A stretch of DNA of 64,000 bases, taken from NCBI GenBank assembly GCA_002690045.1, contig NZDE01000011.1, positions 400,582-464,581 of the forward strand, given 5' to 3'. Positions 1 to 64,000 of the stretch are shown here, piece after piece. The DNA is from Alphaproteobacteria bacterium (lineage in GTDB: Bacteria > Pseudomonadota > Alphaproteobacteria > Micavibrionales > Micavibrionaceae). The notes under the pieces were generated by a model that had not been told where the DNA came from, ran no database searches, and saw only the letters and a list, made by a program, of their open reading frames with translations. The stretch's first letter is position 1, and every line of letters begins with the position of its first letter. The position numbers and the translations under genes are program-made.

Positions 1-2238
1 AAGTTCTTTGAGAAACTCAATGATGCCTTATTTGCTGAAGAAAACGAAAACGATTCCCTTATTAAATCTCACCCTATTATAGGTTGGGATGCAGACACAG
101 TATTAATTGATCTCGACGAGATTGAAGACAAACAAAACACCGCATGTGAATATCTGCTTCATTTAATTAAAACCAATGAGGCTGTTGATGCGGCATTTAA
201 TAAAGCAGGCCTACGCCGCTATATGCTGAAAAAATGGCGTTCAGCTTACGATAAAGACGTTCAAGCTGACACCCCAGACGAAAAGAAAAAGAAAAAAGAG
301 TTCGACATCAGTGATGAGGAACTTGAAAGCGCAATTTCTAAATACTGTATTGATTATACGCAGCAAGCATCCAGCAAGAAATTTGACCCGATGATTGGCA
401 ATGAGGATGCTCTTCATAAAATCGGCACTAAACTTTTAAAGAAGGGCAAAAAGAACCCCATCCTTATTGGTGAAGCTGGTGTAGGCAAAACCAAAGTTAT
501 GGAAGGCTTTGCCACAGCGATACTAAAAGGCAATGTGCCAGAAGACCTTATAGGCGGCCGCCTAATTATGATGGATTTGCAGCAAATGAATGACACACCA
601 TTTGCCGGTGTATTTGAAAGCCGCGTTCTGACCATCGTTAAAGGCATTGCTGAGCGTAATGCCCTCGCTAAGGGCGCACCGATTATTTTGGCGATTGATG
701 AATTTGCCGTGGCACAAAATGCCGGAACGCATTCAGGTGATCCAAACGGCTTCCGCGGTTTGATTAAACCTTACCTGACATCGGGCGACATTATGCTGCT
801 TTCCGCAACAACAGAACAAGAATACCGTCAACAAGTCGAAAAAGACGCGGCCCTTGCCCGCCGCTTACAGCCCGTATATCTGAAGGCCCCGACCAAGGAT
901 GAAGCCACGCAAATTTTACAAGGCTTAAAACCACACTACACCAAACATCATAAAATTCGCATTCCGAATAACCTGCTTAAAACAATTGCTGAGCTGAGTG
1001 ATCGTTTTATTCACGATGTTAATCAGCCAGACAAATCTATCGACTTACTTGATGAAGCCTGCGCCCTTGCCCGCAAAGCAGGCGATGTCAGCCTAAAGAA
1101 AGATCATATTTTAAAGGCGGTATCAGACAAAACAAATATACCATTGAGCTTCTTAACCGATTCAGATGAACAGCGTTATGCGCAGATTGATAAGCAACTT
1201 ACAAAACGCGTTATGGGGCAAGACGATGCCGTCGCGCATGTATCTAAAGCACTTAAACGCGCCAAGGCAGGTTTTAAAGATCCGAACACACCAATTGCCA
1301 ACTTCCTTTTTGTTGGTCCAACTGGTGTCGGTAAAACAGAACTTGCCAAAGCCGTTGCAGAAACGCTAATGGGCAATGAAGATGAGTTTCTCGTGCGTTT
1401 TGATATGTCTGAGTTTGTAGACAAAACCAGTGTTAACCGCTTTATAGGTGCAAGCGCAGGTTATGTCGGTTATGAAGAAGGCGGCGCATTAATTAAAGCC
1501 GTGCGCTCAAAACCATTCGCCGTGTACCTATATGACGAAGTTGAAAAAGCGCATCCTGATGTTTTCAACTCATTATTAGCACCGTTTTCCGACGGTATTA
1601 TTACCGACGGACGCGGCATTAAAGGTGACATGCGCCACACCGTCAATATCATGACATCCAATATCGGCGCGGAAGCCGTTATGGAGCGCGGGCGCGAGCT
1701 AGGTTTAGATCCTGTAAAAGATTTCACGGCATGGCGTGCTATGGCGAAGCCTATTTATGAAGCCGCCGTTCATAAATTCTTCCGTCCTGAATTTATCAAC
1801 CGTCTGGACGGGGTTATCACTTTTGACTCATTAAGCCCTGATGTCATAAGTAAACTGGTAAAAACACGTTTTAACCAAACAGCAAGTCAATTGAAGGACC
1901 GCTATGACCTAGACCTACGCGTATCTCCGATTTTCATGGATGCTGTTGCGAAGAAAGGCGTTGATGTCCGTTACGGCGCGCGCCCATTAAAGCGTGCATG
2001 GCAAGATGCGATTGAAACGCCGCTTGCTGAATTCCTGCTTAGCAAAGGAACAAATGCCCTAAAACGCGCGGATACAATTTCCCTGCGTGCTGATAAGAAT
2101 GACAGCTATAATGATAAAACGATGGATCAATTGCTAGAAACGCTGATGGATGAATGTGATGACATTTCCAAAGTCCATGAGAAACTGCGTCAAATTGAAA
2201 GCCGTGTAATGACACAGCCTATATTTAAATTGAAATAA
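1..2238 (+). CDS. Clp/Hsp100 two-domain AAA+ ATPase (ClpA-like), 5'-partial
   Basis: The frame is open from base 1, so the start lies outside the window; 745 residues are visible. Domain order is a partial N domain (visible residues 1-75), a Lys/Glu-rich linker, AAA-1 with Walker A GEAGVGKT (157-164) and Walker B ending IDEF, then AAA-2 with Walker A GPTGVGKT (439-446), Walker B YLYDEVEKAHPDVF, pore loop GYVG, arginine finger region FRPEFINRLD and sensor-2 GAR. There is no coiled-coil M domain between the two ATPase domains, which fits ClpA rather than ClpB. The family unfolds proteins, usually for ClpP. A tripeptide LGL sits where ClpA has its IGL ClpP-docking loop. AAA-1 is divergent (IDEFAVAQ instead of the usual IDEIH), so the exact subfamily is uncertain and I give no symbol. 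It converges on the hydrolase gene with a 9-base gap. Confidence 0.85.
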   Translation, partial: KFFEKLNDALFAEENENDSLIKSHPIIGWDADTVLIDLDEIEDKQNTACEYLLHLIKTNEAVDAAFNKAGLRRYMLKKWRSAYDKDVQADTPDEKKKKKEFDISDEELESAISKYCIDYTQQASSKKFDPMIGNEDALHKIGTKLLKKGKKNPILIGEAGVGKTKVMEGFATAILKGNVPEDLIGGRLIMMDLQQMNDTPFAGVFESRVLTIVKGIAERNALAKGAPIILAIDEFAVAQNAGTHSGDPNGFRGLIKPYLTSGDIMLLSATTEQEYRQQVEKDAALARRLQPVYLKAPTKDEATQILQGLKPHYTKHHKIRIPNNLLKTIAELSDRFIHDVNQPDKSIDLLDEACALARKAGDVSLKKDHILKAVSDKTNIPLSFLTDSDEQRYAQIDKQLTKRVMGQDDAVAHVSKALKRAKAGFKDPNTPIANFLFVGPTGVGKTELAKAVAETLMGNEDEFLVRFDMSEFVDKTSVNRFIGASAGYVGYEEGGALIKAVRSKPFAVYLYDEVEKAHPDVFNSLLAPFSDGIITDGRGIKGDMRHTVNIMTSNIGAEAVMERGRELGLDPVKDFTAWRAMAKPIYEAAVHKFFRPEFINRLDGVITFDSLSPDVISKLVKTRFNQTASQLKDRYDLDLRVSPIFMDAVAKKGVDVRYGARPLKRAWQDAIETPLAEFLLSKGTNALKRADTISLRADKNDSYNDKTMDQLLETLMDECDDISKVHEKLRQIESRVMTQPIFKLK

Positions 2239-2247
2239 TAGAGCAAC

Positions 2248-3891
2248 CTAAACAGATTTTAGTCGGCGATAAGTAAGCTGCGGAACACGCATTTCGTGTA
2301 GCTTAAGGCCAGAAATCATTTGTGAAAATTGTTCGCGCTCGAATTTTAAATAAATAGTCGTTGGTGTGCCGTTGCTTTCCTGCACTTCAGCCATAAAATA
2401 GTCTTTACTTAATGGCGTCATTTGTGCATCGCGCACGGCATTAAAACTGTTACCGAACTGAATAAACAACCCCTTCTTCGGTACCATTTTAATATTCATT
2501 TCAAGGTCGGAATTCGGGTTCTTATAACGCCCGACATATTCCATGAAGTTCTGCGGCGCAGGTGGCAATGTTTCCGCGCGCACCATATCATGGGTAATAC
2601 CGCCAACATTTAGACGTATTTTATCTGCGCTCTGCACATCCAACATAATTGCGCATAAAGCATAAGGCACCATATATCTGCCTTCACCTAAAAAGATTAG
2701 GTCTTTTCTGTCACCATAGAGTTCTATTTTCTGCGGATTTTTTCCTTGGGTCAGGGTTATGTGCAACCCTGTTTCTGGACATAGCCAGTTTTGTTGTTGA
2801 ACAGGCGTCTCATCATTTGCCTCTGCGAGTAGCGGGAACAGCAGCTCTTCTTCACTTGCCGCCGCCAATAAACGCGCAGCCCATTTGACGGATTCAATAT
2901 CATTATCATTAGACAATATAACGACGGCTGTTTGTGATACAGGCTCAACAAACAAGGCCGTTTTAATACCGTAATAAGACCCGCTATGCCCATACATATG
3001 ACGGCGCTGATTTAATGGGATGACTTGTAGCCCCGCACCATAGAAACTTGGCGTATCACTATCTAATGGCTTCTTTTTCAACATAGCGGATATATCTACA
3101 TCCCCTAGCTTCATAGACATGAGTACAGAAGAAAACTTTATCATATCATTCAAATTTGCGGCTAAATGGCCTGCCCCGGCCATACCGCGATAAAATCGCC
3201 CAATGTAATTTTTATCAGCATGCTCATCATCTCGTTCTTGATAAACATTTGGAATAGCAAGCCCTTCAACCACACGCCACTGCCCATCAAAATAATCTGT
3301 ATGTTGCAGTTCAAGCGGGTCAAAAATATGTTCTTTAAGCGCCTGTTCATATGTCTTACCTGTCACATTTTCAACAAGCTTCGCTAAAAAAATATAACCA
3401 GAATTACTGTAAATAAACTTGTTTTTAAAGCTTATCTCTTCACTAATAAATATATGCTCACCTAGATAATGATCTTCAATATCGTGGGAAATCAAATTGC
3501 CAATCCCTGATATCAAGAACATTTCAAACGCATCACAGAGCCCCGCACTCATTAACAATACGGAGCGAATAGACGCCTCGCCCGCCGCTTCGGTTTCAGG
3601 TACGTAATGATTTAGCGGTTTATTTAGATCAACGGCGCCGTCTGCCGCTAATTTATGAAGAATAAGTGATGTATAAATTTTACTAATCGAGGCCAGTGGG
3701 AATTTTGTATGTTCGCTTACTGGCACTTTATGCGTAATATCCGCATAGCCACAATAGTTTTTGGCAATTACGTCACCCTTTTTAAGCAGCGCAAAGGCGA
3801 GGCCTGAGCGACAATTATTTTGCAATTCTTTAGTCAACTGGCTAAGGCGCAGTTGAACTGGATTATCAATTTCCAAAGGTTGGATCGTCAC
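2248..3891 (-). CDS. Beta-lactamase-fold serine hydrolase (class C / DD-peptidase-like)
   Basis: A 547-residue protein of the serine beta-lactamase/penicillin-binding fold. The three active-site motifs are intact: SISK (68-71, nucleophile Ser68), YSN (161-163) and HSG (302-304). The catalytic domain ends near residue 345, and about 200 residues follow that look like the beta-rich C-terminal extension found in some of these hydrolases. No signal peptide or membrane segment is seen, so a periplasmic peptidoglycan role is not assured; an esterase or peptidase acting in the cytoplasm is possible. The reading frame starts with GTG at 3891 and has no good Shine-Dalgarno site; no early in-frame ATG exists. 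The substrate cannot be told from sequence. Confidence 0.8.
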   Translation of the reverse strand: MTIQPLEIDNPVQLRLSQLTKELQNNCRSGLAFALLKKGDVIAKNYCGYADITHKVPVSEHTKFPLASISKIYTSLILHKLAADGAVDLNKPLNHYVPETEAAGEASIRSVLLMSAGLCDAFEMFLISGIGNLISHDIEDHYLGEHIFISEEISFKNKFIYSNSGYIFLAKLVENVTGKTYEQALKEHIFDPLELQHTDYFDGQWRVVEGLAIPNVYQERDDEHADKNYIGRFYRGMAGAGHLAANLNDMIKFSSVLMSMKLGDVDISAMLKKKPLDSDTPSFYGAGLQVIPLNQRRHMYGHSGSYYGIKTALFVEPVSQTAVVILSNDNDIESVKWAARLLAAASEEELLFPLLAEANDETPVQQQNWLCPETGLHITLTQGKNPQKIELYGDRKDLIFLGEGRYMVPYALCAIMLDVQSADKIRLNVGGITHDMVRAETLPPAPQNFMEYVGRYKNPNSDLEMNIKMVPKKGLFIQFGNSFNAVRDAQMTPLSKDYFMAEVQESNGTPTTIYLKFEREQFSQMISGLKLHEMRVPQLTYRRLKSV

Positions 3892-4026
3892 GCGGGGTAA
3901 GACCTTTTATTATATAAATCATTTACTCACATCCATTACTGGGGTGGTATTCCCATTACTGGACAGCTTATTCTTTTTATCATATACAAGATTAATGTTT
4001 TCTTACGTTTTTGCAAAGGGGTTAGT

Positions 4027-6003
4027 ATGAAATTAAGCGGCAATCGTTTTTCGAAGAAGAATTTATTCTACTCCGCCCCCACAAAAGTGCATGTAAAAGC
4101 TGATGCGCCACGCCCTTCACCATTAATGCGTTTTATTGCTTGGTTTTGGCGTAATTTCCTGAAAATCTGTACGTTACTTGGCTTTATGATTATTGCCAGT
4201 GCTGTTTTATCATCGCTTTATATGCGAATGACGATGCCTAAAGGTGGCATAGAGTTGCCGTCAAAAATGGTTCTGCAAATGACTTTAAAAGGCACATTAC
4301 CAGAAAAACCACAAAAAGACCCTGTACTTGCCGCACTGGGGATTTCCAAACCATCATTATATGAGATTACAACCGCGCTGAAACAGGCGAAAGATGACCC
4401 GAAGATCAAAGCGTTTGTCCTTGAAATTCAACCTGGGAGTTATGCCCCGCCGCAGTTAACCGAACTGCGTGAAGCTATTTTAGACTTTAAAACAAGCGAA
4501 AAACCGCTTTATGTGTATGCCCCATCCTACGAAGTCACTTCATCTGGCTTGAGCGGATATTATATCGCATCCATCTTTGATGAAATATGGATGCAGCCTG
4601 TTGGTATGTTGTCTTTAACAGGGTTCCACACTGAACAGCCTTATTTAAAAGAGCTGATGGACTGGTTTGGCGTGAAAGCGAATGTCTTTAAGCGCAAAGA
4701 ATATAAAAACGCCATGGACAGCGTGACACGCAGCGATATGAGCCCTGAAGAACGTGAAGCCATGCAAACATTGCTTGGTGACATGCATGATAAAATTTCA
4801 AAAGAAATTAGCGCATCACGCGGCATAGCGGAGAATATATTTGAAAGTTACGTTAATGTTGGCATATTAACAGACCAAGAAGCATTAGAAGCTAAATTGG
4901 TCGACCGCTTAGGCTATGGTGATGAACTTGTACACGAGCTTAACAAAAGGTTGGGCGGTACAGATGACGAGATGATTCCGTATATCAGCCTTGAACAGTA
5001 TATTACTTTTAATACACATGGCATTATTAGCCCATTACAAATTTTATCAAAAATGGCCAAAGAGAAACTCGGCTATACAGAAAAACCTCATGGTGAAATT
5101 GCGCTAATTTTTGCCCAAGGCCCTATTACGCAATATGAACCGCCTAATCATGGTTTTGATATGGGACAACCTGCGGTCATCGCCGCGGATAAAGTTGCTG
5201 AATATATTTATAACGCCGCCCATAGTGAACAAATCAAAACGATCGTCCTTCGCATCGACAGCCCCGGCGGTTCACCACAAGCATCGGAGACTATTCGCCG
5301 CGCCCTCATTAAAGCGAAAGAAGAAGGCAAGCGCGTTGTCATCTCTATGGGCTATATGTGCGCATCAGGTGGATACTGGATCGCCAGCGCGGGGGATCAT
5401 ATCTTCGCAAACTCAATGACGATTACAGGGTCAATTGGTGTGGTTGGTGCGAAGTTTGATATGAGTGGCTTTTGGGACAAGGTCATGGTTAATTGGGAAG
5501 CCCTCAACACCGCACAAAATGCTGATCTATTCTCAGTGAGTACACCGCTTAGCGAAGCAGGACGTGAGCGTTATCAGGAAATGATGGATACAATTTATAG
5601 CGCATTTATAAACCGCGTAGCAGAAGGCCGTAATTTAAGTTACTCCACAGCGGATGAGCTCGCAGGCGGGCGCGTCTGGAGCGGTATGCGCGCGCAGCAA
5701 AATAAACTGGTTGATGACATTGGCGACTTAAATGCGGCGCTCGAATGGGCGGCAAAAGACCTCGGACACGAAACGGTGAATGACGCTGGCGTTATCATTG
5801 TGCCAAGCCCACGCGCAGGTCTAGACGCACTATTATCATTACTTGGGGTTAGCGTCGGCCGTATTAGCGCGACATCACAACAAATAGGTGATATTCATGC
5901 TGCATTGGAAAATAGCCCTGCAGCTGAGTTCATTACACTTGGCAAACAGGTACAGCAATACCAAAAAGGCATTAACACCTATAGCCCAATCCGTGTGGAA
6001 TAA
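4027..6003 (+). CDS. sppA: Signal peptide peptidase SppA, long (67K) type
   Basis: A 658-residue S49 family serine protease with duplicated SppA domains, which degrades cleaved signal peptides in the inner membrane. An N-terminal membrane anchor spans about residues 46-66 after a basic cytoplasmic tail. The N-terminal half carries the catalytic lysine in the EYKNAM context (Lys227), and the C-terminal half carries the nucleophile in ASGGYW (Ser447), followed by the TGSIGV motif. This split Ser/Lys dyad is the hallmark of the 67K E. coli-type enzyme, and the length is close to its usual about 620 residues. It is divergent from the upstream serine hydrolase across a 135-base gap and converges with amn. 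Confidence 0.93.
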   Translation: MKLSGNRFSKKNLFYSAPTKVHVKADAPRPSPLMRFIAWFWRNFLKICTLLGFMIIASAVLSSLYMRMTMPKGGIELPSKMVLQMTLKGTLPEKPQKDPVLAALGISKPSLYEITTALKQAKDDPKIKAFVLEIQPGSYAPPQLTELREAILDFKTSEKPLYVYAPSYEVTSSGLSGYYIASIFDEIWMQPVGMLSLTGFHTEQPYLKELMDWFGVKANVFKRKEYKNAMDSVTRSDMSPEEREAMQTLLGDMHDKISKEISASRGIAENIFESYVNVGILTDQEALEAKLVDRLGYGDELVHELNKRLGGTDDEMIPYISLEQYITFNTHGIISPLQILSKMAKEKLGYTEKPHGEIALIFAQGPITQYEPPNHGFDMGQPAVIAADKVAEYIYNAAHSEQIKTIVLRIDSPGGSPQASETIRRALIKAKEEGKRVVISMGYMCASGGYWIASAGDHIFANSMTITGSIGVVGAKFDMSGFWDKVMVNWEALNTAQNADLFSVSTPLSEAGRERYQEMMDTIYSAFINRVAEGRNLSYSTADELAGGRVWSGMRAQQNKLVDDIGDLNAALEWAAKDLGHETVNDAGVIIVPSPRAGLDALLSLLGVSVGRISATSQQIGDIHAALENSPAAEFITLGKQVQQYQKGINTYSPIRVE

Positions 6004-6006
6004 GTT

Positions 6007-7497
6007 TTACTGGAACGCAACTTCGTAGAACGAACGCAATTTGCGGCTATGCAAACGTGCGGGTCCAATCTCACGCAACAGTGACATGGTTCTTAAGCCA
6101 ATTTGCAGATGCTGTTCCACGCGCTGGCGATAGAAACTTTCCGCCATACCCGGTAGCTTTAATTGCCCATGTAGTGGCTTATCCGACACACAAAGCAATG
6201 TGCCATACGGCACGCGGAATCGGAAGCCGTTCGCCGCAATTGTGCCAGATTCCATATCCAAGGCAATCGCTCGGCTTTGGGATAGTTTACGGTTCTGTTT
6301 AATGGCCGGACGCAATTCCCAGTTACGGTCATCAATGGTTGCAACCGTCCCTGTACGCATCAGCTTTTTCAGATCATAACCTTGGTGACCAGTAATTTCC
6401 GCCACAGCTTGCTCAAGCGCTACTTGAATTTCTGACAAAGCAGGAATAGGAATAGTTGGGTCTAGATCTTTATCCAAGACATGGTCTTCGCGTAGATAAC
6501 CATGCGCAAGGACATAATCCCCTAGGCTTTGTGAATTTCTTAGGCCTGCGCAATGCCCAAGCATCAACCATGCATGCGGACGAAGCACAGCGATATGGTC
6601 AGTTATTGTTTTTGCGTTTGAAGGCCCGACGCCGATATTCACCATTGTAATGCCGGAACCATCTTCACGCTTTAAATGATAAGCAGGCATTTGCGGCATG
6701 CGCGAAAGTGCTACGCCAACTTCATCCTCCACATCATTGTTATTAATGTTTTTATTTGCTGTCACTTTGTTACCAGGCTCGACAAAGGCGCTATAAACTT
6801 CACGCTGCGCGCGTAATAACGGATCAGCCGTTTCTTGCATCAGCTCTTGGCCAATTTTAATAAACTCATCAATATAGAATTGATAGTTTGTAAAAATCAC
6901 ATAGTTTTGAAAATGCTTCGCTCTTGTTGCGGTGTAATGCTTTAAACGTAGCAAGCTTAAATCTACGCGCGGCGCCTCAAACAGGGCAAGTGGACTAACA
7001 CCATCAAGCGCTTTGTAATATGTTCCATTCGCAATGGAATCATCAAGCGTATCCAAATTAGGCTGCGTAAACAAATATGGCAGTGCATCCATTTGCTCTT
7101 GGTCCAAAGCCTCTTCCAAATGAAAGTCTTCGCCCAAAGCAAAATGCAACGGTATCTCAACATTCGAAATGCCAATCTCTATCGGCGTGTCGTGGTTTTT
7201 AATCAATTGCGCAAATTGTTCACGATAGTAAAAGTCAAAAATATCTGGGCGCGTAATGGTGGTTTGATACACTCCAGGGCGCGAAACAAAGCCGTATGAA
7301 TAACGCGTGTCCGTTCGGTTTGCTGCAGCGGCCTCGATACGCACATAAGGGTAATACGCTTTAACCTTATCTTTTAAAGGTTTTCCTTTTGAAAAATCGA
7401 CAAAATTATCCGTTAAATGTGAAACAGCTTCATTATACAGCTTATCAACGCACGCAAAAACTTTATCGACATCTTTACTCTTTAGAACTTTTTTCAA
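6007..7497 (-). CDS. amn: AMP nucleosidase
   Basis: A 496-residue protein matching AMP nucleosidase in length (E. coli Amn is 484) and in its two-part layout: an N-terminal AMP-nucleosidase-specific domain and a C-terminal purine phosphorylase-like catalytic domain, the latter with segments such as GVGPSNAKT and ALDMESGTIAANG. It hydrolyses AMP to adenine and ribose 5-phosphate in the cytoplasm. The start is a TTG at 7497, chosen because GAGAGG lies six bases upstream and the nearby ATG at 7510 is out of frame and quickly stopped. It lies 67 bases downstream of rlmJ on the same strand and could be read from the same transcript. Confidence 0.93.
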   Translation of the reverse strand: MKKVLKSKDVDKVFACVDKLYNEAVSHLTDNFVDFSKGKPLKDKVKAYYPYVRIEAAAANRTDTRYSYGFVSRPGVYQTTITRPDIFDFYYREQFAQLIKNHDTPIEIGISNVEIPLHFALGEDFHLEEALDQEQMDALPYLFTQPNLDTLDDSIANGTYYKALDGVSPLALFEAPRVDLSLLRLKHYTATRAKHFQNYVIFTNYQFYIDEFIKIGQELMQETADPLLRAQREVYSAFVEPGNKVTANKNINNNDVEDEVGVALSRMPQMPAYHLKREDGSGITMVNIGVGPSNAKTITDHIAVLRPHAWLMLGHCAGLRNSQSLGDYVLAHGYLREDHVLDKDLDPTIPIPALSEIQVALEQAVAEITGHQGYDLKKLMRTGTVATIDDRNWELRPAIKQNRKLSQSRAIALDMESGTIAANGFRFRVPYGTLLCVSDKPLHGQLKLPGMAESFYRQRVEQHLQIGLRTMSLLREIGPARLHSRKLRSFYEVAFQ

Positions 7498-7564
7498 ATT
7501 TGCCTCTCATACGCATAAAATATTTTAATATCAATAGTATCACAGAAGACTCTAAAATAATAAA

Positions 7565-8431
7565 TCATTTATTTTCTTCAATTATGAAACGCCCTGTTTG
7601 CGGGGCAATGTTGGTCAACAATTCTGGCATTGCTAAGTCTAAATCTGCCTTTAACGTATAGGGCGGGTTAATAATAAACATACCAGACCCAACCATACCG
7701 AACCCTTCCTCACGGTCTGGTGAGACATTCAATTCCGCGCGTAAAGTTGCCATCGAATTTTTTGTGTTTTTTGATTTAATAATCAACGATAACTGCTTGA
7801 TAAAACTTTCAGTTCTTGTGCGACCCAACACAGGATACCAAATGGCGTATACACCATTTGGAAACCGCGTTAATGCCTTCCCCAAACGATTGGGCAGAGT
7901 TTGATATTCATCCTTAACCTCATAAGATGGGTCAATTAAGACTGCGCCGCGCCCTTCTTTAGGCGGCAAAGCAGAAATCATGACCTCATAGCCATCCGCC
8001 TGACGGGTAGACACGCGCTTATCACCTTTAAACAACGCTTTTAACTGTGGCAGCTCTGTGCCGTGTAAATCTGTTAGCAGCAAACGGTCCTGCACACGTA
8101 AAAACTTCTGCGCAATGGATGGTGAACCAGGATAAGTTTGCAGATCATCTGTGTCAGGATTAAAGCCACGCACGATGTCCACATAATTTTGTAAAAGCGA
8201 TGATTGCAACCCCGCTGCATTGCGCATTAGAGGCACTGCCCCACTTATATATTCCTGCTTCTTCTGCATCATTTCAGACGAAACATCATACAGCCCTGCC
8301 CCTGCATGGGTGTCCTGCACATAAAACGGTTTATCTTTTTGCGCTAAATACCGCAATATTTCACACCAAACAACATGTTTTAACACATCTGCGTGGTTGC
8401 CTGCATGATAAGCATGACGATAACTAAGCAT
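7565..8431 (-). CDS. rlmJ: 23S rRNA (adenine(2030)-N6)-methyltransferase RlmJ
   Basis: A 288-residue protein opening with the family signature MLSYRHAYHAGNHADVLKH, followed by the SAM-binding DTHAGAGLYD (40-49) and the YISG segment. RlmJ methylates A2030 of 23S rRNA. The N6-adenine methyltransferase catalytic tetrapeptide, normally DPPY, reads DPSY here (167-170): the second proline is replaced by serine. A second Asn-Pro-Pro-Tyr near the C terminus is not the catalytic site. Length agrees with E. coli RlmJ (280). It is divergent from the hybrid kinase gene. Confidence 0.93.
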   Translation of the reverse strand: MLSYRHAYHAGNHADVLKHVVWCEILRYLAQKDKPFYVQDTHAGAGLYDVSSEMMQKKQEYISGAVPLMRNAAGLQSSLLQNYVDIVRGFNPDTDDLQTYPGSPSIAQKFLRVQDRLLLTDLHGTELPQLKALFKGDKRVSTRQADGYEVMISALPPKEGRGAVLIDPSYEVKDEYQTLPNRLGKALTRFPNGVYAIWYPVLGRTRTESFIKQLSLIIKSKNTKNSMATLRAELNVSPDREEGFGMVGSGMFIINPPYTLKADLDLAMPELLTNIAPQTGRFIIEENK

Positions 8432-8523
8432 TTAAACTTCCCTTCTGGAAATTCTATAGATATAATGTTCGTTTAGGTTGTAACACCTTGCTAACATTAA
8501 TACTTAAAGAATTTTGGTTACAA

Positions 8524-10974
8524 ATGGAATTTGCCTTAGACTTTCAATCCTTATTTAACAGCCTATTTATAAACTTTGGCATGTTTGCAGGATTATTCAC
8601 AGTCCTCGCTTTATTACCCAACTTCATTAGCAATGACAAGAAGTTTAAGAATGAAGTGCTACTCGGTATATTCGCTGGGTTGGCCGCCGCACTTTCTATA
8701 CGCTTTAGCGTTGAAATTATGGATGGGGTGATTATCGATTCTCGTGTGACCATATTAACCATGACCGCCTTATTTTTTAGCCGCACCACGGCACTTGTTG
8801 CCGCAGTCCCTGCGATTATTATGCGCCTTATCATTGGCGGAAACGGCCTAATTATTGGCATTATTGTTATTCTTTTTGCTGTCGCTTTTGGGATGTTTTG
8901 TAAATACATCGTGGAACGTCGCATTGAATCGCAAGTGAACCTGAAAATTATTGCTGTGATTTCATTAATCATTGCGTTAACCGTTCCCCTTATAAGCGTA
9001 CCATTCATTAAGCCTGATGATATGCATGAAGTTTTGACGGTAATGATACCCGCCTATATTACACAAAGCTTTATTTCATCATTCGTTCTCGGCGCGTTGC
9101 TATTGACCACTTATAAAAACTACTACTTAAACTGGGAGGTCGGTCAGGCACATAGCCGCGTAGACCAAATTAAGAGCGCAAAGACAGAGTTCCTCGCCAT
9201 GATGAGCCATGAAATACGCACGCCGATGAATGGTGTGCTTGGCTTTACCGAAATCCTTGATCAAACCGACCTTGATGATTATCAAAAACATTGTCTTAAG
9301 CAAATAAAAACGGCAGGCACAACAATGATGCATTTGCTGAACGACATACTTGATTTCTCAAAGATTGATTCCGGTAAGTTTTCTCTTTCTAATGAAGCAC
9401 TTAATATTCCAGAAAATATAAAGTCTACTTTTGAAGTCATGCAAGCTGAAGGCAATATAAACAGCAATAAAATGCATTTGGAAATTGCCGATGATGTGCC
9501 GGAATTTATATATGGCGATTCACACCGTATTAGACAAATTTTCTACAACCTTCTTGGTAATGCTTTAAAATTCACAGAGAATGGTGATATCGAGCTTATC
9601 GTATCTCGTGTCGACGTTAATAAAGCACACACAAAGAATACATTGAAGAAAAATACAAATGCTTTGGATAAACTTACCCCAACACATAAGAAAATTCGCG
9701 ACATATCTGATGCTGATGGTATTTTGCGCCTCATCGTTAAAGATAACGGCATTGGCATACCGTTCGAACGTCAAAAAAATATTTTTTCAGCCTTTGAACA
9801 AGCAGAAACCGGTATATCACGCAAATATGGCGGCAGCGGCCTTGGCCTTGCTATTGTGAAAAAGCTTATTGATTTAATGGGCGGAACAATAACACTAGAC
9901 AGTGCCGTTGGCTTGGGCACAAGCTTTACAATTGACCTTCCATATGTAATTCCAGATAAAGACGCAATAAGTTCTGTAGAGAAAGATTCTTCACACACAC
10001 CAGCATTAAATGAAAACAATATCTCATCTTATTCGGGTTCTATGCAATCCCAAAAACAGAGCGCTGTCATCGGCGATAACCGCTTGATCTTAATTGCGGA
10101 AGATATTGAAATGAACCAAGAGCTTGCCGCTTCAATGCTAATGCAAAACGGTTTTCAAATTCAAATTGCCGGTAATGGCCAAGAGGCTGTTAATGCCGTA
10201 AGAGATGGCGGACCATTTCACCTCGTTCTCATGGATATTCGCATGCCTGAAATGGATGGCATTCAGGCAACTGAATATATTCGTAAAGAGCTAAAAATCA
10301 CACATGAAGACCTTCCTATTGTTGCTCTTACCGCACATGTATTAGGCGCAGAAATAAAAGATTGCCTTAAAGCCGGCATGAATGACTATATATCTAAGCC
10401 CATCAAAGCTGATCTACTTCTTAAGAAGGTTGCCCAATGGGCGCTTCCTGCGGGAATAGATTCATTTGATTCACTCCTAAGTGATGGTAGTGGCATTGAT
10501 ATATTGGACAATGTCTTTTTTCACCAAGAGACTGCCCATCAAGAAGACCATAGTTATGCGACTACTAGTATGAATAATTTCGAAGATGATAACTTTGTTA
10601 CCAACCCATTTGCAGATAAAACAGCTGAAGATAGCCCCATAATTGATGATGAAATGCTCTGCCAATTCATGGATTTTATGGGCAAAGAAAAAATCGTCAA
10701 AGTTTTTGAAGTATTTAAAGAGGATGTTGATGTCCGATTTAAGAAAATGACTGAAAGCTCTTTCGAAATAGAAACCGTAAAAAATGAGGCACATGCCCTT
10801 GCATCAACATCTGGGAATTTGGGTATGATGAAGCTTTCTTTATCATGCCGTGAACTCGTTGATAACCTTGATATTGACCACAATGATACAGAAAAGAAAC
10901 TTGATGAGACCGTAGATCAGCTACATAAGCTAGCCGATGAAAGCTGCGAAGCATTTACGCAGTATGTATCATAG
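8524..10974 (+). CDS. Hybrid sensor histidine kinase with receiver and Hpt domains
   Basis: A membrane-bound phosphorelay protein of 816 residues when started at the ATG at 8524; a TTG at 8488 would add 12 residues, and neither start has a clear Shine-Dalgarno site. Residues 1-200 hold about six hydrophobic helices with a GGNG loop, resembling the 5TM-LytS-type sensor. A HisKA domain follows (MMSHEIRTPMNG, phosphoacceptor His229), then an HATPase domain with N box, DNGIGIP and GGSGLGLAI. About 35 polar residues are inserted between its N and G1 boxes. The receiver has LVLMDIRMPEMDG with Asp571, and the Hpt domain has AHALASTSGNLG with His757. All four relay stations lie in one chain, so an output regulator elsewhere is expected. 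The signal is unknown. Confidence 0.9.
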   Translation: MEFALDFQSLFNSLFINFGMFAGLFTVLALLPNFISNDKKFKNEVLLGIFAGLAAALSIRFSVEIMDGVIIDSRVTILTMTALFFSRTTALVAAVPAIIMRLIIGGNGLIIGIIVILFAVAFGMFCKYIVERRIESQVNLKIIAVISLIIALTVPLISVPFIKPDDMHEVLTVMIPAYITQSFISSFVLGALLLTTYKNYYLNWEVGQAHSRVDQIKSAKTEFLAMMSHEIRTPMNGVLGFTEILDQTDLDDYQKHCLKQIKTAGTTMMHLLNDILDFSKIDSGKFSLSNEALNIPENIKSTFEVMQAEGNINSNKMHLEIADDVPEFIYGDSHRIRQIFYNLLGNALKFTENGDIELIVSRVDVNKAHTKNTLKKNTNALDKLTPTHKKIRDISDADGILRLIVKDNGIGIPFERQKNIFSAFEQAETGISRKYGGSGLGLAIVKKLIDLMGGTITLDSAVGLGTSFTIDLPYVIPDKDAISSVEKDSSHTPALNENNISSYSGSMQSQKQSAVIGDNRLILIAEDIEMNQELAASMLMQNGFQIQIAGNGQEAVNAVRDGGPFHLVLMDIRMPEMDGIQATEYIRKELKITHEDLPIVALTAHVLGAEIKDCLKAGMNDYISKPIKADLLLKKVAQWALPAGIDSFDSLLSDGSGIDILDNVFFHQETAHQEDHSYATTSMNNFEDDNFVTNPFADKTAEDSPIIDDEMLCQFMDFMGKEKIVKVFEVFKEDVDVRFKKMTESSFEIETVKNEAHALASTSGNLGMMKLSLSCRELVDNLDIDHNDTEKKLDETVDQLHKLADESCEAFTQYVS

Positions 10975-10977
10975 GCG

Positions 10978-11907
10978 TTAATAAACGAAGTTCTGCGCCG
11001 ATAAAGCCTTCTCGCCTGAGAAGCGGTACGCCACCTGTACATTTGTGTGAATTACACTGTAATCCAAACACGCAACGTTATCACCGAGTAATCTAGGTGT
11101 ACCTTGCATCCAGTAATGGCCAATAAAAACAGGTTTATCTGCCGCATGACCATTGAAGACACGCGAAAGCGTCATTTTATCTAGTTCCGCTTTAGTCGAT
11201 AGATCAAGCTGCTTACGCGGTATAAACAAATTTCCGCTTAATGGATCAGACAAATCATTCCACCATTTTATACGCGCGGAATTACGCTTACTACCATCAG
11301 CAGAACGATAGAAAAAACCATTAGGCAAATCAACTTCCGGGCCTTTCATTAGGCATTCTATTGATTTATGCGTTTGGCTATCTTTATCAGCGTAAATCAA
11401 ATAAGCGTCATCAACCAAGGTGTTATCAGCGTTCAGCATTGGCGCTAAACTCTTTAGGTTCTGCTCATCCCAGCAAGCATGAATAGCGGCAAAGCCATCG
11501 TTTTCAATATAAACGGGCAAAGTTTTGAACCAGTTGATAATATCTTTATGTTCGTCGGAGCCGAATGGATATTCTTTTAAGAACGCTTCGTGATGATTAT
11601 AGTTTGAAGCATTGTGCGGACGCACATATGATCCGTCATCAAGCTGCGTCGCATAACAAATCGCATTAAATTCATGATTACCCATGATCGAAATGGCATG
11701 GCCCGCATCCATCATATTACGGACAATTTCAAGGACGCGTTTTTGGTCTGGGCCACGGTCAATAAAATCGCCAAGGAAACAAACCTTACGCCCTTGCGGG
11801 TGCGCGTATACGCCATTTTGTTCAACATAACCCAAACGCTTTAACGCCGTTTCCAGCGGCGTACTGAACCCGTGAACGTCACCAATAATGTCAAATGAGG
11901 TATTCAT
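10978..11907 (-). CDS. Metallophosphoesterase (calcineurin-like)
   Basis: A 309-residue calcineurin-like phosphoesterase. The metal-binding motifs appear in order near the N terminus: GDVHG, GDFIDRG and GNHE; further His residues (IHACWDE and GHYWMQG) complete the site. Relatives act as Ser/Thr protein phosphatases or dinucleoside tetraphosphatases; the substrate is not determinable. The start at 11907 is chosen over an upstream in-frame codon at 11931 because AGGGAGAG lies five bases before it. It converges with the kinase gene three bases away. A second protein of the same superfamily lies at 34.1 kb. Confidence 0.88.
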   Translation of the reverse strand: MNTSFDIIGDVHGFSTPLETALKRLGYVEQNGVYAHPQGRKVCFLGDFIDRGPDQKRVLEIVRNMMDAGHAISIMGNHEFNAICYATQLDDGSYVRPHNASNYNHHEAFLKEYPFGSDEHKDIINWFKTLPVYIENDGFAAIHACWDEQNLKSLAPMLNADNTLVDDAYLIYADKDSQTHKSIECLMKGPEVDLPNGFFYRSADGSKRNSARIKWWNDLSDPLSGNLFIPRKQLDLSTKAELDKMTLSRVFNGHAADKPVFIGHYWMQGTPRLLGDNVACLDYSVIHTNVQVAYRFSGEKALSAQNFVY

Positions 11908-11999
11908 ACAACTCTCCCTTACGCGCCACATTATAGAAAATTGTCATTTTTTGCAATAAAAAGCTTTATTCTTCATCCACATCACCATATAAAAACCTG

Positions 12000-14900
12000 A
12001 TGAACGCACGCACAGAAAAACACGCTGAAGACACACCGCAAGGCCATAGCATGCCGCAACATTATTGCGCGCCTGCGGGGGAAGACGTGCGCATACTCGC
12101 CGCCAAGGCGCGTGCTTTGATGCCGCAAGACCAAATATTAATTCATGTCACAACTGACGATCAACGCCTTGCCACATTGCAAGATTTATTCGCATTCTTC
12201 GCGCCTGAAATAGAGCTTATCACCTTCCCTGCTTGGGATTGCCTGCCTTATGATCGCGTATCACCACGCCCTGATATTGTTGCACATCGGGTTCACGCGC
12301 TCTGCACTATGCTGAACTGGCAAAAAGAAAAGAAACGCGCCCCACGCATTGTCCTGACCACTGTTGGGGCAGTATCACAGCGCGTCCCGCCGCAAAAGGC
12401 GTTAGACGATGCGCAATTCTTTGTGCAGAAAAATGATACGCTCGATACAGAAGCGCTGATTAACTACCTTAATCAAAATGGCTATAACCGTACCGACACT
12501 GTGCGTGAAAATGGTGAATACGCCGTACGCGGCGGCATTATCGACCTATTCCCAACGGGCTTTGATGACCCTGTGCGCATTGATTTATTTGGCGACGATG
12601 TCGAACATATCAAAATATTTGATTCTGCCACGCAGCGCAGTTTGAAGAAGATTAAGTCGCTTGCCCTCCTCCCCGCGAGTGAGTTTTTCCTCAACAAAGA
12701 AAACATTGAAAACTTCCGCCAAGGTTTCCGTGAAATTTTTGGCATGGCGGGCGCCGCAACGCCGGTTTATCAAGCCATTTCCGAAGGGCGTAAAGTTCAG
12801 GGCTGCGACCATTGGCTTTCGCTGTTTTATGAAGGCGGCCTCGATACATTATTTGATTATGCGCCAAGCAGTACAATCAGTTTTGATTACAACGCGCCCA
12901 TTGCATGGAATGAGCGCATCACACAGATAGAAGATTTCTATCAGACACGCTTAACTTTACTAGAAGCCGCGCAGGATAAAAAATCCAAAGCAACCGCCAG
13001 CGTCGGTGAAACATATTTCCCGCTTGCTCCAAAGCATCTTTATATCCCTGAAGATGAACGCGCGACATGGATGCACGCCCATGAAGTGTTTGAATTAAAT
13101 CCGTTTAATGACCCCAGCGCACCTGACAGCATCGGCGCACGCACTGGCCGTAACTTTGCTGATATTCGCGCTATACCCGATGCCAATATTTTTGGTGCAT
13201 TGGCGCAGCATATTCAGGACATTCGCGGCGACGTAAATGGCCCGATTTTGATTGCTGGTTATTCACAAGGTGCGCGCGAACGGATCATCACCATGATGGA
13301 AGCGGCGCAGTTCACCAATTTGGTTAAATGCGACAGCATCAAAGACGTTAAAGCCCTGCCGATGGGCGCGATTGGTATTATCATCCTGCCGCTTGAACAT
13401 GGTTTTGTTGCCCCTGATATGGCGATATGTACAGAACGTGACATATTGGGTGATCGCCTAACCCGTAAATCAGCCGCGCGCAAACGTAAGGCTGATAACT
13501 TCCTGACGGAAGTTTCGTCCTTACAGGTCGGTGATTTGGTTGTTCATGTTGATCATGGCATTGGCCGTTTTGTTGGCTTAGAGACAGTGGAAATTGGCGG
13601 CGGCAAGCATGACTGTCTAAAGCTCGTTTATGCTAATGATGATAAATTATTCCTCCCCGTTGAACATATTGAGCTTCTTTCCCGCTTCGGCAGTGATGAA
13701 GGCACGATACAGCTTGATAAATTAGGCGGCGCAGGCTGGCAGGCACGAAAAGCCAAAGCCAAAAAGAATTTGATGGAAATTGCCGATCATTTGCTAAAGA
13801 CCGCCGCCGCACGCGAGCTTAAAAAGGCTGAAAAACTCGATGTATCCGCTGAAGTCTATAACGAATTTGCCGCGACATTCCCTTACCATGAAACAGAAGA
13901 CCAATTAAACGCGATTAATGATGTGTTAGAAGACCTGACAATCGAACGCCCTATGGATCGTTTAATATGTGGTGATGTTGGCTTTGGTAAAACCGAAGTC
14001 GCCCTACGTGCAGCTTATGTCGCAGCAATGAACGGCGTGCAGGTCGCAATTGTCGCACCAACGACATTGCTTGTCCGCCAGCATTACCAAAACTTTGTTA
14101 AGCGCTTCAAAGGCACAGATATACGGATTGACCAGCTTTCTCGCCTTGTGACAGGCAAACAAGCGAAAGCGATTAAAGAAGGCATTGCTGATGGCAGCGT
14201 TAATATTGTCATCGGCACGCACGCCCTGTTTGCTAAGTCCCTTAAATTCAATCATCTCGGCCTACTGATCGTTGATGAAGAGCAACGTTTCGGCGTGAAG
14301 CAAAAAGAACGCCTAAAAGAAATTCGTGAGAATGTTCACGTACTAACGCTCACGGCAACCCCTATTCCGCGGACATTACAAATGTCGCTCACAGGCGTAA
14401 AACAAATGAGTTTGATCGCCACGCCGCCGGTTGACCGTCTTGCGACGCGCACATTCGTTTTGCCGACCGACCAAATGGTTATCCGCGAAGCATTGCTGCG
14501 TGAACACTATCGCGGCGGGCAGAGTTTTTATGTTGTGCCGCGCATTAAGCATTTAGAAGAAATTGAAAATATGCTGCGTGACCTTGTCCCCGAAATCCGC
14601 GTTGTGACCGCGCATGGACAAATGCCGCCGAGCGACTTAGAAGACCGCATGACCGCCTTCTATGAAGGGCAGTATGATTTACTGCTTGCCACGAATATCA
14701 TTGAAAGCGGCATTGATATTCCGCGCGCGAATACAATGATTGTCCATCACGCAGAAATGTTTGGCCTATCACAGCTGTATCAAATTCGCGGACGCATTGG
14801 CCGCTCTAAACTTCGGGCGTATTGTTATCTCACATATCCACCCCAGCAAAGCCTTACAGCTCAAGCGCAAAAGCGCATGGAAGTACTCGAAACATTAGAT

Positions 14901-15542
14901 TCACTTGGCGCAGGATTCCAACTTGCTAGTCATGACATGGATATTCGCGGTGCAGGTAATTTGCTCGGCGATCAACAATCTGGCCATGTTAAAGAAATTG
15001 GCGTCGAACTGTATCAGCAAATGCTTGAAGAAGCCGTTGCTGCCGCCCGTGCAGGGGTGGATCTAAGCGCGCCTGACGCCGAAGACAACAATTGGGTGCC
15101 GAATATCAATATGGGCGCGGCCGTATTGATCCCCGAAAATTACGTCGAAGACTTAACCCTGCGGATGAGCCTCTATCGCCGCCTTGCAGATATTAAATCT
15201 GATGATGATATTGAAAACTTCGCCGCTGAAATGATTGACCGTTTCGGCAGCCTGCCGCCTGAGGTCAATAACTTGCTTGATACAGTAAAATTGAAGCTTC
15301 TGTGTAAAGCCGCACATATAGACCGCGTTGATGCTGGCCCGAAAGGTGCGATCATTAGCTTCCGCAATGATAATCCACCTAATGTTGATAAATTGTTCAT
15401 CTGGCTACAACAGCGCAAAGGTGCCGTAAAATTACGTCCTGATCAAAAAATCAGCGCGGTGCGCAACTGGCCGCAGCTCAAAGACAGAATTAAAGGCTTG
15501 CGAAACCTTCTTCAAGAAATCTCAGCGACGTTAAACGCTTAA
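12000..15542 (+). CDS. mfd: Transcription-repair coupling factor Mfd
   Basis: An 1180-residue SF2 translocase matching Mfd in length (E. coli 1148) and domain order: an N-terminal UvrB-like region (DCLPYDRVSP, GEYAVRGGIIDLFP), the RNA polymerase-interacting domain (GDLVVHVDHGIGRF), RecG-like helicase motifs (Walker A GDVGFGKTE, DEEQRFG, TATPIPRTL, SGIDIPRANT) and a C-terminal TRCF domain. Mfd removes RNA polymerase stalled at lesions and recruits UvrA. The ATG at 12000 has little Shine-Dalgarno complementarity, but no better in-frame start is evident. It lies divergent from the metallophosphoesterase gene with a 92-base gap. Confidence 0.96.
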   Translation: MNARTEKHAEDTPQGHSMPQHYCAPAGEDVRILAAKARALMPQDQILIHVTTDDQRLATLQDLFAFFAPEIELITFPAWDCLPYDRVSPRPDIVAHRVHALCTMLNWQKEKKRAPRIVLTTVGAVSQRVPPQKALDDAQFFVQKNDTLDTEALINYLNQNGYNRTDTVRENGEYAVRGGIIDLFPTGFDDPVRIDLFGDDVEHIKIFDSATQRSLKKIKSLALLPASEFFLNKENIENFRQGFREIFGMAGAATPVYQAISEGRKVQGCDHWLSLFYEGGLDTLFDYAPSSTISFDYNAPIAWNERITQIEDFYQTRLTLLEAAQDKKSKATASVGETYFPLAPKHLYIPEDERATWMHAHEVFELNPFNDPSAPDSIGARTGRNFADIRAIPDANIFGALAQHIQDIRGDVNGPILIAGYSQGARERIITMMEAAQFTNLVKCDSIKDVKALPMGAIGIIILPLEHGFVAPDMAICTERDILGDRLTRKSAARKRKADNFLTEVSSLQVGDLVVHVDHGIGRFVGLETVEIGGGKHDCLKLVYANDDKLFLPVEHIELLSRFGSDEGTIQLDKLGGAGWQARKAKAKKNLMEIADHLLKTAAARELKKAEKLDVSAEVYNEFAATFPYHETEDQLNAINDVLEDLTIERPMDRLICGDVGFGKTEVALRAAYVAAMNGVQVAIVAPTTLLVRQHYQNFVKRFKGTDIRIDQLSRLVTGKQAKAIKEGIADGSVNIVIGTHALFAKSLKFNHLGLLIVDEEQRFGVKQKERLKEIRENVHVLTLTATPIPRTLQMSLTGVKQMSLIATPPVDRLATRTFVLPTDQMVIREALLREHYRGGQSFYVVPRIKHLEEIENMLRDLVPEIRVVTAHGQMPPSDLEDRMTAFYEGQYDLLLATNIIESGIDIPRANTMIVHHAEMFGLSQLYQIRGRIGRSKLRAYCYLTYPPQQSLTAQAQKRMEVLETLDSLGAGFQLASHDMDIRGAGNLLGDQQSGHVKEIGVELYQQMLEEAVAAARAGVDLSAPDAEDNNWVPNINMGAAVLIPENYVEDLTLRMSLYRRLADIKSDDDIENFAAEMIDRFGSLPPEVNNLLDTVKLKLLCKAAHIDRVDAGPKGAIISFRNDNPPNVDKLFIWLQQRKGAVKLRPDQKISAVRNWPQLKDRIKGLRNLLQEISATLNA

Positions 15543-15610
15543 ACCACAGGATTAACCTTATCTTAAACGCTTTATAGTATATTTAGGCCAAATGTATATA
15601 GGAGCGTATT

Positions 15611-16840
15611 TTGACTGATCAAAAAGACACACTAACTAGAGAAGAACGCATAGCGCAGCTAGATGCGCAGCTGATGGACGAAATAAACAGCTTCGATCCA
15701 TTTGAATCCGTCTCTAAAGTGTCAAGTCATACAGAAAGCTTTAATACGCAAATTGTGCACGGACATACGAACGATAATGTAACTGTCCACAAAACAAATA
15801 TGTATAACCCAGACAAAATGGTCGAACATAATGGGCAGCTTGGAATGTGGAGTGATGGTGACTTTTTTGCTTATGATCCAGGCGAACAAGATTTTGCAGA
15901 AAATAAATCTCCACAGCAGTCTGTCGAAGAAATCAAAGGCTTTCTAGCCACTCATGGCTCTTATGACGCAGCCAATGACATGGGCAATGCATTTGGCACA
16001 ATTACAACTTCATTTGTTGATGCGCTTCAAGACTTCCTAAAAAACATTCAATCCACCCTTGGGATAGAATTAAACGGCGATTGGAACGCACAAACACGTG
16101 CAAAAGTCCTTAACGACAGTGATGTTATCGGAAAACTCGATGCAGATGGCGCAGCTCTAGGCAGTGCCATAATAGAAAATTTTTCTGATAATATGGACAA
16201 TATTCAAAACGCTGGCCTATTAAATACATCAATGGAAGCTGGTATAGAGCTGCATGCTGAAGATATTAGCACAACACCTATGGTACATATGGGCGGCGGT
16301 GGCACACAAATTCAGCAAACTTCCACATATGATCCTGAAAATTTAGTTACGCATCAAGGTATGCAGGGCTATTGGAGTGATGGCTATTTCTTTGAGTTTT
16401 CACAAGAGTTACATGATGAAAATCTTGCCATACAAGATGAAATGTCTGTAGCAGACATCCAAAGTTATTTAATCGAAAACGGCATTGAACCGCTCGCCTC
16501 TAGCATGAATGAAGGCACGGGAATATGGACAGCAGAGACATCACAAGCTTTAAAAAGCTTTATTCAAGACAAACAAGGCCAATCGGGCTTAACACAAAAC
16601 GGTGAATGGTCGCCCCTATTGGCCAATCAAATAACCAAGGAAGCGAAAATCCTTCAGGACGGCGGGTCTAGCGATGACTATGAACAAGGGTGGAAACTTG
16701 AAAATTTGAGCACAGGCATAAACAGACTAATTGAGCGTGGCAAATTCGAGACTCTATACGATGCCGAAAAAACACAGCTAACAAACGCAGACACACTATC
16801 TAGCCGTCAGAACAGTGCTAATCTTGGTTTAGATAGCTAA
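15611..16840 (+). CDS. Unknown protein with an internal tandem duplication
   Basis: A 409-residue acidic protein that I do not recognise. It starts with TTG at 15611, supported by AGGAGCG four bases upstream. Two copies of a unit of about 125 residues lie at roughly 45-170 and 222-348, offset by 175 residues. Matching landmarks are MWSDGDFF (79-86) against YWSDGYFF (254-261), SVEEIKGFL against SVADIQSYL, and NGDWN (155-159) against NGEWS (330-334). The segment with 'T..AL..F' before NG.W resembles peptidoglycan-binding-type helical repeats, but this is only a visual likeness. There is no signal peptide or membrane segment. It follows mfd on the same strand by 68 bases. Confidence 0.7.
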   Translation: MTDQKDTLTREERIAQLDAQLMDEINSFDPFESVSKVSSHTESFNTQIVHGHTNDNVTVHKTNMYNPDKMVEHNGQLGMWSDGDFFAYDPGEQDFAENKSPQQSVEEIKGFLATHGSYDAANDMGNAFGTITTSFVDALQDFLKNIQSTLGIELNGDWNAQTRAKVLNDSDVIGKLDADGAALGSAIIENFSDNMDNIQNAGLLNTSMEAGIELHAEDISTTPMVHMGGGGTQIQQTSTYDPENLVTHQGMQGYWSDGYFFEFSQELHDENLAIQDEMSVADIQSYLIENGIEPLASSMNEGTGIWTAETSQALKSFIQDKQGQSGLTQNGEWSPLLANQITKEAKILQDGGSSDDYEQGWKLENLSTGINRLIERGKFETLYDAEKTQLTNADTLSSRQNSANLGLDS

Positions 16841-17014
16841 TCTCAAGCATCAAGTCATATTAAATCGAGCATGCTGCTAACATTAAGAAACCACAGCTAA
16901 ATAGTTAAAATCATGACTAGGGGTGTTCAATGTTAAATTTGTTTGCTAGAGTCTAAAAATCATCGTGCATATGCACATTGTTTAACAAAAAAGATATCAA
17001 TTAAGGACGAATTT

Positions 17015-17206
17015 ATGCCTACACATGCCAAGATTGCCGGCGACCTTCTTAGAGAAGCTGCTAATTTTTTCAAAAGCGTTGCAGAACAAAACCCTGCAAT
17101 TGCGCCACAAATGAACGAAAACGCTGATATTTACATGCAAGCGGCTGACTTAATCGAGAACGACCCAAATGGCGTTATTCCTGATACGCCGCCGCAAGAA
17201 CAATAA
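17015..17206 (+). CDS. Small conserved-looking helical protein
   Basis: A 63-residue protein beginning MPTHAKIAGDLLREAANFF. The ATG at 17015 is preferred over an in-frame alternative 72 bases upstream because AAGGA stands seven bases before it. The sequence is a helical, soluble, Asn/Glu-rich stretch ending in a Pro-rich tail; it resembles small uncharacterised proteins in other alphaproteobacteria that share the LLR-AA-FF and QNP patterns, from memory only. A strong terminator follows ten bases after the stop, so it is probably a separate short transcript. Function unknown. Confidence 0.65.
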   Translation: MPTHAKIAGDLLREAANFFKSVAEQNPAIAPQMNENADIYMQAADLIENDPNGVIPDTPPQEQ

Positions 17207-17217
17207 GATATTCATTT

Positions 17218-17245
17218 AAAAAGGCGCTTATTAAAGCGCCTTTTT
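17218..17245. terminator. Bidirectional intrinsic terminator
   Basis: An inverted repeat with arms AAAAGGCGCTT and AAAGCGCCTTTT is flanked by A- and T-runs. It lies between the convergent 63-residue gene and the 323-residue gene and can serve both. Confidence 0.85.
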
Positions 17246-17246
17246 A

Positions 17247-18218
17247 TTATTCTGATTTCTGCTCTTCTTCGAGTGTATCATCAATCCACACCTCATCTTC
17301 TGCTGCTTCTTCCATACGTTTCTGTTCTAGAATTTTAGCCATAAGCTCCTCAGCCGCTATAACCATTTCACTAAATATTGGCTTTTCTGGACGGTAACGC
17401 ACGTCATAATTTTGTTCAAGCGCGTTAATTTGCGCGTTCATTTTTGCTAGGCGCGTGCGCGACGAACGAGCCTCTTTTTCTTCTGGCGAGACACGTGGAA
17501 TAACTTCCTGCCGTAATTTTTCATTTGCCATGCCGATAAAAAAGCTAAGTTGAATGCCTTCAAGAAAAGCCCCAGCGGAGCCTATTAATTGGGGTAAGAA
17601 AACATCATCGCCATTTTTACCCTTCTGAGCGACGCGGTAATTAAAGGTTGTTGTTTTATCTGCGCCACGCAGCACAACACCGCAGCGCCCTTCATTGTCC
17701 TTAAGGTTTACAACCAGAGCAACACTTGAATCGTGTTTAATCGATATCTTTTTGCCATATTGTTCAAATATCTTTTCTGTATATTTAATCGCGGCATCGT
17801 AATTATCTTGCTGCTTGTGGTCACATTGTTCGATCACATCAAAGAACATATGATGTTCGCCATATTCGTAAATTAGTTTACCATTCGCATAAATCGCAAC
17901 CCATAAATCAGGATGGTATTTTTGGTCATGGTCCTCAATCAAACGCAGCCATGCATTTTCCCAATCAAACGGGTCATTATCACGAACAAGAATCGGGCCC
18001 TGATCCATAAAGGTATGAATAATGCGTGCAGCAAGGCGTATGCAGCTATGCATGTATTTGCCGCGAATAACAAAGCGCTCGCCGACTTTCCCCGAGTGGT
18101 CAAGCAGCGGCACAACCATACGGTTACTCATGGCGGTTAAAGGATCACCTTTTAACTCATCGCCATCTTTCTCATATACATCAAATCGTTCCCGAAGTAA
18201 TGACCCGCTAAAATCCAC
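17247..18218 (-). CDS. Unknown soluble protein, 323 residues
   Basis: I do not recognise this protein. It has no signal peptide or transmembrane segment. The N-terminal two thirds read as a mixed alpha/beta domain that mentions metal-type residues only sporadically, while residues about 245-323 are strongly charged, predicted helical and end in a run of Glu/Asp. The start at 18218 begins MDFSGSLLRERFDVYE; the preceding bases contain AAGGAT about eight bases upstream. It shares a terminator with the convergent small gene, and the secreted protein gene lies upstream on the same strand, separated by 100 bases. Confidence 0.65.
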   Translation of the reverse strand: MDFSGSLLRERFDVYEKDGDELKGDPLTAMSNRMVVPLLDHSGKVGERFVIRGKYMHSCIRLAARIIHTFMDQGPILVRDNDPFDWENAWLRLIEDHDQKYHPDLWVAIYANGKLIYEYGEHHMFFDVIEQCDHKQQDNYDAAIKYTEKIFEQYGKKISIKHDSSVALVVNLKDNEGRCGVVLRGADKTTTFNYRVAQKGKNGDDVFLPQLIGSAGAFLEGIQLSFFIGMANEKLRQEVIPRVSPEEKEARSSRTRLAKMNAQINALEQNYDVRYRPEKPIFSEMVIAAEELMAKILEQKRMEEAAEDEVWIDDTLEEEQKSE

Positions 18219-18318
18219 GAATTTATCCTTGATTAATATTCACGGCGATTGCCGCCTACAGAACTCACATAGCGATTATATAATAGAACATCCCTATTGT
18301 GGATAGGGTTTCATCAGA

Positions 18319-19269
18319 TTATTTTGAAACTGCTTCGATAATTTTATTCATTTGTTTATGGTATAAGTTTCGCACATCTTCATAAGATTTTTGCCATTTC
18401 TCGCGCTGTGCCTCATCCACGACTAAATCGCTGACAGATGGCTTGTATTCATAGGGAGTCTCAAAATCCCACTGCATAGCGGCATCAAGCTGTTTTTTAT
18501 ATGCTGCGGGGTGTTTTAAACCGTATTTCAAAATAGGCTTACCGATTGATGCAGCCACATTATTATAGGCCGAAAGCGACTTATAACGCGCCTCATCATT
18601 ATAATCACCATTACTATGCGCGCCTGTCATACGGTCTGTTTCAATGTTCTTAGTAGATGCACTTAAATCAGCCTTTGGCACATGCCGCGTAAAACGCGCT
18701 TGATCTACTGATGAACGTAAGCGTGATGCAAGATAGAAAAACAACGCTTTATCATATTGCTTCGTATCATAATAATGCTGCGCCCCCCAGATCATCGCCA
18801 AAGGCGGCGCTTTAGATAAATCGCGATCCATGATATCCATTGCATTAATTGTTGCCGGATTGCTCGGCTCATAGGTCAACTCACGCAGCCACGGCCATTC
18901 GGTTAAATCCTTTAACGGCGGAAAGCGCTCCGCGCCTTCAAGAACCACACCCGTGGATTTATACGAAAATTCTTTTTCTTTCTCATCCTCATCAGGCTCT
19001 GCCACAGGAATAATCGCTTCACTTGGATCACGCATATATAGATTTTGCGCTTTCCCCTCTTCAGGCTTACCTTCTACGGCGCTTGGGGCTGGCGTCGCTT
19101 GATAGTGGTGCATTATAGGCGCGTTTTCTTCCTTAGCCTGTTCCGCTGAATAATAATTCATTTTTGCAGGCTTATCATAAGCATCAATTATTTCGCGTAC
19201 ATTCTGCGCTTCAGCCACGCTCACGCCACAAAGAAAGCCGATAAATGCATAAAGTATAAACTGTTTCAT
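18319..19269 (-). CDS. Secreted unknown protein with helical repeat character
   Basis: A 316-residue protein with a clear Sec signal peptide: MKQ, a hydrophobic core, and a likely cleavage after AEA (residues about 1-21). The mature region has a Pro/Glu-rich low-complexity stretch (about 50-100), then a helical domain where the segment around AMIWGAQHYYDTKQYDKALFF resembles a TPR or Sel1-type helical pair. No catalytic motif is visible. It lies 26 bases downstream of the prenyl synthase gene on the same strand and may be cotranscribed. Likely periplasmic; function unknown. Confidence 0.65.
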   Translation of the reverse strand: MKQFILYAFIGFLCGVSVAEAQNVREIIDAYDKPAKMNYYSAEQAKEENAPIMHHYQATPAPSAVEGKPEEGKAQNLYMRDPSEAIIPVAEPDEDEKEKEFSYKSTGVVLEGAERFPPLKDLTEWPWLRELTYEPSNPATINAMDIMDRDLSKAPPLAMIWGAQHYYDTKQYDKALFFYLASRLRSSVDQARFTRHVPKADLSASTKNIETDRMTGAHSNGDYNDEARYKSLSAYNNVAASIGKPILKYGLKHPAAYKKQLDAAMQWDFETPYEYKPSVSDLVVDEAQREKWQKSYEDVRNLYHKQMNKIIEAVSK

Positions 19270-19295
19270 AGAATAACCTGCCCCCTCATATATGA

Positions 19296-20342
19296 TTAGG
19301 CTTCACGGTAAACCGTATAAAGCGCTAATTCCTTCATAATTTGGCGCAGTGCATCCTGCCCATCTATTTTGTCGAGCGCCGCTTGCGCCTTATTGGCAAA
19401 ATCTTTGGCAATATCAAGTCCGCGCTCTAACGCATCATGCTTGTTCAAAATCTCAATAGCGCGCGCAAGATCTTCTTCACTTTGATCCAAATCACTCATG
19501 GTGCACGCCCAGAATGCACGTTCTTCGTCGTTCGCGCTTTCAAGTGCCAAAATCACTGGCGCGGTTAACTTGCCTTCTCGGAAGTCATCCCCTATCGCTT
19601 TGCCAAGTTTTTCACGTTCTGCCGCGTAATCAAGTACATCATCAGCAATTTGGAACGCCATGCCTAAATAATGGCCATAATCACGCAAGGCAGCAATTTC
19701 TTCAGCGCTACGCCCGGCGATCACTGGGCCTATCTCACAGGCTGCAGCAAACAACGCTGCCGTTTTCGCGGCAATAACTTGATAATATTGTTCAAGACTT
19801 AATGATACATCGCCCTGCGCCGAAAGCTGTAAAACTTCGCCTTCCGCAATAATCGCCGATGCATCAGACAGGATGCGCAGCACGTCAAGTGAACCATCCG
19901 TCACCATTTGCTGAAAGGCGCGCGAAAACAAAAAGTCACCGACCAATACACTCGCCTGATTACCAAAAACAAGGTTAGCTGGCGCTTTACCGCGGCGTTC
20001 TTCTGATCCGTCAACCACATCATCATGAAGAAGTGTTGCTGTATGAATAAATTCCACGGCAGCGGCCAATGGATATGGGCGCTTTGTTTCCACATCAAAT
20101 AAACGCGTAGATGCTAATGTTAGCAATGGGCGAATACGTTTACCGCCTGACGCGATAAGATACCCTGCTAGTTTTGGGATTAACGGCACATCGGATTGCA
20201 TCCGCGCCATAATTTCAGCGTTGACCGCCTGCATATCGGCATCAAGAAGCTCCGCCAATTGCTGCGCAGGCGAAACTTTATCAGACAAAGTCGCTTGCGT
20301 TTCAACATTTTTTTCTTGCACTATGCTTGCTGTATCGCTCAT
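19296..20342 (-). CDS. ispB: Trans-polyprenyl diphosphate synthase (octaprenyl-type)
   Basis: A 348-residue trans-isoprenyl diphosphate synthase. The first aspartate-rich motif is DDVVD within LLHDDVVDGSEERRG and the second is DDVLD within QIADDVLDY; GGKRIRP precedes them. The spacing and the small residues before the first motif fit long-chain (ubiquinone side-chain) synthases such as IspB. It condenses IPP units, which the ispA and dxs products elsewhere in this window help supply. The start at 20342 (MSDTASIV) is chosen because the longer frame to 20456 would overlap the divergent methyltransferase gene and adds a non-homologous-looking Cys-rich head. Chain length is inferred, not shown. 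Confidence 0.88.
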   Translation of the reverse strand: MSDTASIVQEKNVETQATLSDKVSPAQQLAELLDADMQAVNAEIMARMQSDVPLIPKLAGYLIASGGKRIRPLLTLASTRLFDVETKRPYPLAAAVEFIHTATLLHDDVVDGSEERRGKAPANLVFGNQASVLVGDFLFSRAFQQMVTDGSLDVLRILSDASAIIAEGEVLQLSAQGDVSLSLEQYYQVIAAKTAALFAAACEIGPVIAGRSAEEIAALRDYGHYLGMAFQIADDVLDYAAEREKLGKAIGDDFREGKLTAPVILALESANDEERAFWACTMSDLDQSEEDLARAIEILNKHDALERGLDIAKDFANKAQAALDKIDGQDALRQIMKELALYTVYREA

Positions 20343-20389
20343 AACACTGACATGATTAAACCAGTTTCCACTGCGCAGCAAGAGAGAAC

Positions 20390-21121
20390 ATGCCGATAAT
20401 ACATGTATTAGACAAAAAATTACGTTTGCATCAACCTGAAAACGGTTTCCGCACATCGTTAGATACGATTATGCTCTCTGCCGCCTGCCCTGCAAAAGAC
20501 GGGCAGCGCGTATTAGATGCGGGATGCGGCGTTGGCGCGGCAGGGTTCTGCGTTGCGCGCCGCGTGCCGAATTTGAAACTAACCGGCGTTGACATTGATG
20601 CCGACTTTATAACCATGGCACAGGAAAATATTACGCTAAACAACTTTGATCCATTAGACATCGAATTTCACTGCGCGGAGATAGACCAATTCCGCCGCCA
20701 CGAAAAACCGATTTTTGACCATGTAATATCTAACCCCCCATACTTAAATGCGGGCGCATATAAAACATCACCGCATGAGAAGAAGGCGATTGCCATAGGG
20801 CATGAACATACTGGGTTTACATTAGAGCTTTGGATTAAAGCGCTGCACCGCTTAGTTAAACCAAAGGGCAGCATTACCATCATCCACCGCGCCGACCATA
20901 CAGACCAAATCATCAAGGCGTTTGAACATCGCTTTGGCTTTATTGAAATTATTCCGCTTTGGCCGAAACAAGGACGCAATGCCAAGCGCGTAATTATTCG
21001 CGCCATTAAAGACCGCAAAGGCCCATGCACGTTACATCGCGGTATTACGCTACATACAGAAGACAATGCATACACAGCAGAAGCCGACGCCATCTTACGC
21101 GGCAATGCAATTGTAGAATAA
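20390..21121 (+). CDS. TrmN6-like tRNA/rRNA adenine-N6 methyltransferase
   Basis: A 243-residue class I SAM-dependent methyltransferase. The SAM motif VLDAGCGVGAAGF is followed by the acidic TGVDIDADF and the catalytic tetrapeptide NPPY in ISNPPYLNAG. The N-terminal RTSLDTIMLSA segment matches the YfiC/TrmN6 group, which methylates A37 of tRNA1(Val); assignment to that exact target is by family likeness. It is divergent from ispB, 47 bases away, and converges on folD with a gap of 11 bases. Confidence 0.85.
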   Translation: MPIIHVLDKKLRLHQPENGFRTSLDTIMLSAACPAKDGQRVLDAGCGVGAAGFCVARRVPNLKLTGVDIDADFITMAQENITLNNFDPLDIEFHCAEIDQFRRHEKPIFDHVISNPPYLNAGAYKTSPHEKKAIAIGHEHTGFTLELWIKALHRLVKPKGSITIIHRADHTDQIIKAFEHRFGFIEIIPLWPKQGRNAKRVIIRAIKDRKGPCTLHRGITLHTEDNAYTAEADAILRGNAIVE

Positions 21122-21132
21122 ACTGTAGTGAT

Positions 21133-21984
21133 TTATATTTTTGGTGCTTGGTTCTGACGCTTTGCCGCAAGAACAGTGTTTTGCAGCAGCATAGCAATGG
21201 TCATAGGGCCGACACCGCCTGGTACAGGCGTGATATAGTCAGCCTTGGCTGCAACGGCGTTAAAATCGACATCACCGACTAATTTTCCCGCTGCTGTACG
21301 GTTAATGCCGACATCAATAACAAAAGCGCCCTCTTTTACCCAATCTGCTTTGACCATTTCAGGTCGTCCAACGGCGGCAATAACAATATCTGCCTGTTTA
21401 CACAGCGATGCTAGGTTCTTGGTTTTAGAATGGCACTGAAATACGGTACAGTCATTTTGCAACAAGATTTGCGCCATCGGCTTACCAAACAATTCAGAGC
21501 GACCAATCACCACGGCGATTTTACCCGCGAGGGAATCAAACTCTTCTTTCAGCAATATTTCGCAGCCACTTGGCGTGCATGGACGAAGCCCCTCATCCCC
21601 TGCCATTAAACGCCCCATATTAACATGGGTTAAGCCATCAACGTCTTTTTCAGGGGAAATGCGCTGTATAAGCGGCTTAGCATTCAAGCCCTGCGGCAAG
21701 GGAAGCTGAAGCAAAATGCCATTAACATTTTCATCTGCATTTAATGCATCAATACATGCGGCAATATCATCTTGCGTTGCGTTAGCGGGCAGACGATGTT
21801 CAAAACTTTTTATGCCGACCTTCTCACAGGCTTTGATTTTGCCGCGGACGTAGACTTGTGATGCAGGATCATCCCCAACCAAAACCACAGCTAACCCCGG
21901 CACAAACGAAAGCGCAGCTACTTCACTTTGTAGCTGCCCATTCAAATTAGTCGCGATTGCTTTTCCATCAATAATTTTTGCCAT
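21133..21984 (-). CDS. folD: Bifunctional methylenetetrahydrofolate dehydrogenase/cyclohydrolase FolD
   Basis: A 283-residue protein of standard FolD length. The catalytic Tyr/Lys segment VYVRGKIKACEK, the signature GILLQLPLP and the NADP-site PGGVGPMT near the C terminus are all present, as are IGRSELFGKP and DVDGL. It interconverts 5,10-methylene-THF and 10-formyl-THF in the cytoplasm. The yggT gene is 57 bases upstream on the same strand, an arrangement common in proteobacteria, usually with a DUF167 gene nearby; here none lies between them. Confidence 0.96.
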   Translation of the reverse strand: MAKIIDGKAIATNLNGQLQSEVAALSFVPGLAVVLVGDDPASQVYVRGKIKACEKVGIKSFEHRLPANATQDDIAACIDALNADENVNGILLQLPLPQGLNAKPLIQRISPEKDVDGLTHVNMGRLMAGDEGLRPCTPSGCEILLKEEFDSLAGKIAVVIGRSELFGKPMAQILLQNDCTVFQCHSKTKNLASLCKQADIVIAAVGRPEMVKADWVKEGAFVIDVGINRTAAGKLVGDVDFNAVAAKADYITPVPGGVGPMTIAMLLQNTVLAAKRQNQAPKI

Positions 21985-22041
21985 AAATATGTTCTAGCTT
22001 TTTTAGAGTGTAAAAATCAATCCTTTTATATGCCCAACACC

Positions 22042-22338
22042 TTATATTGGAACCTGCATCAAAATGCGTGTGATGATGTAGCTGATAATCTGCAAGCCAA
22101 TAATGACCACGATAGGTGTTAGGTCAAGGCCGCCAATTGGTGGCACGTATTTACGGACTTTCTCCATCACTGGTGATGTTAAACGGCTAAGCAAAGAGAT
22201 TAAGTTTTGCGCCTGTGGCGAGCGTGCTTTGATAACCTCAAAAGCAATCAGCCAGTGAATAATGATCTCGATAATGATGATCGTAATATAAATTGAAATT
22301 GCTGTACCGATCAGCATATTTAAAAGACCTGCAATCAT
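22042..22338 (-). CDS. YggT family integral membrane protein
   Basis: A 98-residue protein with two hydrophobic blocks (about 1-35 and 68-96) joined by a loop containing LLSRLTSPVMEKVRKYVPPIGGLDLTP in pieces typical of YggT. Family members are small inner-membrane proteins; links to osmotic stress or division have been proposed, but no mechanism is settled. It lies just upstream of folD on the same strand. An alternate start is unlikely because AGGAGCACG precedes the ATG. Confidence 0.88.
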   Translation of the reverse strand: MIAGLLNMLIGTAISIYITIIIIEIIIHWLIAFEVIKARSPQAQNLISLLSRLTSPVMEKVRKYVPPIGGLDLTPIVVIIGLQIISYIITRILMQVPI

Positions 22339-22484
22339 AACGTGCTCCTGATTATTTATCGCGTCCGATTTAATTTAAATTTGAATTCTTTTTTAAGAAT
22401 AGATTTTGTTAACATTATTGCCGTAGAATGAAAACAAATTTTATTTTCACTGCAATTTCAGAATTTTAAGACAAAGCGCACATC

Positions 22485-23219
22485 ATGACAATCAAAAGCT
22501 TTTTTCAACGCAGAGTTCTACAAAGTTTTATTTTGTGCCTTTGTACCGTCGTGATGATGGTTTCTGAAAAAACATATGCTGATGATTTCAGCAGTTGGTG
22601 CTATGCACGCTCTGTTCCTTATATTGATATTGTCCCCTCCACCGAAGATATCTTCTTTAACTTCACTAAGTCTGAAGAAGAGCTCAATAACTTTAAAATC
22701 GACACTGTTAACCCCTATGGCAAAGAAGTAATTGTTGATGTCGGTGGATTAATGGAAGGCGGCATTGAGGTTAAACACAATGTTAATATTGGCTATGTCA
22801 GTAACCCAATCTATAACATGACCTGTTTTTGGTATGATAAATTACGCATAGATATTGGCATTAAACCAACGATTTACGTTGCCCGCGAATATAACAAGGG
22901 CACATGTATGCACAACGCCATTATGGAACACGAAATGAAACATATTGAAGTTGACCGTCAAATCGTCAACCAATACGCCAATAAAGTCGGCTATGAAATT
23001 AATGCGTTTTTAACACAGCAAACAGTGTTCGGCCCTGTCCCAACAAGCCAGTTACAGGAAGCACAAAGCCAACTGACCGCGCATATTACTAAAATCCTAA
23101 AAAAACATGTCGATGAAATGAAAGAGCTACGTCGCATTGAACAGCAAAAAGTCGATACGCGTGAAGAATATGATGCGGTTAGCGCGAAATGCAAACGCTT
23201 CCGAAAGAAAAAGCGCTAA
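22485..23219 (+). CDS. Secreted HExxH-motif protein (DUF922-like putative metalloprotease)
   Basis: A 244-residue protein with an N-terminal signal peptide (basic start, hydrophobic core residues about 12-28, likely cleavage near YA-DD). The mature part contains HEMKH, which fits the zinc-protease HExxH motif, in the context CMHNAIMEHEMKHIEVD, preceded by a beta-rich region; the C terminus is a basic helical tail ending in KKKR. The context resembles the DUF922 group of predicted secreted zinc proteases, from memory. No downstream third zinc ligand can be assigned with confidence. It has its own upstream region of 146 bases and precedes lysS by 119 bases. Confidence 0.7.
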   Translation: MTIKSFFQRRVLQSFILCLCTVVMMVSEKTYADDFSSWCYARSVPYIDIVPSTEDIFFNFTKSEEELNNFKIDTVNPYGKEVIVDVGGLMEGGIEVKHNVNIGYVSNPIYNMTCFWYDKLRIDIGIKPTIYVAREYNKGTCMHNAIMEHEMKHIEVDRQIVNQYANKVGYEINAFLTQQTVFGPVPTSQLQEAQSQLTAHITKILKKHVDEMKELRRIEQQKVDTREEYDAVSAKCKRFRKKKR

Positions 23220-23338
23220 AAATCACATTCACACTTCGTATATATCAAGGTTTTACTTGAAATTTTACTTAAAAATAAGTTATCTAAGGCTTGGTACAAA
23301 TTATAAACACTCCCCAAACGATAAAAGGGTAATTAAAA

Positions 23339-24886
23339 ATGGCTGAAGCAGCACAGAATAAAAATGTAAATGCAGGTAATGCCCCTGCCAAAGGACAAGA
23401 CGCTAACGCAACCGTCGGGAATCCTAAGGCTGCTAAGGAAGCCAACCGTGACGCGCTCATCGCCGCGGGGGTAGACCCATATCCACATGAATACCGCCCA
23501 ACACATCAGGCGGCTGAATTACAGGACAAATATGCTGACCTTGCTGATGGCACAGAAACAGAAGACCAAGTCTGCGTTGCTGGCCGCATTATGGCGCTAC
23601 GTAACAATGGTATGTTCATTGACCTGCAAGATAATAGCGGCAAAATCCAAATTTTCTCACACAAGGACAACCCAAACCTTGATGCAGAAACACTGGAGCG
23701 TTTAAAGCTTTTTGACCTTGGTGACATTGTTGGCGTTAAAGGCACAATCCGCCGTACACCACGTGGTGAACTTTCTGTGCGCAGCTTTGATATCACAATG
23801 CTAACAAAATCAATTCAGCCGTTGCCTGATAAGCATAAAGGTTTGAGCGACGTTGAAATGCGTTACCGTCAACGTTATGTAGACTTGATTGCCAACCCAG
23901 AGAGCCGCGAAGTTTTGCGCACGCGCTCTAAAATTGTTGATGAAATTCGTCGTTACCTTCGCGACACTTGGGGTGGCCTTGAAGTTGAAACACCGCTGCT
24001 TAACCCTATTATGGGCGGCGCATCTGCGAAACCATTTATCACGCACCACAATGCGCTAGATACAAACTTTTATCTACGTGTTGCGCCTGAACTTTACTTG
24101 AAACGCCTTATTGTTGGCGGCTTTTCGGATTGTGTATTTGAAATCGGCCGTAACTTCCGTAACGAAGGTCTATCACCAAAACATAACCCTGAATTTACAG
24201 CTGTCGAGCTTTACAAGGCTTACACAGACTACATGGACATGATGGACATGACCGAAGGCCTTATGAAGCATTTGGCGCAAGAGGTCCATGGCAAAGGCAG
24301 CTTCACTTTCGGTGACATGGAAATAATGGTTGATAAGCCATGGGTACGTAAGCCAATGGCACAGTTCGTATTAGAAGAAACTGGCGTTGATTTCATGGCG
24401 ATTGATAATGACGCCGATGCGAAAGCCGCAGCTGAAGGCCTTGGCCTAGAAATAGAAGCGCATATGAAATGGGGTCATATCCTTGCATTCGTGTTTGAAG
24501 AAAAAGTTGAACACAAACTTATTCAGCCGACACATGTCACGGACTTCCCTGTTGAAGTATCGCCGCTTGCCAAACAGCACCGCAAAGATCCGCGTTTGGT
24601 TGAACGTTTTGAAAGCTATATTAATGGCTGGGAAATCGCCAATGCCTTTACTGAACTTAACGACCCAACCATTCAATATGAACGCTTCCTTGACCAAGTG
24701 AAAGCTGCAGAAGCTGGCGATGAAGAAGCGCAAATGCTTGATGAAGACTTCGTGACAGCCCTTGAATACGGCCTTCCACCAACAGGTGGTTGGGGTTTGG
24801 GCATAGACCGTACAGTTATGCTGCTAACCAACAGCCCAACTATTCGTGACGTGCTGTTATTCCCAACGCTTAAGCCCAAAAGCTAA
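23339..24886 (+). CDS. lysS: Lysyl-tRNA synthetase, class II
   Basis: A 515-residue class II aminoacyl-tRNA synthetase. An Ala/Asn-rich N-terminal extension of about 30 residues precedes the OB-fold anticodon-binding domain ([19 protein letters not shown]). The catalytic core has motif 2 ([11 protein letters not shown], with HNPEFT following) and motif 3 ([13 protein letters not shown]), plus the lysine-type [11 protein letters not shown] linker. It charges tRNA-Lys with lysine in the cytoplasm. A terminator follows the stop after about 25 bases. Confidence 0.96.
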
Positions 24887-24911
24887 GCGCAAAAATCCTA
24901 TCTAAACATAC

Positions 24912-24942
24912 AAAAACCTGCCAAAATAAAGGCAGGTTTTTC
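24912..24942 (+). terminator. Intrinsic terminator of lysS
   Basis: Arms AAAACCTGCC and GGCAGGTTTT enclose an eight-base loop and are followed by TTTCTGTTT. It lies directly after lysS. Confidence 0.88.
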
Positions 24943-24969
24943 TGTTTGAGGGGCTGAAAACATTGATGA

Positions 24970-25000
24970 AAATGCATAAAATTTGCATTTCATATATAAT
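24970..25000 (+). promoter_or_regulatory. Putative promoter with palindromic operator
   Basis: A TATAAT hexamer (24995-25000) is preceded four bases upstream by a perfect inverted repeat, AAATGCA (24970-24976) and TGCATTT (24984-24990) separated by seven bases. The palindrome covers the expected -35 position. No good -35 hexamer is visible, so a regulator binding here could control the large repeat-protein gene that starts 90 bases downstream. Inference from sequence only. Confidence 0.4.
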
Positions 25001-25090
25001 GTTGTGTAAAATATAGGCATTGGTACTTGTAAGGAAATTTTAAACATATTTATGTATCCTTTAAAGGAATTTGGATAAGAGGGCTAGAAC

Positions 25091-27538
25091 ATGGCAACAA
25101 GACAAGAACAAAGACGAGCACAAAGAGAAGCCGCTGCACAGCGTCGCGAAGATGAAGCGATTGAAGACGCAAGAGACGACAATGAATTTGTTGCCGGCGG
25201 CATAGCTGGCGTCAGCACAATTCCTGTCCACCTTATGAATGATGCAGAATTTGCCGCATTTGTTGCTCAGCAAAAAACACTAAACCCAAACATGACCGAT
25301 GCGCGTGCAAACGAACTGCGCCAAGAAGCCTTAGATGACGAAGACCTGCTTAATGACAACGGCATACTGAACGTAGCTGCGCAGCAAGCCGCACGCGCAG
25401 AGTATGATGAAGATGCACAAAGACCTAAATTAGCAGGCCAAATACGCCGACAACAACGCGAAGAGCGCGCAGAAGCCGCCGCCGAGAATCGTCGCAATGA
25501 AGCTATCGAAAACGTTCAATTTGTTGAGTTGGACCAACGCGTTCCTTTACATTTAATGAACCCAGAAGAATTCCAAGATTACGTGGCACAGCAACAAGCC
25601 ATCAACCCGCAGATGACGCAAGCCCGCGCGGAACAGTTATTAATGAACGCATATGATGAAGAAGGCCTACTAACACGTAACTCGGAAGGCCAAATCGTAA
25701 TTGACGTTGAAGAAATAACGCAAGAACGCGCCGAGTTTGATCGACCAAAGCCAAACAATACGCGCGCAGCTGCACAGGCAAGAATAAATGAATCTCGTGC
25801 GGAGAGAATGGTCGATAACAGCATTGAAGAAGCAAATGAAAAAATGAAATTTGTCGCTGGTGCAAGCAATATACCTGTACACCTAATGGATGATGCACAA
25901 TTTGAATCCTTCGTCAAACTTCATAAAGATCAACTTGTCCCTACAATGACAGATGAACGTGCAAATTACTTGCGTAACGAAGCCATTGTCGAAGCAGGTT
26001 TCGGCACCAAGAACGCAAATGGCACTTACACAATAGATCAAGCACGCCTTAACCAAGCGCGCGCAGATTTCGTTCCGGGTGAACCAACACGTCTTCAACA
26101 GCGTCTTCAACCGCAGCAGCCTACAGGGGGTGAAGGCGTTGAGGTCAGCCAAATACCATTACACCTAATGACAGATGATGAATTTAGGGATTACTTACAA
26201 CAACAAGCTGTATTTGACCCCAATTTTGATATGGCACAACTAATGGATCAACGCATGCAAGCCCAGATCGACAATGGGATTGGTAGCATCGACAGCAACG
26301 GGTCATTCACGGTAGACCAAGAAAAATTTCGTCTCGCGCGTGAACGATTTGATGCTCAACTCGCTGCGCAAAATGGAAACAATACACCACCGCCGCCAAC
26401 AACAGATCAAAATACAGATAATCAAAGCGGTATTGGCGGGCTGTTTGCTGGCATTCAAGAATTTATTAAAGGCATACAAGAGTTCATTCAACAAATCATC
26501 CCCGCGATTGGTGGCAATGGTGGTATGTTTGGCAGCAAAGCACGCGCAGCGACGACTACACCTACGCAGCAATCGCAAACAAGCACTAACACGCCTACGC
26601 CGCAACCTTCACAGCCGCAGCTAACGCCGCAGCAGCAACGTGAAGCCACGTTAACACAGCAACATAGCGGTTATCAGCAAGGCACTTTACAGGCTATAAC
26701 CGATGGCAGTTTAAGTTTCGCTGCGCTAGATACAAGTAAAGTTGACTGGGACCGTGATGAAATTATTAAAGGTGATGCGGATCTAGAACGTGTTTATAAT
26801 GACAATATTGCCGCTGGCCTAGATGGCGGCACAGGCGGCCTGCTTCATATTGATGAAGATGAAGGCCTACTCTACATCAATAAAGATGCCAATGGTGACA
26901 TTACGGCGTATCGTGTGAATGATCACATCAATGATATTCCTAATCTGAACGACCTTCCTATGTCATCGTACAGCATTCAAGGTTTTGGTAACGCCATGAA
27001 GGTCAATGACCTGCATACATCAGGCTTTAATGCACAAACAGGTATGATTAAAACCGTTGCCTTTGAAGATGGCTGGATGGATGGCAAAGATCTTAAGAAT
27101 GAAGAGTTACAATTCCATGTACAGGTTGATGGGCAGGGGCGCTACAGTGTTTCAGTCATTAATGACAACTATCAGCAAACAAACGACCCTCAATTGAACA
27201 GCGCGGCAGGACAAACCTTACAGGCTGTACTTCAAGAAGACCCAGGTTTTGATTATTACGCCCAAGGTAAAGATCCAATCAAAGAAGGCTTGTTTGACCC
27301 TGCACAAGGGAACAACAAATGGGGCAATGCTGTAGCGAAGGGTATTCAAGATGCGGGTGGCATTATTGAACGCTCCATACAAAATGGCGTACATATCCAT
27401 GTTGGTGATGGCAATCCACAAATCCGTATGGGGAACTATAATAACGGCCCAACGGTGCAAGACCGCTATAACCAGCTTAGCCAAGAAGCAGAAGCAAGCG
27501 CGCGCGTTAAAGGCATTGACCTTGGCGGGGGTAATTAA
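25091..27538 (+). CDS. Unknown large protein with four N-terminal repeats
   Basis: An 815-residue acidic, Gln/Asn-rich protein that I do not recognise. Four degenerate units begin with the hallmark IPVHLM or VPLHLM followed by an acidic residue and F (HLM at 47-49, 154-156, 264-266 and 358-360; spacing 94-110). Each then has a Met-Thr/Ala-rich helix and a run of charged residues ending near ARAEF or RARADF. Between about 424 and 540 lies low-complexity Pro/Thr/Gln sequence with an amphipathic Gly/Ile stretch (446-474). The remaining 275 residues form a soluble Asp/Gly-rich domain with no motif I know. No signal peptide exists. AGAGGG precedes the ATG by seven bases. Its stop overlaps that of rlmB by four bases. 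Confidence 0.72.
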   Translation: MATRQEQRRAQREAAAQRREDEAIEDARDDNEFVAGGIAGVSTIPVHLMNDAEFAAFVAQQKTLNPNMTDARANELRQEALDDEDLLNDNGILNVAAQQAARAEYDEDAQRPKLAGQIRRQQREERAEAAAENRRNEAIENVQFVELDQRVPLHLMNPEEFQDYVAQQQAINPQMTQARAEQLLMNAYDEEGLLTRNSEGQIVIDVEEITQERAEFDRPKPNNTRAAAQARINESRAERMVDNSIEEANEKMKFVAGASNIPVHLMDDAQFESFVKLHKDQLVPTMTDERANYLRNEAIVEAGFGTKNANGTYTIDQARLNQARADFVPGEPTRLQQRLQPQQPTGGEGVEVSQIPLHLMTDDEFRDYLQQQAVFDPNFDMAQLMDQRMQAQIDNGIGSIDSNGSFTVDQEKFRLARERFDAQLAAQNGNNTPPPPTTDQNTDNQSGIGGLFAGIQEFIKGIQEFIQQIIPAIGGNGGMFGSKARAATTTPTQQSQTSTNTPTPQPSQPQLTPQQQREATLTQQHSGYQQGTLQAITDGSLSFAALDTSKVDWDRDEIIKGDADLERVYNDNIAAGLDGGTGGLLHIDEDEGLLYINKDANGDITAYRVNDHINDIPNLNDLPMSSYSIQGFGNAMKVNDLHTSGFNAQTGMIKTVAFEDGWMDGKDLKNEELQFHVQVDGQGRYSVSVINDNYQQTNDPQLNSAAGQTLQAVLQEDPGFDYYAQGKDPIKEGLFDPAQGNNKWGNAVAKGIQDAGGIIERSIQNGVHIHVGDGNPQIRMGNYNNGPTVQDRYNQLSQEAEASARVKGIDLGGGN

Positions 27539-28443
27539 CGCTTAGGCGCGGTTGTTAAACCATATAGGCAAATTGCAGCCGCATTTGACACATTCAAACT
27601 GCCGACGGCGCCGCCCGTTGGCAGTTTTATCATTTGATCGCAGCTTTCTTTGGTTAGGCGGCGTAAGCCCGGCCCTTCTGCGCCTAAAATAAACACGCAG
27701 CGTTCTGGCACATTGAATTCTTCTAAGCTTTCTTCACCGCGCTCATCTAGACCAATGACAAAATAGCCCTCGTCTTTAAGCTGCTCAATCGTACGGGATA
27801 AATTCGTTTCATGGGCGATCATCAAAGGGTCAAGCCCGCCGCAAGCCGTCTTACCAACGATCCCCTGCAGTGGCGGCGTATGTTTTTTCTGCACGACCAT
27901 GCCTGTAATTTGAAAAGCTGAAGCCGACCGAATAATCGCGCCGATATTATGCGGGTCTGTGACTTGGTCAAGCATTAGGATCAAACTGCGCTTGCCCTCT
28001 TCCTTAATCCGCAACGCACCTGAACGCATTAAATCATGTACATTATATTCTGGTAGCAACTCTGTGCGCAGCGCGATACCTTGATGCACTGTGCCTTCTG
28101 GAAACGATCCGTCCAAACGCGCCTTATCAACCAACACTGGTTCAGGCCTTTTTAACCCTGCCTTCTGCGCGGCGTGAATATGCGGCGTGAAATCTTCAAG
28201 CATATTTTGTGTAATATATAATGCGCTAATCGCGCGCGTTGGATTTAACCACGCTTCACGCACGGCATGCATACCAAATAATGTCAGATTATCTATTTTA
28301 TTAGATTTCACTTTAGCCTGCTTAGGCGCGGACTTTACCGCTGATTGCTGCTTGGACACATTCTGTGATGGTCTTGGTCCGCGTGGCTTCCCTTGCCCCG
28401 ACTTACCTTTAAAATCACGATTTGTTTTTTTTGACTTACGCAT
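27535..28443 (-). CDS. rlmB: SpoU-type rRNA 2'-O-methyltransferase (RlmB/TrmH family)
   Basis: A 302-residue SPOUT methyltransferase. A basic Lys/Arg-rich head (about 1-55) precedes the substrate-binding domain with LFGMHAVREAW and a catalytic domain with LDQVTDPHNIGAIIRSA, FILGAEGPGL and LPTGGAVGSLNVSNAAA, the three SpoU motifs that form the trefoil knot. RlmB methylates G2251 of 23S rRNA; this is the family's usual target. The start at 28443 has AGAGA upstream; a TTG at 28461 would add six residues. The tRNA-Tyr gene lies just upstream on the same strand. Confidence 0.9.
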   Translation of the reverse strand: MRKSKKTNRDFKGKSGQGKPRGPRPSQNVSKQQSAVKSAPKQAKVKSNKIDNLTLFGMHAVREAWLNPTRAISALYITQNMLEDFTPHIHAAQKAGLKRPEPVLVDKARLDGSFPEGTVHQGIALRTELLPEYNVHDLMRSGALRIKEEGKRSLILMLDQVTDPHNIGAIIRSASAFQITGMVVQKKHTPPLQGIVGKTACGGLDPLMIAHETNLSRTIEQLKDEGYFVIGLDERGEESLEEFNVPERCVFILGAEGPGLRRLTKESCDQMIKLPTGGAVGSLNVSNAAAICLYGLTTAPKR

Positions 28444-28533
28444 ATAATTCTCTTTCTTCAACGAAAATTATACATCGCATACAAGACACACCAAACGCAA
28501 GAAAATACTGATTATATAAAAATGGGAAACAAG

Positions 28534-28619
28534 TGGTGGAGGGGGTAGGATTCGAACCTACGTAGTCGTGAGACGACGGAGTTACAGTCCGTTGCATTTG
28601 ACCGCTCTGCCACCCCTCC
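28534..28619 (-). tRNA. tRNA-Tyr (GTA)
   Basis: An 86-nucleotide class II tRNA with encoded CCA. The acceptor stem pairs GGAGGGG with CCCCTCC, followed by discriminator A and CCA. The anticodon loop reads CTGTAAC, giving anticodon GTA. The D arm (GGCAGAGCGGTCAAATGC region) and T arm (GTAGGTTCGAATCCTAC) are canonical, and a long variable arm fits tyrosine. It sits 90 bases upstream of rlmB on the same strand. Confidence 0.97.
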
Positions 28620-28702
28620 ACATGAGAGAATTGTTTTATATATAAATCTGTTTGCTTAATCAAGAGGTGAATATAAGAAAATACAGAAAAATTATATTTT
28701 TC

Positions 28703-28731
28703 CTTATATAAATTAATTTTCATCAAAACAA
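28703..28731 (-). promoter_or_regulatory. Candidate promoter for tRNA-Tyr (and possibly rlmB)
   Basis: Reading the minus strand, TTGTTT (28731-28726) and TATAAG (28708-28703) stand 17 bases apart, about 85 bases before the tRNA. The region is AT-rich, so chance matches are easy. Confidence 0.35.
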
Positions 28732-28823
28732 AGATGGTTCAATTAAGCTTTTATTAGGCCTTTACATCTCATAATCAATACGTTAGCGATATAGCGCGTA
28801 AAAATCAGCTTGATAATCTAGAC

Positions 28824-29450
28824 ATGAAAAAAATTGTAAAAGATATTTACTATCAGCAAACACAGGACTTCACTTGCGGCCCTGCTTGCCTAATCATGGC
28901 TTTAACGCATTTAGGCAAAATTGACATGCCAGATAATCATTTATTTGAAATGGATATCTGGCGACGCGCGAATAGTGTTTTCATGGGGAAAGGCCACCCT
29001 GGTTGTGGTCCTTACGGTTTAGCCATTGCGGCCCGCGAATATGAATGTAACGTCAAATTACTCCTGTCCCGCGAAAATAGATTTTTCCGCCACTGGAATG
29101 TCGATCCACATAAACGGGAAACCGAGCATCTAATTGAAGAGCATGATAAAAGCAGAGCTGATGAGATGGGCTGCATCTTTGCCCCCTACCCCAAAAGCCC
29201 AGAAACACTTTCAAAGCAGATTACAAAAGATAACATAGTCATAAACCTATCCGAAGATAAAGACGACGCTGCAGGGCATTGGGTATGCAGCATTAAGCAA
29301 GAAGATGGCACTTTCCTTGTTCTTGACCCCTATATCGAGGAAGAAGACCAGTCCATAAAAACGCATAATACCAAAACATTAAGCGCAGAAGAATATTACC
29401 AAGACATGCAATATATGAAGCAGCGCGTAGCGTTGATCTTATCTTACTAA
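28824..29450 (+). CDS. Peptidase C39-like protein
   Basis: A 208-residue protein with the papain-like C39 pattern: QDFTCGPACLIMAL near the N terminus supplies the Cys (with the preceding Gln as oxyanion helper), and GHWVCSI followed by VLDPYI supplies the His and Asp. C39-like folds occur in bacteriocin-processing domains and in stand-alone uncharacterised proteins such as those with a DUF3335 annotation. There is no signal peptide, membrane domain or ABC transporter next to it, so a cytoplasmic stand-alone protease or degenerate relative is likelier than a bacteriocin exporter. It abuts, tail to tail, the yjdM gene one base away. Confidence 0.75.
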   Translation: MKKIVKDIYYQQTQDFTCGPACLIMALTHLGKIDMPDNHLFEMDIWRRANSVFMGKGHPGCGPYGLAIAAREYECNVKLLLSRENRFFRHWNVDPHKRETEHLIEEHDKSRADEMGCIFAPYPKSPETLSKQITKDNIVINLSEDKDDAAGHWVCSIKQEDGTFLVLDPYIEEEDQSIKTHNTKTLSAEEYYQDMQYMKQRVALILSY

Positions 29451-29792
29451 TCACACTTTTTTCACGAATTGAGACTTAAGTCCCATAGGGCCAACACCAG
29501 GTATTTTGCAATCAATATCATGATCACCTTCAACTAAGCGAATATTCTTAACCTTCGTACCGACCTTCACAACAGAAGAAGCCCCTTTTACTTTTAAGTC
29601 TTTGATGACCGTTACAGTATCACCATCCTGCAATACATTACCAACAGCGTCTTTAACTTCGCTCTGCTCACTATCTGTGGATGGCTCCTCGCTTTGCGGC
29701 CATTCATGCCCACACTCTGGACACGCATACATATCCTGCATTTCATAGGTGTATTCCGAGCCACATTGGGTACATTTTGGACATTCACTCAT
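29451..29792 (-). CDS. yjdM: YjdM/PhnA family zinc-ribbon protein
   Basis: A 113-residue protein with the four-Cys zinc ribbon of YjdM/PhnA ([14 protein letters not shown] and ACPECGHEW) and the C-terminal PhnA beta domain ([18 protein letters not shown] and GLKSQFVKK). The E. coli homologue is called PhnA from its position near phn genes, but phosphonate degradation is not its established job. A Ser/Glu-rich linker of about 20 residues separates the two parts. It ends next to the C39-like gene. Confidence 0.92.
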
Positions 29793-29865
29793 TATTTAAT
29801 CACTTTCTTGCTATGGCATTAGAAACAAAATCTAATTGCTGATGACAATAAAGACAACAGACATA

Positions 29866-29982
29866 ATGGCAAAAAATGATTATGCACTACTGGCATTTGT
29901 AAAACAAAAAAATGACTGCTGTGATATTCGTATCACGCCGAAAGCATCAGTCAATAAAGTGGGGATTGCATTACTTTCGTAA
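29866..29982 (+). pseudogene. Probable 5' fragment of a DUF167 (YggU-type) gene
   Basis: A 38-codon frame whose end reads DIRITPKASVNKVG, very like the N-terminal strand of DUF167 proteins (consensus of the type VRVTPRASRDRI). The family is normally about 90-100 residues; here a stop occurs three or four residues past the motif, and no continuation is found in other frames. No convincing Shine-Dalgarno site precedes the ATG. A truncated relic is the likeliest reading. DUF167 genes normally sit by yggT and folD, but those genes are 8 kb away here. Confidence 0.4.
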
Positions 29983-30014
29983 GCACTAGCCATCACCAAA
30001 ACGTAGATAGAAAT

Positions 30015-30038
30015 TGAGCGCGGCCATATGTCGCGCTC
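30015..30038 (-). terminator. Weak hairpin after the secreted protein gene
   Basis: Arms GAGCGCG and CGCGCTC with a nine-base loop lie just past the stop of the minus-strand secreted protein. On that strand they are followed by AATTTCTATC, a poor T-run, so termination is only likely. Confidence 0.4.
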
Positions 30039-30081
30039 AGAAAATAATATTTATAAAAAACTTAAGCTAGCGTTTGTGTGG

Positions 30082-30948
30082 TTAACGTGCACAAGACGCG
30101 CCATTAAACGAACAACCAGGGTTAGGACAGACCATTTCAGCTGTAGTCGACCCATCCGCTTGTACAATCTGTACACCTGTTGGAATTGGCGGAGAACATG
30201 CACCTGTTGGCGCAGTCATAGATGAAAACGTTTGCACGACATCAAAGTAATTTGGGTTTGCTTGTGCAACTGCAGGCGTGTTCAAGCTGTTTAGAACAGA
30301 TTCCCACGTAGCCGCAGCATCAAACAAATCTGACCCGCCGCCAACATCTGCACAACTTTGTGGGTTAGAACCATTATAATAAGCACGTGGATCATTATCT
30401 TTCATTTGGTCAAAAACAACACCGTTCAAATCAACCATGTTTTTACACTTGAAGTTAATCCAAACAAACATTTGCTGATTACATTGTGCAGAAAACTGTG
30501 CATCTGTTTTCATGTTGTAATCATAACCAGACATTGTACCGCCCCCGAGAGGGTTCTGAGTGTATGCTGCTGCCGCAAGATATGCTGCGGCCGCCCCGAT
30601 TGCCGCATTACCGACCTGCGTCTTTAGCAAAGCACCATTATTATCAGAATCACTAAAAATACTTCCAACAATACCTGCTGAGTGATGTGCAAAGGCATCA
30701 AAACACGAAAGCTCAAGCACACTATCCGGTTGTGTAATAAAAGATTGAGTAATCTCTACCTCACGCTGTGCTTCAATCCATGCGCGTCCAACCATAGTCT
30801 TCCATATATCAGGGTCACATACGTTTGATTCAAGGTTCTGCGCGCAAGCTTTATGTTGAGGCGGTAAAAACGGTAAGACCGCTAAAGCCAAAATGACAAT
30901 GCAAAATATTTGTCGGATTGCGCGAGAATGGAAAGTAAAGTTGAACAT
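30082..30948 (-). CDS. Secreted Cys-containing unknown protein
   Basis: A 288-residue protein with an N-terminal signal peptide (basic start, hydrophobic core about residues 12-28, cleavage near ACA). The mature sequence has about ten cysteines in a scattered pattern (for example SNVCDPDIW, SCFDAF, QCNQQMF, FKCKNM and three near the C terminus), suggesting disulphides in the periplasm, and an Ala-rich central helix that could be membrane-associated. I recall no family with certainty. A DUF3126 gene lies 142 bases away but is transcribed in the same direction on its own operon. Function unknown. Confidence 0.7.
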   Translation of the reverse strand: MFNFTFHSRAIRQIFCIVILALAVLPFLPPQHKACAQNLESNVCDPDIWKTMVGRAWIEAQREVEITQSFITQPDSVLELSCFDAFAHHSAGIVGSIFSDSDNNGALLKTQVGNAAIGAAAAYLAAAAYTQNPLGGGTMSGYDYNMKTDAQFSAQCNQQMFVWINFKCKNMVDLNGVVFDQMKDNDPRAYYNGSNPQSCADVGGGSDLFDAAATWESVLNSLNTPAVAQANPNYFDVVQTFSSMTAPTGACSPPIPTGVQIVQADGSTTAEMVCPNPGCSFNGASCAR

Positions 30949-31090
30949 ATCTGCCCCTAGCTATGTTATAAAACGCACGCGGATAAACATCTGCGTCATT
31001 TCGCCGAACAATTAAATACCGTATTTATTGTACTATATCTTGGCGAGGTATTGCAATAAATGCTTTAACTTATTGCAAAATATAGACGAT

Positions 31091-31309
31091 TTATTTCAAC
31101 AGGTCTTCAGGCAGAATAGCCATATTGAAGTCAAAAGACACTTCACCTTCGTCTTCGTCTTTATAAACAACAGCGATAAATTCACCATCCATATACACCT
31201 CAACAGAATCATCCGCCTTATCACGACGGCGTAATGTGATTGCATCATTTGAAAAACGTTTTTGCAAAGTTTTTTGTACGCGTGTAATTTCTTCACCAGA
31301 AAAGCTCAT
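31091..31309 (-). CDS. DUF3126 family protein
   Basis: A 72-residue protein with the DUF3126 pattern: a short helix (EEITRVQKTLQKRF), then strands with DDSVEVYMDGEFIAVVYKDEDEG and FDFNMAIL. The family is small, largely alphaproteobacterial, and uncharacterised. The ATG overlaps the stop of olsA by four bases (ATGA), so it is translationally coupled and transcribed with the ornithine-lipid genes; whether the function is related is unknown. Confidence 0.85.
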   Translation of the reverse strand: MSFSGEEITRVQKTLQKRFSNDAITLRRRDKADDSVEVYMDGEFIAVVYKDEDEGEVSFDFNMAILPEDLLK

Positions 31310-32142
31310 CGACTTACTCTTTCTTTTTCTTGAATTTCTACAGTGTGGTCTAGAGTATTAACATCTTTGTGATTCAACACAAGGGGGTTACGGATATTTT
31401 CTTCACAATATGCCGCCAACGCCTTACGATCATCAAACTTTTCCGCGGCGACTGGCGCGTGAAAAACAAGCTCTACATGTGCACCCTTGGTTTTTGCAAA
31501 TGCCCATAGATGCGGCGCCATGTCCATATCACCATACCATGCATATAAATCCCGCAAGGATTGCTGCTGTGCGCCTGCCCCCAGAACTGGCTGACCATCA
31601 ACCGCATTGACTTTAATGGTAAAAGGCTGAACATACGCCCCTTCAGCATCAATAATTGGCGCGAGCATAGCCCCCTTTACGGGCAAAACGGCCGAACCAT
31701 CACTTGATGTTCCCTCAGGAAAAAGGATGATTTTCTTTCCCTCCGCTAAGGAATTCGCGATCTTCACCGCCTCCTTTTTAACATCAGAACGTTTGCGGGA
31801 AATAAAAATTGTTTGCTGTAATTTAGACAAAAACCCAAAAATTGGCCAATTCTCTACATCTGCCTTAGCGACAAAAGAGGCCTTAAGCACCGAACCGACA
31901 ACAGGAATATCTAAATAGGAAACGTGATTAGAGCAGTACACAGCTTGATGATCTATAATCTCTTCGCCCGATGCAGTGACCTTTAAGCCAAAGATTTTAC
32001 ACACGCCGCGCTGCCAAATGTAAGGAATACGATACGCCCCCACGCCACGGTCAAACAACATATAAACCATTTGTGTCGGTGCGCACAGCCCAGACCAAAT
32101 TAAAAATGCGCTAAGCTTTATGATTGCTTTAAGTGTTTTCAT
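31306..32142 (-). CDS. olsA: Lyso-ornithine lipid O-acyltransferase / PlsC-type acyltransferase (OlsA)
   Basis: A 278-residue PlsC-superfamily acyltransferase with the catalytic NHVSYLD (HxxxxD) and the FPEGT glycerol/lysolipid-binding motif. A hydrophobic N-terminal segment fits membrane attachment. PlsC family members acylate lysophosphatidate; the tight link to olsB suggests it completes ornithine lipid by acylating lyso-ornithine lipid. The start at 32142 is chosen because the gene then overlaps the 3' end of olsB by 14 bases; a longer frame to 32190 would add a non-homologous head. It is coupled to DUF3126 downstream. Confidence 0.85.
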   Translation of the reverse strand: MKTLKAIIKLSAFLIWSGLCAPTQMVYMLFDRGVGAYRIPYIWQRGVCKIFGLKVTASGEEIIDHQAVYCSNHVSYLDIPVVGSVLKASFVAKADVENWPIFGFLSKLQQTIFISRKRSDVKKEAVKIANSLAEGKKIILFPEGTSSDGSAVLPVKGAMLAPIIDAEGAYVQPFTIKVNAVDGQPVLGAGAQQQSLRDLYAWYGDMDMAPHLWAFAKTKGAHVELVFHAPVAAEKFDDRKALAAYCEENIRNPLVLNHKDVNTLDHTVEIQEKERVSR

Positions 32143-32974
32143 GTGCCCGCATATCCCGTGCAAATTGAGAATCTGTAGGCATCTGTCCATGCGTCTTGCG
32201 CTGGTAATGTTTAAGATAACGTTCCGTCACCAAATGAGTCGGCAAAATGATACAGACATCAATCGTATTAAAATTATGATCGATAATTGCGCCCTCACCA
32301 ATTGACGCGCCCAGACGAATATAGCCCTTAATCAACGGCGGCAAATTTGCAAAAACACGTTTCATATTATGGCTGATTTCGTTTTTTGGTAAAATATTCA
32401 TATCAACATAAAGGTCATCCAGCGCACGCGCACGCAAAGAATCAGATGCCAAATGATAGTGATAAAGATACGACAGCTCGCGTTCTATTTTTGAAACATC
32501 CGTGCCATTAAAACTCGCGCAACCGAACATTAAATCAATTTTGTGCTCGGCCAAATATTGCGCGATACCTTCCCACAGTAGCTGTAGCACTGGGCGCGTC
32601 CTATATTCAGGCAATACACATGAACGCCCAAGCTCAAGCAAATCTGCGCCAGACTCCTTCAATCGGTGAATATCAAATTCATCCGCGGTGTAAAAATCAT
32701 GCCCTTCATGAAGTTTATTCGCACGTAACAAACGATACGTTCCGACGACACCTAGATTTTCACTTTGGCGTCGATCAACAACAACCAAATGATCTGTCAT
32801 GACATCGTATTTATCGAAGTCCATGCGCTTACGCGCCATTTCATCATTAGGCGTCGCACCGTATTCATCATAAAAAACCTGATAACGCACTTTTTGTGCG
32901 GCTTCTATTAAAGCTGGGCTGTCCGCTATCATTACTTGAACGTCTGCGGTATTATCGTTTTGTATAGTCATCAT
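32129..32974 (-). CDS. olsB: L-ornithine N(alpha)-acyltransferase OlsB
   Basis: A 281-residue GNAT-fold protein with the OlsB/hemolysin-like signature order: RYQVFYDEYG, VVGTYRLLR, ELGRSCVLPEYR, LWEGIAQYL, DLMFGCASFNGTD, LSYLYHYH, LPPLIKGYIRLGA and a final IDHNFNTIDVCI. OlsB transfers a 3-hydroxy fatty acyl group from ACP to ornithine, the first step of ornithine lipid synthesis. The start at 32974 is the first of two adjacent Met codons; upstream sequence in frame is charged but not conserved in type. The gene overlaps olsA. Ornithine lipids are typical of many alphaproteobacteria under phosphate limitation. Confidence 0.88.
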   Translation of the reverse strand: MMTIQNDNTADVQVMIADSPALIEAAQKVRYQVFYDEYGATPNDEMARKRMDFDKYDVMTDHLVVVDRRQSENLGVVGTYRLLRANKLHEGHDFYTADEFDIHRLKESGADLLELGRSCVLPEYRTRPVLQLLWEGIAQYLAEHKIDLMFGCASFNGTDVSKIERELSYLYHYHLASDSLRARALDDLYVDMNILPKNEISHNMKRVFANLPPLIKGYIRLGASIGEGAIIDHNFNTIDVCIILPTHLVTERYLKHYQRKTHGQMPTDSQFARDMRAHENT

Positions 32975-33099
32975 AAGTTTGAATATATTCGCGCATTGTT
33001 TCTTGTGCCCCTTACAGGCTATGTGTATCCTAAGAAAAAACATCCAGAGGTCAACACATTCTTTTATGTTGCCTGAACCTATACAATAAAAAGCACCAC

Positions 33100-33552
33100 A
33101 TGAAAATTCTTTTTGTATGCACCGGAAATATCTGCCGCTCCCCTAGCGCCGAAGCTTTGCTACGTTACAAAACTGTCGAGCACAACTTAAATCACTTCGC
33201 AGTAGATTCCGCAGCTATCATGGGGTATCACATCGGCGACCCACCAGACCCACGCGCAATAGAATGCGGAAAAGAATATGGCGTTGACATGTCCACATTA
33301 AAAGCACGTAAAGTGAACCCCCAAGATTTTGATAATTTTGACATTATTTTCGCCATGGATCAGGGCCATTTTCAGAGCTTAAATCAAATTTGCCCCGATA
33401 AACATAAACATAAAATTACTTTGTTTCATCAGCATGTTAATGGTATACAAAAGGATGTTGCTGACCCCTATTACGGCACAATAAGTGACTTCAAATATAT
33501 GATGAAAGAACTAGACTCCGCGCTCAACGCACTCATCCAAAAACATACCTAA
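33100..33552 (+). CDS. Low-molecular-weight protein tyrosine phosphatase
   Basis: A 150-residue phosphatase with the N-terminal loop VCTGNICRS (nucleophile Cys7, Arg13) and the general-acid ADPYYG segment (Asp122). The length is that of the LMW-PTP family, which dephosphorylates phosphotyrosine; related arsenate reductases have additional cysteines, which are not evident here. It is divergent from olsB over 125 bases and is followed by a response regulator gene. Confidence 0.9.
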   Translation: MKILFVCTGNICRSPSAEALLRYKTVEHNLNHFAVDSAAIMGYHIGDPPDPRAIECGKEYGVDMSTLKARKVNPQDFDNFDIIFAMDQGHFQSLNQICPDKHKHKITLFHQHVNGIQKDVADPYYGTISDFKYMMKELDSALNALIQKHT

Positions 33553-33654
33553 CAGTATGTATTTATTAGCTTTTTAACAAGAAAAATGTTGTGTAAATTG
33601 TCATTTACGCATAAAATAATATATATACATAGTTACAATAGGATCAAATTAGAA

Positions 33655-34032
33655 ATGGCTAAGATACTTGTTATTGACGACATGGAAGGCATTCGCCAAG
33701 CTATCACTAATACGCTTGAGAGCGAAGGACACACTGTAAGCGAAGCTAGCAATGGTAAAGAAGGTCAACAAGCAATTGAAGAAGAAGATTTTGACCTGAT
33801 TATCACAGACATGTTTATGCCTGAAAAAGACGGGTTTGATATTATGACCTTCGCACGTGCGCGCAATAAAACCATGCCGATTATTGTTATTTCAGGCGGC
33901 GGCGTTGCTTTAACAGCTGACTGGGCCCTAACAGGCGCGGAAGCATTTGCAAGCGCAACCATCCAAAAGCCGTTTAAATCAGAAGTTCTTATACAAACTG
34001 TGAACGAGCAGCTAGCTAAAGCTGACGCATAA
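33655..34032 (+). CDS. Single-domain response regulator (CheY-like)
   Basis: A 125-residue receiver-only protein. ILVIDDMEG gives the acidic pair (Asp8, Asp9), TDMFMPEKDG gives the phospho-acceptor Asp52, ISGGG the switch residue region and IQKPF the conserved Lys. No output domain follows. The ATG at 33655 is preferred over an in-frame extension at 33586 because it starts directly at the conserved strand MAKILVID. A partner kinase is not adjacent; the hybrid kinase at 8.5 kb is a possible but unproven partner. Confidence 0.88.
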   Translation: MAKILVIDDMEGIRQAITNTLESEGHTVSEASNGKEGQQAIEEEDFDLIITDMFMPEKDGFDIMTFARARNKTMPIIVISGGGVALTADWALTGAEAFASATIQKPFKSEVLIQTVNEQLAKADA

Positions 34033-34071
34033 TCCAGACATATAATCTTTATAGAACAGAACAGAACAAAT

Positions 34072-34101
34072 AGACCCGCAGATCACGATGATGGCGGGTC
34101 T
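34072..34101 (-). terminator. Hairpin at the 3' end of the phosphoesterase gene
   Basis: AGACCCGC (34072-34079) and GCGGGTCT (34094-34101) form a stem overlapping the end of the coding region; on the minus strand it is followed by ATTTGTTCTG. Weak T-run, so only a candidate terminator. Confidence 0.35.
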
Positions 34102-34880
34102 TCGAATAAGTCCATTTTTGTATCCGCATATATATAGCGCCCCTCGCCCCCTTCTAGCACGACACACCCAAGGCGTCCATGGCGATACACACCAACATCG
34201 ATACCCAAGCGATGCTTACACAAATCTGGTTCTTCAAATATGGTATGCCCATGTACACAGAACGCTTCCACATCCTCTTCCCATGACAGGAATGGTTCAC
34301 GTATATACATGAAATCATCCGGCTCTTGTGTATCCAACGGCTTGCGCGGATCAATCCCCGCATGCGCGAATATGTAGCCATCCTCCTGATGCGCCAATTT
34401 AAGGGACGATACAAAGGTTTTATGCGTATTCGGCAAGGCCTTTTTCAGCGCTAGTTGCAGGCGCTCTACATCGGATGGAAAATATTCATCATGCGGACGT
34501 TCATCATGCAAAACGCCGTAAGATTTAAGCGTTTTTAGTCCACCATATTTGAACCAAATAAGCGCCTCTGCCACTGGCATACCTTCGGAAAAACGTTCCA
34601 GATATGTGTCATGGTTACCACATATAAAGATGCGTTCTATACCGTCCATCTTTTGCTTTTCAGCTATTAAATTCTCGATAACATCAAAAGCGCGCGCACC
34701 GCGGTCAATATAATCGCCTAAATAAATGATTTTTACATCCCATTCTGGATCATGCGGATCGATACCCGTTTTATCCAAGTCGGTGGCGATTGCCTTTTGC
34801 ATATTTTCAAGCGCATCCACATAACCGTGAACATCACCTATCGCATATATACGTTTCTTTGCTGTAAGTTCTGGGAACAT
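34083..34880 (-). CDS. Metallophosphoesterase (Ser/Thr-phosphatase-like)
   Basis: A 265-residue calcineurin-like protein with GDVHGYVD, GDYIDRGA, GNHDTYLE and the later AHAGID and VHGHTIFE histidines. These supply the two-metal site. Such proteins dephosphorylate proteins or dinucleotides; the specificity is unknown. It is a distinct second member of the superfamily in this window and shares the same broad layout as the one at 11 kb. It starts at ATG 34880, divergent from the deacetylase gene. Confidence 0.88.
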   Translation of the reverse strand: MFPELTAKKRIYAIGDVHGYVDALENMQKAIATDLDKTGIDPHDPEWDVKIIYLGDYIDRGARAFDVIENLIAEKQKMDGIERIFICGNHDTYLERFSEGMPVAEALIWFKYGGLKTLKSYGVLHDERPHDEYFPSDVERLQLALKKALPNTHKTFVSSLKLAHQEDGYIFAHAGIDPRKPLDTQEPDDFMYIREPFLSWEEDVEAFCVHGHTIFEEPDLCKHRLGIDVGVYRHGRLGCVVLEGGEGRYIYADTKMDLFEDPPSS

Positions 34881-34934
34881 ATCACCCTAATATCTTGCTT
34901 GCTTTATTCTACCAATTCCGCAATATAACACATA

Positions 34935-35867
34935 ATGGATAAGCATATAAGAATATATAGTGCCAAAGATGGCCTAAACCACATTACCCCCGACGGACAC
35001 CCTGAATGCCCAGCGCGGCTTGACGCAATATACAGCCTGCTTGGTACTGCGCCATACAACACAATTGAGCGCACCACCCCCAATCTGGCCGATAACACTA
35101 TGCTTAGCAAGATTCACAGCAAAGCGCATTTATTCGCCATAGATGAATGCGCGCCGCAAGACGAAGGCGACATTGAATATATTGATGGGGACACTGTCAT
35201 GTCATATGGCACACTCCGCGCCGCGCGTATAGCCGCCGGCGCGGTATATGATGCGGTAAATGATATCCATGCGGGTCACAATAAAATTGGCCTCTGCATC
35301 AATCGCCCACCTGGTCATCACGCAACATATAATCAAGCCATGGGGTTTTGTTTCTTTAATAATGTTATGCTTGGCGTGGCGCGCGCGGCAGAACTTGGTT
35401 ACAAACGTATTGCCGTTATTGATTTTGACGTGCATCACGGTAATGGCTGCACCGATATTTTGCAGCATGTCGATTTACCATGTTTTTATTTTTCAACCCA
35501 CCAAAGCGCATATTACCCCGGCACGGGACATGTAAGCGAGAACATAGACGATAAAATCTTTAACCTGCCCCTGCCCGCTGGCACAAGCCGCGAAGATTTA
35601 TGCAATGCCTATACAGATGAAATCTTCCCGCGCCTAAACGCCTATGCACCAGATTTCGTGTTCATATCCGCAGGTTTCGACGCCCATAAAGACGACCCTT
35701 ATGGTGACTTTAATTTAATCGAGGACGATTATAACTGGCTGACCACTGAAATAAAAAAAATCGCCCAAACACATGCGGATGGACGATTAATATCTGTCTT
35801 AGAAGGCGGCTATAACCTTAACGCCTTAAAGGCTAGCTACGCCGCACATATCGACGCCTTACTTTAA
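34935..35867 (+). CDS. Histone deacetylase family protein (class II / acetoin-utilisation type)
   Basis: A 310-residue zinc deacetylase. The core motifs are RPPGHHA (paired histidines), GFCFFNNV, DFDVHHGNG (zinc Asp/His) and SAGFDAHKDDP (zinc Asp). Family members in bacteria deacetylate polyamines, acetoin-related or protein lysines; the substrate cannot be inferred. Its TAA overlaps by three bases the stop of a small minus-strand ORF at 35864. Confidence 0.93.
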   Translation: MDKHIRIYSAKDGLNHITPDGHPECPARLDAIYSLLGTAPYNTIERTTPNLADNTMLSKIHSKAHLFAIDECAPQDEGDIEYIDGDTVMSYGTLRAARIAAGAVYDAVNDIHAGHNKIGLCINRPPGHHATYNQAMGFCFFNNVMLGVARAAELGYKRIAVIDFDVHHGNGCTDILQHVDLPCFYFSTHQSAYYPGTGHVSENIDDKIFNLPLPAGTSREDLCNAYTDEIFPRLNAYAPDFVFISAGFDAHKDDPYGDFNLIEDDYNWLTTEIKKIAQTHADGRLISVLEGGYNLNALKASYAAHIDALL

Positions 35868-35995
35868 GACGCATGGCGCAAGCGTGGGCGCTCAGTATAA
35901 AGTTTATTTACTTCGCGCTTATGGCGCTGCTTTTTTTGCTGCTGCACACGCCATGCAAATAGATTTACTTGTAATGCTGTATTAGTTTTGCTCAT
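35864..35995 (-). CDS. Small basic protein, 43 residues
   Basis: A 43-codon ORF beginning MSKTNTALQVNLFAWR and ending in Ser, rich in Lys, Arg and Gln (RVQQQKKQRHKREVNK in pieces). AGGAAGGA stands six bases before the ATG, an unusually strong ribosome binding site. The stop overlaps that of the deacetylase gene, which is transcribed from the other strand. I do not recognise it; the charge suggests nucleic-acid or membrane contact, as inference only. Confidence 0.6.
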   Translation of the reverse strand: MSKTNTALQVNLFAWRVQQQKKQRHKREVNKLYTERPRLRHAS

Positions 35996-36049
35996 AGACT
36001 ATCCTTCCTGATAAAAGACGAACTCCTCTATTTACTATTATAGCGCAGC

Positions 36050-36099
36050 AGGGCGAGATTCAGATTTGCTAATATCGCAACCCATGCTCGCCCTTTTTG
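36050..36099 (+). terminator. Orphan stem-loop with T-run
   Basis: AGGGCGAG (36050-36057) pairs with CTCGCCCT (36087-36094), enclosing a 29-base loop that can itself form a four-base inner stem, and TTTTT follows. It would terminate a plus-strand transcript, but the nearest plus-strand gene ended 180 bases earlier and the only gene in between is antisense. It may end a small RNA or read-through from the deacetylase gene. Confidence 0.5.
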
Positions 36100-36163
36100 C
36101 ATAACATAGTAAAGAAATAGTTAACGCTAGACATGCGGTGCCCATCAGTGCTAATCAACATAT

Positions 36164-36799
36164 ATGAATAAAAAAGATGAGCTATGGACGCTGTTTCAAC
36201 GACTTCCCGCACAGAATACCGCACAGCTCCGCAGTGCGTTTGATGCTGTGATATCGTGCTATGAACAGCCGCATCGCGCTTATCACAATGTAAATCATCT
36301 GCACGATTTATCAGTTGAGTTTAACAAACATGCAGACAAATTCGGCGCAGATAAAGCTGCCGTCATCGCCGCATTATTTTATCATGACATTGTATATGAA
36401 TGCGCCCCTAAACAAGATGAGCAGCAAAGCGCGGCGCAAGCGAAAATAGCCCTAACACAGCTTGGCATAGATCGCGCAATCATCAACGATGCATGTCAAA
36501 TAATATCCGATACCGCTGACCACAGCAGTACAGCAAGCTACGCCGCGAAACTTTTCCTTGATATGGACATGTCGATATTAGCTGCTGCACCAAACAAATA
36601 CAAAGCCTATGCCGAAGGTGTCCGCGATGAGTTTTGCACAAAACAAAATTTAACGCATGATGCATTCAAAGCTGCGCGCACGCAAATGTTTCTAACGCCG
36701 GTGCTGAACGGGAAAGTCATATTCAAAACCGCCGAATATAAAAAATACGAATCAATCGCGCGACAAAACATCGCCTGGGAACTTAATAATTTTAAATAA
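36164..36799 (+). CDS. HD-domain hydrolase
   Basis: A 211-residue protein of the HD superfamily type common in proteobacteria as predicted metal-dependent phosphohydrolases. The metal motif is built from HNVNHLHDL near residue 40 and the HD pair in ALFYHDIVYE, with a further Asp in LDMDMSIL. It probably hydrolyses a phosphate ester; substrate unknown. The ATG at 36164 lacks a clear Shine-Dalgarno site. It converges with the GGCT-like gene, four bases away. Confidence 0.85.
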   Translation: MNKKDELWTLFQRLPAQNTAQLRSAFDAVISCYEQPHRAYHNVNHLHDLSVEFNKHADKFGADKAAVIAALFYHDIVYECAPKQDEQQSAAQAKIALTQLGIDRAIINDACQIISDTADHSSTASYAAKLFLDMDMSILAAAPNKYKAYAEGVRDEFCTKQNLTHDAFKAARTQMFLTPVLNGKVIFKTAEYKKYESIARQNIAWELNNFK

Positions 36800-36803
36800 A
36801 ACC

Positions 36804-37295
36804 TTAGCGCAACCCATCTGAATTTCCACGATAATTTCGCTCCGGATGGTCAACGCCCAAATTGCCAATAGCGCGCACATATTCAATATAATCCGCTGGA
36901 AATTCACGTGCGCGCATCGCATCCAGAATACGCTCATGATAATCTTGATATGGCTGCACAGCTCCACAACATTTGGGAACATTATACACCAACAATTCTG
37001 AAGAAAAATCAATATGTCTAATGTAAATCTTTTGATATCTTTGTAGGGCAACACCCTCATATTCATCAAGCGCTGCTTCATCCGATTCTGATATACGATA
37101 AACCGCGCCCCAAACAATATCAGCTCCTACAGCCGAATAAAATATATTCGCCCCGCGATGTAATTGTGAAAAAGTGAAACGCCATTCAGGCAGAGCATAT
37201 ACCCCGATGAATTCAGCATCAGGGCAGCGCAGCGCCATTTGTCCCGCATGAATGTTTGAGCCAAACGCAAAATAAAATTCAGTTTTTCTTATCAT
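36804..37295 (-). CDS. Gamma-glutamylcyclotransferase-like protein
   Basis: A 163-residue protein of the GGCT/AIG2-like fold. The YFAFGSN segment forms the substrate loop (usual YFAYGSN) and the catalytic Glu lies in LDEYEGV. Members cyclise gamma-glutamyl peptides to 5-oxoproline or act on related amides; the exact substrate is unknown. It lies tail to tail with the HD-domain gene and is divergent from xseB across about 115 bases. Confidence 0.82.
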   Translation of the reverse strand: MIRKTEFYFAFGSNIHAGQMALRCPDAEFIGVYALPEWRFTFSQLHRGANIFYSAVGADIVWGAVYRISESDEAALDEYEGVALQRYQKIYIRHIDFSSELLVYNVPKCCGAVQPYQDYHERILDAMRAREFPADYIEYVRAIGNLGVDHPERNYRGNSDGLR

Positions 37296-37410
37296 ATTGA
37301 TATTCTATGCACATCTGTGTGTATCTGTCATTAACTGTCTTGTACTTCGGGCGTTTCTACCATAGAATAGCCCCGTTTTAATGAATATAAATATAAATGT
37401 GAAGACCATT

Positions 37411-37653
37411 ATGGCCGAACAAAATATAGAGAATTTAAGCTTTGAAGCCGCCTTGGGTGAACTTGAAACCCTTGTGCAGAACCTAGAGAGCGGACAAACC
37501 AGCCTTGAAGATTCGATTAATGCTTATGAACGTGGCGTTGCATTAAAAAAACACTGCGAAAAAAAGCTAAAAGAAGCTGAATTAAAAATAGAACAAATCG
37601 CACAGAATGAAGATGGTAGCGTATCTACTACTCCATTCTCGCCAGAAAATTAA
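37411..37653 (+). CDS. xseB: Exodeoxyribonuclease VII small subunit
   Basis: An 80-residue protein matching XseB in length and in its LSFEAALGELETLVQNLESG and LEDSINAYERGV sections, with a Lys-rich C-terminal helix. It binds XseA to form exonuclease VII, which degrades single-stranded DNA. The ATG at 37411 (MAEQNIENLSF) is preferred; an upstream in-frame Met at 37381 adds ten Asn/Ile residues. xseA is not in the window. It is followed after 14 bases by ispA, and then dxs, the same order as in E. coli. Confidence 0.93.
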   Translation: MAEQNIENLSFEAALGELETLVQNLESGQTSLEDSINAYERGVALKKHCEKKLKEAELKIEQIAQNEDGSVSTTPFSPEN

Positions 37654-37667
37654 TAGGAGTACCTAAC

Positions 37668-38579
37668 ATGGCGCCATCCCCAAGATCTGCATCGCCCCGC
37701 CTGCAAACCGCAATGGACGACGTTGCAGAATCGCTTGAACGCACACTTATGCGCTTGCTGCCAGACACTGACTTGCCCGAAGCACCGTTATTTGATGCTA
37801 TGCGCTATGGCGTACTTGATGGTGGTAAACGCCTACGTCCGTTTATGGTGGTTGAAGCTGCGAAGTTGTTTAACGTTGATTCTTACCGTGCGCGCCGCGT
37901 TGCTGCAGCCATTGAAATGGTGCATTGCTACTCCCTCGTGCATGATGACTTACCAGCGATGGATAACTCCCCACTACGCCGCGGCAAACCTTCCGTGCAT
38001 ATCCAATATGACGAAGCGACCGCGATTCTTGCCGGTGATGCGCTTCTGACATTAGCATTTGAAGTATTATCAGACGCAGAAACACATGAAGACCCACGCG
38101 TACGTTGCCAATTGGTGACTGAACTTGCACAAGCTGCAGGTGGTCACGGTATGGTTGGCGGTCAGATGCTTGACCTTATTGGTGAGAACGAAGAGTTTGA
38201 CCTTGGTACAATCAGCCGCCTACAGCGCATGAAAACAGGTAAATTAATGTGCTTCGCCTGTGAAGCGGGCGCTATCCTTGGTAAAGCTGGCGAACCACAG
38301 CGTAAAGCGCTGCGTAACTTTGCGCATGACCTTGGCCTCGCCTTCCAAGTTACAGACGATATTCTTGATGTGGAAGCTGACCCATCTGAAACAGGAAAAC
38401 CTGCAAACCAAGATGACAATGCAGGTAAATCAACCTTCGTTTCTGAAATGGGTATCCAAAACGCGAAAGAACGCGCTGAAATGCTTGTTGGTCAAGCTGT
38501 GCGTCACCTTCATGTCTTTGGTGGGCGCGCGGATATTCTTCGTGACCTTGCGGAATACGTGCTTAGCCGCCGTATGTAA
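37668..38579 (+). CDS. ispA: Short-chain polyprenyl diphosphate synthase (farnesyl type)
   Basis: A 303-residue prenyl synthase. The first aspartate motif is DDLPAMDN within VHDDLPAMDNSPLRRGKPS and the second is DDILD in QVTDDILDVEAD; GGKRLRP precedes them. DDLPAMD with an inserted pair of residues is the type I bacterial FPP-synthase form, so it likely makes farnesyl diphosphate from IPP and DMAPP. AGGAG lies seven bases before the ATG. It follows xseB and precedes dxs, a classic isoprenoid cluster. Confidence 0.93.
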   Translation: MAPSPRSASPRLQTAMDDVAESLERTLMRLLPDTDLPEAPLFDAMRYGVLDGGKRLRPFMVVEAAKLFNVDSYRARRVAAAIEMVHCYSLVHDDLPAMDNSPLRRGKPSVHIQYDEATAILAGDALLTLAFEVLSDAETHEDPRVRCQLVTELAQAAGGHGMVGGQMLDLIGENEEFDLGTISRLQRMKTGKLMCFACEAGAILGKAGEPQRKALRNFAHDLGLAFQVTDDILDVEADPSETGKPANQDDNAGKSTFVSEMGIQNAKERAEMLVGQAVRHLHVFGGRADILRDLAEYVLSRRM

Positions 38580-38607
38580 TATCGCCCCACACATAAAAGC
38601 AATAAAA

Positions 38608-38638
38608 AAAACCGCCTGAATTAGGCGGTTTTCTTTTT
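38608..38638. terminator. Intrinsic terminator after ispA
   Basis: Arms AAACCGCCT and AGGCGGTTT with T-runs on both sides; it can end ispA and, on the minus strand, the small ORF at 38656. This would separate ispA transcription from dxs. Confidence 0.88.
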
Positions 38639-38655
38639 ACTGGTGTAATTATTTC

Positions 38656-38739
38656 TTATTTCGAGGCCTTAGCAAGCATAGCGGCCAATACCTCTGACAT
38701 ATTATTATCATTCTTGGTATTGCCTTTGGCCGCGTCCAT
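38656..38739 (-). CDS. Very small ORF, 27 residues
   Basis: A 27-codon ORF reading MDAAKGNTKNDNN then MSEVLAAMLAKASK, with GGGGGAT before the ATG. The bidirectional terminator after ispA would end it. Upstream in another frame stands MSNKKRIKGGG; inserting one G in the five-G run would fuse both into a 40-residue protein, so the small gene may be frameshifted or start earlier. Unknown function. Confidence 0.4.
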   Translation of the reverse strand: MDAAKGNTKNDNNMSEVLAAMLAKASK

Positions 38740-38842
38740 AATGATCCCCCGCCCTTAATACGTTTTTTATTGGACATTGTGAAGAAAAAGGACTTTAATC
38801 GGCGCCTAAAGCAAAAACCCCCGAAGAACAAGGAAAAGAACT

Positions 38843-40774
38843 GTGTCAAAACCAGCGGAGCAAAAACATCAATCCAATGCGAAAAATGCTGACCTTTCAC
38901 TGGTTTCCGAAAATAGCAAGACGCCATTGCTGGATATGGTGAACATTCCGTCTGACTTGCGTAATTATTCAACAGCGCAATTAAAGCAAATTGCCGATGA
39001 GCTACGCCTTGAAACGATTGATGCTGTGTCTCAAACTGGCGGGCACCTTGGTGCGGGGCTTGGGGTGGTTGAATTGACTGTAGCTATCCATAGCGTGTTT
39101 GATACACCTTATGACCGCCTCATTTGGGATGTTGGTCACCAATGTTACCCGCATAAGATATTAACAGGTCGTCGTGACCGTATTCGCACCATCCGTCAAG
39201 GCGGTGGCCTGTCTGGCTTTACGAAACGCAGCGAAAGTGAATATGACCCATTTGGCGCGGCGCATAGTTCTACATCCATATCTGCCGGTCTTGGTATGGC
39301 TGTTGCGGCAGATCAAAAAGGCGAAGACCGTAATGTTATATGTGTAATTGGTGACGGGTCAATTTCCGCTGGTATGGCTTACGAAGCCCTAAACAATGCA
39401 GGCGAACTTAAAAAGAAAATGATCGTTATTCTCAATGATAACGACATGTCGATTGCTCCGCCCGTCGGCGCGATGAGCAAATATCTTTCCCGCCTTGTAT
39501 CATCCCGCCCTTATCTAGGTGCGCGTGAACGCGGGAAAAGCATTACTGAACATTTACCAAAGCCGCTGCGCAATGCCGCGAAATCATTTGAAGAAGGCGC
39601 ACGCGCCGCATTAGGCGCAGGCACATTTTTTGAAGATATGGGCTTTTATTATATTGGGCCAATTGATGGGCATGATATGGATGCGCTTATCCCTGTCCTG
39701 CGCAACCTGCGCGATACAGAGCTTGAAGGCCCATTCCTTATTCACGCCATTACGCAAAAAGGCCGCGGCTATGAACCTGCGGAACAGGCAGCTGATAAAA
39801 TGCATGGTGTATCGTCATTTGATGTCAGCACTGGCGCACAAAATAAAGGTAAGGCCGCTGCGCCCGCTTATACAAAAGTATTCGCGGATACGCTCACATC
39901 CCTCGCCCATAACGATACAGGCATTATCGGCATTACTGCAGCTATGCCGGGCGGCACAGGTATGGACGCCTTTGCGAAAGCGCATCCTGAACGTATGTAT
40001 GATGTTGGCATTGCTGAACAGCACGCCGTTACCTTTGCTGCGGGTTTAGCGGCGGAAGGGTTAAAACCATTCTGCGCTATATATTCAACCTTCCTGCAGC
40101 GCGGCTATGACCAACTTGTCCATGACGTTGCTATTCAAAATTTACCTGTGCGCTTTATACTTGATCGCGCAGGGCTTGTCGGCGCAGATGGCTGTACTCA
40201 TGCAGGGGCATTTGATATTGCTTATTTAAGCTGCCTACCTAATATGGTGATTATGGCGCCAAGCGATGAAGCGGAGCTCGCCCATATGACCGCAACTGCA
40301 GCGGCCTATAATGACGGCCCTATTGCACTTCGCTACCCGCGCGGCAATGGCATAGGCATTGATATGCCAGAAAAACCTGAAATTCTTGAAATTGGTAAAG
40401 GCCGCATTATCCGCGAAGGTAAAGACATTGCCATCCTAAACCTTGGTTGCCGCATGCAAGACGCACAAAAGGCTGCTGAAGAGCATAATTACACACTTGC
40501 TGATATGCGCTTTGCAAAGCCGCTTGATACAGAGCTACTGGCTGAACTTGCGAAATCCCACCGCGCGATCATCACAATTGAAGAAGGCTCGCGCAATGGC
40601 TTTGGCGCATCTGTCATGGAGTATATGGCGAATGTCGGCCTGCTTGATAGTGGTTTAAAATTGCGTTCAATGACGCTGCCCGATTTTTATCAAGACCACG
40701 ATAGTCAAGATAAGCAATACGCAGAAGCATGCCTTGATTACGCCGCCATAGTTAAGCTTGCTAAAACATTATAA
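38843..40774 (+). CDS. dxs: 1-deoxy-D-xylulose-5-phosphate synthase
   Basis: A 643-residue thiamine diphosphate enzyme of normal length. [15 protein letters not shown] and [16 protein letters not shown] open the transketolase-like fold; the TPP-binding [18 protein letters not shown] (with the later conserved Asn) and the pyrimidine-domain [15 protein letters not shown] are intact, as are [15 protein letters not shown] and LRYPRGNG. It makes DXP, the first step of the MEP isoprenoid pathway. The start is GTG at 38843 with AAGGAAAAG upstream. It lies after ispA but behind a terminator, with a HAD gene five bases downstream. Confidence 0.96.
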
Positions 40775-40779
40775 CCATC

Positions 40780-41562
40780 ATGCATGAAGTAAATATAGAT
40801 ATTGAAAAACCAACAATCATCCTGCTTGATATGGATGGAACTTTGGTACGCCATAGAAATAAATTTGTGTTAGGTATGCTTGAGCGCCTTGATGATGGCC
40901 TACTGCGCATGGGGCGTATATTCCGCATATTCCGTATTCGCCTACGCCGCAATAAGAACATCCCCAACTTCTTCCTCCCCGGTGATGATAGCGGCAAAAT
41001 GGCGGCAAAACGCAAAACTATGGTTGTACATCGCGCCCTTCACAAAATGCGCCGCAAAGAAGTGAACCAAATTGTCCGCGTGTCGAGCGGCGCACGCAAG
41101 TTTTTAGAGCAAGCGCAAGAATACGGCATCCCAATGGGGCTTGTTAGCAATGGTTTAGGGCGCGGTTATGGGCACGATATTCTTAAACGTTTCCAGTTAG
41201 AAGACTTTTTTAGCAAGGCCATTTTCCGTGAAGATTACGCCTATGCAAAGCCCTACCCCGACCCGTTATTACGTGCGCTAGACGGGATTGGCCGCCCATT
41301 AAAGCCTGATGATGTTATATGGTATCTCGGTGACCGTAACAAAGACGTAAAAGCCGCCATGGCTGCGCATTATTACTTATCGAGCCGTGAAAACAAGGTG
41401 AAAAAAGTTGTGCCTTTTGCGTATGAATTATTTAGCACCGCGTTCTTTGAAGCCATTAAACAAGGCCTACCGCAGCATCACATGATTGGCTCGTTCCGAG
41501 AGTTCACAATATTATTAGAAGCCATGCACGAAGTAGATAAAAACAACAAAGCCGCCCAATAA
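40780..41562 (+). CDS. HAD-superfamily hydrolase
   Basis: A 260-residue HAD hydrolase. The nucleophile motif LLDMDGTLV is near residue 16, VSNGLG gives the second motif, Lys and GDRNKDVKAAMAA the rest. An unusually basic stretch (RIFRIFRIRLRRNKN, in pieces) and a cap region lie between motif I and II. It probably dephosphorylates a small metabolite or lipid precursor; unknown. It starts five bases after dxs, so it is likely cotranscribed. A terminator overlaps its last codons. Confidence 0.85.
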   Translation: MHEVNIDIEKPTIILLDMDGTLVRHRNKFVLGMLERLDDGLLRMGRIFRIFRIRLRRNKNIPNFFLPGDDSGKMAAKRKTMVVHRALHKMRRKEVNQIVRVSSGARKFLEQAQEYGIPMGLVSNGLGRGYGHDILKRFQLEDFFSKAIFREDYAYAKPYPDPLLRALDGIGRPLKPDDVIWYLGDRNKDVKAAMAAHYYLSSRENKVKKVVPFAYELFSTAFFEAIKQGLPQHHMIGSFREFTILLEAMHEVDKNNKAAQ

Positions 41563-41577
41563 TCAGGCGGCTTTTGT
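41548..41577. terminator. Terminator overlapping the end of the HAD gene
   Basis: AAAGCCGCC and GGCGGCTTTT flank a short loop that contains the stop codon; a T-run follows on both strands, so it also serves the convergent small gene at 41597. Confidence 0.85.
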
Positions 41578-41596
41578 TATAGTTAACTCTTTAAAC

Positions 41597-41866
41597 TTAT
41601 AGCTGCGAAAGTTTATTTGCATCCGCACCGATGGATGCTTCGCTGTTTTCAGCCAAATATGCACCGACATCTTGCGCCAAAGTTTCTGCATCACCTGCAG
41701 ACAGGCTGTTTTCAGCGCCCAAGGCTGCAGATACATCAACACTGTCACTGACAACACTTGCAGATGGTTTTGATGATGGGGAAGCTGGTGAAGATTTCTC
41801 CGCAGACTGTCCATTATTCAATGTCTTGAGAATCGGCACACTGGCCAATAGCTTTGTAACGTCCAT
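41597..41866 (-). CDS. Small Ser/Ala-rich protein
   Basis: An 89-residue, acidic, Ser/Ala-rich protein beginning MDVTKLLASVPILKTL. GAGAGGA precedes the ATG by six bases, and the downstream terminator can end it. The middle is low-complexity (SSPASPSSKPSAS) and the C terminus is helical and acidic. No signal peptide or membrane helix. Unrecognised; it has an upstream region of 226 bases shared with divergent guaB. Confidence 0.65.
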   Translation of the reverse strand: MDVTKLLASVPILKTLNNGQSAEKSSPASPSSKPSASVVSDSVDVSAALGAENSLSAGDAETLAQDVGAYLAENSEASIGADANKLSQL

Positions 41867-42062
41867 GATATCCTCTCATGTATTGACGAATAAATTCTTT
41901 ATTTCCTGTAGCTTGAAGACGAAGGGACGCAAATTTTGCCGAAGCACATTCGCGCCCCCTAACCGTCAAACCATAAACCCTAGACTCTAATAGTAGCATA
42001 AAAGATTCAAATTTGCAAAATTCATCTTTACAAGTGTTGTACATTAACTTATTAAAATATAG

Positions 42063-43595
<1,533 letters not shown>

Positions 43596-43597
43596 GC

Positions 43598-44863
43598 TTA
43601 CCGAAACACATTAAACTTCGGATCAAGCTGAGGGGATAGCGCGTTTTGATATCCGCTAAGGCCGTGCTCTAATTCAGGCAAACGACCAAAAGCCACTTGC
43701 GGTAAATAATGCAATATCTCACGGATGGCTTCAGCATTTTTAATCCCATTCTGCGCGGCTGATGCGCCGATAATGTTTAGCGGTGCATTATCCAGAGTGA
43801 CAGGATCAAAAAGCTTTGGAAAAAAATTAGCGATTGCTGTTAATGGATCATATAGATTAAAGTCCTTTATCTGCACCATTAAATCATCTGCGTTTTGCAG
43901 CAGCGCATTCAGATCTTGCGTTGGGTCATGTAAATATGTAGCCGCGAACCACTCTGGCGTCAGGCGTGGATGATCTTTATACTGCAACACATCTTCTAAT
44001 AGAGCGTGGATCATATATTTCTGCATGGCCTCTAAGCGCTGCGCCGTGGGATGACCTGAAGCGGTCAGACTGCTGTAATATTCAGGCAAGACCTGCACCG
44101 CATAGGCCGCTTCACGCGTGACTATCGTTGTTGGGATATTTTGCAGCTGTAATTCTTTATATAAACGGCGCGCAGCATCGCTTACCATATTACTAGGGTC
44201 GAGGTTTAAATGATGCCCAAAACGGTTGTTGGAAGCCAAATCTGGGATAACATGCCCATCAGCATCACGCTTAAGTTCATTGTTATCATTAACCTCTACA
44301 CCGCCCATTATAACGACATCTTTGATCGCGGCCTTAAACAAGTCAGGGTTACAATATAAGAAAATATCTGCATCCTGCATGGCAGATATCAGCATTAAAG
44401 TAATTTTCTGATTATCTGCTGCCGCTTTTTCGCAAACGGTCTTTAATAACGCCTGACCACTTTGCTGCAAATCACTTGCATGAACACTCTGCAAATAAGG
44501 GGCATTAAATTCATAAGAGCGTAAAACATGCCCCGCATCACCATCTGTACCCATAGCGACAGGAATGCTATCTAGCTCAAGCGCAGATATTTGCGCCCGC
44601 ACGGCTTTGTTAAATAAAGGCGCATGGCCTGTTACATCCATAGCAGCAAAGCTGTTAAACATGCCTTTCATCAACCGCGCACGCGTGGACAATGGCGTTT
44701 GATTAACAATAACGCCCTTTATATTGGCCAAACCTAATCGGCTAAGCCCGATCAGCTGAAGGAAAAATACTTCGTCATCAGGGTCACGGCCAAGGTCAGT
44801 GACCACGACAATATTTTGTGCATTTTTACGTTTATGAATAGCTTTTGATAAAGCCTCAAGCAT
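43598..44863 (-). CDS. Nucleoside-hydrolase-like protein
   Basis: A 421-residue protein with the ribohydrolase metal signature TDLGRDPDDEVF near the N terminus, later VIMGGVEV and NRFGHHLNLDPSNM, which match the IMGG and N-x-x-xDP segments of the inosine-uridine nucleoside hydrolase fold. The Asp pattern differs from the standard DTDPGIDD, and the chain is longer than the usual 310-330 residues, so the substrate is unclear. It converges with guaB two bases away, which would give purine salvage context. It is divergent from the MscS gene. Confidence 0.75.
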   Translation of the reverse strand: MLEALSKAIHKRKNAQNIVVVTDLGRDPDDEVFFLQLIGLSRLGLANIKGVIVNQTPLSTRARLMKGMFNSFAAMDVTGHAPLFNKAVRAQISALELDSIPVAMGTDGDAGHVLRSYEFNAPYLQSVHASDLQQSGQALLKTVCEKAAADNQKITLMLISAMQDADIFLYCNPDLFKAAIKDVVIMGGVEVNDNNELKRDADGHVIPDLASNNRFGHHLNLDPSNMVSDAARRLYKELQLQNIPTTIVTREAAYAVQVLPEYYSSLTASGHPTAQRLEAMQKYMIHALLEDVLQYKDHPRLTPEWFAATYLHDPTQDLNALLQNADDLMVQIKDFNLYDPLTAIANFFPKLFDPVTLDNAPLNIIGASAAQNGIKNAEAIREILHYLPQVAFGRLPELEHGLSGYQNALSPQLDPKFNVFR

Positions 44864-44997
44864 GTAATGATTTCCCTGTTTCTTATATTTATCACCTCTA
44901 GCATATTAACCATAAAATCGTCAAGCAAATGCCCCTTGATTTTACCGCATCTAAATTTTATTGTGGCGGCGTAAGCGAACAAATCAGAGTAAAGACA

Positions 44998-46149
44998 ATG
45001 AATGAATCAGCACTTCAACTTTGGGAACAAACATTAACCGTCTGGCATGATGGCCTATGGGGCGTTGATATTGGACGTATGATTTCGGCCGTTGCCATTT
45101 TATTTGGTTTCATGCTCTTGCGTGGGCTGTTTAGCCGCTATGTGTTAGGCAAACTGCACAAGCTGACCGATAAGACCAAAAATGAATATGATGACCGCAT
45201 TGTTGATGCGCTTATTCCGCCCGTACGCTTTGTTCCAGTTGTGATGGGTATTTTCTTCGCCGCGCATTATGCGGGGCTGAATGATAGTTCCCCTGAAATG
45301 TTCTCGCGCATCATACGCTCGCTTATCGCGTTTAATATTTTCTGGGGCCTTAACCGCATTATAATGCCGCTTTCACATGCATTACGCCGTTTGAATGAAA
45401 TTCTCACGCCGACTATGGTGCAGTGGCTGTTTAAATTCTTATCTGTGCTGACCATATTCCTTGGCGCTGCGATTATTCTTGAAATTTGGGGCATTAAAGT
45501 TGGCCCGCTCCTCGCCGGTTTAGGGATATTGGGTGCGGCCGTTGCCTTTGGCGCGCAAGATTTATTCAAAAACCTGCTTGGCGGCATTACCATTTTGGCC
45601 GAACAGAAATTCCACCCAGGGGACTGGATTAAGGTTGATGGCGTAGTTGAAGGCACAGTTGATGCAATCGGGTTCCGTTCAACACAGGTGCGCCGTTTTG
45701 ACAAAGCGCCCGTACAAGTGCCAAACTCGACCCTGTCTGACGCCGCGATTACCAACTTCTCTCGTATGACCAACCGACGTATTTACTGGAAAATCGGCGT
45801 TGTTTACGGCACATCGGTTGACCAGTTAAAAATCATTCGTGACGGCATCATGGATTATCTCCAAAACAGCGATGAAATTGAACAGCCGCCAAAGGTTGCG
45901 CAATTCGTGCGCGTGGATGCATTTAATGATAGCTCAATCGACTTTATGATTTACACCTTCACAAAAACCACAGATTGGGGCGAATGGCTGCGCGTAAAAG
46001 AAGAATTTGCCTTCTTCATCAAAGAGCTTGTCGAAGAAAAAGCCGGCACGAGCTTCGCCTTCCCAAGCACATCTCTTTACATTGAAAGCATGCCGAATGG
46101 TGATGCACCAGAGGCCTTTGTTCCACCCAACGACAATAAAGCCGTATAA
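44998..46149 (+). CDS. Mechanosensitive ion channel, MscS family
   Basis: A 383-residue membrane channel. Several hydrophobic segments occur between residues about 15 and 185, and the pore helix and beta domain are recognisable by GPLLAGLGILGAAVAFGAQDL followed by NLLGGITIL and the WIKVDGVVEGTVDAIGFRST segment. The C-terminal cytoplasmic domain carries VPNSTLSDAAITNFSR. It opens under membrane tension after osmotic downshock. The ATG at 44998 is chosen over an extension to 44929 because the latter begins in the intergenic region with a Cys-rich head. A terminator follows. Confidence 0.9.
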   Translation: MNESALQLWEQTLTVWHDGLWGVDIGRMISAVAILFGFMLLRGLFSRYVLGKLHKLTDKTKNEYDDRIVDALIPPVRFVPVVMGIFFAAHYAGLNDSSPEMFSRIIRSLIAFNIFWGLNRIIMPLSHALRRLNEILTPTMVQWLFKFLSVLTIFLGAAIILEIWGIKVGPLLAGLGILGAAVAFGAQDLFKNLLGGITILAEQKFHPGDWIKVDGVVEGTVDAIGFRSTQVRRFDKAPVQVPNSTLSDAAITNFSRMTNRRIYWKIGVVYGTSVDQLKIIRDGIMDYLQNSDEIEQPPKVAQFVRVDAFNDSSIDFMIYTFTKTTDWGEWLRVKEEFAFFIKELVEEKAGTSFAFPSTSLYIESMPNGDAPEAFVPPNDNKAV

Positions 46150-46153
46150 ATAC

Positions 46154-46187
46154 AAAAAGCCGCCTATAAAATGGGCGGCTTTTTTTA
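46154..46187. terminator. Terminator after the MscS gene
   Basis: AAAAAGCCGCC and GGCGGCTTTTTTT form a stem with a nine-base loop and a T-run on each strand. It also serves the convergent small gene at 46206. Confidence 0.9.
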
Positions 46188-46205
46188 ATACTGTTTCGGC
46201 TTATT

Positions 46206-46436
46206 TTAGCGGGCGGGCTCAATCATCGCCAATTTTATCGGCTGCACATCGGATTGTACAACCTCCACAGTGGTATTCACTGTTTTACCTGCTTGATATG
46301 TCCATGCAGCTAAAGGTGACAGCAGCGTCGCTGTAGCGACAACACTCACGAGAATTATTTTTGATAGCCCAATAAATATTGGGTCATTATCATTCATCAT
46401 CCATTTATTTATATTTTTAAACTTACGATTAATCAT
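46206..46436 (-). CDS. Small single-pass membrane protein
   Basis: A 76-residue protein with a basic, Asn-rich cytoplasmic head (MINRKFKNINKWMM), one hydrophobic segment at about residues 22-46 and a short polar tail. GGGAGGG lies seven bases before the ATG, an excellent Shine-Dalgarno site. It shares the terminator of the MscS gene. I do not recognise it; it could accompany the channel, but that is inference from adjacency alone. Confidence 0.65.
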   Translation of the reverse strand: MINRKFKNINKWMMNDNDPIFIGLSKIILVSVVATATLLSPLAAWTYQAGKTVNTTVEVVQSDVQPIKLAMIEPAR

Positions 46437-46674
46437 AGCAAGCCCTCCCTTTAGTTAATATTTTATTAACATTTTAAGTTATGGAATGTCAATAAAAATC
46501 CACGCAATATATCCACATTTTCTCGAACACATTTTTTCCCCCAGCGTATTTTGAGAAATTGCCAACTTGCCATAAGCTATGCAAATGTCATTCCACCTGC
46601 TATTCGGTAGAAATGTCGTTATTAACTTCACCCGCTAACTTGCCTAGCGCCGCTGCAAACTGCTAAATATAGGC

Positions 46675-49527
46675 ATGGCCAATACTGAAGCGCTGAACGC
46701 TGAAAACCAGAAAAAGCAGGATGAATATACGCCTGAAATACACTTGCCCGCCATTCCGGCCGTTTGGGCAACGCATAGCGCCGTACATATTTTAAGCGTT
46801 GAGGGGGAAATTAAAGCCTACCCAATTACGCAAGCTGCGCAAATTCTGCACGGTCAATCTGTTCTGGTTTGTCATGCGCCCTATACACTCAAAAAAATAC
46901 CGCGCCTTAATGTGCAGGCTTTTGATCTGCTTGAGCTCTATGCCTTTGTTGAACCGCTTCAACCACTTGTGCCAACGCCGCATGGCCTTGCCACGGCTTT
47001 GGGCTTAGATGCGCCCCATAACCCAGATGATTACCTCATGGCCATGGTTGAGGCTGTACCAACGCTGCTTGAACGCCTCGCTGCCCTGACCCTGCCCGAA
47101 CGTATCTTGCTCGGCAAACTTGCGGGCGCGATGGGGCTGCGTGGACGCGGATGGGTCTGGAGCGAAGCTGTATGCGCGGCACTCGGCACGCCATTTGACC
47201 CAAAAGCTGAAATAAAAATGCGCGAAGTTGTCGATTGGGACAACTTCCCTGAATGGGACGATGTCCCGCCAATGCCGCCGCCTGACCATTACCCCGTAAC
47301 GGGTGATGAAAGCCGTGCGCGCCTAAATGAATTACTTGAACGTAAAGGCCATAAAACCGTCACGCGCCTGTCACAGCAAAATTATACGACGGAAGCGAGC
47401 GCCGCATTCGCCCCTATTAAAGAAGAAGGTCAACCGAATATTGTTTTGGCCGAAGCCGGTACAGGTACAGGCAAGACACTCGGCTACCTTGCCCCTGCGA
47501 GTGTCTATGCGGAAAAGAATAAAGCGCAGATATGGGTATCGACCTATACACGTAACTTACAAAAACAAATCGCTGAAGATTTAGAGCTTCTCTACCCCGA
47601 TGAAACACAGCGTAAAAACTTAACCGCAGTACGTAAGGGGCGTGAGAATTACCTCTGCCTTCTAAATTTAGAAGACGCAACAAAATCGCTGCCGCTGCTC
47701 ACCAATGTGACGCAGGCCGTTGCGGGTGGATTGATGCTACGCTGGGCGATGAAGTCCCCTGATGGGGATTTAACGGGCGGCGGTTATCACGGCTGGCTTG
47801 GCGGTCTGTTTGGCCACGCCAATACACGCGGCCTATCTGACCGCCGCGGGGAATGTATTTATTCCGCATGTAGCCATTATCGCCGCTGCTTTGTTGAGAA
47901 AAATGTGCGGAGCGCCAAGCAGGCATCCATTGTCATTGCCAATCATGCTTTAGTGATGGTTAATATGGCGGCATCAGCTGACCCAGCTGCCCTGCCGCCA
48001 CGTTATATATTTGACGAAGGTCATCATTTATTAAGCGCCGCCGACAGCGCCTTTAGTGCCAATATTTCAGGGCAAGAATGTTATGATCTCCGCCGCTGGC
48101 TTCGCGGCCCTGAAGGTGGCAGTAAGCGCCGCGCCCGCGGCCTTAAAAAACGTTGTGAAGATTTACTACCATCGGCGCAGGCCGAAGAAGCATTGGAAAG
48201 CGCCCTCGCCGCAGCAAGCTTGCTGCCATCCGAAGGGTGGTTACAGCGCCTACGTAACGACACACCGCAAGGGCCTTTTGAAATATTCTTAAGCAGCCTT
48301 GCCAAACAGGTCTATGCCCGCACGCCTGATCAAAATGGCAGCTTTTATAGTATTGAATGCAGCCCCTTCCCGCTTGCCGATGGCATGGTTGATAAAATCA
48401 ACGACCTAAAAGCGACCGTGTTAAAAATACAGCGCCCGTTACTAACCTTGATTGATGAGCTTGATAACCGCCTTGTTAATGATGCGGATAGCCTTGGCAG
48501 TGAAACCCGTCAACGCATCGAAGCCTTAGTCATCAGCCTAGAGCGCCGCGCTAAGATCATGCTTAAAAACTGGATGGATATGCTCGACACCCTCCGCCGC
48601 GCGGAAGAAGAGCTCGCCAATGATAATTACAGCGCGGATAAAACAGCCCTAGGCGCAAATACAGATACCGTAGACTGGTTTGAGGTTAGCCGCGTGGATG
48701 GGCAGGATTATGACTGTGGGTATTTCCGTCATTATAAAGACCCACTTAAACCGTTTTCGGATACTATTCGCAACCACGCGCAAGGGCTGCTTATTACATC
48801 AGCCACACTGACGGATCAGAACACCGATGATGATACACGCTGGCGCGATGCCTTCGCCCATAGCGGCGCGCGCCACATGGATAAGTTCGTCAAGAAATGC
48901 AGCTATGATTCTCCATTTGATTACAAAGAAGCCACGCGCGTTTTGGTGATTAATGACGTGAATAAAAACGATCTTGACCAAGTGGCCGCGGCGTATGAAG
49001 TTTTATTTAAGGCTTCTGGCGGTGGCGCGCTCGGCCTATTCACAGCAATACAACGTCTGCGCGCCATCCATAGCCGCATTGCGCCAAAACTAGAAAAGTC
49101 TGGTTTATCATTATATGGACAACATGTGGATGCTATGGAATCTGGCACATTGATTGATATTTTCCGCGCTGAACCGAATAGCTGCCTGCTTGGCACGGAT
49201 GCCGTGCGTGACGGGGTTGATATACCGGGAGATTCACTCCGCCTATTGGTTTATGACCGTGTGCCATGGCCGCGCCCTGACCTGCTACACAAAGCACGCC
49301 GCGAAGCCTTTGGGCAGCGTGTCTATGATGAACGCAGCGCCCGCATGAAAATCAAGCAAGCTTACGGCCGCCTAATTCGCCATGAAAATGACAAGGGCGT
49401 TTTTGTCATGCTCGATAGCGCATTGCCCACACGCCTAACCAACGCCTTCCCTGAAGGGGTAGAGGTTCAGCGCATCGGTATCGCAGAAGCAACAAAAATC
49501 ATTGAAAAGTTTTTGCAAATAGCTTAA
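46675..49527 (+). CDS. DinG-like Fe-S superfamily 2 DNA helicase with N-terminal extension
   Basis: A 950-residue helicase of the XPD/DinG group. Walker A AEAGTGTGKT lies near residue 260, followed by STYTRNLQKQ, the DEAH-box variant DEGH (IFDEGHHLL), LLITSATL and the C-terminal GRLIRHENDKG motif VI. Four Cys residues, C328, C394, C399 and C405, are arranged as in E. coli DinG (spacing x4 and x5 for the last three) and would hold a 4Fe-4S cluster. The first 215 residues show a degenerate mix reminiscent of a DnaQ-type exonuclease domain (for example LVCHAP and FDLLELYAF), but without its acidic motif I cannot say it is active. It likely unwinds 5'-tailed, branched or R-loop DNA. It precedes the NAGK-type kinase by nine bases. 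Confidence 0.88.
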   Translation: MANTEALNAENQKKQDEYTPEIHLPAIPAVWATHSAVHILSVEGEIKAYPITQAAQILHGQSVLVCHAPYTLKKIPRLNVQAFDLLELYAFVEPLQPLVPTPHGLATALGLDAPHNPDDYLMAMVEAVPTLLERLAALTLPERILLGKLAGAMGLRGRGWVWSEAVCAALGTPFDPKAEIKMREVVDWDNFPEWDDVPPMPPPDHYPVTGDESRARLNELLERKGHKTVTRLSQQNYTTEASAAFAPIKEEGQPNIVLAEAGTGTGKTLGYLAPASVYAEKNKAQIWVSTYTRNLQKQIAEDLELLYPDETQRKNLTAVRKGRENYLCLLNLEDATKSLPLLTNVTQAVAGGLMLRWAMKSPDGDLTGGGYHGWLGGLFGHANTRGLSDRRGECIYSACSHYRRCFVEKNVRSAKQASIVIANHALVMVNMAASADPAALPPRYIFDEGHHLLSAADSAFSANISGQECYDLRRWLRGPEGGSKRRARGLKKRCEDLLPSAQAEEALESALAAASLLPSEGWLQRLRNDTPQGPFEIFLSSLAKQVYARTPDQNGSFYSIECSPFPLADGMVDKINDLKATVLKIQRPLLTLIDELDNRLVNDADSLGSETRQRIEALVISLERRAKIMLKNWMDMLDTLRRAEEELANDNYSADKTALGANTDTVDWFEVSRVDGQDYDCGYFRHYKDPLKPFSDTIRNHAQGLLITSATLTDQNTDDDTRWRDAFAHSGARHMDKFVKKCSYDSPFDYKEATRVLVINDVNKNDLDQVAAAYEVLFKASGGGALGLFTAIQRLRAIHSRIAPKLEKSGLSLYGQHVDAMESGTLIDIFRAEPNSCLLGTDAVRDGVDIPGDSLRLLVYDRVPWPRPDLLHKARREAFGQRVYDERSARMKIKQAYGRLIRHENDKGVFVMLDSALPTRLTNAFPEGVEVQRIGIAEATKIIEKFLQIA

Positions 49528-49536
49528 AACATAAAT

Positions 49537-50535
49537 ATGCAAAATAAAAAGAATTCAAATACCGCGTACGACCACGTCCTCGCCGTTGAAGGTGGGGGGA
49601 CAAATTGCCGTGTGATTTTAGGGACAAAAACAGGGCAAGAAATTGGCCATGTAAAAATCCCAAAAACCGCGAATATTGCCTATGGTGATGGGTCAGAAGC
49701 TACAGCGAATATTCTCGAAGGCCTATTTAAGCTAACCAAGACACATAAAATAGACATTCAAAAAACACATATAGCACTCTGCCTAGCGGGTGTGTCTCAT
49801 GCAGAAAACTGTGCGCGCCTCGTCAGTGCATTTAACAAGAATGCTGCGCCGAAGCCTGTATTCCAGAGTGATGCCGTTGCAGGGATTATAGCGCTACAAC
49901 AAAGCCGCGATGACGCATGTGCCATTGCAATTGCTGGTACAGGGTCAATTATAATGGGGTTAAAAGATAACACTATTTATAGAAGCCTAGGACGCGGCTT
50001 CCCCGATGGTTTGTTTTCTGGCGCTATTATTGGTTATGATTGTTTAGATCTTTATCTACAAGCGCCTGAGCTTTGTGCAGATAAACAGCTTAGCACGGCA
50101 TTTGAAAACTTTATTGAAACACATAAAATACGCGGTAATGGTGGCAGCGTTGAGAAGGACTCTCTCAGCAGTGTACAGGCAAATTATTATGCGCAGCTTT
50201 TCCCCGCTATTTTGAAGCATTACCAGAGTACGAAGCATAAGGAGTCACCATTTAAAGCCTGTTTACAGACGCATTTAGACGGTTACGCGAATATGATTAA
50301 CCACTTCAGTGCAAAGTCAGGCATATCAGAGTTTGGTTTTGTCGGTTCAGTGGCGTTATCACTGCGCGAAGAGATTGAAGCTAAACTTAATAAAGACATT
50401 CACTTCACGCAGCATGAACCTGACGCCTTACAAGGTGCATTTAACTTTGCATTGCGCACAAATAAAGATCGTGACTATCTGTCACTAGACACGCCATCTA
50501 TATCGCTCGACACGCATTATAAACCTACATTCTAG
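49537..50535 (+). CDS. BadF/BadG-type ATPase, N-acetylglucosamine kinase-like
   Basis: A 332-residue ASKHA-fold ATPase. The phosphate-binding VEGGGTNCRVIL opens the chain, and the adenosine motif IAIAGTGSIIMGL follows near the middle, with a GFVGSVAL segment towards the C terminus. Relatives include N-acetylglucosamine kinase and BadF-type activases; the absence of the activase Cys motif favours a sugar kinase in the cell-wall recycling set. It lies nine bases downstream of the helicase gene. The sugar is inferred. Confidence 0.82.
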   Translation: MQNKKNSNTAYDHVLAVEGGGTNCRVILGTKTGQEIGHVKIPKTANIAYGDGSEATANILEGLFKLTKTHKIDIQKTHIALCLAGVSHAENCARLVSAFNKNAAPKPVFQSDAVAGIIALQQSRDDACAIAIAGTGSIIMGLKDNTIYRSLGRGFPDGLFSGAIIGYDCLDLYLQAPELCADKQLSTAFENFIETHKIRGNGGSVEKDSLSSVQANYYAQLFPAILKHYQSTKHKESPFKACLQTHLDGYANMINHFSAKSGISEFGFVGSVALSLREEIEAKLNKDIHFTQHEPDALQGAFNFALRTNKDRDYLSLDTPSISLDTHYKPTF

Positions 50536-50547
50536 ATAAAAGAAAAA

Positions 50548-50567
50548 CGCTGCGATTTCTCGCAGCG
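50548..50567 (-). terminator. Terminator of the 43-residue gene at 50605
   Basis: CGCTGCGA and TCGCAGCG form a stem with a four-base loop; on the minus strand a TTTTTCTTTT run follows. On the plus strand no T-run follows, so it serves the minus-strand small gene. Confidence 0.7.
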
Positions 50568-50604
50568 CTTGGCATCTCATTCAAAAAAAGGTATCAGCAT
50601 TTTT

Positions 50605-50736
50605 TTAAGACGCTTTTTTCAGTAAATTATAAGCCTTCTTAAATTTAAGGGGCTTATCCGTTTTTTCAGCGGAACAATTCTTAACCAAATCATCCCATTT
50701 ACGGTATTTCTTTATATTAATCTGTGACAAAATCAT
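50605..50736 (-). CDS. Small basic protein, 43 residues
   Basis: A 43-codon ORF reading MILSQINIKKYRKWDD at the start and FKKAYNLLKKAS at the end, strongly basic. AGGGGGAGA lies seven bases before the ATG and a terminator follows after 38 bases, so it is a complete transcription unit. It is not similar in sequence to the equally long ORF at 35864. Function unknown. It fills most of the gap between the kinase and the next gene. Confidence 0.6.
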   Translation of the reverse strand: MILSQINIKKYRKWDDLVKNCSAEKTDKPLKFKKAYNLLKKAS

Positions 50737-50843
50737 GGCTCAATTCTCCCCCTGAAAGCATGTATTGTTATATCTGCCACTAATGTAGCATAAGAATAAT
50801 AACATTGTCAAATATTATGTAAAAATATTTTTCCTATGCAGAA

Positions 50844-51338
50844 TTATGCAATAGTAAGCGTATTGCTTTTCACATCGTAATAAACGGCTTTGTCACCCTC
50901 GACAGAAAGCAAGTTGCCTTTATCTGCCTGCGCGTATTGCTGTTCTAGTTGCGATTCAGGCAAATCATTCGCCGCGAAAATAGCATTACTAACACCGTCA
51001 ACATATGGCATTAATAAAGATGAACCCAAACTTGCGGCAACAGAGGCACCAATCATACCTGCAAACATTTGTGTTTGTGGGTCGCTATTGCGTGTCAATC
51101 GACGTGCGCCCATGCCACCTAGCATAAAGCCACCGTAAATTAAACCTGTGCTGCCCGCGATTGATGTTGCGTAGATAGCCGTTTTAGAGAAGATATTCGC
51201 GTCATAATTCTCATAAGACACAGGTGATGGTCCTATAACCGTCCAAAGGCTTGCGAATGCTAAAGACAAACCCAATGTCGGGTTTCTTTTTACAAGATAG
51301 TCTTTTGCGTTCTCAAATGTCTGCTTAAGTGATTTCAT
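50844..51338 (-). CDS. Small membrane-associated unknown protein
   Basis: A 164-residue protein with two or three hydrophobic stretches (about 22-38, 50-80 and 90-110; Gly/Ala-rich, for example GGFMLGGMGA and GASVAASLG), and a polar C-terminal tail. No signal peptide cleavage site is apparent, so an inner-membrane protein is likely. GGGAG stands six bases before the ATG. No family recognised; a 176-residue protein of similar general architecture, at 58.1 kb in the prophage, shares no obvious sequence. Confidence 0.6.
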   Translation of the reverse strand: MKSLKQTFENAKDYLVKRNPTLGLSLAFASLWTVIGPSPVSYENYDANIFSKTAIYATSIAGSTGLIYGGFMLGGMGARRLTRNSDPQTQMFAGMIGASVAASLGSSLLMPYVDGVSNAIFAANDLPESQLEQQYAQADKGNLLSVEGDKAVYYDVKSNTLTIA

Positions 51339-51521
51339 AATGATCTCCCTGAAATATATTTTTATTAATTGTCATTGGTTATAGCAGCCCTGTGCCTTAT
51401 GTCAAGCGAATGCGGTGCAGTGTATATTTTATTTGCCTAAGCTCCACGCCACCGTTATAAATACGGTCTAGTCCCTCGCGCCTAGAAATAAAATTTAATA
51501 ACAATACGAGTAATAAAGAAC

Positions 51522-52445
51522 ATGCAGACCATTACTGTCTATGCTGGATCTTCCGGCTTTGCACCTGAAACACATAATAATGCCGCGCGCGCATTAGGGC
51601 ATTTATGCGCAGAAAAAGACATCACGCTATGTTATGGCGGGATGAATGCGGGTTTGATGTATTTAGTCGCTGAAGCATGCCGCCGTAATAATGGCCGAGT
51701 TATTGGTATCATACCATCGAAATTACGTGATAGTGAGCGCGTACATAAAGAATTAGACGAACTTATTACAGTCGAAACTTTGTGGGAACGTAAACGTGAA
51801 ATGTATTATCGCGCGGATGCCATATTCGCTTTGCCGGGCGGCTTTGGCACATTTGATGAAGTGGCGGAAATACTTTATTGGGGCGTGCTTGGCTTTCATA
51901 AAAAACCAATGGTGATGGTGAATATTGATGGCTATTGGGATGACTTTATGGATTTCTTCCAAAATAAAGTCCATCAAGGAACTGAAGAATTAGGCAAAGT
52001 TACAGACTTTCTAATCGAAGCAACATCCGTCGAAGACGCCTTTGCCAAGGCTGAAGCATGGCAAGCGCCTGCATATGCAGGCAAACGTGATGACCGCGCT
52101 GAACAGCTGCCGAATTTTGAAGATGCCTTTAGTGATGATTTGCTAAACGCCATTATTATTGATGATGCGAGCGGCCAAGGCGTGTATCAGGCGGCGACTG
52201 CGCTCGCCCTGCGTCAACTGGGTAAACACAGCCTCCCCATCGGCATATTGAATAATAAAGGCGCATTTGACCCGCTGCTTAAATGGATTGATGATGCATC
52301 TGCCGCGCGTTATATCACCGCCAAATGTACTGAGCTTTTTGCCGTTGCGTCGGATCAGCAAGTTTTGTCACAGAAGCTAGACATTCTGGCCAAACATCAA
52401 ATAGACCTCCACGAAGAAAAATGGGGCGATAAGCCAGAGTTTTAA
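51522..52445 (+). CDS. LOG-family protein with C-terminal extension
   Basis: A 307-residue protein. The first 190 residues form a LOG (cytokinin riboside 5'-monophosphate phosphoribohydrolase-like) domain with GSSGFAPE, YGGMNAGLMY, and the PGGFGTFDE motif (PGGxGTxxE). The family cleaves the N-glycosidic bond of nucleotides or acts on ppGpp-like targets. A further region of about 110 residues (IDDASGQGVYQAA to KWGDKPEF) does not belong to standard LOG proteins and looks like another alpha/beta segment. AACAATACGAGTAAT precedes the ATG without strong Shine-Dalgarno. It converges with the phage-side small gene at 52505 across a terminator. Confidence 0.82.
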   Translation: MQTITVYAGSSGFAPETHNNAARALGHLCAEKDITLCYGGMNAGLMYLVAEACRRNNGRVIGIIPSKLRDSERVHKELDELITVETLWERKREMYYRADAIFALPGGFGTFDEVAEILYWGVLGFHKKPMVMVNIDGYWDDFMDFFQNKVHQGTEELGKVTDFLIEATSVEDAFAKAEAWQAPAYAGKRDDRAEQLPNFEDAFSDDLLNAIIIDDASGQGVYQAATALALRQLGKHSLPIGILNNKGAFDPLLKWIDDASAARYITAKCTELFAVASDQQVLSQKLDILAKHQIDLHEEKWGDKPEF

Positions 52446-52449
52446 AACA

Positions 52450-52488
52450 CAAAAAAACGCGGTGCATATGATATGACCGCGTTTTTTG
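52450..52488. terminator. Bidirectional terminator at the host-prophage side
   Basis: AAAAACGCGGT and ACCGCGTTTTTT form a strong stem with T-runs on both strands. It ends the LOG gene and the minus-strand unit coming from the prophage. Confidence 0.9.
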
Positions 52489-52504
52489 TAAATTCTATAA
52501 TACG

Positions 52505-52810
52505 TTATTTCGGTGTAATGCCGTTTACAACCAATACATTTGCCACTTGCTGTACAGCTGATGTTAATGCTTGGTCGTTTAATTCAGTCTTGTTTATGAC
52601 ATCGTTAAACGCAAGAACTAGCTCTTTCATTTCACCAAGGTTAGGTTGTGCCTTGCTTGTATCTGGTGTTACGCCAATTTCTTGCGCCTTGCTGATAAAT
52701 TCGCCGCCCAATGCATTAAATGCATAAACGCCGCCTTCTGTCTGACCATAGCTTGGCATAAGCTTCGCCAATTTACCTGAAATTTCTTGGAAGTTTTGTT
52801 GTAAGGACAT
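52505..52810 (-). CDS. Unknown protein, 101 residues
   Basis: A soluble, helical 101-residue protein beginning MSLQQNFQEISGKLAKLM; no known motif. GGAGAT lies seven bases before the ATG. It is the last gene before the terminator, 73 bases after the holin gene, so it could be either the final gene of the prophage operon or a host gene outside it. Composition does not settle which. Confidence 0.6.
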   Translation of the reverse strand: MSLQQNFQEISGKLAKLMPSYGQTEGGVYAFNALGGEFISKAQEIGVTPDTSKAQPNLGEMKELVLAFNDVINKTELNDQALTSAVQQVANVLVVNGITPK

Positions 52811-52883
52811 GTTCGATCTCCGTTTCCTATGTTGAGATCACGCGGCTCTAACATGTAATACGTAAAGTATCAAGCTTTTTCTA

Positions 52884-53471
52884 TCATTCGTTATATATAT
52901 GCTCGCCCTTTACTTTTATGTCCGTTTCTATCTTGCGATCTATTTTTGCACTATGCTCCTCTTCCTCAATATAAAAGAACTTACTCTGCGCCTTTTTCTC
53001 GTCACTGCGTTTGTACACGTAAATGCCAAGGACGGATAAGGCAACCGCCCAGATCGTACCGAGGCTTTCAATCGCTTCGATGACTAGAATCGCTTCGCGT
53101 GTGTTGAAAATCATAATATAGGCCACGCCGAACATTTGCGCCGCCCATGTTAGCGCCATTAAATAACCGAATGTTGGGCGCATACGGCGGACATAAGGGT
53201 CGTTAGAGGCAATTTCCGCGCGCAGGGACTTGTTGACCTCCCCCGCTAATTTAGTTTGCTCTTCTATCTTCAGGCGGGCCATTTCTTCTAAATGACGGTT
53301 GGCTTCGCCCAGCGCCTCCCCGCTTAATCCGCCAGTGTTAATTGTGTTTTGTAAGTCATCAAGGGCATCCGCCGTTGTTTGCGCGGATGGATGGTTCACA
53401 CCGCGCAATACGCCCGATACAATTTCTACCAAAAATGGCAGGCCAAGCTGCGCTAATATATTTATTGCCAT
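52884..53471 (-). CDS. 3TM phage holin (gene-transfer-release type)
   Basis: A 195-residue protein with an N-terminal hydrophobic helix (about residues 4-20) and two transmembrane helices (about 103-122 and 130-152), separated by a soluble stretch with TTADALDDLQ and a Lys-rich stalk; the C-terminal tail is charged and ends near HIYNE. This resembles the Holin_3TMP family of phages and gene-transfer agents. It would make lesions in the inner membrane so the endolysin can reach the cell wall. AGAGGAC precedes the ATG. The endolysin gene is 18 bases upstream. Confidence 0.82.
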   Translation of the reverse strand: MAINILAQLGLPFLVEIVSGVLRGVNHPSAQTTADALDDLQNTINTGGLSGEALGEANRHLEEMARLKIEEQTKLAGEVNKSLRAEIASNDPYVRRMRPTFGYLMALTWAAQMFGVAYIMIFNTREAILVIEAIESLGTIWAVALSVLGIYVYKRSDEKKAQSKFFYIEEEEHSAKIDRKIETDIKVKGEHIYNE

Positions 53472-53489
53472 GAATAAGTCCTCTTTTTT

Positions 53490-53993
53490 CTAAACATTGA
53501 CCAGACGGTAAAAGATATGCCGCCCAAGTACGGCGGTGGGTTTGTTGTCTTTTACCCAATATGGGCTGCTTATGCTTGCCGCGTGATAATGGGTTGCGCC
53601 GCCCGTGACGTCTTCGCCTAATACATCTGCTACGGCGCGGCGGGCAATGCGGATGGCGGTGACGAAATAAATGTCGTTTTCTGCGCTTAACTGAATAAGT
53701 TTTGCGCGGTTAGGGTCATCTTTATTCCAACATGAAAACTGAAACGGTTTTTGGCAGATTTGGACGATATCATTGCCCCACCAATAACCGCCTAGTTTTT
53801 TGCTTATCTTCATACGGTTCAGGATGACCTGCGCAACGGCCTGCATACCGGCGCTACCCTCACCGCGCGCTTCGCCCCATAATGTGCGGGCAAGCGTATC
53901 CACGGCTATTTCATTGTAGAAATTCTGCGCTTTGGCGCGGTCTTCATTTTGTTTTGGCACAAGGCCAAACGGTTTTAAGGTACGTTTTTTCAT
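53490..53993 (-). CDS. SleB-like cell wall hydrolase (endolysin)
   Basis: A 167-residue protein dominated by a Hydrolase_2/SleB-type domain: LARTLWGEARGEGSAGMQAVAQVILNR with the catalytic Glu, FQFSCWN, and GATHYHAASISSPYW. The family cleaves peptidoglycan glycan strands. No signal peptide is seen, which fits release through the holin. The start at 53993 (MKKRTLKPFG) has GGGGA eight bases upstream; the longer frame to 54026 runs into the terminator region. A terminator stands 28 bases upstream, so this gene may begin a new transcript or depend on read-through. Confidence 0.88.
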   Translation of the reverse strand: MKKRTLKPFGLVPKQNEDRAKAQNFYNEIAVDTLARTLWGEARGEGSAGMQAVAQVILNRMKISKKLGGYWWGNDIVQICQKPFQFSCWNKDDPNRAKLIQLSAENDIYFVTAIRIARRAVADVLGEDVTGGATHYHAASISSPYWVKDNKPTAVLGRHIFYRLVNV

Positions 53994-54020
53994 TTTGATC
54001 CCCATGATGTGAACGTTAAA

Positions 54021-54050
54021 CAACAAAAAACGCCGCCCGAAGGCGACGTT
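54021..54050 (-). terminator. UUCG-loop terminator between the paralogue and endolysin genes
   Basis: On the minus strand AACGTCGCC, a TTCG tetraloop and GGCGGCGTT form a nine-pair stem (one G-T pair), followed by TTTTGTTG. A classic intrinsic terminator, inside the phage late region. Confidence 0.88.
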
Positions 54051-54082
54051 TTCAAAACTCTATATATTCTATTTGATTAGCT

Positions 54083-55009
54083 TTATTTCTTATTAAGCTG
54101 CGCTTTTAACCAACTATAACCTTTGCCCGTTGCACTAAGCGCTTTACCTGTATATTCCGTTGTAGCGCCAAGCAATTGACCACCGTAATGCTTCGTATAA
54201 GACGCCGTATTTTTGGGTACAGATACGCTTAAATTATAATCACCAATTTTATCGTTTAGTGCAGAAAGCGTCTTTTCGTCTTCCACGCGTGCATACACGT
54301 TTTGCACACGCTTAACGAGGATCTCATCAAGGATATGATTGCCGACATCAACGGCTTCTGCCCCTGAAATTTCAGCCATGGATTTAAGCATATCTTGCTG
54401 TTCTGCTTTTAGGCATAACACTTCTGCCGCTTCATCAGACGCAGCGACTTCAAGCAAGCCTTTATAATTTGCACGCACCAAAATATTCTCGCAACGCGCG
54501 TTATAATCATAGGCACCGATAAGGGCTTCATAATTCGCCTTATTGTCTATCTTATCGAGTGCTTCGAGAATTTTAGGGCTAGCATTAATTTCATCTAATC
54601 CCTTCATCGCTGTCGATAAACCTGTATAGACATTCACCAAATAATCATTAGCCTTTTTATCCGCATATAATGCGGTTTCAATCGCCGCTGTTGTATCAAG
54701 GATTAACTGCTTATCTGCTTCTACACGCAGTTTAACCAAAGCGCTACTTAGAACAGATTTCATTTGTTTTAACAAAACCGCGCCAGACGATACAAGGCCA
54801 TCTTCCGCGGCTTTGCCGACTAACATTTCATCCGCATAGATGGCATCCCACCCCGTGGCGGCAATAGCAACTTTATCTTGCAGTGCTTTGACTTGAAGGT
54901 CACCAGCCCATGTGTCCATGTGCTTAACGGAATCTGATATATCTGCCGTTTTATCTGCCACGCGTTGCCACGTTTTTGATAGCTTATCGCCTAATCCATT
55001 GAATTTCAT
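54083..55009 (-). CDS. Unknown helical protein, paralogue A (prophage)
   Basis: A 308-residue soluble, almost wholly helical protein, Ala/Leu/Lys-rich. It is a distant paralogue of the gene upstream at 55.1 kb: shared landmarks include YADEML (against YMDEML), ALIGAYDYNARC (against TLVKGFNYEQRC) and IGDYNLSVSV (against IGAYNLSMSV), plus a similar C-terminal tail with KALSATGKG. GGAGTGTGTAA precedes the ATG, nearly identical to that before the paralogue. No enzymatic motif visible. A phage moron is a fair guess; the UUCG terminator closes the transcript. Confidence 0.7.
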   Translation of the reverse strand: MKFNGLGDKLSKTWQRVADKTADISDSVKHMDTWAGDLQVKALQDKVAIAATGWDAIYADEMLVGKAAEDGLVSSGAVLLKQMKSVLSSALVKLRVEADKQLILDTTAAIETALYADKKANDYLVNVYTGLSTAMKGLDEINASPKILEALDKIDNKANYEALIGAYDYNARCENILVRANYKGLLEVAASDEAAEVLCLKAEQQDMLKSMAEISGAEAVDVGNHILDEILVKRVQNVYARVEDEKTLSALNDKIGDYNLSVSVPKNTASYTKHYGGQLLGATTEYTGKALSATGKGYSWLKAQLNKK

Positions 55010-55093
55010 TTTTTACACACTCCAAAATTAATTGTTATTTAAAAGCCGATATAGCAAAACCATATATTTTATACCAGCTTTTAAATCAGCCTT

Positions 55094-56095
55094 TTAGTCT
55101 GGTGTATTACCTTTATTGCGCTGTTTTGCGAACCAACCCAGCGCTTCACCAGCGATTGCCTTAGCACCGTTTGAAAGCTGTGCACTATAATGCGCAGCAT
55201 AAGCCATTGCATTTGACGACACTGACATTGACAAGTTATATGCACCAATATCTTCGCTTAGGTTATATAAAGCGTCTGCACTGTCTGCATCATAATCATT
55301 ACGGTACATATCAGGGGCAAGATAATGTTGCAAATGTCTCATAACAAATATACCTGTAGAAACTTTTTCCGATGCCGGTACATTACCTATTAGCTCATTA
55401 ATAGTTTCTTCTGCATGACAGGGCAAAGCTAAACCCGCTTTTTCTGTATGCTCACTTAACATGATTTCCGCAAGTTTCGCAGGCTTACATTTTGCAGCGA
55501 CTGCAGCGCAGCGCTGTTCATAGTTAAAACCTTTGACTAAAGTCTCAAATGTTTCTTTATTGCCGCCTTTTTCAAGGGCATCCATAACCTTTTTATTACC
55601 GCTTAAATCACTTATCTCTGCAATAGACAAACTAGTTAAATGATATGTATCGAAAAGCGCATTAACATCCAAGCCAGACTTCACATTTGTAACCTTGCCC
55701 AAGTTGATGATTGTTTCACCTAGCGCTTCGCCATCTTTAACGCCTGTAACGCGCGCCTGTGCCAATGTCAGCATATCTTTAATTGATGATAAAACGTCAA
55801 CGCCTTTCGCGCAGCCGCCCGCATCCTTGTCACTAACGCCATTAAGCATTTCATCCATGTAAACAGATAACCAATTCATAAGAGCTTGGTCCACGCGGCC
55901 GCGAATGGTATCAAGCTGAATTTTATTCGCTGCTATTGTCGGGTTTTCAGAAACCTCATCATATTTATCTTTTAGCTGCCCCGCTGCAACTTGTGCTTGG
56001 TCAGCAACTTGCTTGCCCATTTCAGTTGCTTTATCAACTGCATTGCCAAGCTTACCTTTTAATTTATTCAGATTTTCTTTATCCCAAAAGCCCAT
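55094..56095 (-). CDS. Unknown helical protein, paralogue B (prophage)
   Basis: A 333-residue helical protein, paralogous to the downstream gene. It begins MGFWDKENLNKLKGKLG, a helix rich in Lys and Ala (coiled-coil-like to about residue 55), then YMDEML, GFNYEQRC and IGAYNLSMSV, the shared landmarks. GGAGTGTGTAA stands directly upstream of the ATG, the same leader as the paralogue. The start at 56095 is favoured over GTG at 56107 on that basis. No known domain; cytoplasmic by sequence. Confidence 0.7.
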   Translation of the reverse strand: MGFWDKENLNKLKGKLGNAVDKATEMGKQVADQAQVAAGQLKDKYDEVSENPTIAANKIQLDTIRGRVDQALMNWLSVYMDEMLNGVSDKDAGGCAKGVDVLSSIKDMLTLAQARVTGVKDGEALGETIINLGKVTNVKSGLDVNALFDTYHLTSLSIAEISDLSGNKKVMDALEKGGNKETFETLVKGFNYEQRCAAVAAKCKPAKLAEIMLSEHTEKAGLALPCHAEETINELIGNVPASEKVSTGIFVMRHLQHYLAPDMYRNDYDADSADALYNLSEDIGAYNLSMSVSSNAMAYAAHYSAQLSNGAKAIAGEALGWFAKQRNKGNTPD

Positions 56096-56168
56096 TACAC
56101 ACTCCACTAGTTACCATAAGTTAAAATTCTGCGCAAAAGTTAACAAACTTTTAACGTTATGTCAAATA

Positions 56169-56480
56169 CTATTTTTGTCCCTTTAAGGCTTCTGTTTTTA
56201 ACGCCGTCTGGTCAAGCTTAGCCTCAATACGAAGCAAGTGACTGGTAAGACGATCCTCAAGGCTATGAACATGGGAAAGGCGAGCATAGGATTTTGCGGT
56301 TTCGAGTTTATGAGCGTTCAATCCATCGCGTAATTGCATGGTTCGCGCCTCAAGCAATGCTTGCATATCACGCAGCGCCATTTCTCCTTGCGTTTTTACG
56401 CGCCAGATGAGCCAGAATAACGCGCTCATCGCGGGAACATCAACAACCGATATCCACCATTGTAAATCCAATGTCGGCAT
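56169..56480 (-). CDS. Small membrane/coiled-coil phage protein
   Basis: A 103-residue protein with a single hydrophobic segment at the N terminus (about residues 5-26, WWISVVDVPAMSALFWLIW) followed by a long helical, coiled-coil-like tail rich in Lys, Glu, Leu and Arg. The layout resembles an Rz-type spanin or a small phage structural or membrane protein, but no specific motif supports either. It lies 18 bases downstream of the terminase gene on the same strand, an operon position. Confidence 0.65.
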   Translation of the reverse strand: MPTLDLQWWISVVDVPAMSALFWLIWRVKTQGEMALRDMQALLEARTMQLRDGLNAHKLETAKSYARLSHVHSLEDRLTSHLLRIEAKLDQTALKTEALKGQK

Positions 56481-56498
56481 GTTTATACCTCCTTATAT

Positions 56499-57980
56499 TT
56501 AAACTGAAAAATCGCTATCGGCCATGTGTTGGCCGCCGCTGCCTTGCCATGCGGGGCGATGGCTGCGGCTGTGTGTGAGGGCGCGGATGCGGACGGGTTC
56601 GGCGGCAAGTGCGCCAGCAGCAGCATCTAGGCCATCATCATGTGCGCTAGTTTTTTCTGGTCGCCATTCTTGCATTTCACGGATGAAGGGCGTTTTGATG
56701 ACGCTATCATGAACATAGAGCGCCCGCGCCGCCATGACGGCATCAAAAGCCTCGATTATCCGCACGGCTTTCGGACGGCGGTTAGATAGCTCGATAACTG
56801 ACGTGGACACACCCGCCGCAGCTAACTCACGGCGGAGGATGTTGGGTAGAAAGCGGCCCAGGCCGTTAATCTCTATCGTAATTGACGGCAGCATTAATGC
56901 CGCGGCGATTTTGACGACTTGGCGACATTGCTGCGTAGCTTCGTCTTCGCTGCTACCGGCCTCGCTTTTGATATAGGCGCAGCGATGCAGGTAATAACGC
57001 CCCGCGTCATCACTAAACACAACCGCGAGGACGGAGCTATCGCCCTTCCCCTGCGCGGCGGCAAAGGCTGGATCCCAAAAGGCTGAACTAGACACAAGCC
57101 GCGTTCCGCCGAGCCATAATTGCGCGCGCCCTGCCGCTTGTTTATAGGTCAGCTCTTCATCATAGACCGTCAGATCTTCAGGATTAAGACGACCTTCATT
57201 GATGGACACAGGCTGCAACATCATCTGGCTTTGAAATTTATTGGGGCCAGTATGGGTTTTAATGCGGTCTATATCGGCGATGGTATAACGTTCCGGCCAT
57301 GCGGGTGCACCTTCGGGCGTAATGATAGGGCATAGCAAGCGTTTAAAGTCCTGTAGAAACGGTACATCTTCGCCAATTTCTTTGCGCGGCGCATCGGCAT
57401 AGATAGAGTAATAATGATGCGGCGTCCCGACATAAAGCCGTGTGCCGCCCTGCACGAGCACATAATCAATCTCAAGAAGCTTTTCGCGAAGATCAGCGCG
57501 TTTTTCGGCTGTGTCACAGGTTTTGGGCACTTCAACATCATCACATATAACTACCTCAGCACGGCTGCCAGTAATATTTGCGGTAATGCCCTTGGCCTGC
57601 ATAGATGGGTCGCGCTTTTCTTGGTCACGTTTAATGGTGAAGCGGTCAGACGCCCATTGTTCTTTCTTTTCTGGCAGTAAGTGCTGCGTCAGCATGTGTC
57701 GTTCGATGATTTTTTTGACATTGCGCACCATTTTGCGGGCGAGGTTTAAGTCAGCCGCGAGGACGAGAATGCGTAAGTTCGGATCAGTAAAGAGCAGCCA
57801 TGCACAAAACAGCCCGACAATGGTTGATTTACCGCAGGAGCGAAACGCCATCAGCAGTAAATAACGGTCATCATTTTTCCATGCTTGTTCCAACCAATGG
57901 GCAATACGGTAATGCACATCTGGCGTTGATAGGCCTTGCCCCCTGTTCCAAATGGTCAGGAACAGCGGGAATGAGATCAT
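56499..57980 (-). CDS. Phage terminase large subunit (T7 gp19-like)
   Basis: A 493-residue packaging ATPase-nuclease. Walker A-like AFRSCGKST (45-53) and Walker B VVICDD (143-148) form the ATPase, with coupling segment GTPHHYYS. The nuclease half carries FWDPAF (metal Asp) and DDGLDAAAGAL. The pattern FRSCGKST and the length match the T7-type DNA maturase/terminase rather than the lambda type. It cuts and pumps concatemeric DNA into proheads. A terminator stands upstream of it, after the gene at 58.1 kb. The small subunit is not recognisable in the window. Confidence 0.9.
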   Translation of the reverse strand: MISFPLFLTIWNRGQGLSTPDVHYRIAHWLEQAWKNDDRYLLLMAFRSCGKSTIVGLFCAWLLFTDPNLRILVLAADLNLARKMVRNVKKIIERHMLTQHLLPEKKEQWASDRFTIKRDQEKRDPSMQAKGITANITGSRAEVVICDDVEVPKTCDTAEKRADLREKLLEIDYVLVQGGTRLYVGTPHHYYSIYADAPRKEIGEDVPFLQDFKRLLCPIITPEGAPAWPERYTIADIDRIKTHTGPNKFQSQMMLQPVSINEGRLNPEDLTVYDEELTYKQAAGRAQLWLGGTRLVSSSAFWDPAFAAAQGKGDSSVLAVVFSDDAGRYYLHRCAYIKSEAGSSEDEATQQCRQVVKIAAALMLPSITIEINGLGRFLPNILRRELAAAGVSTSVIELSNRRPKAVRIIEAFDAVMAARALYVHDSVIKTPFIREMQEWRPEKTSAHDDGLDAAAGALAAEPVRIRALTHSRSHRPAWQGSGGQHMADSDFSV

Positions 57981-58014
57981 GTCAGTGATAATCCTTTTCT
58001 TAAAATTAGGACAT

Positions 58015-58044
58015 AAAAAAAGCCCTGCTCATTGCAAGGCTTTT
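58015..58044 (-). terminator. Terminator between the 176-residue gene and terL
   Basis: On the minus strand AAAAGCC and GGCTTTT pair around a short inner loop with further pairs and a run of T follows. It closes the unit of the 176-residue gene and lies directly before terL. Confidence 0.7.
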
Positions 58045-58066
58045 GAATAAAAGATAATGGGCGTTC

Positions 58067-58597
58067 TTAGAACTGATTTGGATCAAATTTCTGACCTGTC
58101 GCTTTAGGCTTCTTCGGCGCGTCCACATCACCCATTTCTGCATCAGCTTGTGATTTTTTAGGCTGATCTACATCCACACCTTGTGAAGGCGTTTTATCTA
58201 AGAAATAGTGTTTAGCAAAGCCAATTGCGAACTGCGTGCCCTTACACGTTGCAGCCGCTGCAAATGTATTGGTCAGAAGCGTTGTGCCAAAAAGCCCCCA
58301 TGTTGAATATGCTGCGCCAATACCGGCAGCAAGAACCCCGACAGATACAGCTTTTTCAACTGGCGTCTTCGCCTTTGCAAACGGAGAGTATAGCACCTTG
58401 TTTACAACTGGGTTGTTGTGCGCATTGTATAATCCTACAGCTGTAACTACAGCAAAATCTTTGGCGCGTACAGCTAACTTGCCTAAGCCTGAAAAGAAGT
58501 TAAACACGTTTGTAAGCCTAGAATTTGACTTCTCTTGCGGGTCATTTTCTAAGTCTTTTAAAATATCTTCTGGTTGGTCTTTTTTTGGTGTGCTCAT
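58067..58597 (-). CDS. Unknown prophage protein, possible moron
   Basis: A 176-residue protein with a charged N-terminal head, two hydrophobic segments in its middle (about 85-110 and 110-125, Gly/Ala-rich) and a Lys/Pro/Asp tail. AGGTGAT lies four bases before the ATG, and its own terminator follows, so the gene is a self-contained insert between the tail-fibre side and terL. It has no recognised domain. Membrane-associated by prediction. Confidence 0.6.
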   Translation of the reverse strand: MSTPKKDQPEDILKDLENDPQEKSNSRLTNVFNFFSGLGKLAVRAKDFAVVTAVGLYNAHNNPVVNKVLYSPFAKAKTPVEKAVSVGVLAAGIGAAYSTWGLFGTTLLTNTFAAAATCKGTQFAIGFAKHYFLDKTPSQGVDVDQPKKSQADAEMGDVDAPKKPKATGQKFDPNQF

Positions 58598-58680
58598 TTT
58601 ATCACCTACATCATCCCTATTTAAAACTATGAAACCTTATTTACACAATATGTTATTTTATGTCAATAGTTTTCCCATAA

Positions 58681-58992
58681 TTATTTTATTTTTTCACTAT
58701 AATGATCTAATTCACTTTGTGCTTCGGCAATTAAACCCGCTAATAACGCGTCATCAGGATCTTCCTTGGCACGGTTATCCAATAAATCTGCCCATTTAGC
58801 AAGTTTAATTAATAATTCGATATGCGCGATGGCAACCTTGCAGGCACTATGATGCGCCGAAAAGCTTTTGGCATCTTCGGGCGCATCTTCGCTAAGGACA
58901 AAACGGTGGTAGGATTCCAGACTATGCTTAATCGCATCTGGTAGAAACTTGGCGATTTTATCACGTGAGGATTCCTCTAAAGACTTACTCAT
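58681..58992 (-). CDS. Small helical phage protein
   Basis: A 103-residue helical protein starting MSKSLEESSRDKIAKFLPD, with a run of Glu/Asp (AKEDPDDALLAGLIAEAQSELD). GGAAAGG precedes the ATG by eight bases, which decides against the longer frame to 59043. The size and place after the tail fibre suggest a small phage structural or terminase-small-subunit-like protein, but no motif shows it. Confidence 0.55.
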   Translation of the reverse strand: MSKSLEESSRDKIAKFLPDAIKHSLESYHRFVLSEDAPEDAKSFSAHHSACKVAIAHIELLIKLAKWADLLDNRAKEDPDDALLAGLIAEAQSELDHYSEKIK

Positions 58993-59018
58993 ATAAATAC
59001 CTTTCCGGATTAAAGGGA

Positions 59019-61046
59019 TTAGAAGCGCGAGACGATGTACCATGCCGCGCCGTTAGACACGACCGTGATTGCTTCATAGTGGCTTTTTAGATTCTGTGCA
59101 TAGCCATCTGGCCCACTGCCGCCCTGTTCACTCACCGTCACATAATTTGATGATGGGTCCGTCTTTTTGATGGTAATGACACGGCCCACAGCCTCGACCG
59201 CATCGGCAGGGGGAAGGCGTGCGGTTAGTCCCCCGCCGTAAGATGACAGCAGGTAAATATCGACAGCCATGTCAATATCATATGTGCCTGTCCCTTCGTA
59301 GAAACGCGTATTCCCCGCTGATCGGTTAGATGCAACAACATGCCACCCCGCCCCGTTAGACACCATGGTGACATAGTCATTTTCACCGCCAAGGAAGAAA
59401 TCAGCGCCATCAGGGCCATCACCGCCGCCTGCTTCGCGGATGGTGACAATATTGCCTGATATATCAATTTTCTTAACCGTTATACTGACCCCTTCAGCGG
59501 TGCTTGCCAAAGGCAGCTCCACCACCAACGCGCCACTGTAAGAGGACACCAAATGCACACTATGGGATAAATCAAGCGTCACTGTGCCTGACGTATCAAT
59601 ATATTCCGTGTCATAGCGCTGAAGCGTTGCCTTCATATCAGTCACAACGGTTTTTTGCATGAAATTCTTTTCTGGATAACCTGAATTATAGGCGGCATAT
59701 TTCCCGCCCGATAAATCCCATATCGCCGCGCCATCGGACACCGACAGCAGGTTGTAAATTCCCGTATCATCTGAACCGTTTTCTAGCTTGATATTCGGCA
59801 CACCATTTAAGCTTTCCGCATAGGGGTTAATCAGCAATGTTTTATAGGAATCTGCGCCGATGCGGAAACAGGCCTCCGCCGTGCCTGCAACGTTCGCCTC
59901 ACAATCGACAAGGCTGTTATTATATTGCCCCGCTTCAATATAAAATCCACTGCCTGTCGTTGATGTGCCATGCGAATAGGCACGGCAAGCGTGGAATTTA
60001 TTGGCGTTTGGCGTATCGCCCGCGCCGCTTTTGGTTAGGTGGAAGCCATGCAAGGTCATTTGTTCCACCAAGACACGGTCAAAATTATTCCAGTAACAGG
60101 GCTTGTTGGTATCATTATAACCATCGAGCTGCACCCCTGTCGCTGCGCCGATAATGCTGACATCACTGACATTACACTGCACACATGGACGGCTAACGCC
60201 ATAGAGTTTGAGGCCGATTAACCCGCCCTCAATTTGAATATCACGCAAAGTGATAAAATCCGCCGTGAGTGCGAGCGTAACGAAGCTATTATCTATCGCT
60301 TTCAAAACAGATGCTGCACCTGCGCCATAAAGCATTTGCCCTTCATCAAGGCTGATTGTGCTGCTTACCAAATACGTCCCTGCGGGCAAATACACGGTGG
60401 CATGCGCCGCCAAAGCCTGCTGCACGGCGAGCGTGTCATCGGTCAGACCATCCCCCGCTGCACCGAAGTCCTTCACCGAAACAATATCTGTGTTTTTATC
60501 ACTTGTTGTGCGCGTGACGGCGCCATAGCCTTGCGCCGTGTAATCAGGCGCGGCGGCGGCATTAGTCAGCTCGACCGCAATCGGGTCACCATTGCCATCA
60601 AAGCCAAGCGCTTTACCCGCGCGGATAGATTTGGCAGGCAGCTCCGTATTCGCGGTCGTCTCATGGTCAGCGTAACTTAGCATTTGCGATTGCTTGCGGG
60701 ACACTTGCTGCACCGCGCCGACCAGATAATCAAATTCATTATTAAGAGCGCGGGCGGATAAATCCCCACCTTCAATAAAATCTGTCACACGCTCAAGCGG
60801 TAATTCACGGGAGAGCGTAATTTGCAGACCAGATGTCGGGGCGCTGTCAAATTCTACATAGCCGCCTGCGGTAATACCGGCATCATAGACCATAAAACCG
60901 CTCGTTTGTTTCGCGCCGTTAAGATAGACTTTGACATCCTCATCCGCAAAAACGGGGAACGGGAAATCAAACCGCGTTTCCGAACCATTCGCCGTATAAC
61001 GTATAATCGGCGCGACATCCGGCATTTTAATATGATCACTGCTCAT
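59019..61046 (-). CDS. Tail fibre/tailspike with T7-type head and pectate-lyase-like beta helix
   Basis: A 675-residue protein. The N-terminal 130 residues match the T7 tail-fibre head (TANGSETRFDFPFPVF, LNGAKQTSGF, RELPLERVTDF), which joins the tail. A parallel-beta-helix (pectate-lyase 3-like) domain begins at SVKDFGAAGDGLTDD and runs to about residue 460. The C terminus ends in two tandem repeats of about 85 residues, each with SSY.G-L and GPDG and VSNGA-W landmarks. It probably binds and degrades a host surface glycan. AAGGAG stands six bases before the ATG at 61046; a longer frame to 61118 is disfavoured. Confidence 0.85.
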   Translation of the reverse strand: MSSDHIKMPDVAPIIRYTANGSETRFDFPFPVFADEDVKVYLNGAKQTSGFMVYDAGITAGGYVEFDSAPTSGLQITLSRELPLERVTDFIEGGDLSARALNNEFDYLVGAVQQVSRKQSQMLSYADHETTANTELPAKSIRAGKALGFDGNGDPIAVELTNAAAAPDYTAQGYGAVTRTTSDKNTDIVSVKDFGAAGDGLTDDTLAVQQALAAHATVYLPAGTYLVSSTISLDEGQMLYGAGAASVLKAIDNSFVTLALTADFITLRDIQIEGGLIGLKLYGVSRPCVQCNVSDVSIIGAATGVQLDGYNDTNKPCYWNNFDRVLVEQMTLHGFHLTKSGAGDTPNANKFHACRAYSHGTSTTGSGFYIEAGQYNNSLVDCEANVAGTAEACFRIGADSYKTLLINPYAESLNGVPNIKLENGSDDTGIYNLLSVSDGAAIWDLSGGKYAAYNSGYPEKNFMQKTVVTDMKATLQRYDTEYIDTSGTVTLDLSHSVHLVSSYSGALVVELPLASTAEGVSITVKKIDISGNIVTIREAGGGDGPDGADFFLGGENDYVTMVSNGAGWHVVASNRSAGNTRFYEGTGTYDIDMAVDIYLLSSYGGGLTARLPPADAVEAVGRVITIKKTDPSSNYVTVSEQGGSGPDGYAQNLKSHYEAITVVSNGAAWYIVSRF

Positions 61047-61152
61047 ATCAATTACTCCTTGAGTTAAAGTTAATTTTTGTATTCGAGATAAAAATATGGT
61101 CGCGCGTAGACGACCCATCGTCTCACGTTGAACTTCAACGGGCTTATAAAGC

Positions 61153-61623
61153 TTAAATTGGCGCGTCTTTAGATATAGATTTTCTTACAGTTGGAAGACT
61201 TATGCTCATGGTCAAACTTGCGAGTCTATGAGGCTGTCCCCTAAGTACAGGCGCGCTCAAAATATCCGCTTTTTTTCCTATCACATCAGGGTGAGGCAAA
61301 AACAAATCAATTTTTTGTGACGCTTCTATATCCGTAGAATAGGCGTAATATGCAGCACCACTTTCAGAAACATATAGTGGATAATCTTTCGTCGAAAAAT
61401 ATGTTTTAAAATTCAAACCATCATACACAACGCGGACGCTTATCTGTTTATCCAAATTCTGTAAGCTAAAACTATAATCACAAAACTCATCCCTTAACTT
61501 ACATTTAAAGACTACGTTCTGATCTATACTCGTTAACGTTACTTGATAAGCAGCATCTGCATAGGCAAGATTAAAGTTCAATGAATACAACAATATCGTA
61601 CTTATCAAAAATATTATGCGCAT
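61153..61623 (-). CDS. Secreted unknown protein within the prophage
   Basis: A 156-residue protein with an N-terminal signal peptide (MRIIF, hydrophobic core, cleavage near AYA-DA at about residue 23). The mature domain is beta-rich with Cys pairs (KCKLRDEFC) and Tyr-rich strands. Base composition is clearly more AT-rich than the flanking tail genes, suggesting separate origin. Sited between the internal-virion-like and tail-fibre genes where T7 phages have large ejection-protein genes. Possibly a lysogenic-conversion or host-surface protein. Unknown. Confidence 0.6.
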   Translation of the reverse strand: MRIIFLISTILLYSLNFNLAYADAAYQVTLTSIDQNVVFKCKLRDEFCDYSFSLQNLDKQISVRVVYDGLNFKTYFSTKDYPLYVSESGAAYYAYSTDIEASQKIDLFLPHPDVIGKKADILSAPVLRGQPHRLASLTMSISLPTVRKSISKDAPI

Positions 61624-61635
61624 CCATATTCCTAA

Positions 61636-61755
61636 CTAAACATCGTACTCTGGATAAGGTTTAACACCGAACGGATTCGGTGTAATTATTCTCATTCTAG
61701 GATCAACTAATGGTGGCTTTTTTTTCAAGCTTTGTTTATACGCCAACTCTTCCAA
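61636..61755 (-). CDS. Tiny ORF, 39 residues
   Basis: A 39-codon ORF with TTG start at 61755, preceded by AGAGGA, reading MEELAYKQSLKKKPPLVD and ending VKPYPEYDV. The composition (Pro/Tyr-rich tail, basic middle) is not random-looking, and it fills most of the gap between its neighbours. A TTG start and short length keep confidence low. Confidence 0.4.
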   Translation of the reverse strand: MEELAYKQSLKKKPPLVDPRMRIITPNPFGVKPYPEYDV

Positions 61756-61786
61756 AAATCATCCTCTCATTTTCGTTTCTCCTTAA

Positions 61787-62308
61787 TTACAGCAAAGCGC
61801 GTTCTAAAGCTTGGTTCGCTTTGAGTTGTTGCGTTTGTAGAAGGTTGAGGGTTTGTTGGTTGGCGAGACCTTGGTCGAGGGCTTTTTTACGCAATGTGTC
61901 GAGGGCATTAGCGGTGTTTTTCTCTTCCTCGCTTTGGTCGAATAGGCCGAGAAGCACAGCTTCGCCGCTGCCCCCAGGGGCTGCGCCCAGACCTGATGCG
62001 CCATATTGGGCACGTTGGCGGGCAACGGCGCGTTTTAACGCAGTACGGCGACGGCTTTCGGTGTCTGCAGCGGCTTGTTCGATCTTTTCACGCTCAAGCG
62101 CGGCATTTTGCTGCGCAATCTCCATATTGACCTTTTGCTGCTGTGCCAATTGGGTAAAGTCATGTTCCTGCTGACGCGCCATATCACCATTTGATCGCGC
62201 CGCAATACTATTCGCCAGCCCCGCCCCTGCAGATATAAACTGCATAGTTGTTCCCAGCACAGGTGTTACCGCATTCAACGCCGACACGGCTGAACTAAAT
62301 GAAGCCAT
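61787..62308 (-). CDS. Phage internal virion protein-like (gp14-type)
   Basis: A 173-residue helical protein rich in Ala, Gln and Glu, with AGAGLANSIA and a central stretch of Gln-rich coiled coil, then the Gly-rich GASGLGAAPGGSGEA loop. This pattern is typical of podophage internal virion (gp14-like) or virion-associated proteins just downstream of the tail tube genes. AGGAG lies eight bases before the ATG. The family assignment is by composition and place only. Confidence 0.7.
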   Translation of the reverse strand: MASFSSAVSALNAVTPVLGTTMQFISAGAGLANSIAARSNGDMARQQEHDFTQLAQQQKVNMEIAQQNAALEREKIEQAAADTESRRRTALKRAVARQRAQYGASGLGAAPGGSGEAVLLGLFDQSEEEKNTANALDTLRKKALDQGLANQQTLNLLQTQQLKANQALERALL

Positions 62309-62344
62309 TTTCTTCTCCTAATATGTTGATTTGAAATATTTTGT

Positions 62345-64000
62345 TTAGTCGTTGACTTTAATTTCCGATGTGACCGAGAGCAGTTTGAACGGCCGCGGGT
62401 CGGATTGTTCGATGCGCCAAAGCGGCTTGGTTAAGTCCCGCGCCCAGCCGAGGGAACGCAGGCGAATATCGCCGCTCATCACAGGTGGCGGCGCATCAAG
62501 GATGAGGTCTTCACCGATTTGTTTGAGCGGAACATCCTGCAAGCCGCGACCGATGTCGATGCGCATAGCTTGTGTTTCTTCGATGCGGAATAAGGCTTCG
62601 ACCAAACGAATGGCGCGTCCGCCGCCGCTTTCACTGATAAGGTTTGGTGGAAGTGGTTCAACAATATGCGTAAAGCTAAGGCCGATTTGCACATTGGTTG
62701 CCGCGACTGGCAAGGTGATGCTGCCGCTCGCCACTAATATCGTATCAAGACGAATGTCATCAGCGAGGATGTCAACATACTGTCCATCAAGATGGTCAAG
62801 GCCGCTCCATACCGTTGCGGGGGCTTCGCTTTCTCCGGCGAGGCTTGAATCCATAAAGCTTTCATCATCGAAACGCTCAATAAGATAATCCCCGCCGCGT
62901 TCAACTAGCATATAGACATCATCGCCGACCACAGAAATTGATTTCACATTGCCGAGCGTGTCATGCACCGTCCATGCTGCGACTTGTTCCGCGCGATATA
63001 CGGTGAGCGTCGCAAATTTACCATCACCACGGGCAATGAAGAGCAAGCGGCGTTTCTTATCATAGTCTTGGTCGAGCGGGTCTTTGATAATATGACGCGA
63101 CAGCAAGGCAAGGTCGGTTGAGGAATAGGCTTGCTCCACATCGGTATAAAGAAACTCTCGAATTTCCTGCAAATTACGGGCAACGAATAAAGTTGCGCCA
63201 TCAACGTCAATTGGCGGGATATAGCGTTCAATGGCTGAACCGATACGCGTCTGGCGCAGCAATTCAACGGTTGATGGCGTTAGGGGCGAACCCGTGACCA
63301 TCCATTCCGCACCGCTGGTGAAGACTTGTAGGTGACGGCCAGAGAAGACAGCGCGAATGGCGTTAACCTGATCCGACAAAATCGCGAATTCGATGGCTTC
63401 GTCATCAAGACCTTCACCGAGGTCAAAATTAAACAGATCCCCTGATTTAGAAAACCAGATACGGTTGGGCAGGTCGCGGCTGCCGCCAATGACCAATCGA
63501 TCCTGATGGAAGGCGAGCGTCACTGGATAACCCCGCGCAGGTGAAAATGCCTGTTCCTGCCAATCAATTGTGGCTGCTGTATCAATTAGATTTTCCTGTG
63601 TTTCAACGGTAACGACCGTGGCGGAATCATAATCCGTCACGAGGACTTCTTTACCCCCCACACGCAGGCGGGTATTTTCATGCAGCAAAGTGAAAACGGG
63701 CGCTGACGCCGTCAGGGTGATAGTCCCTGATGTACCCGATGGGGTGAGCGTCACCTGCGCACCTGCAAATTTATAGTAAGGCTGATAATTGCGCCCGCCA
63801 TCCTCAAAGAAACTCCAGTCCTGCAATGCCCAAGAGGCATCCGAGAGGCGCAGCAATTGTTTAGGCGGATAATCTGGGTGTGCGAGCAATAATGTATCGG
63901 CTGATTGCGTCCAAGCGAGCTGTTTAATATCCGCTTCTGGCCATGGTGAGGCCACGCTCGTCACCAAAGTATCTTCCAGATAGATGGATATTTTTAAGTC
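62345..64000 (-). CDS. Phage tail nozzle/tail tubular B (gp12-like) protein, 5'-partial
   Basis: The frame is open to the right edge of the window, so the start lies outside; 551 residues are visible. Characteristic segments are QSADTLLLAHPDYPPKQL, FHQDRLVIGGSRDLPNRIWFSKSGD split over strands, and GAEWMVTGSPLTPST, which fit the nozzle (T7 gp12-like) protein at the tip of a podovirus tail. A beta-rich, largely repetitive fold. It is followed by the gp14-like gene 36 bases downstream. The open frame means the true N-terminus is unknown. Confidence 0.85.
   Translation of the reverse strand, partial: DLKISIYLEDTLVTSVASPWPEADIKQLAWTQSADTLLLAHPDYPPKQLLRLSDASWALQDWSFFEDGGRNYQPYYKFAGAQVTLTPSGTSGTITLTASAPVFTLLHENTRLRVGGKEVLVTDYDSATVVTVETQENLIDTAATIDWQEQAFSPARGYPVTLAFHQDRLVIGGSRDLPNRIWFSKSGDLFNFDLGEGLDDEAIEFAILSDQVNAIRAVFSGRHLQVFTSGAEWMVTGSPLTPSTVELLRQTRIGSAIERYIPPIDVDGATLFVARNLQEIREFLYTDVEQAYSSTDLALLSRHIIKDPLDQDYDKKRRLLFIARGDGKFATLTVYRAEQVAAWTVHDTLGNVKSISVVGDDVYMLVERGGDYLIERFDDESFMDSSLAGESEAPATVWSGLDHLDGQYVDILADDIRLDTILVASGSITLPVAATNVQIGLSFTHIVEPLPPNLISESGGGRAIRLVEALFRIEETQAMRIDIGRGLQDVPLKQIGEDLILDAPPPVMSGDIRLRSLGWARDLTKPLWRIEQSDPRPFKLLSVTSEIKVND

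Follow-up and report, generated by a model that had tools for sequence, protein, structure and literature searches.

A probable moron pair in what looks like a vertically inherited, podovirus-derived gene cluster of Micavibrio relatives

Two adjoining genes in a stretch of alphaproteobacterial DNA of 64,000 nucleotides (the window) encode related proteins of no recognised family and stand among phage packaging and lysis genes, and the question is what such a pair is doing there. A first-pass annotation of the same DNA had placed the two genes in a prophage and proposed that they form a moron pair. The genes, here called A and B, and the signals around them are:

55094 to 56095, minus strand: gene A, an open reading frame for a helical orphan protein of 333 residues, paralogue of B, with orthologues in genomes G001 and G002
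54083 to 55009, minus strand: gene B, an open reading frame for a protein of 308 residues, paralogue of A, with orthologues in G001 and G002
56137 to 56165, minus strand: promoter-like box TTGACA-N17-TAACTT upstream of A, its spacing kept in three species
56095 to 56105, minus strand: leader GGAGTGTGTAA of A (ribosome-binding region), from a genome pattern search
55013 to 55023, minus strand: leader GGAGTGTGTAA of B, from the same search
54026 to 54053, minus strand: terminator-like hairpin after B, with a TTCG loop, 12 pairs and a T-run

The products of A and B were aligned by BLASTP over 316 columns at 26% identity (87 bits, E 5e-24), so that the paralogy claimed for them was detected by pairwise alignment, and the landmarks said to lie at matching places (D-E-M-L, Y-x-x-R-C and Y-N-L-S-x-S-V) all align between the two. 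The alignment of the A and B proteins from three species of the genus (that of the window, G001 and G002) has 28 invariant columns, and D-E-M-L, R-C and Y-N-x-S are invariant across the six proteins; in two alignments the B row of G002 starts 12 residues late and that of G001 starts at an upstream TTG. Gene A has an alternative GTG start at 56107, which would add 4 residues. In a tree of these proteins the A clade and the B clade were separate (support 100/100), and the duplication therefore predates the three species. The same leader, GGAGTGTGTAA, was found ahead of both start codons, as had been noted before, and a search of the 2.88-Mb genome of the window returned exactly 2 copies, the leaders of A and B (reversed control pattern, 1). 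GGAGTGTGT is common to the leaders of A and B in G001 and is absent from both leaders in G002.

The position between terminase and lysis genes given in the first-pass annotation was right on the downstream side, where the endolysin gene follows B; upstream, the direct neighbour of A is the 103-residue gene p103, which lies between the gene for the terminase large subunit (TerL) and A. The surrounding cluster contains:

52884 to 53471, minus strand: holin, GTA_holin_3TM (PF11351, 36.0 bits, cut-off 24.8)
53490 to 54026, minus strand: endolysin (Hydrolase_2, SleB-like; PF07486, E 7e-20; phrog_938), downstream border of the slot that holds A and B
56169 to 56480, minus strand: p103, small core gene of unknown function (phrog_29007), upstream border of the slot
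56499 to 57980, minus strand: TerL (phrog_38, E 2e-84)
58067 to 58597, minus strand: p176, fast-evolving gene in a second slot, p120 to TerL (GC3 0.373; hairpin 58044 to 58018)
58681 to 59043, minus strand: p120, core gene of unknown function upstream of the second slot (phrog_31793)
59019 to 61118, minus strand: tail fibre (phrog_1640 and others)
62345 to 64000, continuing to 64243 in stretch L012, minus strand: tail tubular protein B-like (phrog_376)
beyond tail tubular B, in stretches L012 and L013: tail tubular A, capsid, scaffold and portal (phrog_394, phrog_3437, phrog_3742, phrog_332)

The virion module spans about 21 kb, from 52505 to about 73394 in window numbering (past 64000 in L012 and L013), and by PHROG and Pfam it contains head, tail, packaging and lysis genes of a short-tailed phage. 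The holin family, described in Pfam as 'Holin of 3TMs, for gene-transfer release', was matched once in the genome of the window and in none of 14 control genomes. PHROG and Pfam recognised no integrase or replication gene (p170, p122, p98, p101 and p176 are without family), and no tRNA was found in L012, in L013 or near the cluster in the window.

A PilZ-domain gene (PF07238; L012:17596-18015, plus strand, corresponding to 67014-67433) lies on the opposite strand between the scaffold and capsid genes and is kept in 16/16 of the loci among L044-L063 whose stretch reaches the capsid gene; a cyclic-di-GMP link of the cluster through this gene is possible. The other end of the cluster is adjoined by an S24-type repressor-like gene (L013:4087-4722, plus strand, corresponding to 73505-74140), through which it might be connected with the SOS response; this gene has a BLAST relative near the cluster in several Azospirillum loci. 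Elsewhere in the window, 25091-27538 (plus strand) encodes an 815-residue protein with about four copies of an IPVHLMxDxEF-like segment in its N-terminal half, as judged by eye.

In the window the promoter-like box lies 3 nt beyond the stop codon of p103, and TTGACATAACGTTA stands at the end of that gene in all three species; in G001 and G002 TTGACA shares bases with the stop codon. Owing to this overlap, part of TTGACA may be kept for the sake of p103, which does not hold for the bases beyond; TAnnnT is found 17 bases past TTGACA in each species (TAACTT, TAATGT and TAGTTT). The box was not listed by a generic promoter scan, which found 10 sites against 12.7 in shuffles, and since the scan did no better than shuffles it is conservation that serves as evidence for the box. 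Its 14-mer has one exact copy in its own genome and 35 matches with up to 2 mismatches (23 for the reversed control). At the other end of the pair, the UUCG-loop terminator reported earlier was confirmed as a terminator-like TTCG hairpin with a T-run; 6.7 kb contain 11 such sites (8.6 expected from shuffles), and this one has the longest stem. A hairpin follows B in all three species, with a TTCG loop also in G001 and of another kind in G002.

Control by CtrA was considered and rejected. TTAA-N7-TTAA, which we take to be the CtrA motif, is present upstream of A, B and the capsid gene in the window and upstream of A and the capsid gene in G001, the capsid copy overlapping the ribosome-binding region in both; it was found in 3/59 Micavibrio-like and 0/21 other capsid upstream regions, and TTAA spacings of N3, N6 and N8 were each found in 3/59, the same frequency as N7.

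Between species, the orthologues of A and B share 37-74% identity, with both frames intact in all three. The dN between the window and G001 was 0.372 for A and 0.315 for B, against 0.034 for TerL, 0.024 for the capsid gene and 0.006 for tail tubular B; p176 (0.367), p449 (0.372) and, past the holin, two further genes (0.605 and 0.364) are equally fast, so that A and B do not stand out by their rate alone. In the same comparison dN of A is well below its dS of 1.75, a value near saturation, and dS of B was not computable. The GC3 of A and B (0.34 and 0.38) is lower than that of six core genes (0.47-0.54). The A protein of the window is 74% identical to that of G002 and 55% to that of G001, a kinship opposite to that of TerL (77% and 95%, respectively), and either allele exchange or faster change in G001 would fit. 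The fast change and the odd kinship of A would also suit a component that interacts with a variable partner, for instance a protein of a phage or particle.

Of the 142 genomes of the order, 3 were found to contain the two genes, and these belong to a single genus; a fully listed search for relatives gave no further member of the A/B genus. No relatives of A or B were found in three IMG/VR scans, in 50,697 phage records, or in 385 genomes of the class and 398 of the phylum besides their own; a class-wide match at E 0.006 contains stop codons and was taken as chance. The surroundings of TerL were fetched for 80 further loci of other genera (20 + 60), p103 being recovered by profile in 70 of them, and the gap between p103 and the endolysin gene was measured where both were recognised and in order (65/80). 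This gap was ≤80 nt in 57 loci, 149-207 nt in 4 and >450 nt in 4; it is 4 nt in L155, whose TerL is nearest to that of the genus on the tree. The four long gaps (L045, L047, L159 and L195) all belong to genus g29 and hold other genes, with a hairpin and T-run near the downstream end in 4/4. By profile search no protein of the fetched loci from other genera, those in the g29 slot included, was significantly related to A or B. The pair occupies this slot in G001 and G002 as well, and was not found at the junction in the fetched loci of other genera. Three of the 15 loci outside the rule have gaps of 686-1357 nt (L168, L181 and L213), and the first ORF in L213 may be a diverged p103.

The second slot exceeds 350 nt in 21 of the 70 measurable loci of other genera, and p176 is probably another insert. 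TTGACA was found within 120 nt of the upstream gene in 14/25 inserts from both slots of other genera (0.99 in shuffles; 158/5850 windows elsewhere in the same loci), a count that includes doubtful cases in the second slot (L177 has no listed ORF, L208 seems to be a piece of TerL, and a few have opposite-strand ORFs only). Pfam gave no family for ten inserts from both slots in other genera, and a PADLOC search with six inserts of such slots in other genera gave only weak partial matches (best E 0.0019). In L195 (G121:C83) both slots are filled, with two small proteins in p103-endolysin and two in p120-TerL; one of the latter is DnaQ-type exonuclease-like by eye and had no Pfam match.

The absence of A and B at this junction elsewhere, the promoter-like box, the hairpin, the lower GC3 and the unrelated genes in the g29 slot support the moron pair of the first-pass annotation. 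As judged from this anatomy, A and B are likely to be a moron inserted in a GTA-like cluster.

The term prophage probably does not suit the carrier: no integrase or replication gene was recognised, and the cluster looks vertically inherited and GTA-like, and not like a phage that integrated recently. TerL was found in 103/142 genomes of the order, mostly as one match per genome and with a few fragments or weak matches, and in 77/98 of the better genomes; a few genomes have a second match, which in G133 is a second full-length relative. On a tree of 81 TerL sequences, of whose 78 inner branches 32 were unresolved, the 38 genus labels compared within the order required 37 changes, the minimum, against 66.6 on average for shuffled labels; 12 of the 15 largest groups required one change, and g29, g23 and g8 required two. 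In 20 loci of other genera the core genes come in the same order wherever the stretches cover them; BLAST with the window proteins missed p103 in three of these loci, p120 in at least three and the fibre in two. The neighbours of the cluster are the same in G001 as in the window on both sides, and in G002 on the side that its contig reaches; in 11 of the 20 loci of other genera the same gene, presumably folD, lies downstream of the holin. The dS was 1.1-1.9 for portal, TerL, p103, endolysin and holin and 0.9-2.0 for the flanks where computable, and was lower than in the flanks from PilZ to p120 (0.23-1.0), perhaps through exchange. Within the order these results point to long vertical inheritance of the cluster, which, judged by its genes and this mode of inheritance, looks like a podovirus-derived, GTA-like element of Micavibrio relatives; the names in a second collection also put the group among these relatives.

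Beyond the order, a capsid match was found in 90 of 372 sampled genomes of the class (57 at 53-100% identity, 33 at 25-38% and none between, counted by eye), and the carrier is a candidate podoviral GTA whose reach may be wider than its order. Azospirillum, Defluviicoccus and Niveispirillum are among the best 80 of 435 loci with relatives; within these 80, the capsid relatives of Azospirillum have 70-75% identity. Azospirillum particles with random 10-kb host DNA are reported in PMC3899980. An IMG/VR scan gave 354 relatives, of which 80 were retained, and this indicates that such stretches are filed there as viruses. In one of them, L215 (IMGVR_UViG_3300020417_003383), the capsid protein is 100% identical to that of the window, and this record is probably a piece of bacterial DNA, from the same species or a very close one, that was entered as viral. 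Related capsids were also found in phages, at 47.6% identity in Pelagibacter phage Hodr and 62% in an unannotated faecal phage record.

The proteins were modelled with AlphaFold2 from six sequences, giving a mean pLDDT of 80 and a pTM of 0.76 for A and of 75 and 0.72 for B. Both are predicted to be all-helical with similar folds, which agrees with the earlier description of helical proteins; the core helices come in similar order, and the ends are poorly predicted. The N-terminal helix is amphipathic (highest moment 0.51 in A and 0.64 in B, window proteins), and no sign of a membrane-spanning helix was seen in the six proteins, whose top 19-residue Kyte-Doolittle mean is 1.14. Pfam, PHROG, NCBIfam and PADLOC gave nothing convincing or above chance for A or B: no PHROG match was better than E 0.39, and PADLOC gave 0 families at E up to 1 for either. 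A sequence search of the PDB gave one match, a C-type lectin chain at E 0.011, taken as chance. Foldseek with the model of A gave no match at E ≤0.001 in the PDB or among viral models, and the best viral match, a podoviral tail fibre (E 0.003, TM 0.15), was likewise taken as chance. The best VIA-align match of the model of A had Z 8.5 over 86 residues, many helical proteins reaching Z 5-7, which according to the tool's own note is common with helical models. The idea of a two-component helical pore-former (ClyA and XaxB both appear at Z 5.0) was set aside, since the Kyte-Doolittle maximum shows no hydrophobic hairpin in the six proteins.

The carrier could still be an ordinary temperate or defective prophage, with A and B an ordinary prophage moron and its spread the result of repeated infection by related phages. 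Such a reading would account for the fact that every recognised core gene is a phage gene, for the related capsids in Hodr (48%) and in the faecal phage record (62%) and for the S24-type gene adjoining the cluster, but it sits badly with the lack of a recognised integrase or replication gene, of a tRNA in either of the two stretches L012 and L013 or close to the cluster's window part, and with TerL in 103/142 genomes, mostly as single matches. The 37 changes for 38 genera are the minimum, the neighbours are kept in G001 and, as far as its contig reaches, in G002, and one downstream neighbour is common to 11/20 loci of other genera; this reading is accordingly considered quite improbable.

The same cluster could also hold A and B as particle parts or regulators peculiar to the genus (ejection, decoration, lysis timing), made with the late genes and not independent cargo. 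The two genes do lie on the late-gene strand and at a late-gene place, adjoining the lysis genes, the pair is retained in all three species, and helical proteins are common among ejection proteins. Related clusters of other genera nevertheless do without A and B, the hairpin parts them from the endolysin gene and the box from p103, and the best PHROG match was no better than E 0.39, which makes this proposal unlikely. That A and B are passengers without a role and heading for loss would agree with their fast change, low GC3 and narrow distribution, yet is very hard to credit when both frames are intact in three species despite 37-74% identity, 28 columns are invariant and, between the window and G001, A shows a dN (0.37) much lower than its dS (1.75, near saturation). 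With anatomy and function weighed together, an accessory moron pair with a role for its GTA-like carrier is the best explanation, and is held with moderate confidence.

For this probable moron pair, which separates the core genes p103 and endolysin, the anatomy of the slot suggests that A and B are expressed independently of the late genes and serve the carrier while it lives. The box would drive A and B separately from the late virion genes, and the proteins would be made in cells that do not lyse. They would be soluble, helical and cytoplasmic, and the amphipathic N-terminal helix may touch the inner membrane. Their most likely function would be to protect the carrier, by exclusion or self-protection, and less likely to tune particle production or lysis; exclusion of, or protection against, particles or phages is put forward as a tentative assignment.

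Phage morons are lysogenic-conversion genes with their own promoter and terminator. A and B are like them in lying between conserved late genes with a box, a hairpin and a deviating base composition, and in being absent from close relatives of the carrier; they differ in that the carrier looks domesticated and not like a temperate phage, and in that their expression and benefit are here proposed from sequence. In common with RcGTA and BaGTA, the alphaproteobacterial type I and II GTAs, described in PMC9662315, the cluster is phage-derived and seems to be inherited with its host, and its holin belongs to Pfam GTA_holin_3TM; it is set apart from them in that its tail genes are of the short-tailed, tail-tubular type. 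The best families for its TerL and capsid are phrog_38 and phrog_3437. FpGTA of Faecalibacterium is described in PMC12946183 as a GTA-like element of podovirus-like morphology that occurs almost throughout its host genus. It is likened to the present cluster by that description and differs in having a Gram-positive host and observed particles with packaged DNA, the cluster here being known from its genes. Pelagibacter phage EXVC031P Hodr and related podophages have a related capsid, but Hodr is recorded as a phage, and A and B are in none of the 50,697 phage records. Among the open PMC papers listed, as judged by title and opening of the abstract, none describes an alphaproteobacterial GTA of podoviral type.

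GTAs are viewed as pared-down devices under host control. If the present reading is true, the presence of insulated and replaceable genes in a GTA-like cluster that is passed on vertically would show that these elements continue to acquire morons. The pair gives a hint that a possible DNA-delivering particle, the candidate podoviral GTA, has exchangeable cargo genes. In its widest form, which we regard as possible rather than probable, Micavibrio relatives, and probably many other Alphaproteobacteria, would carry an unrecognised podovirus-type GTA with at least two slots (p103-endolysin and p120-TerL) dedicated to cargo, small insulated genes being exchanged there by the lineages, and A and B would be cargo that protects producers from their own or foreign particles.
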